A DNA stretch of 64,000 nucleotides, taken from Symbiodinium natans (taxonomy: Eukaryota > Sar > Dinophyceae > Suessiales > Symbiodiniaceae). Where the stretch lies: positions 290,001 to 354,000 of the forward strand of contig CAJNDS010002373.1 in assembly GCA_905221605.1 (NCBI GenBank), read 5' to 3'. Positions 1 to 64,000 of the stretch are shown one piece after another. The position numbers and the translations under genes were made by a program. The first letter of the stretch is position 1; the number at the start of each line of letters is the position of its first letter. The notes beneath the pieces are model-generated. The model made no database searches and was not told where the DNA came from. It saw only the letters and a program-made list of their open reading frames with translations.

Positions 1-2382
1 GAGATAGGTCGTTCCTGGATACTACCTAAGCCCTTCCCTGTTGTCCCCTCCTTCACGTCGCCACCTTCTGTTTGTGCTGGTGGCTTGCACTCTTTGTACT
101 GTACTTTGCACTCGCTTCCGTGCTTTCGTTGCTCCTCCCTTAGGCACCCGGCGTTGCGTCAAACGGTTCCTCAACAAAGCTACGCTTCCGCAGCCACTAA
201 AAAGACCCTCGGACTCATAAGGCAGAAACCAACCTGTGGGCGGCATTACGCCTAATCCATAGTGCCCTCTTCGCACACTGAACTTGTTCCTGCCTTGGGC
301 GGCGTAGGAGCTTTTGGCGGATTGGGCGTCAGCACCTCGAGGGCAGCAAGTCTTCAACAGGTTAACACCCCCAATGACCCTCTTTTAGTGCACGGTATTG
401 CGGGCGCCCCCATCCTTTTGTCTTTGCATTTGACCTTGCCACACACTGTGTGACCTAGCCGGGAAACTATAGTCGTTAGAGAGGATCTTCCCGCTAAAGG
501 ATGCCCCCTTACAAAAACACGGTTGGTGTAATTACCCGGGTTGAAGTAGGCATGTCGCATGGCACATCTTTTGCCCTCTGGAAGAGCCTGAAGTATTCCT
601 GGCCGTTGTCCCGACGCTTCGTGCGGATTTCAGCGCTTCGATCCCAACATAAGCCGCTCTGCCTTGAAACCGCCGCCCACTCGCACCGCGCTTGGCGTGC
701 CTTTGAGGGGCAGTTTGTCTACCGCAGCAAGTGTCTCTAAAGCACCTCCTCGTGCTTGTCACATCTAGATACACAATCCTGCTTCTGGCCCGGGCCTAAG
801 AAACCTGAACCCTCTAGAGATGTCTCTCAGACGGACTAGGGCCTTGGCCCTTTGCTGGTGCCTTCGGCGCCAGCGGCGGCGGTCGGCGCTTAGCCAAGGC
901 TTTGGGAGTCCTGAGGCACCACTATCTATAAGGTGAAGAGGCTGCGATGTAAGGTTGTACCCTTTTTAAAGATTCCTAAGCAAGGCGCATCCCCGACATT
1001 CTCGCATATCTTGGAGTAGTTGCAGGTCCCTTAGTATGGGCCCTTAAGAAAACCCTTTATATACCCCTTATATACCCCATACAAATTAACATCAGAACCC
1101 TTTAAAGAAGGTAAGGGGCCATATTAAGCCCTTCAAACTACCCTTAGAGCATAAGGAAGCCGAGAGAATGATACCAAGGGGGCCCAGGCTGGTGACTGAG
1201 CTGGGTCGAGGCACCAAAACAACCCAGCAGACAGGCTTTTGAGAGCTCAGCGGTTTCGCAATGCACATGGTAGGGGCAAAGCTTCAAACATTTCGTCCAC
1301 CTGCAAACGACCTCATTTCTAGCACATATGGCTACTCCAAATCCGAGACAAGCCTCTAAAGCGCTTGGGGCCTTACATCCAAGTTGGGGGCCCCAAACCT
1401 CAACACACCCAGCTTAACAGGCAAAGCAGAAAGTATGCAGCAAAGCATCGTGGTGCGGGAGCTCTGCGCTGACTGTTGCCGGGACTCTGGCTCAGAGCCC
1501 TGGCAGGGGTTTCTGTTCCGAAAGCTCCTCAAAGTGCTCCCTGATGGGGCTCCGAGGTCTGTGGGAGGCCTAAAGTCATTGCCATGTGGAGTATGGCATT
1601 TTTTGAGGGGGGGGGGGGGGGGGGGACCTCAGGTGGCCTGGAGGTGTAATGCCTTATACTGCAGCTTGCATCATGCATGCAGACACCGCTCAGCCTGCTG
1701 TACCTCTCCACGATGGGCTACACACACGCACCGCAACTGCTGCCTGTGCACTTCTCACAAGAGTCTCAAACGAGCGCACCTGCGCAGCGCAGCTGGTGGC
1801 CTTTGCAGGGACGGCTGGTGCCTCGGCGATGTCATCTTTGACCTCTGCCTGCGCATTCGAGTTCAAGTTCAATGAAGGTGCAATCTGCAGCAGGAGACTT
1901 CATGAAGCTCATTCCTCCCGTTAAACCAAAGACCGGCCATCTGCACCTCCGGAGCTTTGGGCACCGCTTCCGCTTCGGGAGCCAGGGCCTGTTTAGCCCA
2001 GGGGAACATGACAGCCACATGCTGTCTGGGCGATGCGGGGAGGATTGAAACACAAATGTGCCCACATTAACGAAGGCTTCGGCGGTACGGGCGTGCCGTC
2101 AACTGTCACACATGTCCCGCAGGGATGTTCAGAGTATGGGGTCCCGGCCATCGCCGTGTCCCCGCCAGATTTTGCAGGCGGCTTTGTCGGAGGAGTGGCA
2201 ACCTCAGGTTGAGTGCATGCCAAGATATGCCGACTGCGCCGTAGCCGCTCTACAAGTGACTAATATAGAACTTGCTTGAAATATTTCTATGCCAGGAATT
2301 GTATAATTGAAAGTTTGGGCTGTTGGCTTGCTTGCACGATCTTACACGGGTTCAGTGTGCATTACAGACATCGCATGCCTAG
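1..2382. other. No gene recognised
   Basis: Only short, overlapping open frames on both strands without consistent protein character; a G19 run at 1607 is the only repeat. An open frame at 2383-2733 (minus) is borderline and not called. Confidence 0.5.
1607..1625. repeat. G19 homopolymer
   Basis: One of several long G or C runs: also 32990-33004 (G15), 44739-44752 (G14), 16115-16129 (C15) and 55252-55264 (C13). Confidence 0.95.
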
Positions 2383-2739
2383 TCAAGGCACAAGCAACAT
2401 TAAGCCCCACAACTGTGGCCTTCTCGACTCCCAATGTCTGTGCCGGATCTTTGCAGGGCCGTATCGAAATATGGAAGGTTTTGGCACGCAGTCGTTTTGA
2501 GAACATGGGCCGATATCGGGCTTCGTGAAGATTGTGCTTCTGGCGCGCAATAGTCGGAAGAAAGGACCAGCTCCAGTTGAAACAAGCACATCCTCCGTCA
2601 GTGAAGGTGTTCTGTGAACATGCGATACGGTGAAGTTGGCTGAAGCCTTAAGCCGGAGCTCAAATCGGCGGATGCCTTTCGCGACGCGGGTTTGGTGTTT
2701 TGATGGGCCACCTCCTATAGGCCCGTTACACATAAAAGC

Positions 2740-3078
2740 CTAAAGCGATGCCCGAAAATCCCGTGCCTGGCGGGGCACCACTGGCGGAAGCGGATTCACC
2801 ACCTGAGGCTCTGCTCCCAGAACAGGATTGTTACTTACCTTCGCGCCAGCGACTAGAAGCAAACCGATACCACAACTAAGGCTTGATTCTCGAAAAACCC
2901 AATTGCCCCATCGCAACCAACCAATAGATTTACAATCGGCATGCAAGGTTTCCAAAGCTGAATGTGAACGTTTAAGGAGACACACGCATTGTTGAATTTC
3001 TGAGTTGCTGTAAGGCTGTTCTTGCGTCCAACACTTGAAATCCAGGCCGACTCCGAAAATCTTGAGGATTTCCACCAT
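2740..3078 (-). CDS. Unrecognised coding segment
   Basis: The frame includes SEIQQCVCLLKRSHSALETL then HADCKSIGWLRWGNWVFRES. It is moderately protein-like; no splice sites or family were assigned. Confidence 0.22.
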   Translation of the reverse strand: MVEILKIFGVGLDFKCWTQEQPYSNSEIQQCVCLLKRSHSALETLHADCKSIGWLRWGNWVFRESSLSCGIGLLLVAGAKVSNNPVLGAEPQVVNPLPPVVPRQARDFRASL

Positions 3079-3373
3079 GCCTCACAATCCTTTGACTGGT
3101 AATTGAGGCAGCGTTCTTTGGCGAGTGAGTGACATGTAAAATTCGGCCCTGGTCACCCCCTCCCCCCCGCATTCGCCCTCCCCCCCCCCCGTCCCCTTAC
3201 GTGGCATTCTGTTATCTATACAAAGAAACATGCAAATGGACAGATATGCCCATATAGAGAAGCACAGGAAGAAGCATCGAAGTATATGAAACCAAACTAG
3301 ATATAAATATCAATGTATACTTCTTAATGCATGCATGCACAGATAAATACGAAAAACATAAGCCAACAAAAAC

Positions 3374-3580
3374 ATTACATACATTACGTACATTACGTAC
3401 ATTACGTACATTACATACATTACATACATTACATACATTACATACATTACATACATTACATACATTACATACATTACATACATTACATACATTACAGACA
3501 TTACATACATTACATACATTACATACATTACATACATTACATACATTACATACATTTCATACATTACATACATTACATAC
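3374..3580. repeat. 9-bp minisatellite, 23 units
   Basis: Exactly 207 bp of tandem ATTACATAC units, 23 copies. Units 2-4 carry G for A at position 6, and two others carry single changes (near 3494 and 3554). Because the period is a multiple of three, it gives long repetitive open frames on both strands that are not genes. Confidence 0.97.
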
Positions 3581-3624
3581 GTACATACATACATACATTC
3601 ATACATAGATACATAGATACATAG
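3581..3624. repeat. GATA/CATA tetranucleotide tail
   Basis: Short run of GTACATACATAC and CATAGATA units directly after the 9-bp array. Confidence 0.85.
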
Positions 3625-3648
3625 GGAACCTAAGCCCTAAAAACTCGC

Positions 3649-3993
3649 CTATCTAAACTCCTTGTTCCAAGCCACCCCGGCTTTGGGGATCGGCTTTGCC
3701 GGAGCTGCAGCCTCCAAGATCAGTAGCGTTCTTTGAAGCGTAGTGACGAGATGGGACTCACGCTGTTGCCCCCTTCCACACAGACGCACCATCAAGAGAC
3801 CCGAGGTGCCTCCCACAGGTACTGAATACTGCTTCTCGGCCACTGCGAGTCCAGGCACGATGTCATTTATTGTAATCTCGGAACCCGACCGCATTATGAA
3901 ACGCGCTGAGGCCGCTGAGCATCGAGCTTGCCAAAGGCTTTGTGGTTGTATCTCTGCTTTACCCACCCTATTCGTAGCACTCACCATTCTCAA
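3649..3993 (-). CDS. Unrecognised coding segment
   Basis: The frame includes FIMRSGSEITINDIVPGLAV and HLVTTLQRTLLILEAAAPAK, ending GVAWNKEFR and a stop. The complementary strand also has a long open frame (3743-4234), so the strand is uncertain. Function unknown. Confidence 0.3.
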   Translation of the reverse strand: MRMVSATNRVGKAEIQPQSLWQARCSAASARFIMRSGSEITINDIVPGLAVAEKQYSVPVGGTSGLLMVRLCGRGQQRESHLVTTLQRTLLILEAAAPAKPIPKAGVAWNKEFR

Positions 3994-3999
3994 GGCTTC

Positions 4000-5500
4000 T
4001 CGCCTTTGCCGAGATCGCTTCGGGTGCCTGGCTCGGCAAACTCAGCGTCACACTTTAGTTGAGGCTTCCGGAACCATCATGATTTTGAGGGGCTTTGTGG
4101 GTTCAGAGACTTTCAAAGCGCAGGGTGTCCAACCTCTCAGAAGGCTCCAGGTTCGAGGGCTAGTTCTGGGAACTGGGTGCGGGTTTCTGACTTCAACTTG
4201 CCCTCCAGGACGGTGGTGTGCGATGGTATCCTGAGTTGAGGAGCACCTGCAAGGTTTTATGGCATCATGATTCGTGTGCTGTCAATGCGCAGTTCTCTTC
4301 ATCAGGCTGGAGGTGGGCTCATCAGGGTGACATTCACATTGCCTCGTTTTGCTTTGATTTGAGGAAGTTGAGGATATGTTTGGCGTGTTTTCACATAGCC
4401 AAGACCATGTGCTTGCGAATTGGAGTTCGCGGCTACGGTTTGGAACCCACATCAGGCATGAAACGAAAGCCTCGGGAGACTACTGAGTGACTACTGCTGC
4501 AGAACTAGACTCTACTAGACAGCAGTCACCCCATTTCTGAGGTCTGCTGGCAACCCAGCCATAGAATCCCATAGAAGCTCAGCCGTTCATGAGTCTAAAA
4601 CGGGTCTTACATTCATGCTATTTAGCACTCTCGAGCTGGTGCCTGCTGCTTTGTTGGAGGCGCCTTCGCCAGGGCCTCCTTCGTTACCTCAGCCTCCTGG
4701 AACGCAACGGACCAAGCAAGAATCATGTTCGCACACCGTGCCGTGAAATCTGCAACCTCCTTGGAAAATCCCAGGTTAGGATTCGCTTATGACTGCCGCA
4801 CTCTTGCCTAAGTGTCCTAAGTCTCTTGTGGCCCGTGCGTCGGTGGCCAATTGCGTGCGCATGTGCTCGAGGGCTGAGGGCAATTTATCGTCCCACCCAC
4901 AGTAGTGAGGCATGCTGATTGCTCTTTTTGCCCGACGGCGACCCGCGACGTATCCAACAGTAGCCGGCGCATAGATTAACAATTACACTTCGTACATGTG
5001 CTGCTTCGGTCAGCAAAGTCACCACTATCCGATAAGTCACTGTCCGTCTCTACCTGGACTCGACACAATTGGCTGTTCACAGTTCCCAAGATTGCACCCA
5101 CGAAGCCTGAAACCCAGCACTTCCATCCCAACCTCAAACCACTGACAGGCCGTAAACTGATTTTTCTTGCCCCATTGCACGCCCCCGTGCACATCCTCCT
5201 GCCCGCGCGGCAGGGGTGGCCTCTCAGCTGAAAGTTCCAACCCTAACGGCCCTAACGCTTATTTTTGAGGGCTTTCAGGCATTTTACCATTTTGGAGCAT
5301 GAGGAGAGGCGTGGGCTTGTGGCCTGCCAAGTCCCCCAGATATGGAAAAGCCTGAAACAAACCCCATCAAACTCCCCAGGTGCTGGACCCACGAGCCACG
5401 AGCTCTGGGCACTTCGGAACTTTGTTGGATTGTGCTCAGGCGGTTCGAGTTGCTTTGAGTCTAAACAGCATGAACCACGATGTAGCTGAACATAGCAGGG
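4000..5500. other. No gene recognised
   Basis: Nothing beyond short chance frames was seen. Exons of 40-60 nt could be missed. Confidence 0.45.
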
Positions 5501-5509
5501 AAATGTTCG

Positions 5510-5746
5510 TCAGCTAGATAAACTAGGGCTTAGCATTTCGGGCAAGCAACACCTGCGTCCCCATGGCCTTTCATCACTCCTCTGCATCGCTACTGGCCAT
5601 GCGACCTCCTGCGGGCTGAAGTGGGGTTCGGACAGGGATAAGTTGAAAAAAAAGCCCAGGATGTCATCAGATGGGGATGGAAGCTGGCGCTGCCTAACAC
5701 AATTCAGGACGTCCTCGGAAACGGGGACTACAATTGGACTCACCAA
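5510..5746 (-). CDS. Possible OPR-like segment
   Basis: The frame includes HFSPQEVAWPVAMQRSDERP (about 5560-5623), which resembles FxPQELANxAWAVA of OPR-like repeats with Pro in place of the second Ala. It could mark a second member of the same family. Isolated, so weak. Confidence 0.3.
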   Translation of the reverse strand: MVSPIVVPVSEDVLNCVRQRQLPSPSDDILGFFFNLSLSEPHFSPQEVAWPVAMQRSDERPWGRRCCLPEMLSPSLSS

Positions 5747-6926
5747 AACACCGACCCCAAATTCCTGAACCCTGTGAGCCCTCTCTCCTCCTCCGAGTCA
5801 GGAGACCTGGCATCTTGCAGCCAGCGTTTCGGGATTACGGTTACCAGTCGTGTGGGTGTGGGTGTGTGCGTGCGGATCCCGAACTACCCAAGGCTAACTT
5901 CTTGCTGCCATCTAGCTACTGACTTATTCTTCTACATCTGACAACTGAGAGCATGTCCAATGTTTGCGCTCTCAGAATCCAAGCCAACAATGTCTACGGC
6001 CCTAAAGCCTTGTAAACCTTCCCTGCGCGCCCTGAATGAAACTGAACCCCAATTCCACAGAAATGAAGGAACCAGAAAAGGTAGCTACCAATGCAGCCTT
6101 TGCCATTTTCCAAACGGTGGTGTCAACACTCAGGGGTTAACAACGTGAGGAAGGGGTCGCCCGTGCGCGGCCTACATGGCCCGGATCATGCTTTTGTTTG
6201 TCGATGCCTACTGGCATTTTGCTCGCAAACCGTGCTCTCGCCTAGGCCGGGTGTGGGGACTCCCGACATGCCATTGTCCTTGGCAGGCCGCACTTTCTGG
6301 CTCCTCCAAACATGGATCGTCAAGCTAATGGGGTTTTACAATTGTTCCGCCAGAGGGTCCTCTACGGCCGCGAGTTCATGGGGAGTTACAATTCGGAGGT
6401 CAGCGCTTTTGGACGTCTGGTCTGGCGAAATGCGAAACTGTCCTCGCTGTTGGAATTCCGGGCTCACGACATGCGGACTGAGGACATCGCTCCAAAGTCG
6501 ACATCTAATTCGCAGTATACGAGTGGTGGGAAGGAAAATCTTTGGAGTGCGATTCGTTTGGGAGGTCCTTCCTTGGTGGGCTGGTCGGATGTGCTCTTGG
6601 AGGCATGCTAGTGGTCCTTGTCTCAGATGATGGTGCCTCCCACGTGCTGGCGGCAGCGGCGGCAGGGGAGCGCGCCGGAGCTCTGGCACAGCGGGCGCCT
6701 CAGAGTGGAGTTCGTGGTTCACCTTGTTAACCTTGTTGTTTTGAAGTTGTGTTGAAGGGCTTGGTGGACATGGCAGAACCGCGGTCTCGGCGGTTGCCTG
6801 CGTCCCAGGTGGCAAGCGCAATCAGAGCTCATAGCCAACTCCAACGCTCGTCAAGGAGCACCCTTGCCCAAAGCTCTATGCCCTCGTGTCAACACGCTCC
6901 TTTGCCGGACCCTGTACCTGGTACAC

Positions 6927-7229
6927 TTAAGCTTGTGCACCTCGTCTTCCTCCTCCTCTTCCTCCGACTCGCTTGTGATGAGTGCTGCCTCCTGCCAAGT
7001 GTTGCAAGAGTTCAGGGGTTCGGGTTCTTGGAATGGACGATAAAGTGTACAGCTTTCGTGCTGGCATCTGCAAACAGAAACCAGTGCTTGCACAAAGTCT
7101 TTTCCGCTCCTCCTTGAGGCACAACAGAGCCTCATCATAGAGAGCTGCCGCCTTGTCCTCCCACAACTTCCGGGTCCCGGTGGATTTTGGGGGCGAATGT
7201 AGGAAGTCGGGAGTGCTCACAAGCCTCAA
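6927..7229 (-). CDS. Unrecognised coding segment, two competing frames
   Basis: One frame contains GTRKLWEDKAAALYDEALLC then LKEERKRLC. From about 7060 downwards a second frame, EPEPLNSCNTWQEAALITSE then an acidic EEEEEEDEVHKLK run, looks more protein-like. The switch would need a very short intron or a frameshift. Function unknown. Confidence 0.3.
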   Translation of the reverse strand: MRLVSTPDFLHSPPKSTGTRKLWEDKAAALYDEALLCLKEERKRLCASTGFCLQMPARKLYTLSSIPRTRTPELLQHLAGGSTHHKRVGGRGGGRRGAQA

Positions 7230-8461
7230 GCTGCAAACCCCTCAAAGCCACAACTCAAACTCGGGCGTCCTTCTCCCCAACCTCTTCGAGAACCTAAGTC
7301 GACTTTAACGGGCTGTTGGCTCACCATTTGAGAAATGAAGGGCTTGGAGACTGCACGATAGTGACAGCAAAGGCGCACTAGATAATTCAACGTCGACAGA
7401 ATCCAACACACAGGTACTATGCAAACGCAACAAAAGGTCCGGGATACTGTGTCCCAGACATCGCTCTCGCCTATAGGTGCCGAAATCGTGCTCCAGCCAA
7501 CATCCCAGCGCAACATAAGAACCAGGCGCTGGAAAACACGCGGAGGTCTTCCAAGAGGATTCGGAAACTGGAGCGACCGAGGATCCCAATCCCAAGCTAC
7601 GACGGCCGTAAGCATGTAAGCTTACGGCTACCCGCAGGAACGCTCCCTGCAGGTAGTGGGGAATCCCGTAATTACTCCTACTCATGTCCATGCACCTGAC
7701 ACCCCTGGTGTACTTCCGGACCACATTTCCCACCCTTGAGCTCACTGGGATGTCAACAACAGAATCACCGCAGAGTTCTGTGGGGTCCCACACAAACATC
7801 AAGCGGAGATTTGCACCTTGATCCAACCAATGCCGCAAAGGAAAGCATACCTCGTAACAATAGTCTTGTGCCCTCCGAACTGCTTTGGTGGCTGGAGAGG
7901 GTGTGTCGCCTAGCCTTTTCTTTTGACCAAGTCGCGGCGGCCCAAAGCGTGTGAAGCGCGGCCCGTGTGAGCCCTGTTTGGCAGGTGCTTTTGGCTCCCG
8001 GTTTAAGGTGAGTTGTCAGTGTGGTATGAAGACTACTTCTAGATCTTCCACGCTTCGTTTGCTGCAGTTCTCCCGCCTCTATAGATTCCATCCAGAGCTG
8101 TCCCTCCCACCCTCCCTCGATCAACTGCCAAATGTATAAGGGGGTACCGGTTAAGGTGCCCTGAAGGGGGGTCTGACGAAGTACCATTTGAGGGACTTGT
8201 TTGGTGTCATCTTTGAAGTCAAGCTGCTCCGTTGACTTAGGTGGCTCCTGTTGTGCCTTGGGTTTCGGCCTGTGATCCAGTGACTTTTCCAGAAAAACAC
8301 GCGAACTTTGGATTCTGGATACAGCTCTCTTTCCGGCAGGTTGGACACACCCCCCCCCCCTCCCCCTGCTCCCCAAAAGAAAAAAGGGCCGGCCTTTCAT
8401 GGTGACTTTACTGGGCTCGCTGTCACCTTGGCCAAGGCAAGTGGGGGTTCATCTGTGTTCA

Positions 8462-8602
8462 AAAGCGGCCCTGACATGACGAAGCGGTAACATCAGCACA
8501 GCCGCTGCCGCCGCTGCCGACAAGCTCGGCTTCAGCCTCGGCCAGGAGTTGCGCAGCCAGCTCCTTGCAAGCGGCTTCATTTCTGCATTTCTTTTCGGGT
8601 TC
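8462..8602 (-). CDS. Unrecognised helical coding segment
   Basis: Reads EPEKKCRNEAACKELAAQLL then AEAEAELVGSGGSG and ends in TGA. The amphipathic Ala/Glu/Leu helix resembles that at 11.2 kb, and both may belong to one minus-strand gene. Confidence 0.35.
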
Positions 8603-8727
8603 GCATGGTGTCTAGAGTCGCTAGTTTGCTTTCTGCTCAGATGCGCTACGGGCGATGGTGCCATCTGAAATGTATGAATGTAACTGGGTGCCATGAACTC
8701 CACATCAAAGGCCATTCGCTTCTATCT

Positions 8728-9105
8728 TCAGCCCCATTCCAAGATCCTAACTCGTGGACTGTTCGTATGTTCGTGAAAGATGAACAGATATGTACATATC
8801 TCATATTCTGAAGATGAACCGAGGTTGGGGTCTTCGGGCTTGCCAAATCTTGGCCACGGTATTCGCATCTCATTTCGCGCAGCTCTTTCAAGGCAAGACT
8901 TCGGATCCCCCCAAGCCTTTTGGACGTTGCTCATAAAGCCCGAAGTCACTCGACACTGGCCCTGCAACCAAGCGCGAAATGCCGTCCGAACCTTCGCCCC
9001 AAAAAACCAATGCCGAGTTGCAGGATGCCCTTCCTTGAGGAACCTTGAGAAGTGCAGTGCACAGGGATGCGGATTCGATGTTGTTAGCAGCACGACTCGA
9101 GTCAT
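8728..9105 (-). CDS. Unrecognised coding segment
   Basis: Open frame including FLKEGHPATRHWFFGAKVRT then SNVQKAWGDPKSCLERAARN and PRFGKPEDPNLGSSSEYE. Protein-like but with no recognisable family. Confidence 0.3.
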   Translation of the reverse strand: MTRVVLLTTSNPHPCALHFSRFLKEGHPATRHWFFGAKVRTAFRAWLQGQCRVTSGFMSNVQKAWGDPKSCLERAARNEMRIPWPRFGKPEDPNLGSSSEYEICTYLFIFHEHTNSPRVRILEWG

Positions 9106-9762
9106 TCGCGTCGGGGTCGAAATTTAGAATTCACGTCCGCAACAGCTCCAGCCATTCTGCGAGATAGATGCGGGTGCTGCGCCACGGGGTGGTGACCCGC
9201 AACCAGACGTTTGCAAACTTCTCCAAAGAATACCCTTAAGCTACGTAGAACACCTGCACAAGGTCCAAAGAAGCACCTGCACCAAGCTGAGCACAACATG
9301 AAGTGCAATCGACTCACGTCATGCAGGTGTGAACAAAGCAACTTGTGCAACAAATACTACATGGCACCTGAAAGCCAAAGGCCTCCTCTCAACCTCTCAC
9401 AATTTCTCAATGATTCGGCGCGGCCGGCCCTCCCGGACTATTCTCTCAGCTTGGGGGCTCCTTGACCTCCCACGTCAGTCGACGGATGGACTCCGCTTCG
9501 GCCTGTGGTGTGGGAAGCTCTTGGAACCGTACTTTCCTCTCTCTTTGAGTGCACGGGATCCCACGTAAGTATGGCGCGGGAAAATGGGCCAGTATGGGGG
9601 CTTGATGGTACATGTTGGTGCTCTTGGAAGCACCATCCATGGCCATGAGGCTGGGTAGGGCTGAGCGTGGTGACGCAGCGTGACACAGCCGACATTAAAG
9701 AGTCGCACTGGAGAATGGTGCCAAGGGTCGCTCAGCGCAGGATTCAGCGATGTGCAAACCAC

Positions 9763-10053
9763 TCAGAAAGGTGCCTCTTCATCATCGGTGTCGGAGTGGC
9801 CTTGCAAGGAATCGAGAATGGGACTTGAGGTCCAGGGAGTCCAGGGTTTCTGCTCAGAGCTCATGAGTTCAGTACCTGCGTAAGACACGAGTGGCACGAA
9901 TGGATGCAGAGGAATGGCCTGGGGGACCCTCTGCGGAGGCCCGACTGCCGGCATGGGTGCTCTGCGCCGGCGAAGAAGCCTTGATCGACCTCCAAGTTGC
10001 CGTGGGTGCTTAGGGCCTTTAACGTTAGAGTCGTTAGAGCCAGAGCACGGCAA
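9763..10053 (-). CDS. Unrecognised coding segment
   Basis: Contains PQAIPLHPFVPLVSYAG and then TELMSSEQKPWTPWTSS, ending in an acidic QGHSDTDDEEAPF. A CAG/GTACTG site after SYA may be a splice donor. Function unknown. Confidence 0.3.
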   Translation of the reverse strand: MPCSGSNDSNVKGPKHPRQLGGRSRLLRRRRAPMPAVGPPQRVPQAIPLHPFVPLVSYAGTELMSSEQKPWTPWTSSPILDSLQGHSDTDDEEAPF

Positions 10054-10155
10054 GATGGTGGTTCAGGGGCCGTTGTGTACTGGATGAGCTCAGCGCCTGC
10101 CCACAATGCCTCCCTGCAGCACTCAAGACCCCGAATGTTAGTTTAAAGTTAAGGC

Positions 10156-10365
10156 TTGCTCTCTCTCTCTCCCTCCTTCCCTTCCCCTCCCTCTCCCTTC
10201 TTCTTCTCTCTCTTGTTTTATTTCTTTCTGGGGGCGTGGGGCCCCCGGGCGTCATCGCCCGCCCCGTGTTCGGGCCGTTCCGGGAAGACTTGGAGGCGAA
10301 TCCCTGCAGCTCACGTCAGTTCCCCCCTCTTCATCTGAGTGCTTACCCCCCAGAACCCCTTGTCC

Positions 10366-10398
<33 letters not shown>

Positions 10399-10506
10399 GG
10401 GCGGGGCTCGCCCGCCCCGGTATTCGGGGCCCCTCGGTTTTAGGCAGGTAGGGAGAAGGAACTCAGCCCCGCGCTTACGACTGCACACTACTCAACACTC
10501 TCTTTT

Positions 10507-10552
<46 letters not shown>

Positions 10553-10567
10553 TCTCTTTCTCTCTCC
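10156..10567. repeat. Composite CT/CTTT microsatellites with two GC-rich hairpin modules
   Basis: Pyrimidine arrays at about 10156-10228, 10359-10399 and 10498-10567 alternate with two GC-rich modules (about 10229-10280 and 10399-10440). The modules share GCCCGCCCCG followed by T.TTCGGG and can fold into strong hairpins. Confidence 0.8.
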
Positions 10568-11080
10568 ACTGTGTGCATTTTGCATGGTTTAGAGTCTTTG
10601 CCAAACTCCTGACTCCTGACTGATTCCCTGGTTGGCTTCGTAGACTTTCGCAGGGCAGCGGCCTCTCCAGATCAGAGCTGGTGCCAGATTCCGTCTCCTC
10701 CTGCATGATTCACACCCCTCGAAGTCTCGATAGTCCTGAAATTTATCCAATTTTCAGCAAGCTGCTAGCCTCTCTCTCCATCCTCAACCAAAGCCTAGAA
10801 GAACTGACGCTTGAAGGATGTGTCTGGAGGAATCAGCCAGGCAGTTGATACAAACCTTGAGCCCCAAACCTCGCATCATCAAGCTGTCAAGTCCTTCACC
10901 CGATGCCCTGAACATATGCGGCGTGGGGATACTTAAACTTTGAAGAGTCTGTGCATCCCGCGCTGTGTATACTGCAGCAGGATCATGATGAGAGATTGGG
11001 GGGTTGAAGTTGCAGACTAAGCACAATTTCATACAACTTCGGTGGGATGACGACCCTCCACCAGAAAGACCCCCTGCAAC

Positions 11081-11339
11081 CTGGAAAGAACCCCTTCCCC
11101 AGAACCGCCCGAGCCTGGAGCTGGTAAAATTCCTGCTCCATCTCTTGCTCCTGCCAAAGCTCGCTAAGCTCATGCTGTGAAAGAAAAAAACTCGGCAGGC
11201 GCCTCATGCAACGCCTCAGCCTCCTCCAGGAGATCCTGTGCCTCGCGAAAACAGTTCTGGATCGTTTTGGGGCTTTCCGGCGGTGGGGTTTTCGTGCTTT
11301 TGGAGGTGATGGTTTTTTTTTGTAGGCTTCATTTCGTTC
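11081..11339 (-). pseudogene. Helical coding segment with a frameshift at an A7/T7 run
   Basis: The frame reads TKTPPPESPKTIQNCFREAQ then DLLEEAEALHEAPAEFF. At the homopolymer 11184-11190 the sense shifts frame and continues as LSQHELSELWQEQEMEQEFY then QLQARAVLGKGFF, to a CCAG/GTTGCAGG donor at 11081. Both parts have the same helical, Glu/Gln/Leu-rich character, so one gene with a one-base slip (true mutation or sequencing error) is likely. The product is not recognised. Confidence 0.45.
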
Positions 11340-11994
11340 TCACCCTCCTCGGTGTTGCAAGTACAGGTTGACCAGGAAAACATCCGCCCAGGCCGCATCC
11401 GCTGACCAACACAAACACTGGCATTGCTACATACTCTCATTAACAGGCAGCAGATGCGAGGTGGGCCGACGCAGGTTTAGGGTTAGGAATTGGTTTCTTT
11501 TTTCCCCGAAGGTGGCTTGTTCGGATTGCCGTGCTTGGGGGTCTTAGGGCTTCTTAGGGGTTATGAGAAAGTTTACACCGCTTACAGCTGCAAGTTGGCA
11601 GATTTCTTGGAAACGTGCTGCATGCAAAGGGAAGGGACAAAAGCATCTATGAGACGAGGATGCTGAATGGATGCCAGTGGGAGGTTGCAAGCTTCACTTA
11701 CAGGGGACGGGTTGGGGCCATCAGAAACTTCAGGCGTTGATCAAGACTTACACTGGGAAGGCAGGAGTTGAAGTTTCAAGCGTCATGGCATAGGTCTCAA
11801 AGCGTGGGGTCAGCCAAAGTGCCAAAGTTGCCAGCACTTGGTCTTTCAAACCCCCCCACAAGCTATGCGAGTGCTCAATTGCGACTCCAAAACTTCGTAT
11901 GTCCCACAAGGCTCCTCCTTGCTGCATCCCATCTGCTCGGCCAGCGCAGCAACAGTGGCCTTGCTGAGAGAATGGCGTGAAGGCGAAACTTCAA

Positions 11995-12273
11995 TCAGGC
12001 TTCAATGACGCAGGCTTGCCAGGGCGATCCGTGACCCATGCTTAATGCTGGTAGCGTCGGACAGTCTTGTCGAGCTTCGAGAATGGCGGCTGAACGGTGA
12101 TACAGTAGAGTGGAAGCATTCCATCTGATGTCTTGTGCCGCCTGGCATATTCTCCTCACCTCCTCGCGTGCAACTAAAGCAACGAGCTTGATATCGTTTA
12201 GGCAAGCAGCCAGCGCGTTCACGTGCACTGAGTGCGTTCGCCTGTCATCGGCTTGGCATAGAAGGGCTGTCAC
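11995..12273 (-). CDS. Unrecognised coding segment
   Basis: Open frame including ALAACLNDIKLVALVAREEV then RRICQAAQDIRWNASTLLYH. Helical and charged, it looks like genuine protein. It could be a 5' exon of the same minus-strand gene as the segment at 11.1-11.3 kb. No domain is recognised and exon limits are unknown. Confidence 0.35.
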   Translation of the reverse strand: MTALLCQADDRRTHSVHVNALAACLNDIKLVALVAREEVRRICQAAQDIRWNASTLLYHRSAAILEARQDCPTLPALSMGHGSPWQACVIEA

Positions 12274-12549
12274 GTGAAACAGTCGTACTGTCAGAGATTT
12301 CTGGATGAGGATCGTACAGCATACACCTACAAGTGCTTGCTCTGAGAATAGCCCCTAAGCATGCGGTCGCGACTGGGCAACCCCTCCGCGCCCTAGAAAC
12401 TGCTCCGCATCATTGGCGAAGGCCACGGCGAGATCCAATGCTGCCTCGCATTTGCAGAGGTCATCTTAGGATGCCGTCTTCTTGCACAATGAGCAATCCC
12501 CAGTCTCATGCTCGAATCTATAGGGTCAAGTCAAGATCTAACAATGAAA

Positions 12550-12765
12550 TTACTTCCGAAACGCTTCGCCCTCAATTCGCCCTCTTTGCCTGAGCGTCAC
12601 CTGCTTGGTACAGCGCCACCGCCTGCAGTTGCCATCCGGGATAGTTGGACCCACGCGTATGAACAACTGATGAATTTTGAGGTTAAGCAGGACATCTTCG
12701 TTAGTCTTGGCTCTGGATTCTCTAAGCTGAGCAACGCGCGTGAAAACTGCATGTGTGGATGCCAC
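12550..12765 (-). CDS. Unrecognised coding segment
   Basis: Contains VAQLRESRAKTNEDVLLNLK then IHQLFIRVGPTIPDG. A TTGCTCAG acceptor precedes LRESRAK. Protein-like composition; function unknown. Confidence 0.35.
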   Translation of the reverse strand: MASTHAVFTRVAQLRESRAKTNEDVLLNLKIHQLFIRVGPTIPDGNCRRWRCTKQVTLRQRGRIEGEAFRK

Positions 12766-12799
12766 ATAAGACCGAGGCCGTCCTAACCCGCCTCTTGCG

Positions 12800-15700
12800 T
12801 CATGGCATCCAGGTCCAGCACAGGAAGCAGACCCCCAGGTGCCGAGACGGATCGCAATAGCCGTGGGGCCTGGGATTTGCTAGGTGGGATGGGTTTGTAG
12901 ATGTTTGTCTGCACTCTAACACGTTTTGGAGGTCGTATTTCAGGGTTTGGAGGGCCGGGGGGGGGGAGGGGGAGGCTTTCAGCCCTTGCCTTGCACGGAT
13001 TTCAAAAACGAGCCCAACGCGAAGACAGAGTTCGCACACCCCGTGCACAGCTTTTCATTTTGCATGAACCGACACAGAGAAGAAACACTGGAAAGACGCA
13101 GGCGCTGCAGGCGCCTAAGGTTTAAGTTCATGCCTCAGCTAAGTTCTGCTGATCGATGCAGCCAGCCTCTTCTTGATGCCGCCATGCGTGCACCACCTGC
13201 CAAGCTCAAGTGGCAGTGCGGCAAAGGACCCAGAGTGCCGATAGAAGCACGCTATACAAATGCAAACGGATCTTTGTCTGGTGCCCGGACTCAAGCCAAT
13301 GCGTTGGTTACCGAGAATTTAGCAGCAAGTTGGGCAAGTCGGGGCAAACCTGTTCGGGGCGCGACCACGGTTTCCGAGACCCTGCTCAAGCCTCCGTGTC
13401 CGAGTGCGGCATGGCTGCAGCGCAAGGCTAAAGGGTTGGGGTCCGAGTGCGAGTGGGCTGAAGTAGGGCTTGGAGTGTGGGGTGAGAGTGCCCCGACCCC
13501 GCAGGCTAGCATTCTTGGCACTCTGTGTCGCATAAACTGATAAGCTCAGGCTGGTCAGAGTCCAGAGTCTTGGAGCAGGCTATATGGTTGAGATCCTGGT
13601 TGAGGGAAGCTCAGCATGTGGAGCCGAAACTGCAATCAAGGTGGGTCTTGACCCCCCCCTCCAACACCAAATGGCGCTCGATTCGTAGGGAAACACCCAA
13701 AAACAGCAAGCCCTCGGGCCACCGCTGCAGGCCGTCATCCTCACGGCAGCACTCCCGCCCAAACTGTGTCCAGGGAGTGCAGGGATCGTTGCCACAGAAG
13801 CAGCCTTTGGGGCTTAGCCCTAGGCTTTGGGTGTCCTCTTGAAGGTTGACAAAAAGCTATCCTCGCAAGTTGCTGTGCTGGTTTTTAAGAGGTTGTGTAG
13901 GAAGGCTTTTGGGGATCCGGATGGCTTAAGCCGGCTGAGGGTTCTTAGTTTGCAAAGCGAAAAGAGCAAAAAAACATTCCAGGAAGCACTCCTGAAGTCC
14001 TGCAACCCTCAATTATCCTCAATTCCCCAAAGCCCGTACTGACAAGGATTCTCTAGCTCCTATACGAGAACTAGATCCTGAAGTGGAGGTGAAGCCTGCA
14101 ATGCAACTGCACAGCCCAAGAACGACAACATTAGCAGCACGTGTTCTCGGCAGTGGGGTTCTCCGTTCCCTGGGGTGGTTGGTGAGTGGAGCTTCCGCCA
14201 AACCTCTGATGCAAAGGACATACCCGACATTGTTTGTTGCAATGTCCCAGAACTCCGCCCAGCTGCCACACATCCCAGCCCTAAGCCCCACAGCGGAACA
14301 GCCATGAGGAGCAGACTGCCATCCAAGGATAAGTTCCTCACGCGGCAAGGAGCCTGGCGCGACGATTCTTAAGCACAAAGGGCCCTTGAAGGAACAGACA
14401 CGCAACTCAAGTGGAATTGACGCACAAGTCTTGGAAGAATTCTTTGGGGGTAGGAGCCAGCTTCGCTTCCGGCGAAGTTCGGAAAATAAACCAGACATTA
14501 TATAAAGGAGATTACGAAAAAGTGGCTGGCAGCCTTTGCGCCCAGCAAAACCCTAGAGCGTTCTGCTGAAGTTCTAAAGATTCCCAGCAACATCCAGCAC
14601 CTACAGTGTTACTACAGGGCCCTGTTCCACCAAGACCCAAGGGGCCATGAGCTCGAGGCCGTAGGACTCCAACTTGTGGAGGCCGCCTCAAGGGTCGGAG
14701 AGTATTTTGGAGCTGGTGGTGGTTCAGCATTGAACCGCGGTAGGGCGCGTAGGTTCGTGTAGGTGTGGGCCACCAGCCCAATACCATCGTGCTCTCATCC
14801 AGCATGCTGTGGATTAGAAGCATGTGGAGTCGGTATTCCTTTACATGTCGTACCTGATGGCATCTCTAATCCAATACGCTATGCTAGAAGCTTAGAAGCC
14901 GTGCCAAATGAAACGCAAAATCCGTCGTCCTATTTTGCATTATGAGACGTCTGCCGTTCAGGCACAGCCGGCACCTAACCAGGTTTGGGTTAGCGGCCCA
15001 CACCTCCTTTCACGCTCACCGGTTCCAAACTGGTGGCCCGCAGGCACTGAGGAGTTCAGTGATTTGGGACTCTACATCGGACCAGCTGTTGCAATGTCAA
15101 GCGGCTGACTCTGTGGGAGTTCGAGCTGCTGCGACTCCCATCGGTGCCGGGCATTGTGGGCACCGTGGCGCGGCGGCCTGGGCGGGAGACCTGCGCACGC
15201 GCGATTTCGTGGGCTTCTGTCCGTTTAGGCGACTATGCTCCCGGAGGCCCCAAAACCGAGGCATAATATTGTCTACAAGGTCTTGCCCGTGTGACCTCTG
15301 CATACCGCTCTGCAAGTCACCCCACCTGAGAACCTCCGATCTGCGCAAAGCCCCTGCCTGAACCCACCCGCCCCCAGCACCCGGCCAGCTCCCCGGCCAC
15401 TAACAAGCCAGAACTGCACAAAGCGCCACTCCTTGGCAGCCGCTTGGATTTGGCGCTTCCAACTCAAGAAGAATCTTGTATGTGACTGCATGTGTTGTAC
15501 AGTGCTTGAAGGCTGTCTGGAAGTTTGAGCGGCTTCGTGCATGAGTAGATGGATTGGTTATCGCTGGAGAGTGGATGGCGTTTTGAGAGGCTTTGGATGA
15601 TTTCGGCTTTCGCGACCACCCTCGGCCCCGAACTTCAGAACCACGACACCAAATTTAACACCGCAAGGTCAATCAAGCCCTAAATCGAAAACAGCCCTGA

Positions 15701-17290
15701 ACCATACAAACCAGACGCACATGAGATGGGTCCGGTGCAACTCTGATGTCAGGGAGCCGCGATGCAAGCTCCACACCCGCATCTTCTGGACGTCCGCCGA
15801 GCAGGAACCAAGGTAGCTCGATTTGCTTGCCCACCTTCACTGGAACTTATTTTGGGCAGTGTGGCGCCTGGCCCTAGTTCTCAGAGCCGTGATCGATCGG
15901 CAAAACTTTTCTGTACGTGCCGGCCTATGTGGCCCGGACGGTTTGCATCTGAGACACGCAGGCGCGCGTCGACAATAGAAGGTCCAGCCCGGGGAAAATC
16001 TTCTGACGACCTCAGGGAAGCATTCTCTGAATCGGTACATCAGCACCGTCAAGCCCTGAAGTCTTAGGAGCTGCACTTCGCATGCTGAACTCTCAGGCCA
16101 AGGCCTTGGCAGCACCCCCCCCCCCCCCCACCTGACCTTGTCAGCTTCCCGAAACACAAAATATGACCCTTGGGCCCAGCAAAGCTTAAATTTCTTGAAG
16201 TCCCTGAGCGAGTTGATAGGTAACCATACCTACTAGTGACTAGTGCGAGGGGCAGGTTCCCGCCTCCGGCACTCTCTGGTAAGGCCAGCTGCTCCTCGAC
16301 CCATTGTCGGACCTCATCCCAGGTTGCTTTGCCTCAGTTCGGCCGTCAAATTTGGCCTGTCGTCATGCCCTAGATTTACCTCGTTCAACTTCTTGCAAAG
16401 CCAGCTGCAGTACCCTTAGAACCCCCCTCCCGTCAAGCTTCGGCCTCTGAAAGCTCCGGCACCCGTGGACCATCTTGAAACCACAGGAAAAACTTCAGGA
16501 TCCGCGTGCACCAAAAAAACACAGCCCTTTCTGCTAAACCCATGGAACTAAACCATGAATAAACCATGAATCGGGAACCAGCGAAAAGGAGCCCGGCCTC
16601 CCTTCACTGCGTTTCGGCGGGATTCGCCGATTCTCCGAACATCTCGAAAGCTTCGGAAACTTTTTTGCACTTCTTCGGCTTTGCGTCTAAGCGGCTCTGT
16701 GTGTCTGGCATGGAGTCTCTGGGGCTCTCAAAGGCACGGGCGTTGGCGGCGCGGACGGCGCGGAGCTCCTCCCGCAGCTCCTGGAGCTGCCTCCAGATGC
16801 CTGGGGGCGAACCCAGCCATCTTCATATGGAAGGCATATTTATACACATATATAGAAGCATCTTATAAAGCGATTGTTCCAGGCGAGAGGCGCTCTCACC
16901 TGTGTTCAAAGTTTCGGCTGAGGAGGGAGCCTACAGAGTCCTAGAGCTTTTTACATTCTCATGGAGCTCCTCCTTTCCTGCAGAGCCTGGCTACGGGTTT
17001 CCCCTTGTCCAGTTTGGCCATCTTATTCAGCCGGCGTCACTTCCCAAACTCAAGCGGCTCTTCTCAACCCCAAGCCCCTGAACAAAACCTGGTGCTTGCA
17101 CGCGGAGCGTCCGGGATGGGTCCTGGGGCTTGCTAAAGTCTCCACCGCCTGCCAAAGTTCTGCGGATGGTGTCGTGATCAATGTGCCGCAACTGACCACA
17201 GAAGCCTTGAGCATCCTAAACCGTGCAGATCAAGTCCGAAGATGTGAGCCCAACCAGGCTTCGAAAAGGCAATATAGGTTTATACAGGGC
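12800..17290. other. No convincing gene
   Basis: A 204-codon plus-strand frame at 12926-13540 is Arg/Ala/Gly-rich and unconvincing. A minus-strand stretch near 15.85-16.1 kb (LRLQGLTVLMYRFRECFPEV) is a faint exon candidate. A C15 run lies at 16115. Confidence 0.45.
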
Positions 17291-17827
17291 TCAAGGCTGA
17301 CTGTTGGCGGCTGTTCGGAAGGAACCGCGGGCTTTGGGGCTTAGGAGTCGTGGCATCATGTCCAGTATCTGGGGAGCGATCAAAATCGCATCAGCAAACG
17401 CCAAAGGCCCCAAACCCTCAGTGCATTTAGTGCGGCCTGTGGGGGCGGCCCCCAGCCCTTTGTCAAGTCGTCCGGCGCGCAGCAGGTCTGGGCAGGGTGG
17501 AAGCAGTGTACGCAATGGACGCGATGAGGCTCGGTTGCAGCTGACTTTGCACGAGAAGCCATAAAAAGAGCATAGACTCTCACAGACGGCAGCCACCTCA
17601 AACGTCCATACTCCGCCGAAGCATTCTCTCCGTCCACGCGGGAAGCCTGTGACAGAATGGAAATGTTGAAGGGCTCTTCGAGGTTTTCTTTGAGCGGTTA
17701 CCCTGCTTTGACTGGAGGCCGAGTAGCGTACTTTCTGGAGTGTTGTTGCAGTGTTTGCGTTTCTGTTGCTGCTTGGGGGAGTTGAGAAGGAGAGGGGCGA
17801 AAGGAACTTGCAAACCCAACCCCACAA
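17291..17827 (-). CDS. Long open frame, weak coding candidate
   Basis: A 178-codon frame containing LGPLAFADAILIAPQILDMM near its end, which faintly recalls AWAFA..APQLLDAI of OPR repeats. The rest is Arg/Ser/Cys-rich and could be chance. Confidence 0.2.
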   Translation of the reverse strand: MWGWVCKFLSPLSFSTPPSSNRNANTATTLQKVRYSASSQSRVTAQRKPRRALQHFHSVTGFPRGRRECFGGVWTFEVAAVCESLCSFYGFSCKVSCNRASSRPLRTLLPPCPDLLRAGRLDKGLGAAPTGRTKCTEGLGPLAFADAILIAPQILDMMPRLLSPKARGSFRTAANSQP

Positions 17828-18095
17828 TCAACAGAGCGCCCTTCCAACCCCAACCATTACAAAGGCCAAGGTGCGGGGATCGCAGCAAGCCTTGGCCAGG
17901 GGGTTGCGGATCTGCTCACTCTACCCCTCCCAAAAAGCAAGGGGGGAAAAACAACTCTCGTCTCTTGCTGTCACTTATTTTGCCCCCTCCGACTTCTCCC
18001 ACCTTGCAACTGGTCTCTGTGGACCGAGCACGCCGGTCCCAACCTCAGCGGCTAAGACGTCTGGATTGTTGTGACGTCGGACTTCACGATTCCCG

Positions 18096-18557
18096 TTAAG
18101 TTTCAGGAGGCTTCAGGATTCGGAGCTTCGTACGCCTTCCAGGTTTGAATTCTTGGAGGTGGCCCCAGGCCCCTGCGAACAGGCAAGGCCCATCACCACT
18201 CCATGACACAGATTCTGTTTGCATATCAATGCCACATGCGCCATGCAAGATCCATGGCACTTCGCCAGAGATAACAATGAATCCCTGCAGTAGAATGCGG
18301 AGTAATTTTTCACTTCCGATGCAAAGTGCAGAACTGCCCCTGCACCGTTTTGTGTGTCCATTGAGGAAAGCGGCAGTGTGCCACCACCGAGCTATGACTG
18401 GCCGCGAAGCCTCGCCTGGTGAGTGTGGCAACCAAGCCCTACAGAGCGTGTGTGATTGCGCTTGTGCTGTGACTTCTGCTACGCTGGCTCCACCCTGGCA
18501 TCTGCAATGAAGCTTCTCCGAAAGATGGCGGCGCAACCACACGAACAGATCATCCAA
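18096..18557 (-). CDS. Open frame, weak coding candidate
   Basis: A 153-codon frame with GSEKLLRILLQGFIVISGEV then PWILHGACGIDMQ in its middle. No family, and a long opposing frame exists from 18456. Uncertain. Confidence 0.2.
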   Translation of the reverse strand: MDDLFVWLRRHLSEKLHCRCQGGASVAEVTAQAQSHTLCRAWLPHSPGEASRPVIARWWHTAAFLNGHTKRCRGSSALCIGSEKLLRILLQGFIVISGEVPWILHGACGIDMQTESVSWSGDGPCLFAGAWGHLQEFKPGRRTKLRILKPPET

Positions 18558-20680
18558 AGCTCGTTTCGGAGGTTAAAATGCATTCACTCGCTGTTGCTGC
18601 CGTCCCCTACATCATCCGCAACCCAGGCCAATCCACAGGTCACAGCCACCCACAGCATGCAAAAAGCCACACTAGATGATCTTCTGGCATCCCTACAAGA
18701 AGGAAGAACGGAAAGGATGCCCCAAAGCCCAAAGCTGGGGCCCGAAACAAGTGGTCTTCTTTTGGCAACATCATCCCCCTCCAATATCGCCACTAATATC
18801 TGGACGAATTCTCAGGAGTCCAAGGCTATGCTTGGTAGCCAGATCCAGGATTTGCCCAAGGAGCTGCAGAGGTATGCAGCGACGCAGGTCGGCAGGCAGC
18901 AAGCCTCGAATGAAAATAAAAGAAAGGCAAACATTAAACAACACAAAGGGGTGCTTTAGATGAGAGGCATGTCTCGGAGCAGCCTCCCAACTCTCCGTAT
19001 ACTTTCGGGATGGTCTTTGCCACTCTTGAGCAGGCCCTGTGGTGCTTCGTAAGACATAGCTGACAAGCAGCGCGCTCCACAAGATGCAAGACAGTCCCTT
19101 TCTGACCTGACGCCGGAACATTCTAAATGTGCGGCACTGCCGTCCAACACCACCATAAATTAAGCCAGACAGTTCGCCATCAACCTGGTCCTCGTGCAAG
19201 CTCTTAGGAACAAAGCTTTGAAACAGAAATGTTGCTTCGGCTCCTTCATTCGAACTACAAGCACCCCAAAGCGCCTTGCAGTGAACCTGCAACGTTAGAA
19301 GCCTGTACTCCATGTACCCCTATAAGATCAGTCTGAAACCCCCTCTCCGACCATGGGGCTGCGCGGCTTAGGCCGGCTCCGGCCGGCCCAGCGGGGGGGT
19401 GGTGGAGCCCCAGCTGTGCGGGGAGGTCGCAAAGGTGGCCAGACCTCCGCCTGCCGGGCTTCTTGGTAGGTTGCTGCTTCAGTTTGTGGGAAGCCAATTG
19501 TTTCTAGAGTCTCGAGGGCTTTTTGATTGGAGCCTCTTTGTTGTCTCAAGCCGAAGAGGTTGGGGGGCTCCCGATATTCCGCGGGGGGAGCCGAAAATGT
19601 ACAACTCCAGGTAGGAAGACTAGACGAGAGCATGGAGGGAACGAAGGCTGGAATGATTTGTTGTGGTTTGGCGTCTTGAGCGAGGTTGGGGGGATCAGGA
19701 TCCGAGGTTCCGCAGGATGGGGGTTAGGGCCAAGGGGTGAAAATAGGTTCAGTACCTGCGAACGGCTCGAGCGATACGAGCTCCCCGTGTGCCTCGAACT
19801 CCAGCCAGCTTCTCGCATACTCCTTCATCGCGAAATCGCAACGTGCACTTTTGTTCAACCCTAAGAAGGTCTGACTCTAACATGCTCTATTTGAACTTCC
19901 AACCCGTCGGTCTATATTGGTGCCGGCCATCGGCCTATCAAGTGCAACATGCAGCAGACCAGCGGTGCACGCTTAGCCATCCAGCAAGCTTACAATAGCC
20001 GTGCACGCAGCAGGGCACCTCCAGATCCTCCACGTCAAAGGGCCAGGGCGTGGCATCCAAGCAATCCTTGGCCTCAATTGGAGGTATCTCGTTTGCATTG
20101 AGGGCTCACAAAAGCATGTGACCATCCTGTGCGTCTGGTCAGAGAAGGCAGCGGGAGTCAGCACCTACAGTAGAGGGTTGGGGGTTGGGGGCTTGGTAGG
20201 TACTTACGGCTTCTGTTGAAGGTAATCTAGCGAGCTTCAGGCACCATAGTGCTTCTGCCCAAGTTCGATTGTTGCTGCAGTTGCCCAAGTGGGCTCCTTC
20301 GATCCTGAGCGCTGCTCCCCTTTTGCCCTTACATTGGCCTTGTAAAGAAGCAGCCGCATGCGCCGCGCTCGCCGCGCGGATTGCCGCAGGAGCTGCTCTG
20401 AGGTTGGGAATGCGAAGCTGTAGTACAACCTTCGTAGTCTGTCGAGCATAAAATGAATCTGTCAGGTTCGGTGGTAGATGTCCCTTACAAATGTCATGTT
20501 CCGAGCCGGTGGGCTTTATTTATTATGGACTGCGAAGCCCGAAACGCACCAACTATCCCAAATCTTCAAGGCCTGAGGTTTGACCATGGCTTCAGATGTG
20601 CGTTAGGAGCTACGAGAGGGGTCTTCAAATGCAACTTCAGCGTTTTTGCTCGTGAGCTTCAGAGGTCGTTTCGGCAGGCA

Positions 20681-20902
20681 TCAGCGGGTCTTGGAGGCCA
20701 TGGCCCACAGCATGAACATGTCGTGCTGCCGAGAATGAAAATCCATCCATCCTCGTTCCTGATTTCCATGCACACGGCCTTTCAATTCCTCGAAACTTTT
20801 CTCCTCATCCACTTCCAAATGTTGCCTATCCCTCTGAGAAATTGCCTCTCTGGTGCAGTCACGGAACGAGCACAGCAAGTCTGTGGCCAGCGTCCCAGGC
20901 AC
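20681..20902 (-). CDS. Coding segment with an OPR-like W motif
   Basis: Reads CTREAISQRDRQHLEVDEEK then SFEELKGRVHGNQERG and ends HDMFMLWAMASKTR and a stop. FMLWAMASK resembles ANTLWAMAT of OPR-like repeats. Protein-like composition. It could belong to another member of the 29-42 kb gene's family. Confidence 0.35.
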   Translation of the reverse strand: MPGTLATDLLCSFRDCTREAISQRDRQHLEVDEEKSFEELKGRVHGNQERGWMDFHSRQHDMFMLWAMASKTR

Positions 20903-21511
20903 ACAGAGCGTTTCGACTGATCAGGAAGGTCGGCAACATTCGGCAACCATATGAACTGGACGGTACATACAGGGGTGCTTTTGCCCCTTCACGAAGTATA
21001 CGGGATCTCAGGTCGCACGTGAGTCAAACAAAAGAGGCGGTCGTTTTTTTCGTATAGTCAGTGTCGTCTTTTGCCATGGTGCACAACTTGCTTGCGGCAA
21101 ACAAATCCGGCTATCCCGCAAGCATCGCCTGACTCCTTCAACGAGGACTTACAGGGCCGGCCTGTCAGCAGCTCAAGCAAAGAGGGCTCACGCCGGCAGA
21201 GCCTGGCAATACTTTTCATTGCTTTGCAAAGTCGGAGAATTGTGGAGGTTGAAGAGAATTAATTGGGCTCAAGCTTTGAGACGAGGCAAGTCCAAGTCCA
21301 CCGTGCTTCAAGCAAGCTTGAAGATTCCGACTTTAAGAAGCTTTTGTGAGGCAAGAGATCTTTTGCGTGCCTGGAAAGGCAGAGGATTCTGTAGGATGCT
21401 TACAGCTTGTTCTGCTGCGAGCAGCCAGAAATACAATGGAGCCGCACGCAAAGGTAGGCAGATCAAAGCAAGAATCGCATACAATCGCATACATGCTGCC
21501 TGCACTCAGAC

Positions 21512-21934
21512 TCAAGTCTTCGGAAACGAGTAGGGTGCGCTGACCGAACACGTGCACAAAGACAGTGACTTCGAGCACGAGGCTTCATGGAGCCTGGAAA
21601 CCCCGAGCTGCCTCTCTTTCTGCACAAGCTTCTCCAGCAGCTTCCAGGACGGGGAGCTTGCTCGGCTGGCGTTGCCTTCAGTGGGGTTTCGCGGGGGCCT
21701 TACTGCCCCCCGACTGAAAAGGAACAGACATTGGGCGTTCGGCGTTCGGCTTTCGTGATTCGTGCCAGGCTGCTTGGGTGGGATTGCGAAAGCAGAACAA
21801 AAGCGGTCAAAGAGTGGTCTGCCAACTGGCTTGTCAAAGGGCTTTGGAGAGCGGTGTACTAAGGCAAAGGCAAAGGACTCCAGGCCTTTTTGCTTCGAGG
21901 TTCGACCTTTCTGTTCACTTTCTACAATGTCCAC
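21512..21934 (-). CDS. Unrecognised coding segment
   Basis: The frame includes DIVESEQKGRTSKQKGLESF then AFALVHRSPKPFDKPVGRPL and LEKLVQKERQLGVSRLHEA. SFAFAL faintly recalls the OPR core. No ATG opens this frame and exon limits are unknown. Confidence 0.3.
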   Translation of the reverse strand: MDIVESEQKGRTSKQKGLESFAFALVHRSPKPFDKPVGRPLFDRFCSAFAIPPKQPGTNHESRTPNAQCLFLFSRGAVRPPRNPTEGNASRASSPSWKLLEKLVQKERQLGVSRLHEASCSKSLSLCTCSVSAPYSFPKT

Positions 21935-23209
21935 TTTCTATCCGCTTCTGTACCCACAAGCATCCTCATCATGTGGACATGTCTGTGGCCCTTATAACTC
22001 TGCCACTTCGCTGGTCTCATCGCGGGCGAGCATGGACTTTCCATCTTCTGCAGAGCCCAGAATTCGCGGTAAGTCCTCCATGGATCTCAAGGGCTTCAGA
22101 CTCGGCATGGAGATCAAAAAGGATCTGACCCTCAAACCCTAAACCTCGCAGAACACAAGGATGCCAACATTCTCACAACTGAGTCGACTTCGAAGACGGG
22201 GTCTCCAAGTCTGGGGATCAACGAGGGTTTGGCTTCCATGAGCGCATGATGTGCCCGCATCTTGGGTTCCTGAACAACCCCGAAAACACTCGAAAACATC
22301 GAACTGCCCAAAGCTCCATGGCGTCCTCCACCAGGTGGAACCACCAGTTGTCCATCCATGTGCATTTGCAGTAGAGAGTGGCCGCCTACCGTGCTTCAGG
22401 GGCGGAGGTGTCGGTTCTTGTGTCTTGGCTGCGGGGTCGTGGCTTTCTGGATGTTGTCTTACAGGATCGACGAGCAACGGAGATTTTCGGCTGCACTAAA
22501 TGTTGCTGGGTGCCATGGCTGAACCATCCGAACTATCTTGAGGCATTGGGGGTGGGGCCTTTTCTGTTCACCCGATGTGCCTTTCCATCCTCCTGGGCCG
22601 TGAGCATCGGCGCTGCCAGGAGGAAGAGGAGCCAGCCTCCCCGGAGCCCTGCAGGCAGAGTTTGAGCATTCAAGGTTCCATGGTGGTTCCTGAACAACAT
22701 ACGGCCCCTCGATAAGAGAAACCCTGTCACGAAGAGACAGAAGGCATGGATACCTAACTTCCTGCATCGCCCCCGAACACCTTTGAACCCGGTAAACTCC
22801 TTACGAGTGTAGCTCCCGGATTGTTAGCCGACGCACCTCCCGCCATGGCCACATCATGGGGCTGGAGGATGGGGGAGGACGGTTAGGACTGTCCCACACA
22901 GAGACGCCTCGAGTCGGTTCAGTCTTAAACATGGGGCTCAACAGAGGTGGAGTTGGCTTGGGATGGCTTTGGGAGGTTTAGAGTTTTGGGATGGGGCATC
23001 GCTTGAAGTGGCTCCATGTTTACAGCTGCGAAGTCCTGTGAAGTGTCAGGGACCATGCTTTGTGCGGGTTGAAAGCTGAGAGGGAGCTGCCGAGCCAGCT
23101 ATGAACAGCGAGAGGCCAAACTGTTTGCGTCAAGCCAGTCTTGATATCCTCAAATGACTACATCCCTCGAAAGTCAACACCCGTAACGTCGACTAATCTC
23201 CGACTCTAC

Positions 23210-23566
23210 CTCCTAGCAGACTAGCAGATGGGACGTATAACATCTGATTCTGAGGGCGCTCGGGGACCAAGCCCTTTTCCACTGTCGGGCTCTCATCCCA
23301 TGGCGGCAGCTCGGCGCCATCGTGGACCGTCCACACATCAACTGCAAAGGCACTCGCCCTGACAGGCAGGTGGGAGGTCTGGAAGCAAGAGCGGGCATGG
23401 ACATGATGAGAATCGTTGCGGGCACAATCTGCCAACTGGAGTTAACTTGTTGATTGAATTCAAGCTCACATGAGATGCTGTCCCATGCGTACGATGGTAA
23501 GCTTCCAATCCTCAGCCCAAGCTGCATATCTTTGGGCGTCACGTGCCACAAGGCCTCGCGCAGGTC
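23210..23566 (-). CDS. Two-exon gene fragment, unknown product
   Basis: Exon A (23403-23566) starts after a CTAG acceptor and reads DLREALWHVTPKDMQLGLRI and on to PATILI. A 44-nt GT-AG intron (23359-23402) with a strong pyrimidine tract follows. Exon B (23210-23358) continues in phase as ASAFAVDVWTVHDGAELPPW and then DESPTVEKGL, to a GTAGAG donor. The two frames differ, and removing the intron makes them continuous, which is good evidence for real coding sequence. A slight resemblance of TPKDMQLGLRI to the histone H3 C-terminus is judged coincidental. More exons are expected on both sides. The family is not recognised. Confidence 0.5.
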
Positions 23567-24661
23567 CTAGGCGCTTGTTCCCCCAACTCTGTCTGGACTT
23601 TCTTGGGCTTGGTTGGGCCTGGTTGCAGAGCACTTGAACAAGACCTCACAGATCGAACGCACACCTCGCATCAAAGCTCACAAGGCCTGAAACATGAAAT
23701 TCCATGTCACCTGGCTGTGGGTCTTTGAAGTTCTTAGGTGTGGAGCATGGGTGCTACCAGTAGGGGCTAGGACGGAATGTTGAAGGGCTGTCGTCGGTGA
23801 CTTGAAACTATTCTCTTGAGCTTCCCCTTGAAAAGCAGCTGAAGCACCGCCGGCAGAGCCACTCGAGCGATCTGCTCCGCACCCCGAGCATCCTGAAAGC
23901 CCAGGCCTCTGCGGTGGTATAGGCACATAGGATCACGTAGGCCTACACTGGGGCCCTAGACTCGCCTAACGACTTCCTCCCTTCCCATCACCACTGAAGT
24001 CTTCAGGCCACACGCTCTTTTTGTTTCGCCACCAAACAAGACCAACCAATCAGACTGACATTTACAAGCACCTGCATTCCTAGCTAGTTGCACCGTTTCG
24101 GCTGTAAGGGTCTGTCTGGGGCTCTGGGGCCCGTCTGAGCAAATACTCCTAACTAAGATGCTAAGAACCTTTGTTTCACCAGACTCTTTCTGTATTGCGG
24201 GGATTCGCTCTTTCCGCATTCACGCCAATCGACGACAATCGACGGGCGGGAACCCTAAACTACAGCAAATTACAGCAATCAGCCAGGTATGGGACCCCCT
24301 TCCAGAGGCCCAGGCTGTAGCGATGGAGGAAATTGCGCTTGCACCAGCAGATGTCCGAGGCATAGACACGCTCCACCTTGTTTGCTCACCCGTCAGACTC
24401 CTATTTTGCATCTTCCTGATTGCTCTACAAGATTGCAGGTGGCCAACATATGTATGTCTGCGTGCATATTCCGGAAGATGCTTTCGCGACACGAGCACAG
24501 TAACCCAAGCCGAGCAGCGGTGTAGCGACGATCGCTCACCTCGAGACATGCTCTGTGGTGCTCTCGGATTGCGGGGCACAGAATGTCATGTTCTGGTGTG
24601 GTCCTTCGCTGTAGATTTGTTAATGCCGTAAAGTATTTTAAGACATTTTAAGTAAGGGCTT

Positions 24662-24883
24662 CTAAACCACCATGGAACATGCCGGGTTCCATCTGCAAGC
24701 AAGATTCCGTCGGATGTCCGACGGAAGCAGACTGTACTCGGATCCTTCGGCTAGTCTGGACAGGAAGGCCACGCAAGAAACAGTTGCAGTTGAATAGCTA
24801 GTTTCCTCCGCACGGCGGAGTCCTCTACAACAAGAAACAGCAAAAACAGCCAAGGCCCTTCGACTGATGAAGGAGCAGCGCAT
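24662..24883 (-). CDS. Unrecognised coding segment
   Basis: The frame includes RRALAVFAVSCCRGLRRAEE then FLSRLAEGSEYSLLPSDIRR. Weak candidate exon; nothing else in 23.95-25.4 kb looked coding. Confidence 0.2.
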   Translation of the reverse strand: MRCSFISRRALAVFAVSCCRGLRRAEETSYSTATVSCVAFLSRLAEGSEYSLLPSDIRRNLACRWNPACSMVV

Positions 24884-25484
24884 GCCAAAGATCCAGCTTC
24901 AACCCAACATCGGAAGCCCTTCATAGCTCTACATCTGAAGCTTCAGTATGCACAAACTCCAATCGCTTAACCAGATCTGGGTGCTGATGCCGCCGCCCGG
25001 AGTCAATCCGCAAAGCTGTGATCGTAAGTGGCCTGTGCAAGTGCTTCTAGGGAAGGGCTTTCTTAGGGTTGACACTTGACGCCCTTTTTTTGCATCAGGC
25101 TTGTTGGGTGCACGCCTGGACGGAAGCTGCTCATGTTCACCTACTTTTGTATGCGCACGACTAAGCTTCAGGTAGCTTTTGACACCCTTAAAACCCGAAG
25201 CCTAAGTCGTTTGTGCTGCTAGCCACCCAAACCGTTGTTCTTTGATCGATATCAAATGGAGATCAAACTAGCAGGATTTAACCACAGTGATCCCCTAAAG
25301 GACTCCTAGGAGTCCTGGCCTTGATTAGGCTCTTGGTGGTGCTTTCCGTTCTGATTACTGCTAGTCAGGCTGGGCGCTCTTCAACTTCTGTATTTCCTGG
25401 AAGAGATGTTCCCTGCCGTTGGGCTGCTACGTGTACCACACATGCACTTCATCGGCAGGGTCCATGCAACTATCATGTCAGTCC

Positions 25485-25925
25485 TGTCTCTCAGCTTCAG
25501 CCAGGCGGCTGGTGTGGCTGCGCGAAAACGTAGCCGCTCACGCGCCTGTAGCTCTGCGTCTCAGCTTTCAAAATTCAACACAGTTGTTGCGCAGGAGCCG
25601 AAGGTTGCGGGGAGAGGACGAGGGAGACATCGACCCACCGCTGCAAAAGATCAGGCGCCCACAACGTCTGACATACCGGAAAGTTGCTCTGCAGTAACAA
25701 AATTTTGGTTTAGTTACGCCCATTCAGTCACGCTGCACACGTGTGGAGGTGGCTTTGCCTGTGAAGGACAAAGCGTCCGCTTGGGAACTTTGGGACTTTC
25801 TGAATTTGAGAGCTTATGATGAGAATGATGGAGCAAGATGCAAGATCCAAGGTTTTCAGGCTCGGGATGCTCATGCTTTGCCTGCCTTCGCTTGGCCTGG
25901 TCTCCTGGGAGCCGGGACAGCTTGA
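25485..25925 (+). pseudogene. Plus-strand coding segment with an in-frame TAA
   Basis: One reading frame gives ARRLVWLRENVAAHAPVALR, then DEGDIDPPLQKIRRPQRLTY up to a TAA at 25695-25697. The same frame then resumes as SRCTRVEVALPVKDKASAWE and LWDFLNLRAYDENDGARCKI, to an AAG/GTTTTC donor near 25852. The stop is either a disabling mutation or lies in a 42-nt GC-AG intron starting after RKV (25689-25730), which would keep the frame. It is one of the few plus-strand candidates. Product unknown. Confidence 0.35.
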
Positions 25926-26299
25926 GTGGACCAGCCCTCGATACGTAAAGGTGACTATTCAATCGTCCGTAAAGGCCCGCTGAAAACGAACTGAACTCGC
26001 GTAGGCCGTAAAGCATTCATGCGTCACCTCCACGTTCGCTCACGCTGCTTCTTGCCGACCATGTAGCATCGACGTCCTTCTACATTCAGGGAGGTTAAAG
26101 CAGCTGGGACTTATCCTCACTGTCTGGCCTTCTTCGGCTCTACTTTGGGGCACATTGTCGGCAATTGTCGGGCCTCGGGCCCGACGTTGCACTTGAGGTG
26201 AAGCGGGTTTTCTTGTCTCGTATTGACATGCTGTAAACCCAACCCTCTTGCTGCTTCGGCTTTACCACTGGCATGATCCTATACAGCTCTAGCAGCACA

Positions 26300-26434
26300 G
26301 TCCCGAAGTTCCCTACCCAAAGCAGACAAAGCTTTTTTGCGCTCCCCAAACCATGGGCCTTGTCCAAGTAAAACTGAAAGAGTGCCCGGGTTGAGGCCAG
26401 AAACCCATGTTGCAAAACCACATAGTCGCGGGAC
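26300..26434 (-). CDS. Candidate exon, possible alpha/beta-hydrolase-like strand
   Basis: After a CTGAACCAG acceptor at 26435 the frame reads GLMSRDYVVLQHGFLASTRA then LFQFYLDKAHGLGSAKK. A hydrophobic strand running into HGF is typical of the oxyanion turn of serine esterases, but no nucleophile motif was found. It might equally be a divergent OPR-like unit of the neighbouring gene. The frame is open on to 26140. Confidence 0.3.
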
Positions 26435-26555
26435 ATGAGGCCACCTGGTTCAGACAGATAGCGCAAAATCTACAACTTATTTCGGCAAACTGCCACTGGA
26501 ATGGAATTCGTTGGAATTATTGTGATATGTATGTATGTCTCTTTCTTTGTCTACA

Positions 26556-26608
26556 GCACAAATGGATACACATTGGTTGATATTCGTAATCGCAATATCG
26601 CTAGGCAG
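26556..26608 (+). CDS. Possible small plus-strand exon
   Basis: A very good acceptor (TCTCTTTCTTTGTCTACAG) is followed by a frame reading NGYTLVDIRNRNIARQ and a CAG/GTAGAG donor. It lies in a locally AT-richer stretch (26.47-26.75 kb). The upstream open frame MEFVGIIVICMYVSFFVYS would be a membrane helix if unspliced. Weak. Confidence 0.25.
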
Positions 26609-27073
26609 GTAGAGGACTACGCTAGGCTCAAGGAAATGGTACACGAGTCCCCAACATCTTCAAGTCAGCAGCGTGTGAACACAAAAGTGTACCTATGTAG
26701 ATATATATTTACTTCTTGCAGAAAACTCTTGTTAAGCAAAGCATGAACGGATAAGAGAAGGGGACCCCGCGAGGATGCCCTTGAGTGACGAGGCGCATGC
26801 TAACTGTCTGAGTAAGTCGAAGTATGCATCGTAGGTCTTTGCTGCCAGGATCAAGCCGGAGCTTGGCACATCCAACCTGCAGAGCAAGTGCAAATTCACA
26901 TTGAAGGCGTGTTTCTTCGTCACTGCAGCCCGCCTGTGCAGAAATCCGTTCTTGCATCGGCGGTCAGCAAGAATTGGAAACTTCGTACCTGGACATGCTC
27001 ACGGTTCAAGGTTCAGGGCAGGAAAAGCAGCAAAGACCAATAAACTAAAGCAAGGCCATTATGCATTATTATG

Positions 27074-27101
27074 CACGCACGCATGCATGCATGCATGCAA
27101 T
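27074..27101. repeat. GCAT tetranucleotide repeat
   Basis: Self-complementary (GCAT)n run within a TGCATTATTATGCAC context. Confidence 0.8.
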
Positions 27102-27554
27102 CCATGTGCATATGCTTTATCTTCACACACTACTTAGGTGGCAGTGCAGTCAAATTTTTCTGCTGCTTCAACGACAACCAAAGCTTCAGTTGAGTCTTTC
27201 GAATGTTTCCGGGGGCTGACAACATCTCCTGCACACATTCTTCGGGGCTTGTGCTCGACAGCTATCCAGGAAGAGCCAGCCCAACAAAGAAGGCGCACTG
27301 GAGAAAGTGGAAAGCATGTAGCTGGAGAGCATCTCCTGCAGGCATCTGTGGACCAGGCCTTCGACAACCTACATCCTCAATCAAGAAGCCCCTGCATCTC
27401 GGAGATCCCAGCATTTTAGCCTCCCGACAGGACAAGCCCTAAGTAATTCGGCTTCCCAAACCTTCACAGCCTCTTCACAAGGAAAGCTTCCTCAGCGCCT
27501 TACAGGCCCGATTCGAGTTGGGCTTTCCTTCGCGAGGAACGCAGGTTGGGGCTA

Positions 27555-28100
27555 TCAGGTTTTGGCCCAAGGCTCTCGCGCAGAGTGCTCTGCTTCGATG
27601 AAGTCAGCCTCGTCACCCTCCTTGGGCTTCAGCACTTTGGAGGAATGATGAGGATTCAACAGGCAGGCGTATCTCCATTGAGCATCGGACACGGTAACTA
27701 GGCACAGGTGCTCACTTTGCCCAAGCTCAGTTCCATGCTCAAGGCGCCGCACGCGCAAGCTCCATCCGAAAGAGTCAGAAATGATAAAATGGTTGCCACG
27801 GCTCGGTGTCCACCTGCCACTGCGGAGGCTTCAGCACGACACACCGGTCCTGTGCAAAGCTCTTGTGGCTTCCAGGCGTTCTTGGGGGCTTGCTTACAGG
27901 TCTCCGTGCTTGCTTTGAGCTTCTTACGTTTCTCCACCTGCTTAGTGGCTCAATGTCTTTCCCAACTGAACTGGAAGCCTCGTGCTGTCCGAACGGGCGC
28001 AAGGGCCTCGCCATCGAAGACCAGGTCCGGCATCTCAGGCATCTTGCCCGAAAACCTTTTCAAAACGACTTCGGACTTCTGGCTCCGTGAATGACAGGGT
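27555..28100 (-). CDS. Unrecognised coding segments
   Basis: From the right: KSEVVLKRFSGKMPEMPDLV then FDGEALAP. A 57-nt GT-AG stretch can be removed in phase 0 to join VEKRKKLKASTETCKQAPKN then AWKPQEL. Further left, another frame reads VTVSDAQWRYACLLNPHHSS then KVLKPKEGDEADFIEAEHS. Probably exons of a minus-strand gene, possibly the 3' continuation of the OPR-like gene. No RAP domain is recognised. Confidence 0.35.
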
Positions 28101-28497
28101 TTGGGGTACACATGGTGCACTGTTTGTATCAACGACCTGCGGCATGAGAGAAAGGGCAAAGGGGCCTTCGACTCTGCGCACTTCAGCATCGACAAGCTGT
28201 CATGTACCAACAACCCCTTCTCCCTCAATGTCAAAGCGCGACTACTTTCTGACCGCAACTTTGTCTCCTACCTAACGTCAGATGAAATAACATGAAATAA
28301 CACCACCCGCCACCACCTTAATTGGACAACTGTTGTTTTACGGTTAGTGTCGGCACAATCAATACTGGCTTAGCTCTATGCCTTTTACCACATGTTGGTC
28401 AATATTCCGCATCACTGCGTGTACATGTGCATCTTGCCGACTGCATCCAACACATGAAGACGCACTTCAATGCCCTTGTTTTGAGTACAGCGTTTTA

Positions 28498-31400
28498 CCC
28501 AGACTTCATCAATGACCAAAAAAGTCCAAATCCAGCAAGATCTTCCGACCAACTGCCTAGTAACAGCCTGCTTCCGTCCCGGGCACCTTGGCAAGTCCTG
28601 CAGGCTGCCGATGATGCTTTGGTCAAGGCCACGCCCAAGCTGCCGAAGGCCCTGCCCGCCGTTGAGAAAAAAACTTCCACTGACTTCCATGTGTCTGGTC
28701 TTACGAGTTCAGAACTGAATGAGTTGCCTTGAGCTTCATTGACCGCCCTCGCGGGTACTCGCCGAATCAGGTGAGCGATCAACAAATTCAGTGGCCCGAT
28801 ACGAAATTCACAATCTGCCCATTCAGCCAGTCATTTGCTGAGGCCACATGAATTTGCAGTACCTCTGGGGATACATACGTATGCTTTTACAGGAATCATG
28901 CTTTCCATTCTCGGTTTGCTGTTCTCAAGTAGGCCAGGAGCACAACCTCGCTTCCCACTGTATCTGTATCGCTTCCGGCTTCAAATATTTCTGGCCGCCT
29001 TGGCTTTGAGGTTTGTTGGCTTCCCGTTCGGCTTCAGAGGTCCATTGGTTCTTACCTCTCTCAATGACATGTCGCGTTGTGACATCTCAAGCAGCACTGG
29101 CCTGAAGTTAAAGGCCTGGGACATACATCTAGAAGATGTCTTCAGAACAGTCTGAGTCTACTCATGCAGACAGAACCCACTGCGTCCCACTGCGCCTCAG
29201 ACTGGGCCCACTGCAGCACAGGGTGCCTGAAGCCCGTGGCACCTCATGGAGATGCAGGTGCTTGTTTTGGGGGCTGCTGCTATTGCTACTTTCAAGCGAG
29301 ATCGATCGAGAATCTCCCACTCCCATGGCTGCTGTACATGTGCTGCTCGGATACTGAAGTTTTGGAGCACAGCGATCAGGTCCACCGCCCATGCGATCTG
29401 CACATCCGGGCTTGAGTCGAGAAGCCTTGCGTTCAAGAAAGCAGTCAGTAATTAGTAGTGCACCATCAGCTCTCAGGATTCAGGCTTTGCTTGGTGTTGG
29501 GCTGAGCTTCTAACCATCTGTACAAGCACCGCTGGCTGTTGCTGCTTGGTTAAGTGTTCATGCTGCGTAGCTGATCACCAGTTAGCGCTCGTTTACTCTG
29601 CCATCTGCGTCCTCGATGCTTTGTACTCTCCGACATCATCTGATCTCCCACAGCCTGAAGCAGGTCTGAGGGTCAGCTGGGATGTGCTCAGACTTTCATT
29701 TTCCTGCCCCTTGCAATTGCTAGAAACACCATGTGCTGCCTGAAGCCATCCCCTCTGTTTGGGATTCTGGGAACACCACTTCCAGATTTGATGCATGCGC
29801 CGACAAGCATCTTCCCCGTTGCCCACACTTTGTCGGTTTAAGATGGTGACTGCCTCATGGCCTCATGGGCCAATCAGCCATGCAAGTCATTGTTTCATGG
29901 AGCCCCTCCCTGCGTGGCAGCTCGGTCTGGAATCCGCGCAACCCCGCTCATCATTTCCAAATTCTGGCTAGCTGGGGGCTAAGAGAAGCACCGGCCTGAA
30001 ATAGCTCTGTCGCCTCCGCGCCAGCAGTTGCAAAAGCCCAAACCTTGGTCTGCAGCCCCGAAAGGCAAAGTTTGGCCCTTCTCTTCGACCCTCGAGGTTC
30101 GCGCACGGCTTTGCACTTGGACCATTAGTTCTCAGGCTTCGCAGATGCAAAGCAAAGGGGTGATGTAAGCAGATCGTTGGTGGCATAAGGCCTACGAGTC
30201 TAGCCAGCCAAGTCGGGCTGTGCAGGGATCTAAGCTGCCTCGGTCATGCTGTCGCCCTCTAGGTTTTTTTTGCCGCCAATCTAGCCAAGCTCCACGGGCT
30301 GCAAAAGCTTTCGGGTTTATGGTTTAGCCACCCCAGACCCCAGAATCAGCCCGAGACTCGAGGTTTGCAATGCCCTGCGTAGAGAACTCGCCCAACTTTG
30401 CACGGGCTTTCCGGGCAATGAGGGAGAACAACGAGCCTGGAGGGGCTTCAGCTAGTATCTATGCTGTTTCACACAAAAGGCCGTGCACAGACCTTCTTCA
30501 GGACTCCAATGGTTTTGTTGACTCTATTGCAGGCTCTGGTTTGTCCTGCTCTCATTCATCTTTGGCTTACTCCCCGCAACGACAGAGATTTAAGACATTG
30601 TAGCGAGAAACTCGGTCCAACACCAGGAGAATGTGCACAGATTTAGCACTCGATGCAAGCAACACAGTTTTACCTTGGACACAGAAGGCTGTAGCCTTGG
30701 GCTTCAGGAATAAAACCCTTAGAGCATATGGGTAGTCGAGGGACCCCCTTCACTGAGTAACAAACGAAAGTCCGGCCTTCAGCGCCCTGGCCCACTGTCG
30801 CAAAGGCCCAAGCCAGATTCGCGAGCCTGTAGTAAGGCTCGATTTCAGCACCGCCTGTTTCGTTTGCTGTGCTTAATGAGGCCACAAACATGTGTGGAAG
30901 CACACAGGGCATTGGTACTCGCGGGCCACTGGGCTTGTGGAGATCGATTCGTGGCGTAAACCCGCGCGTATCCCGGTTGATTGTTTGCATCCGATGATTT
31001 GTGCGACTGGCTCGGGTCGCAGATCCTGCCGAAAACCGTTTCTTTGGCCCTTGGGCTCGTGCTGCTGCGGTGTGGCATCGCGGAGAATGAGCCCGTCACC
31101 TGGCGAGGAGAGACCCCGGGCTTCGACACTTACACTCGCACTTGCCAAGGAGGTCCTAGGATCTGCAAACTCGGGTCTCATCTATAGGTATCCGGGAATC
31201 ATATTTCAAGTAGCTGAGGCTCCTGGATCATTTGCTTCGACGCTGAATGTCTTGAACTCGTTACAACCCTACTTCACCGGTGGGCTTCGCAAACACTAAA
31301 CCGGCAAGAAGGGTAGATGTTCTTGACCAGCGCTGCACTGTTTCCTGCGTCACCCTGCAGCCCTGAGAAACTTCTGCCACGACAGACCGAAAACCTAGTG

Positions 31401-34400
31401 GACTGATTTGGCCGAGCCACCACTGAGGCACCGCGTCCCCAGAGCTTGAAACAGCTCGTCATTCACCTAGGGTTTCCCCTCCCTTTCCCAGCTGCAATGA
31501 CAACGACGGGAACGGGATTCCTGCAACACGACGCTGACATATGCGTCTTGGCGCTGTAACTTGGCAACAGCGATGACAGTAGGTGCCACAATGCCCAAAA
31601 AGAAGACACAACAGTTGGTACGCCCACTGCGCGCGTCACCTCACGGAGTGTCGCGAAAGCCCAGGCGCTGTTCACCTTAGGGAACAGTGGGCCTGATTCC
31701 CTCAAGCTAGCATGTACACCTACCCCTACTTGTCGTTGCAATTCCCATCCAACGTAGCTGACCCTGCTTTTCTTTTCCTCGCTTTCTCCTCGTCCTCCTC
31801 CGCATTACGAGCCTCTCGCCACCTACATTCCATTCTCCGGACCCAAGCCCCAACCGGTTTTACAGACTCGAACCTCAGCTGGCCCTCTGTGGGCACTCTC
31901 CGCACCCCTGAACCTCGCCCTCCGCCCCCGGCCCCCTGGACACGAAACTCAGCCTCTTCACAAAGGCGGATAGCAGTCGCTTCTCCTTCGGCATCTCTTG
32001 GCATTCGCTTTTTTTCGCACCTGCCTCGAGGGAACTCTCTGTCATAAGTTTTTTTTGGGGATCACCGTGAAGGGTTACTTTCGCTGGGCTGAGCGGGAAA
32101 GTCAAGTATTGCAGGTCGAGCTACAGCATTTCCAGTTGTTTTGCAGATTGTTGCAGGTGCTTGCCTCACGTGCTGGGAACCATGGCTTTGGCTCAGCTAT
32201 ACTCAGAAGCTGGCGGTGGAAGGGGGGGTGCGGGTGGGAGAAGCATCTCCGAGCCGTGTTGACACGTAATCGGCCCATGGAAACAGCTGGACTGTTGACT
32301 GGCGCCTTTTGGTTTGGTACAGCCAACAACCGACAACATCGAACAGGGGGAGATGGACAAATGCCCAGCAGCAAGACACAAACAACACCGAAAACGCAGA
32401 AGCTGAGACCAGAAAGCCGAAGAGCCTTAAAAAGCTAGCGGGAGCACCCCAAAAGCCCAGAACCGGAATGTCTGGAGTCAAGAAGCCAGGAGCAACCGCA
32501 GCCCAGGTTGTAAATACAAGCAGGAGTGTGCTCCCCAGTTCTGCTACTGGGGCTCGTACTTCTTGCTTTGCTGGAAGATCTTTCTGACTTGCACTTAATT
32601 TCAGACATTAGTGGCACGGGAGGTTTTGTCCAAAAGGCGCTTCCCAGAAAACCTGCTTTGCCATCGTTTTGGCGCTACAAACGGCGCAGGAGCAGCTTCA
32701 CACGTACACATGGCCATTAACTGCCCCTCAAGCCTGAGGCCTTCCAGACCTGGAGCTTCTACTGCATGCTCACAGAATTTCATGGCTTTCTTTCCATTTC
32801 TTCTCCAGCCGCCTACTGTAGCAGGACTGCTACACGGGAAACACGACCGCACCACCGACGATGTTAAATGTGAAGTCCTGCGACCAGTGGCGACATCTAA
32901 GCACTGGAAGCCGGGCATCCTCTGCAAGACCTGGCCCCGAGAGGCACCGAGAAGTCTTAGAGCTGTTGGGACTTCCAGGTTCCGACTCTGGGGGGGGGGG
33001 GGGGCCAGCCGCCGTTTGTTGCAGAGGTCGATGCCAAGACTGGGAGCTGAAGCTGTGGGCTCTTGGAAAGATGCCCGTCATGTCCGTCATGTCCGTCAGT
33101 CGTGCTTAGCTTGAGCTTGTGCTCAATGTGCTTCCAATGTGCTAGCCTCGAATAGCAGGACGAGTTTCAGCAACCTCACAACCTCACATTCGGGGCCTGC
33201 TCGGCCAAGCTCGAAACCACCTGGAGGATTGTCCGAGCGACTGTGTTCTTTGGAGTTGGGGGAGGGTGTGTCCTGTGCTGCACTCGACAGAGGATGGAAC
33301 CCCCATATCCCCCATCTGAACTCCTAAGGTAAGGATGCTATCGCATGCTGACGGCACTGCCGGCCGTGAAGGTAGTATTGCCAAGTTCTTGGGGTATTTA
33401 TGCCTTGAACCCCTCAAACCGAAGGCCCCAACATGCGCCTTTGGGTCTCGTACCACCATCGAAGCAAAGGACCAGAGTGTGTTCGCAAGCCTGGTTAGGC
33501 CAGTTAGAGCAGGGAGATTGGGCAGGGACACCGCAACAACGCATTATTCAACTACGCAAACCTGGCATACTTGCCCCTCAGGGAAAGGACCGAAAGCCTG
33601 CAAACCTCGTTTCATCTGGAGAGGGGAATGTGCCCATAATCTTGTGCAGTTGGCTTCCAGGGGCATTGCCTTGAGGTTTAGAGCTTGCCGAGAAGCATGA
33701 CGAGCTCAGAGTTTTGAACGCGCGAACATGCAAACATGCATGTATGTCAAATTGTATGCGAGACCTGGTAAGGGACAAGTCCATCTGGGCCCGGGCGTTT
33801 GTCGTAGTACCCCCGATGTGCCGGCCAGTTTGTTTCCGAAAACTGTGGTGTGTAAAGTGTAAAGCAGGCAGAGGCTGCCCATGATTGTGCACAACCCTTT
33901 GTCGGGCCAGGTTGCGCCGAGACAAAGCAGAAGAAACAAAAAAACAGTTATATTGACTTGCGCATCCTCACTCACCCCATCCCCCCGGTCTGCGTTGTAT
34001 TTGAGAAGGCCGAAATGCCACCAGCAGATTCCAACAATTGTGCCAAGGATTTTGGACCAAATGCAAGACCGTGGCTCTTGTGCCCCAGCGCCCTCCTTCT
34101 GCACAGCCTCTTTGCCCAGGGTGGACAACCTTATGTTCAGGGTTGAGGGTGTGCCAGGAAGGCGTTCAGCTTTGTAGGCATCCAAGCCTGTGTTCGAGAT
34201 ACACGGTTCTCATGGGCGTCACGCTTAGCAAAATTACAACAATAGGCAGCAAGAGTCACAGAAGTAATTCTGCGACCGCGAACCTACAATCCTAACCTCA
34301 AGTCTTGATCTCTGAAGCACCTCCCCTCCCCTCCCCCCTGCCCCCCAACTCCCCGTCCACACCCAAAATATTTCCAACAGCCACGCCACGTTTGCCGCAG

Positions 34401-37400
34401 TCGGCTGGCCACCGAGGCAGTGGCCACAGCCCAGGTGAGCGAGGCGAGCTCAACAGCCTTTTCCAGGGCTTGGGGGCGGCTAGTGTTTGGCTTTAACGGT
34501 CCTCGTGGCTCAGCGGGAGCTGCGGACCATCGGGTGCAAGGTTCAATGCTCTTGCGGGCTGTCATTGCTTTTAACAGGCTGGCACACATGTTTCCCTTGC
34601 TTGCTACGCAAAGAGGTTGTCTACGAGCTGCCCCATGTCACCTGGATCCACCCTATTGATACCTAGGAACCACACTCCTGGTACCGAGGACGTAGAGTCT
34701 AGTGGCTTCTAAATCGGAAGAAAGGCCAACATCCGAATATCACCGAATATGAAGCGACGCTGGGTCAATGAATGGACTATGTTACAGGGTGTCTCGCGAA
34801 GTAAATGAGACGAGATCAAAACCCTCAAACGCAAGCAAGCAAGGGGCTTGCGGCAAGTTCACCGAAAGCTCATCCTCGAAGCGTGTAAGCTCGCGCAAGC
34901 AACTGTGCGCTCCAAAGTGTTGGTTTGAACTCGCGTAAGCAACAACTCGAAGCACAAGACGAAACTGTGCGGGCCCGCGCAAGCAAAATGGCAAAATCGT
35001 GGCACGCAAGCAAAGCTCGAAGCGAGCGAGCTCAGGCAAGAAAAAACCTTGATTGGCAACAGATTCGTTTGGGTTTTGGTCATCGCGCAACTGGTGCCGA
35101 GTGTAGGTGCGCCGGCCTGTGTTTCGGGATCCGGGCAGGGTGAGGTCCGGCCCAGCCTTCAAAGCCTGCGGGCGCCTTGCCACCTCGTCGGCGAAGTCCG
35201 CGACCAGGCCTGGCCTTAGGTCTCTACGTCAGGTTTGGCTAGTTTCAGAGTCCATGTGCCCACACAATTTTCAAAGCTGCAAGCGGTCCGAGCACAAAGC
35301 AAGATCATCTATGCAAATCTCAAAGGCCCAAACAACCTCACAAGCCGCATTGCCCCTTGACATCTGACGGATGTCAACACGCCATTCTACTTTACTTTCC
35401 GCCGTGGAGCTCAGCCGTAAGGCTTGCGCAGGCGTACGCTACGTTCACCTTCAGTGGTTGGGGTTAAAGGGGTTTTGTTGAAGGCTACATTGGTCCTCAA
35501 ACAGAGGGCTGGGACCCTTAGAAAGGGACTGGGAAGGAATTATGAAAAGGATTCGAAAAGCTTCTGGAAGGAACCATGCAACGTATGCAACGTGTCCACC
35601 CCTCTCGAGAGAAATCCTTTTCCAGGCAATCCTGCCTAAAGCCTGACGACGTCGGACGCGAGATAACTTTATATCGTACAGCCCTTTATTCACAGAGCGT
35701 TCCACATTCACCCTACCCCCCCCCCTTCTAACATGGAGCTGTGCCACCAGGTGTCGCGGACTTAAGTCTCCTGCAGCAGTGGGGTTTCAGCGCAGCTGAC
35801 CCTTGTGAGCAGGATAGCGGTGACGTGCGATGACTTCGGACACCTTGCTGAAAAGCTCTGTGCAGATATGCCCCAAGGCTACAAGTCAAAATCCCCAGGC
35901 CCCTTGCGAGCTCCTTGCCGCCGCCTTGCCTCTTGGGCACCGGTGGAGAGGAGCGTGCGGTGGCCGGCCTCCAACTTAGCATAGGACCAGAGAAGCCTCA
36001 GTTGTCTTGGGCTCAGGTTGAATTGAAGGAATGCAGGGCTTCAGGCATCTACTCTGGAAGACATCTGGCAGGCCAGTTTCCGAGCCCTCACACATCATGC
36101 GAGCACAGGCTGCTGAGCCACATTACAAGCTCGTTGTCTCCGAACGTCTCCATGAGTGGAATGGCTTTCTGGGCCACCTCAGGTGCACATCTGCACGCAT
36201 CGCGACATCGTGCCTCTGCAGTCAACCCTGGCCGCCTTTGAGCCCTACTCAATTCACTCAACAGTTCAAGCCCTGAAGAATTCAACTACTACATGCTTCC
36301 TTTCGGTGTCGCAGAGTCTAGGGATCTAACAAATAGGATGCAAGGATGGTGCCCGGCATGGGCTTCGTCACCTACGTCTGACTTTTTATGCCGCGAGAAC
36401 AGTGAATGAGAGTTCGAATTTAATGCGTGAGCTGGGACACAATACTATTATTATGGAGGGGCCATGGACTGGCTGTAATACGTGCTCTCTTTTAGTTCGT
36501 TCCTTTCATTGCTCTCTTTTCTCTCTTTCTTACACAACTTTCCTAATCATAAAAAACCATGTGAATGCAACATGTGAATGAAGATAGAAAAAACTACTAA
36601 AAGGAAGGACAAAGTGTATTTACGGGGCTATTATTGTTCTCTTCTTGTAAGCCCCGTTAAATAATATTAATAGAGTGAAGTGAACACGGGGTAGATGAGG
36701 AGAACAAAGAGAACGCAATGCGCGCCCGTGATGAACGAAACTGCCCTTTTGACCGTATCTTTCTATCACGAGGTAAAAATTGGAATCATAAAGGCTTAGG
36801 AATTTATTACTTATTATCTGGATTCATCTTTGGAATCTCCGGAACATTAATATCAGTCTTTATAAGAATAGAACTATATTCAGCAGGAAATAGAATTACA
36901 TCTCCAGAAAACCAGAACTTCTATAATATAAGCATTACTGGTGCCCGGCATGGGCTTCGTCACTTACGTCTGACTGAAGCCCGTGGGTAAACTCTCTGAG
37001 CCCTGAAGCCCGGCAGGACCCAAGGCCGACAGCGCAGAAGCCGGGACAGAAATTCGACAGATCTCGACATTCCCTGCATCAAAGTCGCAGAATCAAGGGC
37101 GGGACCTTGGGATAGGCAGGCTTAGAGAAGTCCAGAGAGGTCCCCCTCGAAAGCCGATGAAGGAATCCTGGGTCTTGGATATGGTACTCTGATATGGTGA
37201 TGGCCCTTTGATGGCCCTAGAGGTTCTCTTCCGCCACATGGGAGATGGAATGGCACCGAAGCTTTCTTCCAAGGATGCATCCCGTTTGTGTTAGCAGCAA
37301 AGCCCCCTTTTTGCCACCTAAACCCTCTGATCCGCTAAGCCGGGCAGTACGGACAGACCGACTATCAACACTCGTGGTTAAGACACGAACCCCCCTCTCC

Positions 37401-40400
37401 CAGATGCAAAGCCCTGCATCCTACAAGAGCTAAAGTCGATCCATGCTGCCAACATCCGCTGCTCGCAGCGTGGCGAACGCCCAGACTATGCCTAGGCGCA
37501 CTCGGGAGCTGGAACACCTCTTGCAGCACACGACACGCCGGGTGCACGTAAGAGGCTGCATGGCTGAACCGCTATCTGCACCTACCGCTAGCACACCCCA
37601 CATCTGCACATGATAAGCCCTAAGGTCTGTAAGTAAACTAGAGCACCCCAACAACAAAACGTGGCCAAGGAGCTCGAGAGCTCGTTGGCTTTGAAGAACG
37701 CAGCCGTTCGCATAGTCTGGGTGATGATCCTAGGATATGTGAGGATAGCACAACCTTTCAGGCATGGGGAACGCCACTTTGGAAACGGTTGCAGGGGAAT
37801 TGTCAGATGTGCTGATGTGATGATGTGATGCCTTCGAGTCGCGTGCGGTTCAAGCCCTGATCGTAGTGCTCCAGCTTCCTGAGCCCATCACGATGCTCCG
37901 GCACCATGCAGGCAAGGGCTTCCAACACACATCGTGCCACAAACTAGCATCCAGCATAGTTTAGAATTTGGGGTGTAATCAAGCGTAGGACCTTCTGGAA
38001 ACAGGTGATTTGTAGCAGGTGTCCCCGCGGTCCGATGGATGCCTTTGAGGGCCGCTGTCTTGTAGCAGACTTCCACATGCGGGATCACGCATCCAGCAAT
38101 GTCCAGTAGAAGGGTATGTCTCGGCAAAGTTCGGACATCGAACCAAAAGGTGGAGGTAAGACGTAGACGTAAACGTGACAGCCCTGGAGCCCTGCACAGA
38201 CCCATCCAACCCTATGGGCCTATGGGCTATGAGGTTCAAGTGGTCAAGGTAAGGAGGAATACGCTGAGCTACCTCGGTGATTTGGGCATCCCGGAGCGGC
38301 GCTCGTTTTGGGTCCAGATCGCGCTCTCCCTTAATTCCGTGGTCAAAATCGCTCCCGCCAAGGTGCCCGTGCACTTTTGAGACTGTGCCTCACTGATGCG
38401 AAAACGTGGCATGGACGCATTGTCCTGCCTCTCGGGCTCGTGACGTGGTCTTGAAGTGGTCTTATACACTTGGAGGTCTACGCCGGCATAAAGTGTGAAC
38501 ATCTTCGCCAAGCGACGCCAGGGCCCACGCCATCATCGCCTCGCGATGGATTGACAAGGTTTTCAAGTTTCTTTGCTTGGAAAGTAAGGATTTGGGACGC
38601 TGGGCCTGCAAGGTGCAAATAGTATCAAGCTCTGTGAATTTTCTGTGCTGGGAAGGAGAGGAGTGCTCGGTTTTGGGGGGCGTATTTTGGGCGTTGGTGG
38701 ACTCAGACTATTGAGGCTTACAGCTAACACAGCCCGAAACGCGGAACTGGTCAGCTAGCTTCAATGAGAACGGGCTACGGATGCCCCAAATCTTAAGATT
38801 GCATTTTGGGCCGGAGGCTCGCAAATCCGTGTCTTCCCACTTCCCAACCCCTCTTTCTTCTTTATCTTGCGAGCTTCTCACTGTCTATTACTACCCTCCC
38901 TCTTTCTTCCCCTCCTTCTACTGGGCATGGCGCAGGGCCGAAGACCCCCTCGGTCTGCAGCCTGCTGCGTCTCTCGAGCGGGGCCGGTGTTGTGTAGGTG
39001 GCTTGGCCAGGTGTTGCCATCAGGCTGCTGGATGCTATGCAGAGTGTAGCTTGCTGATCGCTGCACCGAGGCTGTCCCAATACACCGCACTTGGACTCCC
39101 GAGGGCCGTCTCTGCGGCTTGGTCTGTTCAACTGTTTGTTCTCGCGGTGTCAGCGCGTTGGCTGAATGGGTTGGGTCTGCCTGTTGGCCGGGTTCGATGC
39201 GGCGGTTGTTTGCCCTGGCTTCCCCGGATCTCTCACTTCATCCGGATTTGCATCACTGCCCACGTTCTTTCACAGTACTGACTCGCTTTTTCGGGCAGGA
39301 CTGTCGGAGTTTGGCATCCTCTGGCATGCGCTCGGAGATTCTCCAAAGGTCCTGCTTCTGGGTTGTTTGTTCCCCCTCTCCTCGCTCTTTTGCTCCCTCT
39401 CTCCCTCCTTCCCTATTGTGCAGATCTCGACAGCGATGTCAACGCTTTATGTCTCCGCTAAGGTCCTGAGGGCCTGCACGCTGAATCTTCAAGCACTTTA
39501 TCCGATAGCAGTCCGATAACATTTGGGTATTCGTGGCTCAGGAACCCTTAACCCGAAGCCCCGTCCAATAAGCCTAAACCCAAAGGTGCAAGCCATGTGC
39601 AAGCGCCAAAGGGGTTTGGCTTGCCCTGGCTTGGCGGCATGGCGAAAGAGCGGTGCAAGTCAAGCGGCCAGGCCACGCTGCGGGTGCAGCTCCTTCGTGC
39701 TTGGAGTTAAATTATGGCACGAGGAAGTTGCAGTTTGAGTAGCTCCTGGTTCAGAGCTATGTTAGATTTTGGGTCATGAACATGTGCTGTCGAAGCTTGG
39801 GACTGGCCATGCGCATGCCACAAGACGGTGGCAACGGGTTCGCTTGCAAGGTGAGGCTTCCCATCAGCGGTCGCTGAAGACACTGGCAAGGACATGCCTT
39901 TCGTCATTCCGGGTATGTGTGTTGTATGAAGAGGTACCCCTGTGTCTCAAGTTTGAGCGATGAACCATGTGTGCCAAATGCTTCATGCCTCGACAGCTGG
40001 CTCTCTTTCAGTGTATTGCTTTGGTGCGACGGACACTGCAGCACAAGCTTCAGAGAGCCGAGGCTTGTCAAGCAAACATGCACCAATCGAGAATTCTTCG
40101 TCGGAACACAATGAACACGTCCAGCTGAAATTCCTGTGTGCCCCCTGAACACTCAGAGTTAGAGAGCACGCGGAACAAGTATATTACAATCGAACCTGTA
40201 GGGTATCTTACTGGTGTCTGCAGCACACATAACCCCCATGTTGCAGAGTCGAAGATTGACTTGCAACACGCCCGCTGCGCCTGCGCTCGCTGCGTTGCAT
40301 GGTCCCCCAAGCACGACAGCAACGGGGCATCCTGCATCCAGCAGCAGCTGCACTAGGATCTTTAAGGCTCAGCGGCTTCCAAGGGTACTTTAAATGGGCC

Positions 40401-41660
40401 CTCCACACAGAAAGTCCTCACGCTCACATTACGTGTACCGGTCTTCTCTCATCTTCCTTGTGTGATACAAAAGGCTGGCTATGGCTGAAAGCACATGGTA
40501 CGATTTCACGTGGCACTGCAATGCCGCCACGACGAAAGTAACTACTATGACACCACGATGAAATTCTTCGAGCGTGCAACCTTGACAGTGCCGCAACGGA
40601 GAACGCACATGCATGTCTTATTGATACCGAAAATCATGGCATAAATTGCTGTCTGCGGTGTGATTTGTAGGCAATGCCTGGAGCTGCGCAGTGGCCATTG
40701 ACCTGCAGCTGCAGTCGGCACTGCCGCAGCATAGAAGTCTAAGCCGATAACCCTGCTGGCCGCCCGAATCTTAGCACCGAACCGATCATACCTCCCTGTA
40801 CTGCATACTTTCCTGACACCACAGACAAATCACCGGCACAGTCTGGAGCATTTCCCGCAGTTTTCCTCGAGACCTCAGGGTTTGTTTGAGTCTCGAAGCA
40901 GTAGGCATCAGGGGATTATGCCTCAAAAGGGATTGTTGAACTGCTTCAGCCTTCGTGCCGCCTAAATGTCAAGATTTCACGGACAGCGCCTCACAACAAG
41001 AGCAGTTCTCAAGTGGCAGCGGAGCGGCGGAAGAATGTGTAACTAAAGCAGACCGCCTTTCTTCTGTTGCAGCAGCATCCAGGGTTCCAGGAAAGAAGGC
41101 AGGAATCCATCATCCATTTCGATGCTGGGCTGCTAAACATTCATGACGTGAGCACGTAGAGAACTGGAGCTTTGTGCTGCAAGCTGCTCCGCTTCACCAT
41201 CCCTTGGATCCCCCGACATCATGCAGATGCCATTCCTACGCTGACCTGCCGCACCCTTGAAAGCAGAACGCTGACAGGCGGCCACACCAATCGAGACATC
41301 TGCGCAGCACCAAAGGAAGGCATCGCTTTGTGGCACCTCAGCGCATGTGGAGACTTGAAGACTGAGCTTAATATGGTTGGGGCGCGGAGCTTCAACCCTC
41401 ACACTCGGACACCTGGGCGGAGCATAGGCAAAGCTTCCAGCGACTCCTTCCTGAGCTTGGGCTTTAGGGCCTTTAGGGGGTCGTGGATTTTCCCTCCTCG
41501 GAGCCCAAGAGCCCTCAAGAACAGAACAATATGGAAGCCGTCCCAATAAGTTGCAGCTGCCCCTTCCCGTTTACTCAAGCGGCTTTTCCATCAGCTGCTG
41601 CAGGAGTGGCGAGCCACGGTCGCCGAGCTTGACTAGAGCCCAGAGTGCGTAGGAAAGCTC
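28498..41660 (-). CDS. Multi-exon gene for an OPR/Tbc2-like repeat protein (approximate span)
   Basis: A series of short minus-strand coding segments shares a motif of the form x-L-A-N-x-x-W-A-[FLV]-A-[TS], as in the octotricopeptide/Tbc2-like and RAP-associated repeats of organellar RNA-binding proteins, which are abundant in dinoflagellates. Clear copies lie at 41.62, 38.53, 37.48, 34.43, 33.47, 31.65, 30.81, 30.03 and 29.39 kb. Weaker ones are at 41.43 (VAGSFAYAP), 40.24 (DSATWGLCVL), 39.83 (EPVATVLWHAHG), 36.14, 35.33, 32.45 (FRFWAFGVLP) and 28.53 kb (EDLAGFGLFWSL). Spacing is roughly 0.8-1.3 kb. WA[FLV]A occurs six times on this strand between 29.9 and 38.6 kb, where about 0.1 would be expected for random sequence of even composition. 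Segment sizes of about 36-90 nt match the exon sizes of the pyrE gene in this window. Exon limits, N- and C-termini and a RAP domain were not established. It could also be two genes or a decaying copy. Confidence 0.5.
29335..29415 (-). CDS. OPR-like repeat segment
   Basis: Reads SPDVQIAWAVDLIAVLQNFS then IRAAHV. PDVQIAWAV matches PQDLANTAWAV. The GATGTGCAG acceptor sits before IAWAV in phase 0. Confidence 0.45.
29978..30055 (-). CDS. OPR-like repeat segment
   Basis: Reads LQTKVWAFATAGAEATELFQ then AGASLS. GGCTGCAG is a good acceptor before TKVW, phase 0. The downstream helix ELFQA fits the repeat. Confidence 0.5.
30775..30828 (-). CDS. OPR-like repeat segment
   Basis: Reads RLANLAWAFATVGQGAEG, the closest match in the window to the repeat consensus. 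The acceptor CTTACTACAG lies directly before LAN, as at 33.49 kb. Confidence 0.55.
31631..31675 (-). CDS. OPR-like repeat segment
   Basis: Reads VNSAWAFATLREVTR. A CCCTAAG acceptor and a GAG/GTGACG donor would define a 36-nt exon with phase 0 at both ends. Confidence 0.5.
33442..33492 (-). CDS. OPR-like repeat segment
   Basis: Reads RLANTLWSFASMVVRDP. The acceptor AACCAG directly precedes LAN and a GTACGA donor candidate follows SMV. The LAN..W spacing is canonical. Confidence 0.5.
34386..34475 (-). CDS. OPR-like repeat segment
   Basis: Reads PQALEKAVELASLTWAVATA then SVASRLRQTW. ELASLTWAVATA aligns with ELANTAWAFAT. AAG before AVELA and GT after TAS would give a 45-nt exon, phase 0. Confidence 0.45.
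35274..35351 (-). CDS. Possible OPR-like segment
   Basis: Reads ACEVVWAFEICIDDLAL. The W-A-F core is present but the following Ala is replaced by Glu. An AG precedes VVW in phase 0. Confidence 0.35.
36091..36215 (-). CDS. Possible OPR-like segment (inter-repeat helix)
   Basis: After a GACTGCAG acceptor the frame reads PEVAQKAIPLMETFGDNELV then MWLSSLC, resembling the second helix of one repeat followed by a degenerate W motif. It lies just left of the mitochondrial insertion. Confidence 0.35.
36347..36383. repeat. 37-bp direct repeat, left copy
   Basis: Matches 36939-36975 at 36 of 37 positions (C/T difference at 36372). It flanks the mitochondrial insertion exactly, like a long target-site duplication. 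Confidence 0.95.
36411..36438 (+). rRNA. Possible mitochondrial LSU rRNA fragment
   Basis: GTTCGAATTTAATGCGTGAG followed by CTGGG resembles the domain V stretch GTTCGCC..TTTAA..GCGAGCTGGG of large-subunit rRNA near the A-loop. Fragmented rRNA pieces are normal in dinoflagellate mitochondrial DNA. Only about 25 nt match, so the call is tentative. Confidence 0.35.
36781..36938 (+). pseudogene. cox1: cox1 fragment (cytochrome c oxidase subunit I, N-terminal)
   Basis: Reads WNHKGLGIYYLLSGFIFGIS and then through GTLISVFIRIEL, ENQNFYNIS, ending at SIT. This is the first transmembrane segment region of Cox1 (NHK start, G-I-SG, R-EL, N-FYN), in a form seen in dinoflagellates. Reading then passes straight into the nuclear direct repeat and stops soon after; the rest of the roughly 500-residue protein is absent. 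An ATG-bearing frame is open upstream from 36718, but those 21 residues do not look like Cox1. Confidence 0.88.
36939..36975. repeat. 37-bp direct repeat, right copy
   Basis: Right copy of the repeat bounding the mitochondrial insertion. It begins at the last base of the recognisable cox1 sequence. Confidence 0.95.
37433..37504 (-). CDS. OPR-like repeat segment
   Basis: Reads RLGIVWAFATLRAADVGSM, then DRL and a TAG. WAFATL is the repeat core. Acceptor candidates exist upstream; the donor is unclear. Confidence 0.5.
38489..38554 (-). CDS. OPR-like repeat segment
   Basis: Reads REAMMAWALASLGEDVHTL. An AG acceptor before AMMAW and a GT after GED would give a 39-nt exon with phase 0 at both ends. 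Confidence 0.5.
41575..41660 (-). CDS. OPR-like exon, best defined
   Basis: Reads ELSYALWALVKLGDRG followed by SPLLQQLMEKPL. A pyrimidine-rich acceptor (CCTTTCCCGTTCCCAG) precedes it and the donor GTAAAC follows, giving an 86-nt exon, phase 0 to phase 2. It covers the W motif and the following PLLQ helix of one repeat. Confidence 0.6.
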
Positions 41661-42821
41661 CTGGGAACGGGAAAGGACTTAAGGTTACATTTTTTAGTTT
41701 GTCCGTTTTGGAGTTGTTTTGGGTTCAGGGTTCTTTTACGAAGGGGGCGCAGCAGCCCCCTTCTCCCCGTTTGCAAACAAAGTGCTCGCAGCGCAGCCTC
41801 CAATTGCAAAAACAATGTTCGCATGGCGGGTTTGGAGAGGATGTAGTCATTTTCGTCCGCCTTCTGTTCTTCTCTTTCTGGCCTTATTGTTATTCATGTT
41901 TTGGGTGCTTGTTTATGACCGGCTTCTTTAAATTTGCTTTCTTCTGTCTGGTGTTCGTTCTGTCTTTCGTCTTTTGCTTCTTCCCCCTCCCTCCCCCCCC
42001 TCCCCCCACAAAAAGCACCAAAATGCAAAACAAACGTACCAAAATGATTAGGGGGCTGCACGGGAACAACAGAAAATCCGAGCGCAGGTTCCCGTGCTAT
42101 TGGATGTTGCACCTTGAAGCGAAGAACTGTGCTGAAGATAAAAGGGAAGCGGAGGCAGACCCAGACCCCCGAGTGCAAACCTCAACTCCCCTTAGCCCAA
42201 AGCCCATTGCCTCTGGAGCCGGCGCTGCTGTGCCAAAAAAGCATCTGCTGACAGCCTACCGAGGCTAACCGATTGAAGTTTCCAAGGGATTTTACACCAA
42301 TGTCTCCGTCCTCCAAGGTTTGTGGAAAACAATTGAGTCGGTAGAGGATGGCGGGTGGAGGTCTTCTGTTTCTGTGCTTTGGAATTCTGGTCTAACGTGA
42401 TTCTAAATTCAGTACCCTGCATGTGCAAGCACAGTTTCTGGACCTGCCCAGCTAACTAAAGCTTCATGTCGCTAGGACCACTAGGACACTAGGACTTGCA
42501 GAGCAGACGTGAGACCTCTGCTTGCTTCCTGAGCCCAGTCTCCCGGCTTGCGATAGATTGCGATAGCTGTCCTAAAAGGGAATACCCCAGATCACTGAGC
42601 GATAGCAACCCTCCCCCATGGAATGTCCCAGAGCTTCTTGGATGCGTGGGTTTTTGGGTCTTCACACTCCAGACCCCGCATTTTTTGCCGCTTTGCATCT
42701 TCCAGCTCTGAAGCGGCCTGCAGGAACCGTCGTCGACTTCACGCGACGGCAAGCTTCAGGTGACATCTTCCAGTGGAGCACTGTTAAATGCAAGGCCTTT
42801 TGGCCTCTTGGAAGCCCTCTT

Positions 42822-43160
42822 TTATACCTTGTCCAAACACAGAACCCACAAGCAGACCCTCGCGCGCAGCTTGCTGGCCTGGTGAAACCGCTCCAGTAGT
42901 TCGGCTGGCGCAGCAGATCTGCAGGACTTGACAAGAGCACGCACCCTGTGACACTTCATAAGCACTGTAAGATCATGTAAGCATCCGAAGGCAAGGACTT
43001 GCGGAGGTTCTTCAGCTTTGCCCAGCTTTGCCATGCTTCGCCTATAACTTGCCGAGCTCCACGGAAGTGCTTTTTTGGGGGACGCGAACGATGCCAGAGG
43101 TAGCCAGGGCCTTGTGAAGGCAGCGTGCGCGTTGGCTGCCGGGATGAGGGCTGACACCAA
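42822..43160 (-). CDS. Unrecognised coding segment
   Basis: The frame includes LTVLMKCHRVRALVKSCRSA then APAELLERFHQASKLRARV. A GTGTCACAG acceptor lies within. Could be an exon upstream of the OPR-like series; unproven. Confidence 0.3.
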   Translation of the reverse strand: MVSALIPAANAHAAFTRPWLPLASFASPKKALPWSSASYRRSMAKLGKAEEPPQVLAFGCLHDLTVLMKCHRVRALVKSCRSAAPAELLERFHQASKLRARVCLWVLCLDKV

Positions 43161-43505
43161 GGTCGACGAGTCCAGCTCAACCTCACTCGTTTATATTGGC
43201 TGCTACAGATTCATTCTTCCCAATTATAGACGATTGCTGCTGCGATTACAGTTGCTAGTCCAATTTTTCACTTACTCTGACGCGTGCGCGACGTCAAGCC
43301 ATAATTGGCAGCTTTCCATGGCGGCTTGAACACAAGGAGGCGCCGTTCTGGCTTCAGATTTCCTTGAATCGGTGGTTAATTGCAGCGGGTCGTGCCGCGG
43401 CCTGTCTTTAAGGATGATTTCGCTGCAAACTTCTGGTGACGCTGCCCTGCCTCCACACAATGAGGCTGTGGGGAAGGGGGGGGGCTTAGCTTTGGCTGCA
43501 GAAAG

Positions 43506-43853
43506 CTAAAGCCAAGCACCATGTAGAAGCAGCACGATCTTAGTCTTAATCGGATTTGGCTTCCCCTCAAAGCTGCACACAACATGGCACATTTCACACC
43601 AAGCTGCCCGCACCACTAGTTCGGCAAGCACCTCCACCAAGTCCCGCTGGGCCTTGTTGGATGCAAGTTTGCATTGAACGAATGCCTCAGGGATTGTGGC
43701 ATGGTACCTGGCATCTGCATGGTTGTTGGAGTCCTGGTTCATGGCAAGATCAAACTGCACGAGGGGTGCTGCATGAACACTGTTGCGACTCGAGACATGA
43801 TCGTGCTGTGACAGAAGAAAATCGAGGCAAGATGTCAAACTGCCTGTGCCCAA
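43506..43853 (-). CDS. Unrecognised coding segment
   Basis: The frame includes DLAMNQDSNNHADARYHATI then FVQCKLASNKAQRDLVEVLA and ELVVRAAWCEMCHVV. Protein-like, same strand as the OPR-like series. A W motif (PEAWAVEVLW) lies just right, near 43.91 kb. Possible N-terminal exon of that gene. Confidence 0.3.
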   Translation of the reverse strand: MGTGSLTSCLDFLLSQHDHVSSRNSVHAAPLVQFDLAMNQDSNNHADARYHATIPEAFVQCKLASNKAQRDLVEVLAELVVRAAWCEMCHVVCSFEGKPNPIKTKIVLLLHGAWL

Positions 43854-46229
43854 TATTCAATATCTCGAAGCCCTGAGGCTCACCCGTCATCCCAGTTCCT
43901 GTCCACAAAACTTCTACAGCCCAAGCCTCCGGTTGGTCAGATCTGACACGAGCCAGGGCTGAGCAAGGACTACGCTGGCCTTAAGCTTGTGGCTAGGCTT
44001 CTGATCTACGGTCTGGACACCCTTAATATGGGACATGGGACAAGCCTTTCTATGGACCTATCTTTTTGTTGCCCCCCCAAAGTCAGGGCTTAAGTGGGAC
44101 GGCACCTGGGGAGATCGAGGCAGCGCACTGCGCAGGCGCCGCAAGGCCTGAGCTGCCTCCTTGCCAGAGGCCGACCTCGCAAGCTTGGGCTTTCAGAGGT
44201 GCCCTTTCTGACTCTGGAATCTTAGGGACCCTTTTTGTTGTTGGAGCTGGAGGGAACAATTAGGCGTGTTTACAGGACATGCTCCCTTAAATGTTGAAAA
44301 CCCAGAAGGCCACACCCCAGAAGCCTCTCCCAACAGCCGCATCCAAGCCAACCCTGAGTTGCAGCCGGGCTGCTCGCGGAGGGCACTTGTCACCTTGCAA
44401 GACACCAGAAGCCCGTCCCCGAGCAAGCCCAGCGCAACAAAGCCGCCTATACTCTCAGCCAGCATACAAATCTGGAAGGCCCCAATCTCTGAACTGGACC
44501 CTTGCGAGCCACTGAGCACTAAAACCCTGCCTCGTTGGACCTTTGGGCATGCATGGTCCGCAGTGGCCGCCCCAACAGAGGGACTGCACAGGGAGAGAGC
44601 AGGCATTCAGGAGTTTGAAGGCTCAACTCGAGCATCACACCATTTTCTCCAAGAACGACTGCCTTGGAGCAGTCCACAAAGAATGGATATGAGGAGCATG
44701 CAGAACTTCGAGAAGTATCGAGTAAAGGTTTGGGGAAAGGGGGGGGGGGGGGTAGTCGTTCAATTTTGAGTTTCACGGAAGGCTCACTGTGCTGAGCCCT
44801 GAACGCTGCCGATCTTTACTGGCCTCCCCTCGCCGCCCATATTGCCAAAGCTGAAGCAGAAAGCGCAGCCTCGCAGAGAAAAGCACGGCAACCACATCTG
44901 CTGGGCTCGGGGATGCTCAGCGGCTGGGAGTTGTTTCTTGGTTTTTTATTTTCAATAACGTTTGGGTTTTGAGGGCTTGCGGCTGAAAACTCCAAGCTAG
45001 ATCAGACGTTTGTCCTCCTCTTCCAAGAAGTGCAGACTTTCGTCTTACGGAGTCTTTCCCCAAACATAACGGCGACCATGCAGTGCAAGATCGCGGGTGC
45101 CCGGACCTTCTGCTGTGCCGATGTTGAGCTGGCAGATGCGGAGGCCACCCCGACCCAGCCTTCACAGCAGCTTGGAAGGAAAGGCCCCCTCTAGGGGGGA
45201 TTTTCAAAATATTCAGGAGTGCTTTTACGGCTCAGGGGTTTAGGATTGAGGAGGTATGGCATGGCATGGTATTGCTTTGAGGCGTCTCTCTGATGAGATT
45301 TTCTCAGAATGTCGCTGTAAGACTCTGCCCTGACGCCTCCCCTGTGTGACGTCGGCGGCGCCACAGCAAAGGCCATGGCAAAGCACGGCACATGGGGTTG
45401 GGGAAAACCGGAACTGCGTCCCCAACCTCGAGTCTTCGGGCGTTCTGGCCTGGGTAACCTGCACATGCCTGAAAATGTCGTACGAACCAGTTTTAGTGAC
45501 AAAGGGACATAGGGTGTAGAGGCCTACAGGAGCCTCAGGCATAGGGCCACCATGAATATGCCCCAACAGGGCCAAGTGCCTTTTCACTGCCTTTCCAAGG
45601 ACATGACATGTTTTGATCCATCTTCTCCACGTCCCTCTCCGACACAGCCCTTGGTTGTTGCGTCTCCTGCAGGGCCTCTTAAGTGTTCCAGCTGCCACTA
45701 CTCCCATGCTAGATTCGAGTGCTGGAGGTTAGCCCCTGCCTCTTTTGGCGGAAAAAGCGGATGGCGCTGGCTTGTGATGTCCGTAGCGCTTCTCACTCCT
45801 CTGTCTTTTCGGACTCCAGGTGCTTCTCATACGCCGCCTTCCGCGAGAGGGAAGCAGCTCCAAATTACAAAGGGACTGGAAAGGAAGTAATGAAGAAGGG
45901 CCTCTGCACAGCAAGCAGCTCAGGGCATTTCTTCTGCCAGAAAATCATCAACCAGCCTTGTCCATGAGGGCACTTGTGTCGCCGGTGTAACTCACCTTGA
46001 TCAACCAGCCGTCCTGGCTTGGACACATGCTCACGCCTGTTGGGCAAGATGCCCAGCAGCACTAGATAACCAAAGAAGAAACCACTCACAGCAGATCAGG
46101 AAGGCGCCTGCCATTGGAAAACTGACACGGTAGCACAGCGACGGGCAAGAACGTTCTCCTTCAAGCCTAGAACGATCTTAAAGCAGGCCATGCCAACGCC
46201 ACAACAGTAAAGCGGTAGAGGGACAATTT

Positions 46230-46357
46230 GGGATGTCCCCCCTTATACTAACGGCTCTCAATAGGGAAAATAATAGGGGTACTTTAATCCGTATTAAGGA
46301 ATATGGGGGGGTACTATAATCCCTATTAAGGACTGTTAGTATCAGGGAGAACATCCC
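46230..46357. mobile_element. 128-bp MITE-like element with terminal inverted repeats
   Basis: The ends 46230-46252 and 46335-46357 are imperfect inverted repeats (GGGATGT..., ...ACATCCC) of about 23 bp. Inside are two 24-bp direct repeats (46277-46300 and 46309-46332, two mismatches) and a partial inverted third copy. No clear target-site duplication is seen. Non-coding. Confidence 0.55.
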
Positions 46358-46479
46358 GAGGGGCAGCCTTCAACAGTTTGAAGCGCCTCCTCGGGAGAGC
46401 TGTTCACAAGCGCAGGCTCATCGTTGAGCTTCTCATTGACTGCCGTGATCTCACCTCTCTACCCCCCAGCAGCCACTGC

Positions 46480-46556
46480 TATACACACTACGTATATATC
46501 ACATATACATACGTATATAGAAACCGAATATATATATATATATATACACACACACA
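46480..46556. repeat. AT/CA microsatellite
   Basis: TATATA and CATATA stretches, then a run of AT dinucleotides passing into (CA)n. Confidence 0.85.
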
Positions 46557-46660
46557 ATTTTCTACACCGACAGTACCCGCAGGGTGGAGAACTGGGGGTG
46601 GGTCCTTCAAAACGCAAGACTTGATACTCGAGCTTCAGGATTTTCAGGTCACTCTGGATT

Positions 46661-46860
46661 TTTGAATCTTGAACCTGGGATCAATCTATGTGAGAAAGTG
46701 AAATTACGATGTTGAAGTTCAACATTGGAAGGTTGAAGTTCAACATTGGGACCAGATCCAAGATTCAAGATTAGAGATGCCAAGGAGATCTTGAATCTTG
46801 AACCTTGGATCCAGCCCCCATGTTGAACTTCAACATTCCACTTGTGAACTTCAACCTTGT
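46661..46860. repeat. Fold-back repeat with four GTTGAA/TTCAAC palindromes
   Basis: Near-perfect palindromes at 46710-46724, 46731-46745, 46821-46835 and about 46844-46857 form two inverted pairs. Between them GATCCAAGATTCAAGAT (46755-46771) faces its reverse complement around 46788-46812. The right inner arm also repeats 46662-46684 directly. The whole could form a long hairpin. Confidence 0.7.
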
Positions 46861-47999
46861 TCCCTACGCACCTGATCCATCCTTTCATCTGCTTACAGAC
46901 GCACAACTTGTCATCCCCGTCCCGTAAAGAACATAAGAATGATGGTAGCGCATCGCAAGCAGGCCCCCTAAATGAGATTGACACGCCCAAAGCAGCAGCC
47001 GATCCTGGTTCCATGTTTTTTTCGCGGTGTCCACTACTAGATTCTCTCTTTGAACTGTGCTAATTCCATGTTTCACTCTGGGTCCAAGGGTCCTGTTATC
47101 CCCAGAAGGGTATCCAACAAAACATTCACAATGACTTATAAGGACCCCAAAATACACCGACCCAAACCATTTTTCAAAAAACATCAGATGCTTCCTATAT
47201 AGGAGAACCTCTGGCTCGGCATGAACTTGGAAAGTCGAAAAGACGGGAAAGTCCACGAGCAAACGAAATGGAAAACCATGTCAATAAATCAGCAAAATCA
47301 CGGAAAGTACATAGAACTAACACATTGCTCGCATGAAAAAGTTCCCATGTTTTTTTTCTTCCCTCCTCCTCCTGCCTTCCATCCTGCCTTCATTCCTCCT
47401 TCCTTCCTTCTTCTACCTTTCCGTGGTTGCTTGCATAACAAAAAGGGGTTTTTCCTACGAAAAGTACATGAAACCAAGGTTTTCCCATTCAAACAAAATA
47501 TAGAGGACGTGGGGGCTATTCAATATGATTAAAATATAGACAGAGAATGCAGGGTATGTCCAATTCATAGAGGTTCTTCAAAAATGTAGACCATGAGCTT
47601 ACGGCCTAGGAGCCATGATGTGAAACAACGTCTCTCTTTACCAGGCTTGTACGGGTACAAGCCACAATGGTAGTGCTTTAAATCCTCTGTAAGATCAGGA
47701 CCGGGATTGGGGTTACGAGATTTGAGTGTTCAGGCGAGTATTCCGGAAGATAACGCCCAGTTTTGGGCAATCCTTGCCGCGCGGCAGTCGACCGGAGCGT
47801 AGACTTCGCCGACAGCTTTCCTCGACTTCTGGATAGGTGCAGCATTTGGCAAGTGTCATGTTGGGTTGCACTGTTGTCGGACTGAGGCTGTTGCAGTTAT
47901 GGGTTGCTAGCTGCTATTTGCGTTCTCAAACTCAGGGCCTTGAATATCTTAGAATATTGTGAAGTCATGGGCATTAGAAGAGTTTTGATGCGTGGATAT

Positions 48000-48024
48000 G
48001 TGTGTGTGTGTGCGCGCGCGTGCT
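48000..48024. repeat. GT/GC dinucleotide repeat
   Basis: TGTGTGTGTGTGTGCGCGCG, a short alternating purine-pyrimidine tract (potential Z-DNA). Confidence 0.85.
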
Positions 48025-48579
48025 CTTGTGTGTAGAGGATCTCCGGACACAGCCAACACAGTGCTTGCACAATAGGTGAAGGAAAAGGCAACTTATTGAC
48101 TTGTTAAATGCCTTGTCGCCTTTACTTTACGATGACTAAGAGGTTCCAAAAGAGTTCATAAACGTGCTAACTTTGTTAAAGCTCTGTCTGTCCTTCCTCA
48201 TAGTATGGATTGCATCGTTCGCCTCAGGAACCTATTCGATGTCTGAGCCAGATGTCCAAAATGTGAGTGGTGCAAGTGACTGACTCTTCGCCAGTGTGCA
48301 CTGTACGTCGTCCTCGTAAACAGGAGTGGGTGGCCCGACAATGACCAGGAAGCAGCCACGGGAGCACAGTCTTGAGTTGAAGATTTGAGCATCGGCATCC
48401 GGCAAGGTGAGCTAAGTGGGATCTTGACGAGCCTGTCTTGTTGATGATGCCAAGGGCAAGAAAGAGATCCTTGAAAGGTTGCAAGGTTCGGAGGTGATGT
48501 GCTTGAACTGGAAGACCATAGCCAGAAGAGCGGTTTCTGAAACAGGCTGGCTGTAGCTCAGGGGCTGCCATGTCTGTTG

Positions 48580-48790
48580 TTGTTGCTGTCGCACTGTTGC
48601 TGTTGCGCTGTCGAGTCGCTGTTGAGTCCCTTTTGGGTCGCTGTTAAGTCGCTGTTAAGTTGCTGTTGAGTCGCTGTTGAGTCGCTGTTGAATCCCTGCT
48701 AGGTCGCTTTTGGGTCGCTTTTGGGTCGCTGTTGGGTGGCTGTTCAGTCGCTGTTGAGGTCGCTGTTGAGTCGCTGTGCGGCTGCTGCTG
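48580..48790. repeat. 11-bp minisatellite
   Basis: Degenerate tandem units of TCGCTGTTGAG and variants (TAAG, TGGG), about 18 copies, preceded by GTT/GCT triplets. The 11-bp period runs through all three frames, so the Gln/Ser/Thr open frames here are artefacts. Confidence 0.85.
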
Positions 48791-49555
48791 CTGTCGTCGT
48801 TCTTGCTTTCGTTTTGCTCCCAGGGAACTGGAATCAATGTTCATAGTGTTGGCCTCCCTCTAGTCTAAAGCTGGCAATGACATGTTGTTGGAATTTAAAG
48901 CTTACATTGGCTGTTCATCAAAAACACACCACCAACTCGACCTATGTTGCTAAGATGTTCGCAGGCACTGCGTGCTGGCCGAATACTAGAATGAGACGTG
49001 TCGAAATCTGAACGCTTCACAGCAAGCTTTCATCCCAACCCCTAAACCAGGGTTTCAAAATCACGCAAGCAGCTGCCGCCGTGCGTCACGCTCTCCAACG
49101 TACAGACCGTGGATTTCGCCGTGAACTTAGTACCCACCTCAGGCAGCTCACCTTGGCGAGCTTGTCTTTTTGAAAATGGGTTTTGGGACGTTTCAAGCGT
49201 TCAGGCTTGGTTGGGGGGTCCGGTTTGTGAGTTGAAAAGCTGTAATTAAACCTCGGCAGGTGTGGAGTCCTGTCCATGTACTGGCGCACAGACGTTCCCC
49301 GATCGCCGTTCTTGCATAAATTAAGTCGCACTGTGGAGAATACATTCTGCGCACTGGAATAATGGACACCAGGTCCCTAGCCCTCCAAAGTTGCACAAGC
49401 TTCAGCACTCCATGAGGGAATGCTTTGCATTCTCTGCGTGTTTGGTGAGCCATGGCAGGTTTCCATTCAGGGAAGCTGATCACTCCGCGACTCGCTGGGG
49501 TTCACCGCTACGAAAAAGCCGCCCCGCGACCATATCTCGTCGCTCTTGTCTTTAG

Positions 49556-50640
49556 TCAAACTGCGCGGACGTGCTCAGCAGCAAGATCCAGACCAGCTGT
49601 AACGAGCAACTGGAAGGTCAAGGCAGGTGCAAGATGTAAGGCTTTAGATAGATGTCGGACCTCTGGAAGAGGGTTCGGCAAGCTTCTGAACTTATCCTGG
49701 AGTTTTGGAGCCAACAAACTCACGCCTCCGGCTCCAACCTCAGCCTTTCTCATTGCTTTTCTATATCTTCTTGGGTCTCTGCCCGTTGAGGTGCAGGGAC
49801 AAGCCCCTTCCCCGGCGCGGTCGCCCGAATACCTGGGTGCGAGCCGAAGTGCACAAAAGCAAAATCCACATCCCACGCTGGAGAACGTGCACCTCGCGGG
49901 CGCTCTAAGTGCGAACCAGTTGGCTTTCCACGACTGTCGTCCTCTGATTCGTCTTCGCCGCGTCCTTGCTGCTGCTTCTGCTTCTGCCGTCTTCCTTCAT
50001 CTCCTCCCCTAAAGCCCGGAACGCATCCGCGTGGCTCTTGGCATGCTTCTGCCGTTTCTCCTTCTTCCTGTGACCTCACCATTGTCTTCTCTCGTCCGGG
50101 CTTCCTGCAAAGGGTTTCAATTGTCCCGGCCCCTGCTTTGCAGTTGTGGCCACTTCTGCCTCCATGTCACTTGCTGGTTTGCGCGGTCCTCGTTCGCACT
50201 GCTACGCTACGTCGGCACGGCCCCTGTGGCCTGAGTTTCCATGTGTCTTGATGTTTATGGCCACATCGCTCCTTCTACCTGAACTTCAGTCTTCGGACCC
50301 CATTCTGGTGGTGTGCGCCATCGCAGCCTTTTCTTGCCCTCCCTGCGTCTCCACTTTCACTAGTGTCGTCTTCCACCATATTGGGATCATATTGGGGCTT
50401 TGGATCGAATTGTTCGTCTCCCTCCCTTCTTCTCTTTCTTCTCTCCTCTGCTTGAACCCGTTTGAACCCGTACTGAGGCCGAGGCATTCTTCTCTCCTGG
50501 AAGCCCGGAAGCCCAAGCTTGCAAAAACCCGAAGCCCAGAAACACGAGTCGACGAGGGCCCAGCAGTACACCACCTCGCCGAGCTGGCTCTGAGCGAACT
50601 CAGAGATGCCGAGAACCCCGTTGCTGCCCTCGCCTTTCAC
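49556..50640 (-). CDS. Possible charged, low-complexity multi-exon gene
   Basis: The right segment reads MPRPQYGFKRVQAEERRKRR then REGDEQFDPKPQYDPNMVED and ends VRRLKF at an AG/GTAGAA donor (about 50275). A second segment after a GTCACAG acceptor reads KKEKRQKHAKSHADAFRALG then EEMKEDGRSRSSSKDAAK, near 49.95-50.07 kb. A third includes RDPRRYRKAMRKAEVGAGGV near 49.75 kb. The Lys/Arg/Glu/Ser-rich character recalls nuclear RNA-processing proteins, but no domain is seen. Confidence 0.35.
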
Positions 50641-50769
50641 ACTTTCACAGGGCGCAGTGCCAGTTCAGCTCGAGGCTTAGGGGTCGGAGCACTCTACGGA
50701 TCTAGGTTTCGACAGGATTTTTCCCCTGCAGAAGCTTCAGGGCGATGGTTACGAATGAGTGCCTGAGCG

Positions 50770-52020
50770 TTTGACCGCTTCATCGCCAAAACATCGGTGT
50801 GGATTCACCTAAAGATAAAGCTCATGCCCCCCAAACTTTGGAAGCACGTCGCCGCTGCCTCGTCATTCTGGCATCTTCAAGTACATGTACCACTTAGCAT
50901 GACCCTTACATTGACACACCACCCTGTCTGCCCTGCCTGTTGTCTCTACGTATAGACGTTGCACACGTGCATCCCAAGGAATTCGCATGATGCAGTGCCA
51001 CCAAGGCGCTCTTAAACCACTCATGGGTTGGGGCATACTTCACGCTGGAGAACGTGCGGAAGGCTGCATTCCACTTCCTGCTGAAACGCTGTCAGTGGTT
51101 TAAAAGGCAATTGGTGGATCGAGATTCGAAGAGGATGGCGGTGACATGTTGTAACTTCCTCCGGTGTCTGCTGTGCAGTTATCCACATGCACATCTGTGA
51201 CAAGTGACATGCCAAAGTAGCATGAACTCGAAGTCCTCAAGCCTCAAGCCCATACACTTACCCCCTACACCTGCCACTCTGCCACGTAATCGGCGCTGCG
51301 CGGCTTGCCTGTAGTTGCATTGTGCAATGATGGTGGTGGTGTTTGGGCAGCAGCGCTTGGTGGGCTTGGTTTGAGGGATCTACTGTAGTGCTTTTTGACG
51401 CCTTCAGCCGTTTGGCTTAGGGTTTGGCACTCAAACTCGAACTCCAGTCATCCTCAGGTGAAGGATAGCTTAGGGTACTGGTGTCGGGTCTTGTGCCTTG
51501 GGATTGTAACTTTAAGGCAAGCGAGGCTCCTGGGCACAAGACACTTTTTTGTGATAACCTGCTGGTGCTCTCTTGCAATAAAGGGCCCTAGGGATTCCTC
51601 CATTTGCAGCCACAAAGGCACGAAGTGCCGTGCGTGCGAACATTGCCATGTGCAGGGGCTCTAGTGCTTGTGGACGACCTCAAAAACTGCTTCTCTACTC
51701 GTCCTTCTCGAGCCGACACGCGAAAAACACATGGCCTCTGTCTAAAGCAGTCTAGGAATCGGTTAGAAGCCATCTCTGTGCAACAAGTGCACGCAATCTC
51801 GGCTTTATATGTCCTGCTTATGCAATCGACAAAAACTCCTGGCGGCTTCTCTGCATGCAAATTGGCAATCACGGATATCTTGGTGTTGCGGGCACATCAC
51901 TGTCAGTTCGCATTTGCAAAGTCTGCTCTATAATCTAAGGAGAGCAATTTCTGTAACTTGACTGGGGGCACCCTGACTCGTTGGCCAGGGCGGCCCCAGG
52001 GATCCTTCCTTGTGCAAGCT
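50770..52020. other. No gene recognised
   Basis: Downstream flank of the intronless secreted-protein gene. Only chance open frames; no polyadenylation signal could be assigned with confidence. Confidence 0.5.
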
Positions 52021-52023
52021 CAA

Positions 52024-52073
52024 AGCCTCCCCTAGCCTCCCATAGCCTCCCATAGCCTCCCATAGCCTCCCCC
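52024..52073. repeat. 10-bp minisatellite abutting the stop codon
   Basis: Five tandem copies of AGCCTCCCAT (first and last with small variants), ending 2 bases from the TAG stop codon of the intronless gene. Confidence 0.9.
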
Positions 52074-52075
52074 TG

Positions 52076-53338
52076 CTAAGAAGATACTTCGGGGCAGGTT
52101 CCGTTGGTCAGGAGTGCCTTGAACTCGGCAGCTGGGACCCCTTTGCCACACACGCGCTCTGCAATGCAGGCTGCGCTCACACTCGTCTTGTGCACTGGTG
52201 CAGCCCACGAGCAACTCTCCGTTATCTGGGTGTCTGGGCATCTGCCGGCAGACGGCACTGAATACCACACCCCTTGCGCTTCTCCACACTGGCCCTGAAA
52301 CTCACCCATCTGCCCCCGCTGATGTGGCATGAGGGCCAGTTGCCGCCCGATCGCTCGGCCACGGCCTTCGCAAAGGTTCTGGCCCTTCCGGAACCAACAC
52401 TTTCGGTAGAGGCCCCAAGATGTGTTTGCGAGAATTGTCCAATGAGTGATGATGTCATCGGGCACCTGCGTGTCTGATCGGAGCACAAAGGAGCTTTTAC
52501 AGAGCAAGTGCATTGACGCGTCTGCATCAGCAAAGTTTCGATCCACTACCGATATGTCTTCCTTTTGGCCATGGATGCGATACAGTTCCACATGCTGAAT
52601 CTGGCCTTCATCACAAATTCTTTCCATCTTCTCCCTGCATGCTCTGGGCAGGTCAAACACGTCGGCAGGTATCGGCCCCACTTTGATGTCGGAGACTGAG
52701 AAATTGGTTTTGACACTTTCCGAAGAGACAGTGACTTCCCGGGGCACTCCATCTGCCAAGCACACTGACACCGTGGTGCCAGGCTGGATAGCACCTCCAA
52801 CTAACGGCATTGGGTCCAGAAAGGGGTCGCTGAGCCAACTTGTTGAAGGGACGGTCCAAGTCCAAGATGCACACTGCTCTCCGTCGAGCGTTTTCTTGCC
52901 GCTGCGCTTTGCTGAGGGCAGCCACTGAAAAGGGCTGCTGAGATTTTCTTCTTTCATCAGAATGAACATACAGTTTGCTTCAGCACCCTCTCCGAAACTA
53001 CCAAAGCGGTTGTAGTTGAACTGCGATGCGGGCAAGAGGAGATCACTTATCGCGAACACTCCGTACTGATCCGCACGGAAACGCTGATTCGCAGCATCGT
53101 ACCACCAGGTTTGAGAGTAGTTCCGCGTCTTCGTAGTGACTGTGAGATTGGCCTGCCAGGAACCCGGTAGAATCGTCTGGAGGCCGGCGCGGTGCTGAAG
53201 CACGTGCAAGCCAGCCTCGCAATCCTCGCAATCATTCAGGGCAACCGCGATGTCAGCCACAGAAGCTGACACGCAGCCCAGCGGCAAGCAAAGCCCAACG
53301 AAGGAGAAAGCAAGGGACAACAGTGTCATTCTCGCCAT
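52076..53338 (-). CDS. Intronless secreted protein, 420 aa, ependymin/LVN1.2-like N-terminal part plus Cys-rich tail
   Basis: The longest open frame in the window: ATG at 53336-53338, stop TAG at 52076-52078, uninterrupted. Residues 1-26 form a signal peptide (hydrophobic LLSLAFSFVGLCLPLG, then VSASVA). Six N-glycosylation sequons (NLT, NYS, NLS, NFS, NTS, NGT) and 16 cysteines downstream of residue 30 fit an extracellular or secretory-pathway protein. Residues about 60-235 contain W-YDAANQR, a central C..WTWTVP and the closing TNFSVSDIKVGPIPADVFDLP, resembling ependymin/LVN1.2-like lipid-binding domains (tentative family call). Residues 235-420 are a Cys-rich region with no recognised domain. 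No transmembrane anchor is seen at the C-terminus. Lack of introns, next to an intron-rich neighbour, and the degenerate spliced leader upstream suggest origin by retroposition of an mRNA. The function is unknown. Confidence 0.9.
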   Translation of the reverse strand: MARMTLLSLAFSFVGLCLPLGCVSASVADIAVALNDCEDCEAGLHVLQHRAGLQTILPGSWQANLTVTTKTRNYSQTWWYDAANQRFRADQYGVFAISDLLLPASQFNYNRFGSFGEGAEANCMFILMKEENLSSPFQWLPSAKRSGKKTLDGEQCASWTWTVPSTSWLSDPFLDPMPLVGGAIQPGTTVSVCLADGVPREVTVSSESVKTNFSVSDIKVGPIPADVFDLPRACREKMERICDEGQIQHVELYRIHGQKEDISVVDRNFADADASMHLLCKSSFVLRSDTQVPDDIITHWTILANTSWGLYRKCWFRKGQNLCEGRGRAIGRQLALMPHQRGQMGEFQGQCGEAQGVWYSVPSAGRCPDTQITESCSWAAPVHKTSVSAACIAERVCGKGVPAAEFKALLTNGTCPEVSS

Positions 53339-53374
53339 CTTAACGAGCCTGAGCTCTAGAACGCTTCAACAAGC

Positions 53375-53390
53375 CTTCAGCCAAAGCTAC
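53375..53390 (-). promoter_or_regulatory. Degenerate relict dinoflagellate spliced leader in the 5' UTR
   Basis: On the minus strand this reads GTAGCTTTGGCTGAAG. The known DinoSL 3' part is GTAGCCATTTTGGCTCAAG, so 15 of 16 bases agree once a 3-nt gap (CAT) is allowed. TCCGT, the DinoSL 5' end, lies about 5 nt further upstream. The relict ends 36 nt before the ATG of the intronless gene, with AG dinucleotides between that could accept a new leader. Chance similarity is possible. Confidence 0.45.
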
Positions 53391-54474
53391 TTCGGACGGA
53401 ATGGTCATCACTGCTACAAGGTTGGGCTTCAAGCAGAGCACATCGCAAGCGTTCTTGTTCTTGCACTGACCCCGCTGGAAAAGTGGTCTTTCGCACTGTC
53501 GAAGTGCAAGACATCATGCGTCTAGCACGGAATGCTCGACCAAGCCAAGATCAAGAAACACAGATACTCGATGCGTCGTTAACACCCTGCTCTACCAGCA
53601 ATTCGAGTAAATTTGAGACCTCGAATCTGGGGAGCACTTCTGGCTCCAAAGCCCCACTGGCATTGGCATACAAGTTGCTTGGGCTTCTGGGACCATGATC
53701 TTCTGAAGCAACTGATGCCAGACTCTGAGCCCACTATCGTGCCGCACCTCTGGCTATGGCCGCGATCGTAAAGAGGATGTAGGAGGCTGCCACTCTGACT
53801 CGCTTGAAACGACTGACTCATGTGAGGGTCGTGCTTCTAGTACTTCGCACAACTCTCCGACCTGTCATAACTTATAACCAGTTCAATGTCAACCCTACAG
53901 CTCCATAGCACAACCCGAAACGGATCGCTGATTTCTCATCGGGGTCAACACGTGAACGGGGATGGGGGCCTGCTCATGACGAAGCACTTCAAGCTATGGC
54001 TAAGTTTGGACCCGTCCGGGCAGGTGGGCATTCTAAGCCCAGCGCAGTGCCCCAACCTGCTACTACAAATTGCTCAAGCTTGGGACTGAAGTTGCAAATG
54101 GGGCGCCCATCTCAGGTGCCGCATCTACACACTCACGCCGAAGCGGTCGCGGTACTCCTTCGAGACAGGTCTTGGCCGTTGGCCCCGTTGGCACGGTTTT
54201 GGCATCAGAGCTGAACTTCGCCTTTGAGAGATGAACCTCCACCTCGGTTTAGCGTCGAGATTGCTTCTGCTTACTACTAGAGAGCGGTCAGATACAGCGT
54301 TGGGTCGAGCCGGAAGGATGAAGGAAGTTGAAAGATGAGGTGTGGCGGCGTATTCTGCGGAATGCTTGGTTCGAGAGTGCTGGCACACAGTGGGTGGAAT
54401 TTCTTACACAGATTGGGCGATTGTAGCTGGAGCGCCTGTCCCAGAACCACGGTTGATTGAGAAGGAATGCGACG

Positions 54475-54523
54475 TGAGTCCTTGATGCTCTGCAGCAGCG
54501 CCTCTCGATCATCCTTGTCATAC
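54475..54523 (-). CDS. pyrE: pyrE exon 12 (3' end not fixed)
   Basis: After a 75-nt GT-AG intron the frame continues as YDKDDREALLQSIKDSR, resembling the last amphipathic helix of PyrE. The frame remains open for about another 65 codons without a convincing family match, so the stop codon or a further exon is unresolved. Confidence 0.6.
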
Positions 54524-57500
54524 CTGACCCCCGAGCCAACAAACTGTGATAACATGCTGCGTCCGCCACCTCTCGAAGGCCCAAAACCTACAAAGAACTT
54601 TGGACCAAGCCGCTTCTTATCGATGAAGGTGATCAAGTCCTCCATCTTCGCAATGCTCATGACCTTCGCCGCTCGTCTCACTTGCCCTCCCCTCCCTTCC
54701 TCATCCTAAATCTTCTCGCAACTGGACCCCTAAACCAATAGCCGGGCGGAAAACTGACAGGGAGTTGTCCTCTTTACACGGGAGACAGGAGCCATTGCAA
54801 AGAAACAACAGCCTAGGTCCGAAGCAAAAAACTCAACACTCTCAAGCCCGATCTGCCCCGAGCTATGCAAGTCTGGAACGCAGCAACAGTCGAGGGTGCA
54901 AAGGCATACAACTCATGCAACCGATGAACCCTGAGTTTCGACAAGGAAACATCGGAGTACACATTCGTCACCCTTAGACCTCCCTTCCTCACCATCACAT
55001 TGAATTCAGCGCCGTGCCGGAATGCCAAAGTCTCGCTCCACCTCCGCCATTGATGCCGCTTGTAGGGGTGGGGAAGCAAGCTGTTGAATGTTGAAGGGTC
55101 ACATTCTCTCGGGTATGAGGGTCCAGCCCGAAGCTGTTCCGCTCAAAGGCCCCAAAAAACAACAGAAGTATGAACACACCAATACTTCCCCTGAGCTTTG
55201 CAATCTGGGTTGGGAACGCAGGGCGTTCCCGCCGAGAGTTGTGGCCTCCTTCCCCCCCCCCCCCAGCCTCCTTCTTTCCTTTTTCTTCCTTCTTTTCACT
55301 TCCTTCCTGTTGCTTCCTGTTGCTTCCCTTTTGAAGCCGGAAGTGATGACTGCCAGAATACACTTGCCCAGATTTGACTCTCTCTCTCTCTCTCTCTCTG
55401 TCTCTCGCTTAGCCCCCCCCAAAGGGAAGGCTGCCCCAAGGGGCGCGCGAGTCTGAAGGTCAGTCTGATTTAGATTTTGTATATCTCTCTCTGGTTTTCG
55501 AATTGTAACTGATGGAGATCGCGCGTGAGTAGTCGTAGAAGGTTCTGCATGGCCCCCGACATGATATCCCCATGGCACAACTCCCTACCCCCAACACCTT
55601 GTTTAGACATAATGGAAACTCGACCCCAACCAAACCCTATCGATGTGCAGTCCATTGCATGTGACCTTCCCTGCTGAAGCGCTCGGAGTTTCCTGAGGTT
55701 GCAACGAAGTAAGTTTTAGGGTTTTCCTTAACCAAGCTCTCATGCGCTGTGTCTTCCAGTCTCCACGTCGCTTGGGCCAAGACACATCCCCAATTCGTGA
55801 AATCTTGCGCGCCAGAGCAGCCCTCCCTCTTTCCCTCCTTACTCGCAATGAACATGATGGAGCGTTCAACAAACTCGTGACGTGGATCCGTGACATGGAT
55901 CCGTGGTAGAAATCCCCTTGTCTCTCATTGACAAGGCTTTACATGCACCAAGGGTTTCGGGCAAGGTAAAGGGGCCAAGCATGAACGCATCAGCGGCCTG
56001 TTGGATGGCTGACACGTTCTCGTCCTCTTTGACCTTCTCTTGACGGTCCATCCTGACATGAACGCAGAATGTGGAGGCGGAGCTACGATCACTTCTTTGG
56101 AACGAGTTTCCTGAACGCCGGGAGCAGCACCCTCACAAAGGCGTCATCACATAAGCACCCTAAACTAAAGCCGAGACCTGTTTGGATTTGGTTGTGCATC
56201 TACGGATCGGGCCACGAAAGCAACCCAAAAATTTCAACGTCACCCACCCCACCCTAACTCACTCCGATATCCAGCCCCAAATCAGCGAAAAAAACTCCAA
56301 ATCCGAGCCCGAAGCCACGGGCTTTGAAACCCCGGTTTTGAACCTGAACAGTGGAACCCCCTGCAGCCCAGGAGCGCCACTGCGACCCCGACGACCTGCA
56401 GCTCTCGCTGCGCAGCCAGGAGGTCCATGGACCTCTTGAGGCTGCTCTTGGGAGGGGGCAGGTGGGGGTCGGGTGGGGGCGGAGTCTCAGAATCTGCTCA
56501 ATCTCGAAGACTGCGCTGCTAAGGGCAAAGCTCGCGTATGGCAGTCCCCGCTGTGATGACGTCGTCCACAATGAGCCTGGGAGCCCTGAAGTATCCCTGA
56601 GGTAGCCCGACATGATGGTTGGCTCTTGCTGTTGACATGTTGCAGTCTGCAGGAAGCCCCCTAAAGGCCCTAAAGCCATAAAGGAAAACCAAAAAGCCGC
56701 CCTCTTGCAAAAAAACATCAGAAGAGGTCCGAAGCCCAGGAGCACTCGGCCAGTCAGCTTTCCGACGATCAGCCCGCCCTCACCATGATCCTGCCAAAAC
56801 CAACTCCTATAGCTTTGCAGGTCTAACAAACGGCGGTTCGGGGCATCAAGCTTTAGCGATTTTTGTTGGCGCTCCAGCGACTCTAGCGCTCTTGCCGGAC
56901 ATGCTCACTGTCAGTGAGCATGTAGAAGGATGCTGCAGGCACACTCTGGTGGACGTGCCCGCGAGCCCCGAGCGTTTTCAGGCAGTCAGTCCCAAGTAGG
57001 TGCGGTGATATACAGCGATAAGCAGCCGATGGGTGTTTTGAGCCTGTGCGAACCGGCAGCATCCCTGCGCAATGTGGTGCAAGCTCTCGATCTAAAGGCG
57101 CGTGGCGGGCTCTTGGGCTGATGGGAAAGAGTGCCTCACTCTCATTCTCACTTCCTCGGCAAGACTCTCTGCGCACTTCAAAGACCCCCGAAGGGTGGCC
57201 GTGCCGGGGGCCTTATGGGGTGCGCCACTCTCTCCTCTTCTTCTTCTTCTTCTTCTTCTTCTTCTTCTTCTTCTTCTTCTTCTTCTTCTTCTTCTTCTTC
57301 TTCTTCTTCTTCTTCTTCTTCTGCAGGGCTTGGGGGAGAACCCCCGCGCACCAGGCGCGCCCGGAGGTGAGTCAAGTCTCGGTGAAATTATGGCGATGGG
57401 CTCATGTGGTTGCCACTCTCTCTCTCTCTCTCTGAATGTGTTTTGCCACAGGCTTGCAGAGACCCTTTTAGCCGTGTGTTCCCTGAAATGCCCCGACTGT

Positions 57501-58552
57501 CAGAGTCCTTGGCCTCCTTGCGGTTGTAAGCGTAAGGCACGCTCCGCCCTGAGCTTCTCATGGCTTTGGGGTTGCCACGTGTTGCATTCTCGTCTCCTGA
57601 GGTCCTAAGAAACTTCAAATCGGCCCTCAAAAGATTGAAAAGAGCTTCTACAGAACAGCTGGACGCTGCAGGACGAGGCCCCTAGCACGTATCCAAGGCC
57701 ACTGAAAACTTCCAAGAGACATGATTGCTGCGACTAGAGACTAGAGCCGATGGAGCATGTATCGACTAAGGCATGCCAAGTCTGCTTCGGGTTCAATGCA
57801 CTGGCATCTCAGACTAAAGAACCCAAGGCCGACGCCACTACCGTGGACCCCCCGCATGCGCCATGAAGGTTTTACGTTGAGCTCTCTGCCGAGTTCGAGC
57901 CCTGGCGTGGAGCGAATTTTGGTCCTGATTTCTCCAAGCCCCAAGCTCATCCCAAGTGCTTCTTGAAAGCTGTGCTAGCCAAGCGACCGTGATTCTTGTA
58001 TAGCGCGATGGCTATCCTGCCGATGTCAAGGAGGTTGCTCTGATAGTGAGATTCTGCTATTCGTGGTGCACATTTCCTTGCCGAGTGCTTTTCTTGTTGT
58101 AGTCTTTCTCTTCTTCTTCTTCTTCTTCTTCTTCTTCTTCTTCTTCTTCTTCTTCTTCTTCTTCTTCTTCTTCTTCTTCTTCTTCTTCTTCTTCTTCTTC
58201 TTCTTCTTCGTCTTCGTCTTCTTCGTCTTCTTCTCAGCGCGCAAAACGAGGTCATGCAGGATCGAAACCCCCCTGCGTGCAGCCGCGCACCCATCGCCTG
58301 GGTTTCAGGCACGTGTGTCGCCTCTTTCCGGTCGTCGCTGTGACACTGGTGTTGACGACAACAACTGCCCCTTGCCCACACAGGTGCCGGGAGCTGGGGA
58401 GGGTCTGCAACCATGTCACACAGGCTCGTCGTGAAATCAACATCAGCGGGGGTGGCAGGGCATATGCAGGACTGCTGCTTCCACCTTGATTCGAGTTTCC
58501 GTTGGGCCGGTAATCTCTCTTCTACGGTGCATGAGGGGTAGGGCAGAAGTCC

Positions 58553-58588
<36 letters not shown>

Positions 58589-58663
58589 GCACGCATAGCC
58601 CCCCCCGAAGGGAAGGCCGCCCCGAGGGGCGCGCGACGTCCGAGGGTCCGTCTGATCCCCCCT

Positions 58664-58708
<45 letters not shown>

Positions 58709-59954
58709 TCTCGAGGTTTGAAGGTTGTCCGGTCGCAAAGCATGAGTTCCGTCCGCGTTCCGAGGGCTACGCAAAAGCTTGAGGGTTTCGCTTGCTTTGA
58801 AGGGCGTCTGAAATGCTGCCAAGCCACGCAGCTGCTAAGGTGATGCCTTTGTAGGCGGGGCCGAAGATGCAGTCAAACCTGAAGGCTTGGGGCCCTCTGG
58901 TGCGAGTCTATGCTGGATTGCCACATTCAGTTTAGGCTTTGTGGCATCAAGTCCGTGCACGCATGCTCTAAAGGGGTGTGGAACCGAGAGAATCCGATAG
59001 AAGCAGCGCAGCTCTTGGAGTGACAGAACTGGGCCACCGGCTCTACGCCAGATGCAACGATCGCATCGGCATAGAAATCCCCCAACCTCTCGAGGGTTTG
59101 CTCTCAGAAAGTACATGTCGGATGGGGCTGAATTCGTTAACTCTCCCGTATTGCAGCAAGCAAGGTAGGTACGACCCTCTGTAGTGCAGAGCACCCCTGA
59201 CCTACAGCTGCTGGCCGGGAGGCCTTGCCAAGGCCTCCCCAGTCGTGAAGAGGCCGGCGTTAAAGAAATACGGTGATGTCCTCTGACACTGGCGAATGCG
59301 TGCGAGGCTCTGGTTAGTAGCTGCTAGCCAGAGCCCTGCAGGGCCTTTTGGAGCTTCGTTGCTTGGTCAGGTAAACCTCCTTTTTCCTAGAGACTTCGCC
59401 CGCCCCGATGACCTCCTGAAGCGTGAGCTACCACAAGCCTTGCAACTCTCAGACCATGGTTGAACCCTTCCGACGACGCTCCCTCAACATGGACTTGCAG
59501 TGAGCTTACATCCCCAGTGTCCGGCCCGACTTCAGCGTGAACTGGCCGAAGCGGAGCACCTGACTATGCAGACCGGGAGGGGTTTTTGGGTTGTGGGCCG
59601 GCCTTCCAGCACCACAAGTACCCTTGGATTTGTAGGGTTTTTTTTTTTCTGAGGATGCAAAAGCCGTCCTTTCCCACAAATACATACAAATACTGAAAAG
59701 GTTCCCGTAACTTTAAGATAATCTGGGGGGCCGGAGGCGTTTCAAACCCACGAGTTTTTTGGCCCGGCAATGTGGGGCATGCGCAGGGATGCCGGGGGAG
59801 CCCCGCAATGCCCAGACCTGCTCCGGTCAGGTCTAAGGTCGCGATCGAGATCTAGGTCGCGATCGAGCTTGCACCTTTGTATGCAACATAAAAACCGCAT
59901 TCCGGCCTCCTGCGACAGTGCAAACTCGACGAAGCCATGTGCCACACCGGCCAT
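54475..59954 (-). CDS. pyrE: Orotate phosphoribosyltransferase, PyrE/URA5 type, at least 12 exons
   Basis: Converts orotate and PRPP to OMP in de novo pyrimidine synthesis. Twelve exons (listed separately) read in transcription order give all family landmarks: EFALSQE/VLRFGQFTLKSGR at the N-terminus, SPYFFNAGLF, YADAIVASGVEFD, FGPAYKG, NRKEAK/DHGEGG (the flexible catalytic loop with its Lys and His), the PRPP-binding loop VDDVITAGTA, the DRQE motif, and a C-terminal SIAKMEDLI strand-helix. Exon phases agree at every junction tested. Summed length is about 205 codons, close to the 213 residues of E. coli PyrE, and the motifs resemble the bacterial/fungal URA5 type rather than the animal/plant UMPS type. 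Introns are about 75-1330 nt. Counting intron donors down the gene gives GC, GA, GC, GC, GC, GA, GC, GC, GC, one unresolved (exon 10) and a GT; all acceptors are AG. The start ATG (59952-59954) follows an AG acceptor at 59963-59964, which could take a spliced leader. The exon 10 end and the stop codon are not fixed. Fusion to OMP decarboxylase was looked for upstream and not seen. Confidence 0.9.
54599..54663 (-). CDS. pyrE: pyrE exon 11
   Basis: Encodes VMSIAKMEDLITFIDKKRLG and more, corresponding to the C-terminal LSIVTLDDLI strand-helix of PyrE. The acceptor could be the AAG before GTC or one about 17 nt upstream. The frame is open upstream to a TAG at 54706-54708. The donor GTTCTT follows 54599. 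Confidence 0.75.
55378..55469. repeat. CT array plus GC-rich hairpin module (intron of pyrE)
   Basis: (CT)n at about 55378-55407, then a module at 55411-55469 starting AGCCCCCCCC, with GGGAAGG and a GCCCC..GGGGC stem. It matches the module at 58597-58656 closely, with a few G/A differences. It lies in the intron between pyrE exons 10 and 11. Confidence 0.85.
55998..56052 (-). CDS. pyrE: pyrE exon 10 (3' limit uncertain)
   Basis: Encodes MDRQEKVKEDENVSAIQQ after one base completing Ala. DRQE followed by SAIQ is as in URA5/PyrE. The frame stays open further (AADAFMLGPF and on), so the exon may be about 15-60 nt longer. The end given is the minimum supported by homology. The following intron, about 1.3 kb, contains a CT array and a GC-rich module. 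Confidence 0.82.
56376..56441 (-). CDS. pyrE: pyrE exon 9
   Basis: Encodes LKRSMDLLAAQRELQVVGVA and one further Val, with split codons at both ends: the helix and strand after the PRPP loop. The GC donor at 56374-56375 joins to exon 10 to give VAMDRQE, matching the VALDRQE motif of the family. Confidence 0.9.
56532..56576 (-). CDS. pyrE: pyrE exon 8, PRPP-binding loop
   Basis: Encodes LIVDDVITAGTAIR with split codons. VDDVITAGTA is the type I phosphoribosyltransferase PRPP-binding motif with its paired aspartates. Joining exons 7 and 8 gives TGRVLIVDDVITAGTA without a gap. GC donor at 56530-56531, 90-nt intron. Confidence 0.96.
56744..56790 (-). CDS. pyrE: pyrE exon 7
   Basis: Encodes DHGEGGLIVGKLTGR plus two bases of Val. 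This is the second half of the flexible loop. AG acceptor (TTTTGGCAG) and a GC donor at 56742-56743. Confidence 0.94.
57234..57322. repeat. TTC microsatellite, about 29 units (intron of pyrE)
   Basis: Nearly perfect TTC/CTT array, preceded by a GC-rich stretch beginning CCCCGAAGGG and followed by GGGGGAGAACCCCC. It lies in the intron between pyrE exons 6 and 7. Confidence 0.95.
57508..57548 (-). CDS. pyrE: pyrE exon 6
   Basis: Encodes RSVPYAYNRKEAK after two bases completing Gly. NRKEAK is the first half of the flexible loop that carries the catalytic Lys. The exon ends at a GA donor (57506-57507), phase 0; the next exon begins directly with DHGEGG. The 717-nt intron contains a TTC array. 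Confidence 0.93.
58107..58235. repeat. TTC microsatellite, about 42 units (intron of pyrE)
   Basis: Long TTC array ending with GTC interruptions. Open frames through it (poly-F, S, L or E, K, R) are artefacts. It lies in the intron between pyrE exons 5 and 6. Confidence 0.95.
58555..58705. repeat. CT arrays flanking a GC-rich hairpin module (intron of pyrE)
   Basis: (CT)n at 58555-58587 and 58671-58705 bracket a module at 58597-58656 homologous to that at 55411-55469. It lies in the intron between pyrE exons 5 and 6. Confidence 0.88.
58820..58878 (-). CDS. pyrE: pyrE exon 5
   Basis: Encodes FDCIFGPAYKGITLAAAWL. FGPAYKG is the conserved turn of the OPRTase fold. The first base completes Glu of SGVEFD. 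GC donor at 58818-58819, followed by a 1271-nt intron holding CT arrays, a GC-rich hairpin module and a long TTC array. Confidence 0.92.
59042..59086 (-). CDS. pyrE: pyrE exon 4
   Basis: Encodes LGDFYADAIVASGV, starting with one base that completes the Arg of ALAR and ending with two bases of Glu. GC donor at 59040-59041. An alternative acceptor a few codons upstream is open but would break the phase with exon 3. Confidence 0.88.
59224..59280 (-). CDS. pyrE: pyrE exon 3
   Basis: Encodes TSPYFFNAGLFTTGEALA with split codons at both ends. SPYFFNAGLF is diagnostic of PyrE/URA5. AG acceptor and GC donor (59222-59223). Confidence 0.92.
59522..59559 (-). CDS. pyrE: pyrE exon 2
   Basis: Encodes VLRFGQFTLKSG plus two bases of the next codon. 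AG acceptor at 59560-59561 and a GA donor at 59520-59521. Joining to exon 3 across this GA-AG intron restores Arg and gives the family signature SGRTSPYFFN. Confidence 0.88.
59907..59954 (-). CDS. pyrE: pyrE exon 1
   Basis: Sixteen codons from an ATG in good context, reading MAGVAHGFVEFALSQE. EFALS immediately before VLRFG matches the start of bacterial PyrE. A GC donor follows at 59905-59906, phase 0. An in-frame extension upstream of the ATG is open for a few codons, so an earlier start or a further 5' exon is not excluded. Confidence 0.8.
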
Positions 59955-59964
59955 GGTAGCAACT

Positions 59965-62900
59965 GCGACAGACAAAACAATCCGAAAGTCTCACATCCTG
60001 CGGATCGTGAAAAATACTCCGCACCCTGACAGACCTTCCCAGACACCCTGGGCCTGCAGAAGCCAACAACTGTCCTTTGCCAAACTCAGGCGATGTACTT
60101 AAAGTACTTCTCTCGAGAGCTTCTCTGGGTGAACGATGTTGCGCCCATTCCCGAGCTGCTGAGATTTGATGTTCTTTGACTCTTTTTGCTCTTGAGCCTA
60201 AATTTTAAAGCCGGCCGAGCGCAAAGCTTCGAACCGCTGCCATCCGCTGCGCATGCAGCAGTGTGCCGAAAGTGTACTTGAGGCCCCGCAGGTCAAACCT
60301 TGAACGACCGCTATGGCTGACCTCAAACCGAAGCCCAAATTAAGAAAGCAGCAGGCCCAGCAGCTGCTTGCAGTCTCTGTAGTCATTGGCCGTTACCAGC
60401 ATCCCGGCAGGTCGAGCATGCCGGTGCCCCGGCTGACCCCCCTGCAAACTCACCAGCTTTGCTGGCTGGCCCGCAGCAAGCTGTCCTTGTGTTTGGTTCT
60501 CTTGTAGTGTTCCTTGGGCATTTTCTGGGATTTTCACGAGGAATGACGTGCAAAATGATGCAGAAAATTTCGAAGCTTCCCCAGGCAGCTTGAGATGACC
60601 CTGCTTCAGGTCTTGCAGCCTTAAGCTCCCCTTCAGCTCTACGACTTGTTGGGACCTGTTGAGAACTCATCGGTAACCGGGAAAATCGGAAGATTCAGTC
60701 CAACCCATCAACCTGCGCAGTGAACACTCTGAGAGCCTCCAACAGGAAGACGCAAGCCAGCTAAGCGAGCTTCTAGGAATAAAGAATTATGTGGACGAGT
60801 GAGTTTCGATAGGGCTCCATGAGGAGACCTTACCAAGACATGACGCAATAGCAAGAGCAAAAACTGCAGCAAAAACCTCTTTTGCAAGAAGCGTGATCTT
60901 TGCACTCGAACTTAAAATTCGCCGGAGCCATCGAGGGTGCCGGTGAGTCACACTGAATCCTGGAACTCTCCTCGAAAGAGGCTTCCGAGAGGCTTCAGCC
61001 GACTGGAGATGACAGTTCTTCAAGTGGCCTCTGGGCAGCGGCTCCTCCGTAGGTCTGTAGGTCGCCCTAGGTGTGGTCAATTCCAGGAGCCCTACAATGC
61101 AGTCCCCAAAATACAGCCTCACCTCCTCAACCGTATGGACCCAGATGCGGTTGGGCAAGCTGCGTCTTGAACTTGAGAAAACGCAACACTGCTGGATCTT
61201 GGTCCGATCATTGCCAAGTATTGGGCCAGCTGCCCCGAGTACCACGGCTTTCTTGCCCTCATAGCACGCTGGCTTCGCCAGCGCAGGGAAGGCGCTAAAG
61301 CTAAAGGATAAGAGTTGGAAGGACTGGGTAGTGGAAGCGCTGCGGCTACGCAGGACATTTTTCGCACGTCTTCCGTCAGGTTGGAGCAGCCCAGGCATGC
61401 GTGTTAAAGCACTACCTCCCGTCACTACCCGTGCCCTTTGAGGCGGCATGATCATTTCCACCATCAGCTCGGCAAACGCAGACTCGGCAGCCCTCGTACT
61501 AACAGGTCACCAGAAGGATGGATCTGACAGGCGTTGAGTTTGGCCCGAAAATTTTCACTAGCTGCGCCTAAGCATACCTAAGCCCCGCATTGCCGAGCCT
61601 CCGGAAAATCGGTCCAAAACCACGAGTTCACACCGCCAGCTTCAGGCTTCTTCCTTGCCCTCCGTTGCCCTTGCACAATGTGCCAAGATGAAGGTTCCTC
61701 AGTGCCTGGACACAGATTTGGTGCCTATGTGCAGTTTGCAGTAAGCTTCTGCGCGTAGCTTTATGTGTCAAAGCGTGTGAACTCCAGCCCGCACTATCTG
61801 CAACGCGCTCCCTCGGCTGCAAAGTTGCGGCTGATTGAGACCTAATCGGTTGAGGTCTTGTCTCAATGCGATTGAGTACTGCGTCTTTGTGAGGTGGAGC
61901 GTCAGAGAATTAGAGAATCTGTGGCATTTCCAGGCCATCTTTGCGGGGCAAGATGCTGGGCTGGCTTCGTGTCCTGCTCCTAAGCATTTGAGCATATTTG
62001 AGCTGGTTCAGATGGCCAATCCCTCCGCACCAAGACCGTGCAAAGCTTAACGCAGAAAGACCGGACTAAACCAGCCCAGGCATGAGGGGCTTTGGCCCTC
62101 CAAGCCCACATGTGTGAGAGGTGCCTTCGTGAAGAAATGGACTTAAGGGACTTAAGCTCACATGGGAGCCTGCATGAGTGTATGAAGCACAACTTGCATC
62201 AACCCTTGGCATCGCTGACGCCCGTACACTGCTTCAAGCAGCCGTGACGTCTGCTAGAAACGCACGACCAGAAACCCGGATTTCTGCCAATGGTTTACTT
62301 CCGAGTGAGGTCTGAACGTCACACAGGCTTCGAGTTCCTGTGCGATGCATTTAATGACTTAAGCTCCAACTTGAACCCCACAACACCCTACGCCCCCCAA
62401 GCACTGCGCAATGGCAGAAGTCCATGCCACCCCGCGCCGGATCAGATGGGAGAGCTGCAAGGGCATATGACGATGCAGCCAGGCCTGCCGTGCAGGCGCA
62501 GGGCTTTGGAACTACACGCAACTATGTTGTTTTTGTGGGCATTTCCGCGGGCCCTCAAATCTAGCTAGAGCCAAAGTCTCAGACACCAGATTACACCAGT
62601 ATGCAAGCAAGCGCGGGTGTCCAACTGACACAATGGGGGTAGACTCCGGGGTGAGGGGCGACAGATGGCAGCATCAATCCAGGCCGATCCCTTTGCTCGC
62701 TGAAAGGAGTGTGTGAGCAAAAGGTGCAAAGAGATGTGCAGCGAGAGTTTGATGAAGGTTCCAAGATGCGGCCCAGCGGCGTGCGTCTGGACCTGGAGGG
62801 CGACCGAGCCGGCTCCTGTCGCGACTCTGTAGAATTTTGTTGCTGAGCTTTTCAGATATTTAGGCTTCAGAATCTTCAGACAGGACTCTCAAGTGGCGCT

Positions 62901-63588
62901 CTTTGGGCAAGTGCTAGGACTAGGACTGCTGACAATTGAACAGGCGATTGATGGGAGTCGTACGCTCCACAATTGCCAAAGCCCGGCCTTGAGAATGTCA
63001 GCGGCCTCGTTCACGTTGCCCACGACCACTGTCAGGTCGTTCGCGCTCACGACTTGCGCCGAGTCTGGCCATCGCCGCACCGCGAGTATCCGCAATCCCC
63101 CAACCCTACACCGACACGGTACGGCTCGCGTCTGCACACCATCTTCAAGGCTCCGGACTCTCTAGATCCGTCAGGACGCCACTGAGAACGAAGCTACTTA
63201 GCAGCTACTTGTACATCAGGAAACGGCCTCTCTCTTTCAAGTTTATGATTTCGGATTACAACATTTTGAAAGGCCGGTAATATCAAGAAGTTGCCATGAG
63301 ATATCGGAATGCTCTGCGTGCATCGAAGCAATGTTGGCTGCAACGCTCCAAACCCTCCGGCACCCTGGACTCTAGACCCGGAGCTTGAGGCCGTTGGGTC
63401 GTGGGCCATGTCCCAGACTCTGAAACGCCCCCCAACTCCAAGTGCCGCGCAAAGACTCAACGCTGAACCTTGAGGCTCCCGAGAGCTTCTCACGGCTGCC
63501 GTGGCCCATCGTCCCTGAAAGCCCCCAAGGATTGCCTTTCGTTCCGTTGCGGGAGCCAGGCTGCTGCTGCAGGCTCGGCAGCCCGTAC
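59965..63588. other. No convincing gene upstream of pyrE
   Basis: The longest frame, 225 codons at 60787-61464 (minus), is Arg/Ser-rich and within chance expectation; VEEVRLYFGDCIVGLLEL inside it could be an exon. No OMP decarboxylase motif was found, so no evidence for a pyrF fusion. Confidence 0.45.
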
Positions 63589-63828
63589 CTCGGGTTGCGC
63601 TTTTCGGACGATTGGCTCTTCTACAGTTTCAGGTTCCGGGAGTTCGTTGGCATCGCCGACGAGTTGAAATTTTGAGGACTCCTGCAACACTGCTTTCGAT
63701 TTGAGCTTGCTCCATTCGGTACCCTTCTTGAAGCCTTGTTTTTGGAAGCTGGCGATATACTGTGGGTCGGATTTGAGAAGGTGAAGATGAAAACCTGAAG
63801 CCGGGGCTTGGCTCGTCAAGCTCTTCAT
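63589..63828 (-). CDS. Probable first exon of a minus-strand gene, unknown product
   Basis: From an ATG at 63826-63828 the frame reads MKSLTSQAPASGFHLHLLKS, then passes through FKKGTEWSKLKSKAVLQ and PETVEEPIVRKAQPE to a clean GAG/GTACGG donor. The composition is balanced in charged residues, as in real protein. Upstream, a CCTTCTCCTACAG acceptor (about 63897-63909) is followed by a GA-rich leader of roughly 70 nt before the ATG, which would suit a trans-spliced 5' UTR. Some residues near the 5' side may be intronic. No domain is recognised. The rest of the gene would lie at lower coordinates. Confidence 0.4.
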
Positions 63829-64000
63829 TGTTTCAAGCGAACACAGATGGGACCTCCCTCTCTTTCTCTCTCCCTCTCTCCCTCTCTCCCTGTCTCCCTG
63901 GATCTGTAGGAGAAGGGTGCAGGTTTTCAATTTCAGGCCTTCACCCAGTGAAGTGCCACCCTACTAGACTGACATTTGGATTTGTTCAACTTGGGTTTCA

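Follow-up and report, generated by a model that had tools for sequence, protein, structure and literature searches.

Orotate phosphoribosyltransferase (OPRT) catalyses the fifth step of UMP synthesis, in which orotate is joined to PRPP to yield OMP. The bacterial pyrE genes coding for it consist of one open frame, and yeast URA5 likewise encodes a stand-alone OPRT, of the same subtype as the protein described below. As for gene structure in Symbiodinium natans, the relevant passages of a published account (PMC10666404) give averages of 15.7 exons and 14.7 introns per gene, a mean exon of 106 bp, a mean intron of 486 bp, and a mean coding sequence (CDS) of 1660 bp with 58.2% GC. The donors listed there are GC (58%), GT (23.6%) and GA (18.4%), and 97.1% of the acceptors are AGG; much the same splice-site pattern appears in the corresponding passages on other Symbiodinium (PMC4083563, PMC5177918). 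Full-length (IsoSeq) transcripts have reportedly been produced for S. natans CCMP2548 (PMC8045281). Mobile introns, or introners, are recognized in the same account by terminal inverted repeats of 8-20 nt together with direct repeats of 3-5 nt (PMC10666404), and those of dinoflagellates are reported to occupy sites at which AG is followed by G, hereafter AG/G (Roy 2023, cited in PMC11453091).

In this work, we describe a pyrE/URA5-type gene in a 64,000-nt stretch of S. natans contig CAJNDS010002373.1 (the window). On the minus strand, from 59954 to 54125, 15 exons join into one open frame of 663 nt that runs from ATG to TAG and codes for 220 residues (table 1). The exons measure 24-57 nt (mean 44.2, median 45, n = 15) and the introns 90-956 nt (mean 369, n = 14); the donors are 9 GC, 3 GA and 2 GT, and all 14 acceptors are AG/G. 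A preliminary description, based on motifs and reading phase, had placed about 12 exons of 38-66 nt at 54475..59954. Many tiny exons are indeed present, but there are 15 of them, separated by 14 introns; 12 fall inside that size range, the others measuring only 29, 24 and 33 nt, and 14 lie inside that interval while the terminal exon with the TAG stop (54157-54125) lies beyond it. The predominance of GC-AG introns also held, although the earlier tally of ten donors (7 GC, 2 GA, 1 GT) is replaced by the one given here.

Table 1. Exons of the pyrE/URA5-type gene and other features of the locus, in window coordinates
Feature	Position	Strand	Length (nt)	Donor	Remarks
Exon 1	59907..59954	-	48	GC	ATG start; upstream in-frame TGA
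Exon 2	59522..59559	-	38	GA	Model and automatic alignment
Exon 3	59224..59280	-	57	GC	Model and automatic alignment
Exon 4	59042..59086	-	45	GC	Model and automatic alignment
Exon 5	58828..58878	-	51	GT	Model and automatic alignment
Exon 6	57988..58016	-	29	GT	Model and automatic alignment
Exon 7	57508..57548	-	41	GA	NRKEAK, part of the catalytic loop
Exon 8	56744..56790	-	47	GC	DHGEGG
Exon 9	56532..56576	-	45	GC	PRPP-binding motif VDDVITAGTA
Exon 10	56376..56432	-	57	GC	Donor missed by plain E. coli query, found by other queries
Exon 11	55998..56052	-	55	GC	MDRQE
Exon 12	55018..55041	-	24	GC	Microexon, VERDFGIP
Exon 13	54614..54663	-	50	GC	Exact donor unsure
Exon 14	54481..54523	-	43	GA	Model and automatic alignment
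Exon 15, terminal	54125..54157	-	33		EYRDRFGVSV, family C-terminus; TAG stop
Intron 13	54524..54613	-	90		Probable only
Intron 2	59281..59521	-			Possible introner relic, repeats at ends
Dispersed repeat in intron 5	58552..58715	-			Many genomic matches
Dispersed repeat with (CTT)n in intron 5	58090..58234	-			Genomic matches
Dispersed repeat with (CTT)n in intron 7	57228..57433	-			Genomic matches

When the minus strand is translated in three frames and read from high to low coordinates, the motifs FGQFTLKSGR, SPYFFNAGLF, YADAIVASGVE, FGPAYKGI, VPYAYNRKEAK and DHGEGG appear in the order of the family, followed in the same order by VDDVITAGTA, MDRQE, VERDFGIP, VMSIAKMEDLI and KEYRDRFG. The joined protein is 57% identical to E. 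coli PyrE (PDB 1ORO; 121 of 212 aligned residues), with which it has its length and catalytic motifs in common. As the preliminary description had anticipated for the joined exons, it matches the PyrE model TIGR00336 of NCBIfam (188.4 bits, cut-off 106.8); it also matches Pfam PF00156 (52.2, cut-off 26.3). All 18 matches in a PDB search at E 0.001 are OPRTase, OMP or UMP synthase, or phosphoribosyltransferase by name, the top one scoring 255.9 bits. Of the 51 alignment columns that do not vary among 62 reference sequences, 50 are retained, the exception being the proline at E. coli position 76, which is a threonine here; yeast and 3mjd each break one such column as well. What we take to be the eight catalytic positions of OPRT (K26, R99, K100, K103, H105, D124, D125 and R156 in E. 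coli numbering) are present without exception. An in-frame TGA lies 13 codons 5' of the ATG, with no other ATG in between, and the CDS has 58.1% GC, with a GC3 of 0.75 (164/220).

A permissive aligner always returns something, and the exon chain could in principle be a chance product of small look-alikes chosen from 6 kb. We aligned E. coli PyrE to the DNA with a purpose-written spliced protein-to-DNA aligner, whose resulting model was then completed by hand. This kind of alignment, which the preliminary description had proposed with GC and GA donors allowed, scored 433 at the locus with GT, GC and GA donors. When both strands were cut into 34 tiles of 7 kb, the three tiles overlapping the gene on its own strand gave 433, 275 and 194, and the remaining 31, serving as controls, gave 56-98. 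Null proteins at the locus itself stayed in the same low range, with 92 for reversed PyrE and at most 96 for 30 shuffled versions. Moreover, a search of the genome (759,417,921 bases in 2543 contigs) with the joined protein and no splicing model, in which 10 candidates were scored, placed all 10 matches inside the pyrE locus. The gap between 433 and the chance scores of up to 98, together with these splicing-free matches confined to the locus, indicates that the gene is real; the exons, besides, are ordered and all on one strand. Chance alignment is thereby refuted, its probability being practically nil, and a PyrE/URA5-type gene cut into many tiny exons on the minus strand is confirmed well beyond chance.

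The same search bears on the claim that the exons would be missed by ORF calling, which proved correct: the top single match in the genome reached only E 5e-4, although the query was the protein of this very gene. Reading exons by motif and phase can thus recover a complete dinoflagellate gene that is nearly invisible to six-frame and ORF methods. Among the 10 matches to the joined protein in the whole genome there was no second pyrE copy. In control searches, E. coli pyrG and purA gave 0 matches at E 0.001, which says nothing about whether these two genes are present.

Tiny exons and a possibly incomplete assembly might also suggest a decayed pseudogene or a set of exon relics, with a working pyrE elsewhere. 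We consider this very improbable, given 663 nt without a stop or frame break, the 50 of 51 invariant columns retained, the high GC3 and the absence of a second copy among the genome matches. The features of the locus point instead, with a high degree of confidence, to a functional stand-alone pyrE/URA5-type OPRT gene, found once in its genome, whose CDS is interrupted by spliceosomal introns of the kind usual in this lineage. In such a gene, a transcript would be made and spliced as modelled, the spliceosome removing introns with GC, GA or GT donors and an AG acceptor followed by G. The 5' end of the mRNA would probably be supplied by spliced-leader trans-splicing, for which a suitable AG lies 8 nt upstream of the ATG, and the mature message would direct the synthesis of a 220-residue enzyme with the predicted activity of converting orotate and PRPP to OMP.

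In the junction model, donors were restricted to GT, GC and GA and acceptors to AG, while the donor mix and the base after AG were left free. With E. coli PyrE, the score was 228 with GT donors, 389 with GT and GC, 433 with GT, GC and GA, and 443 with any donor. The climb from 228 to 389 and 433 as GC and GA were admitted shows that both are needed. The extra 10 points gained with any donor correspond to shifts at a few junctions and to another C-terminal path, and since 443 is slightly above 433, the donor classes lean on the constraint imposed.

The number of introns recovered, out of 14, was 10 with E. coli PyrE and 13, 13, 13, 13 and 12 with five other related query proteins, none of these runs preferring AG/G. 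A Chromatiales PyrE query recovered 13 automatically, and 12 under one of three settings. The E. coli query, which reached 12 of 14 when AG/G was preferred, departs in the last third of the gene: in its plain form it misplaced introns 10, 12, 13 and 14. The other queries put introns 10 and 12, and mostly 14, at the positions of the model, and their misses fall in the C-terminal third. When the intron penalty was lowered and AG/G preferred, twelve runs recovered 12 or 13 of the 14, five of them adding one or two introns close to the C-terminus.

The splice sites are those usual for the species. Nine GC, three GA and two GT donors fit the published S. natans mix (chi-square p 0.71), and AG/G at 14 of 14 acceptors fits the published 97.1%. 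The assignment to a dinoflagellate-type gene in the preliminary description therefore agrees with the published figures, whereas its remark that the locus is extreme even for dinoflagellates fails as far as splice sites are concerned. The gene is also like S. natans genes generally in the GC content of its CDS and in its number of exons, judging by the gene-structure passages cited above (PMC10666404). It differs from them in the density of its introns, its exons averaging 44 nt where the species mean is 106, and its CDS containing 21.1 introns per kb where that mean is 8.9; under a plain Poisson model, 14 or more introns would have p 0.003, although real genes vary more than Poisson.

For comparison, enolase was searched in the same genome. 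Matches occurred on 11 contigs, and seven places were modelled automatically, with no hand curation; one of these (L129, score 129, near the null scores of 61-100) was excluded from the counts. Four copies are intron-rich, with 18, 22, 9 (partial) and 14 (partial) exons and mean exons of 72, 56, 55 and 51 nt, respectively; together they have 29 GC, 15 GA and 15 GT donors among 59, and AG/G at 54 of the 59 acceptors. Two further copies are intron-poor, with 2 and 3 exons. Dense introns are therefore found in other genes too and are absent from some copies, and pyrE, with the same donors as the four copies at 51-72 nt, looks like the dense end of a normal range and not a class apart. It is an ordinary dinoflagellate housekeeping gene, unusually finely cut, and it shows that a Symbiodinium-like genome contains genes whose exons are close to 44 nt. 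We also observed that the intron-rich (18 and 22 exons) and near-intronless (2 and 3 exons) enolase copies are on contigs C159, C2290, C835 and C1739 of this genome, G000 (L126, L127, L130 and L131), and that the proteins of C835 and C159 look nearly identical on visual inspection, which would fit a retrocopy origin of the C835 copy.

When each pyrE intron was retained in turn, 12 of the 14 introduced a stop and intron 8 shifted the frame. Intron 13, if retained, leaves the frame intact and brings in no stop, and its donor varies between runs, exon 13 ending alternatively at 54606, 54611, 54617 or 54622. Exons 13 and 14 may accordingly be read as a single 183-nt exon carrying a 30-residue insert near the C-terminus, in a gene of 14 exons, the 90-nt stretch being in frame and stop-free. 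We regard this reading as unlikely. The stretch starts with GC and ends with AG/G as the other introns do, and its GC3 of 15/30, compared with 164/220 in the CDS (p 0.003), suggests that it is non-coding. Such an insert is absent from the aligned sequences of 3n2l, 1lh0, 1sto, 1oro, 3mjd and yeast URA5. Additionally, introns this short do occur in the genome, the enolase copy on contig C159 (L126) having 17 that measure 58-129 nt. Intron 13 is therefore probably real, and pyrE has 14 introns, at minimum 13.

The TAG follows the OPRT domain directly, and there is no C-terminal fusion with OMP decarboxylase (OMPDC) of the kind that would make a UMP synthase. A fusion on the upstream side was also considered but not found in a weak test of the upstream 12 kb, in which E. 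coli PyrF gave a spliced score of 128, just above its 20 shuffles (at most 119), and yeast URA3 gave 105, below its own 20 (at most 122). The PyrF path contains no OMPDC motif by eye and has AG/G at 3 of its 12 acceptors, and we judged it to be noise. Elsewhere in G000, at C1125:271900-272874 on the minus strand, two adjacent phosphoribosyltransferase-domain matches above the Pfam cut-off share one 493-codon frame with no stop between the domains, unlike pyrE.

As for the neighbourhood, a Pfam scan of ten long window ORFs gave no match at E 0.1, and neither Rfam and tRNA scans nor a plasmid DNA search gave a match. A literature search on dinoflagellate OPRT and dinoflagellate microexons returned no title on this gene among the matches listed. 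On the same strand as pyrE and 0.76 kb downstream of it, a 429-codon open frame (52079-53365, minus strand) has a Met at its tenth codon, followed by a stretch that resembles a signal peptide by eye; it is without a Pfam match at E 0.1. Across pyrE from it, at a distance of 17 kb (69100-70565 in window coordinates, in L134), there is another copy, in which the frame is broken in two; the two copies share 95.5% identity over 1476 bases.

The relatives of the protein are nearly all gammaproteobacterial among the at least 80 loci matched. Identity is highest with Chromatiales PyrE, up to 62.9% over 205 residues, the best among the matches listed, while yeast URA5 (PDB 2PRY), with 50.5% over 204 residues, is less similar to the window protein than the bacterial enzymes are. 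For a tree, 59 of the at least 80 loci passed a filter on motifs and start and 21 were dropped; yeast was the sole eukaryote. The window protein was placed among the gammaproteobacteria, at an open fork, and separately from yeast. Nevertheless, a forced grouping with yeast was not rejected (AU p 0.44), nor was one with yeast and 3mjd (p 0.47). Given the AU p of 0.44, the tree cannot separate bacterial transfer from descent shared with fungi, and a bacterial origin claimed from the tree was dropped.

Regarding the origin of the introns, intron 2 carries an 8-nt near-terminal inverted repeat, GACACTGG, and the 5-nt flanking repeat GGACA. In its short terminal inverted and flanking repeats it is like the introners of dinoflagellates (Roy 2023, cited in PMC11453091), whose AG/G sites are shared by the introns of the window gene. 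It is the one intron among the 14 with this combination, noticed post hoc, and by rough arithmetic an 8-nt match would be expected by chance in about 0.2 of 14 introns, in fewer so near the ends. Intron 2 may be an introner relic. For the introns generally, an introner origin was also examined and was not adopted. A genome search with the introns, in which the best 40 of 354 candidates were scored, gave 114 matches; apart from those to the locus itself, every one is confined to three stretches within introns 5 and 7, and none is a whole-intron copy, although common words were skipped and weaker copies may escape such a search. The bases common to both ends of an intron average 2.6, and those in mismatched pairs of donor and acceptor 2.3 (p 0.08 by permutation); flanking repeats are no longer than in the mismatched pairs.

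A bacterial pyrE is one open frame, whereas the gene in the window has 15 exons. It is conceivable, though rather doubtful in our view, that a gammaproteobacterial gene arrived intronless and gained all 14 introns within dinoflagellates, mostly at AG/G sites, with intron 2 as the relic of a mobile intron. If so, the locus would be a record of intron invasion, with one intron per 47 coding bases, and a bacterial origin, once proven, would turn it into a clear example in which the introns gained since the transfer can be counted.

Other repeats were noticed in and near the gene. Two 87%-identical copies of a short element, made of a (CT)n tract and a GC-rich stretch, lie at 55378-55469 and 58562-58656, in introns 11 and 5, and the one in intron 5 is matched at many places in the genome. 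At 48576-48777, the window also contains a short array of diverged repeats with offsets of 44-99 bases.
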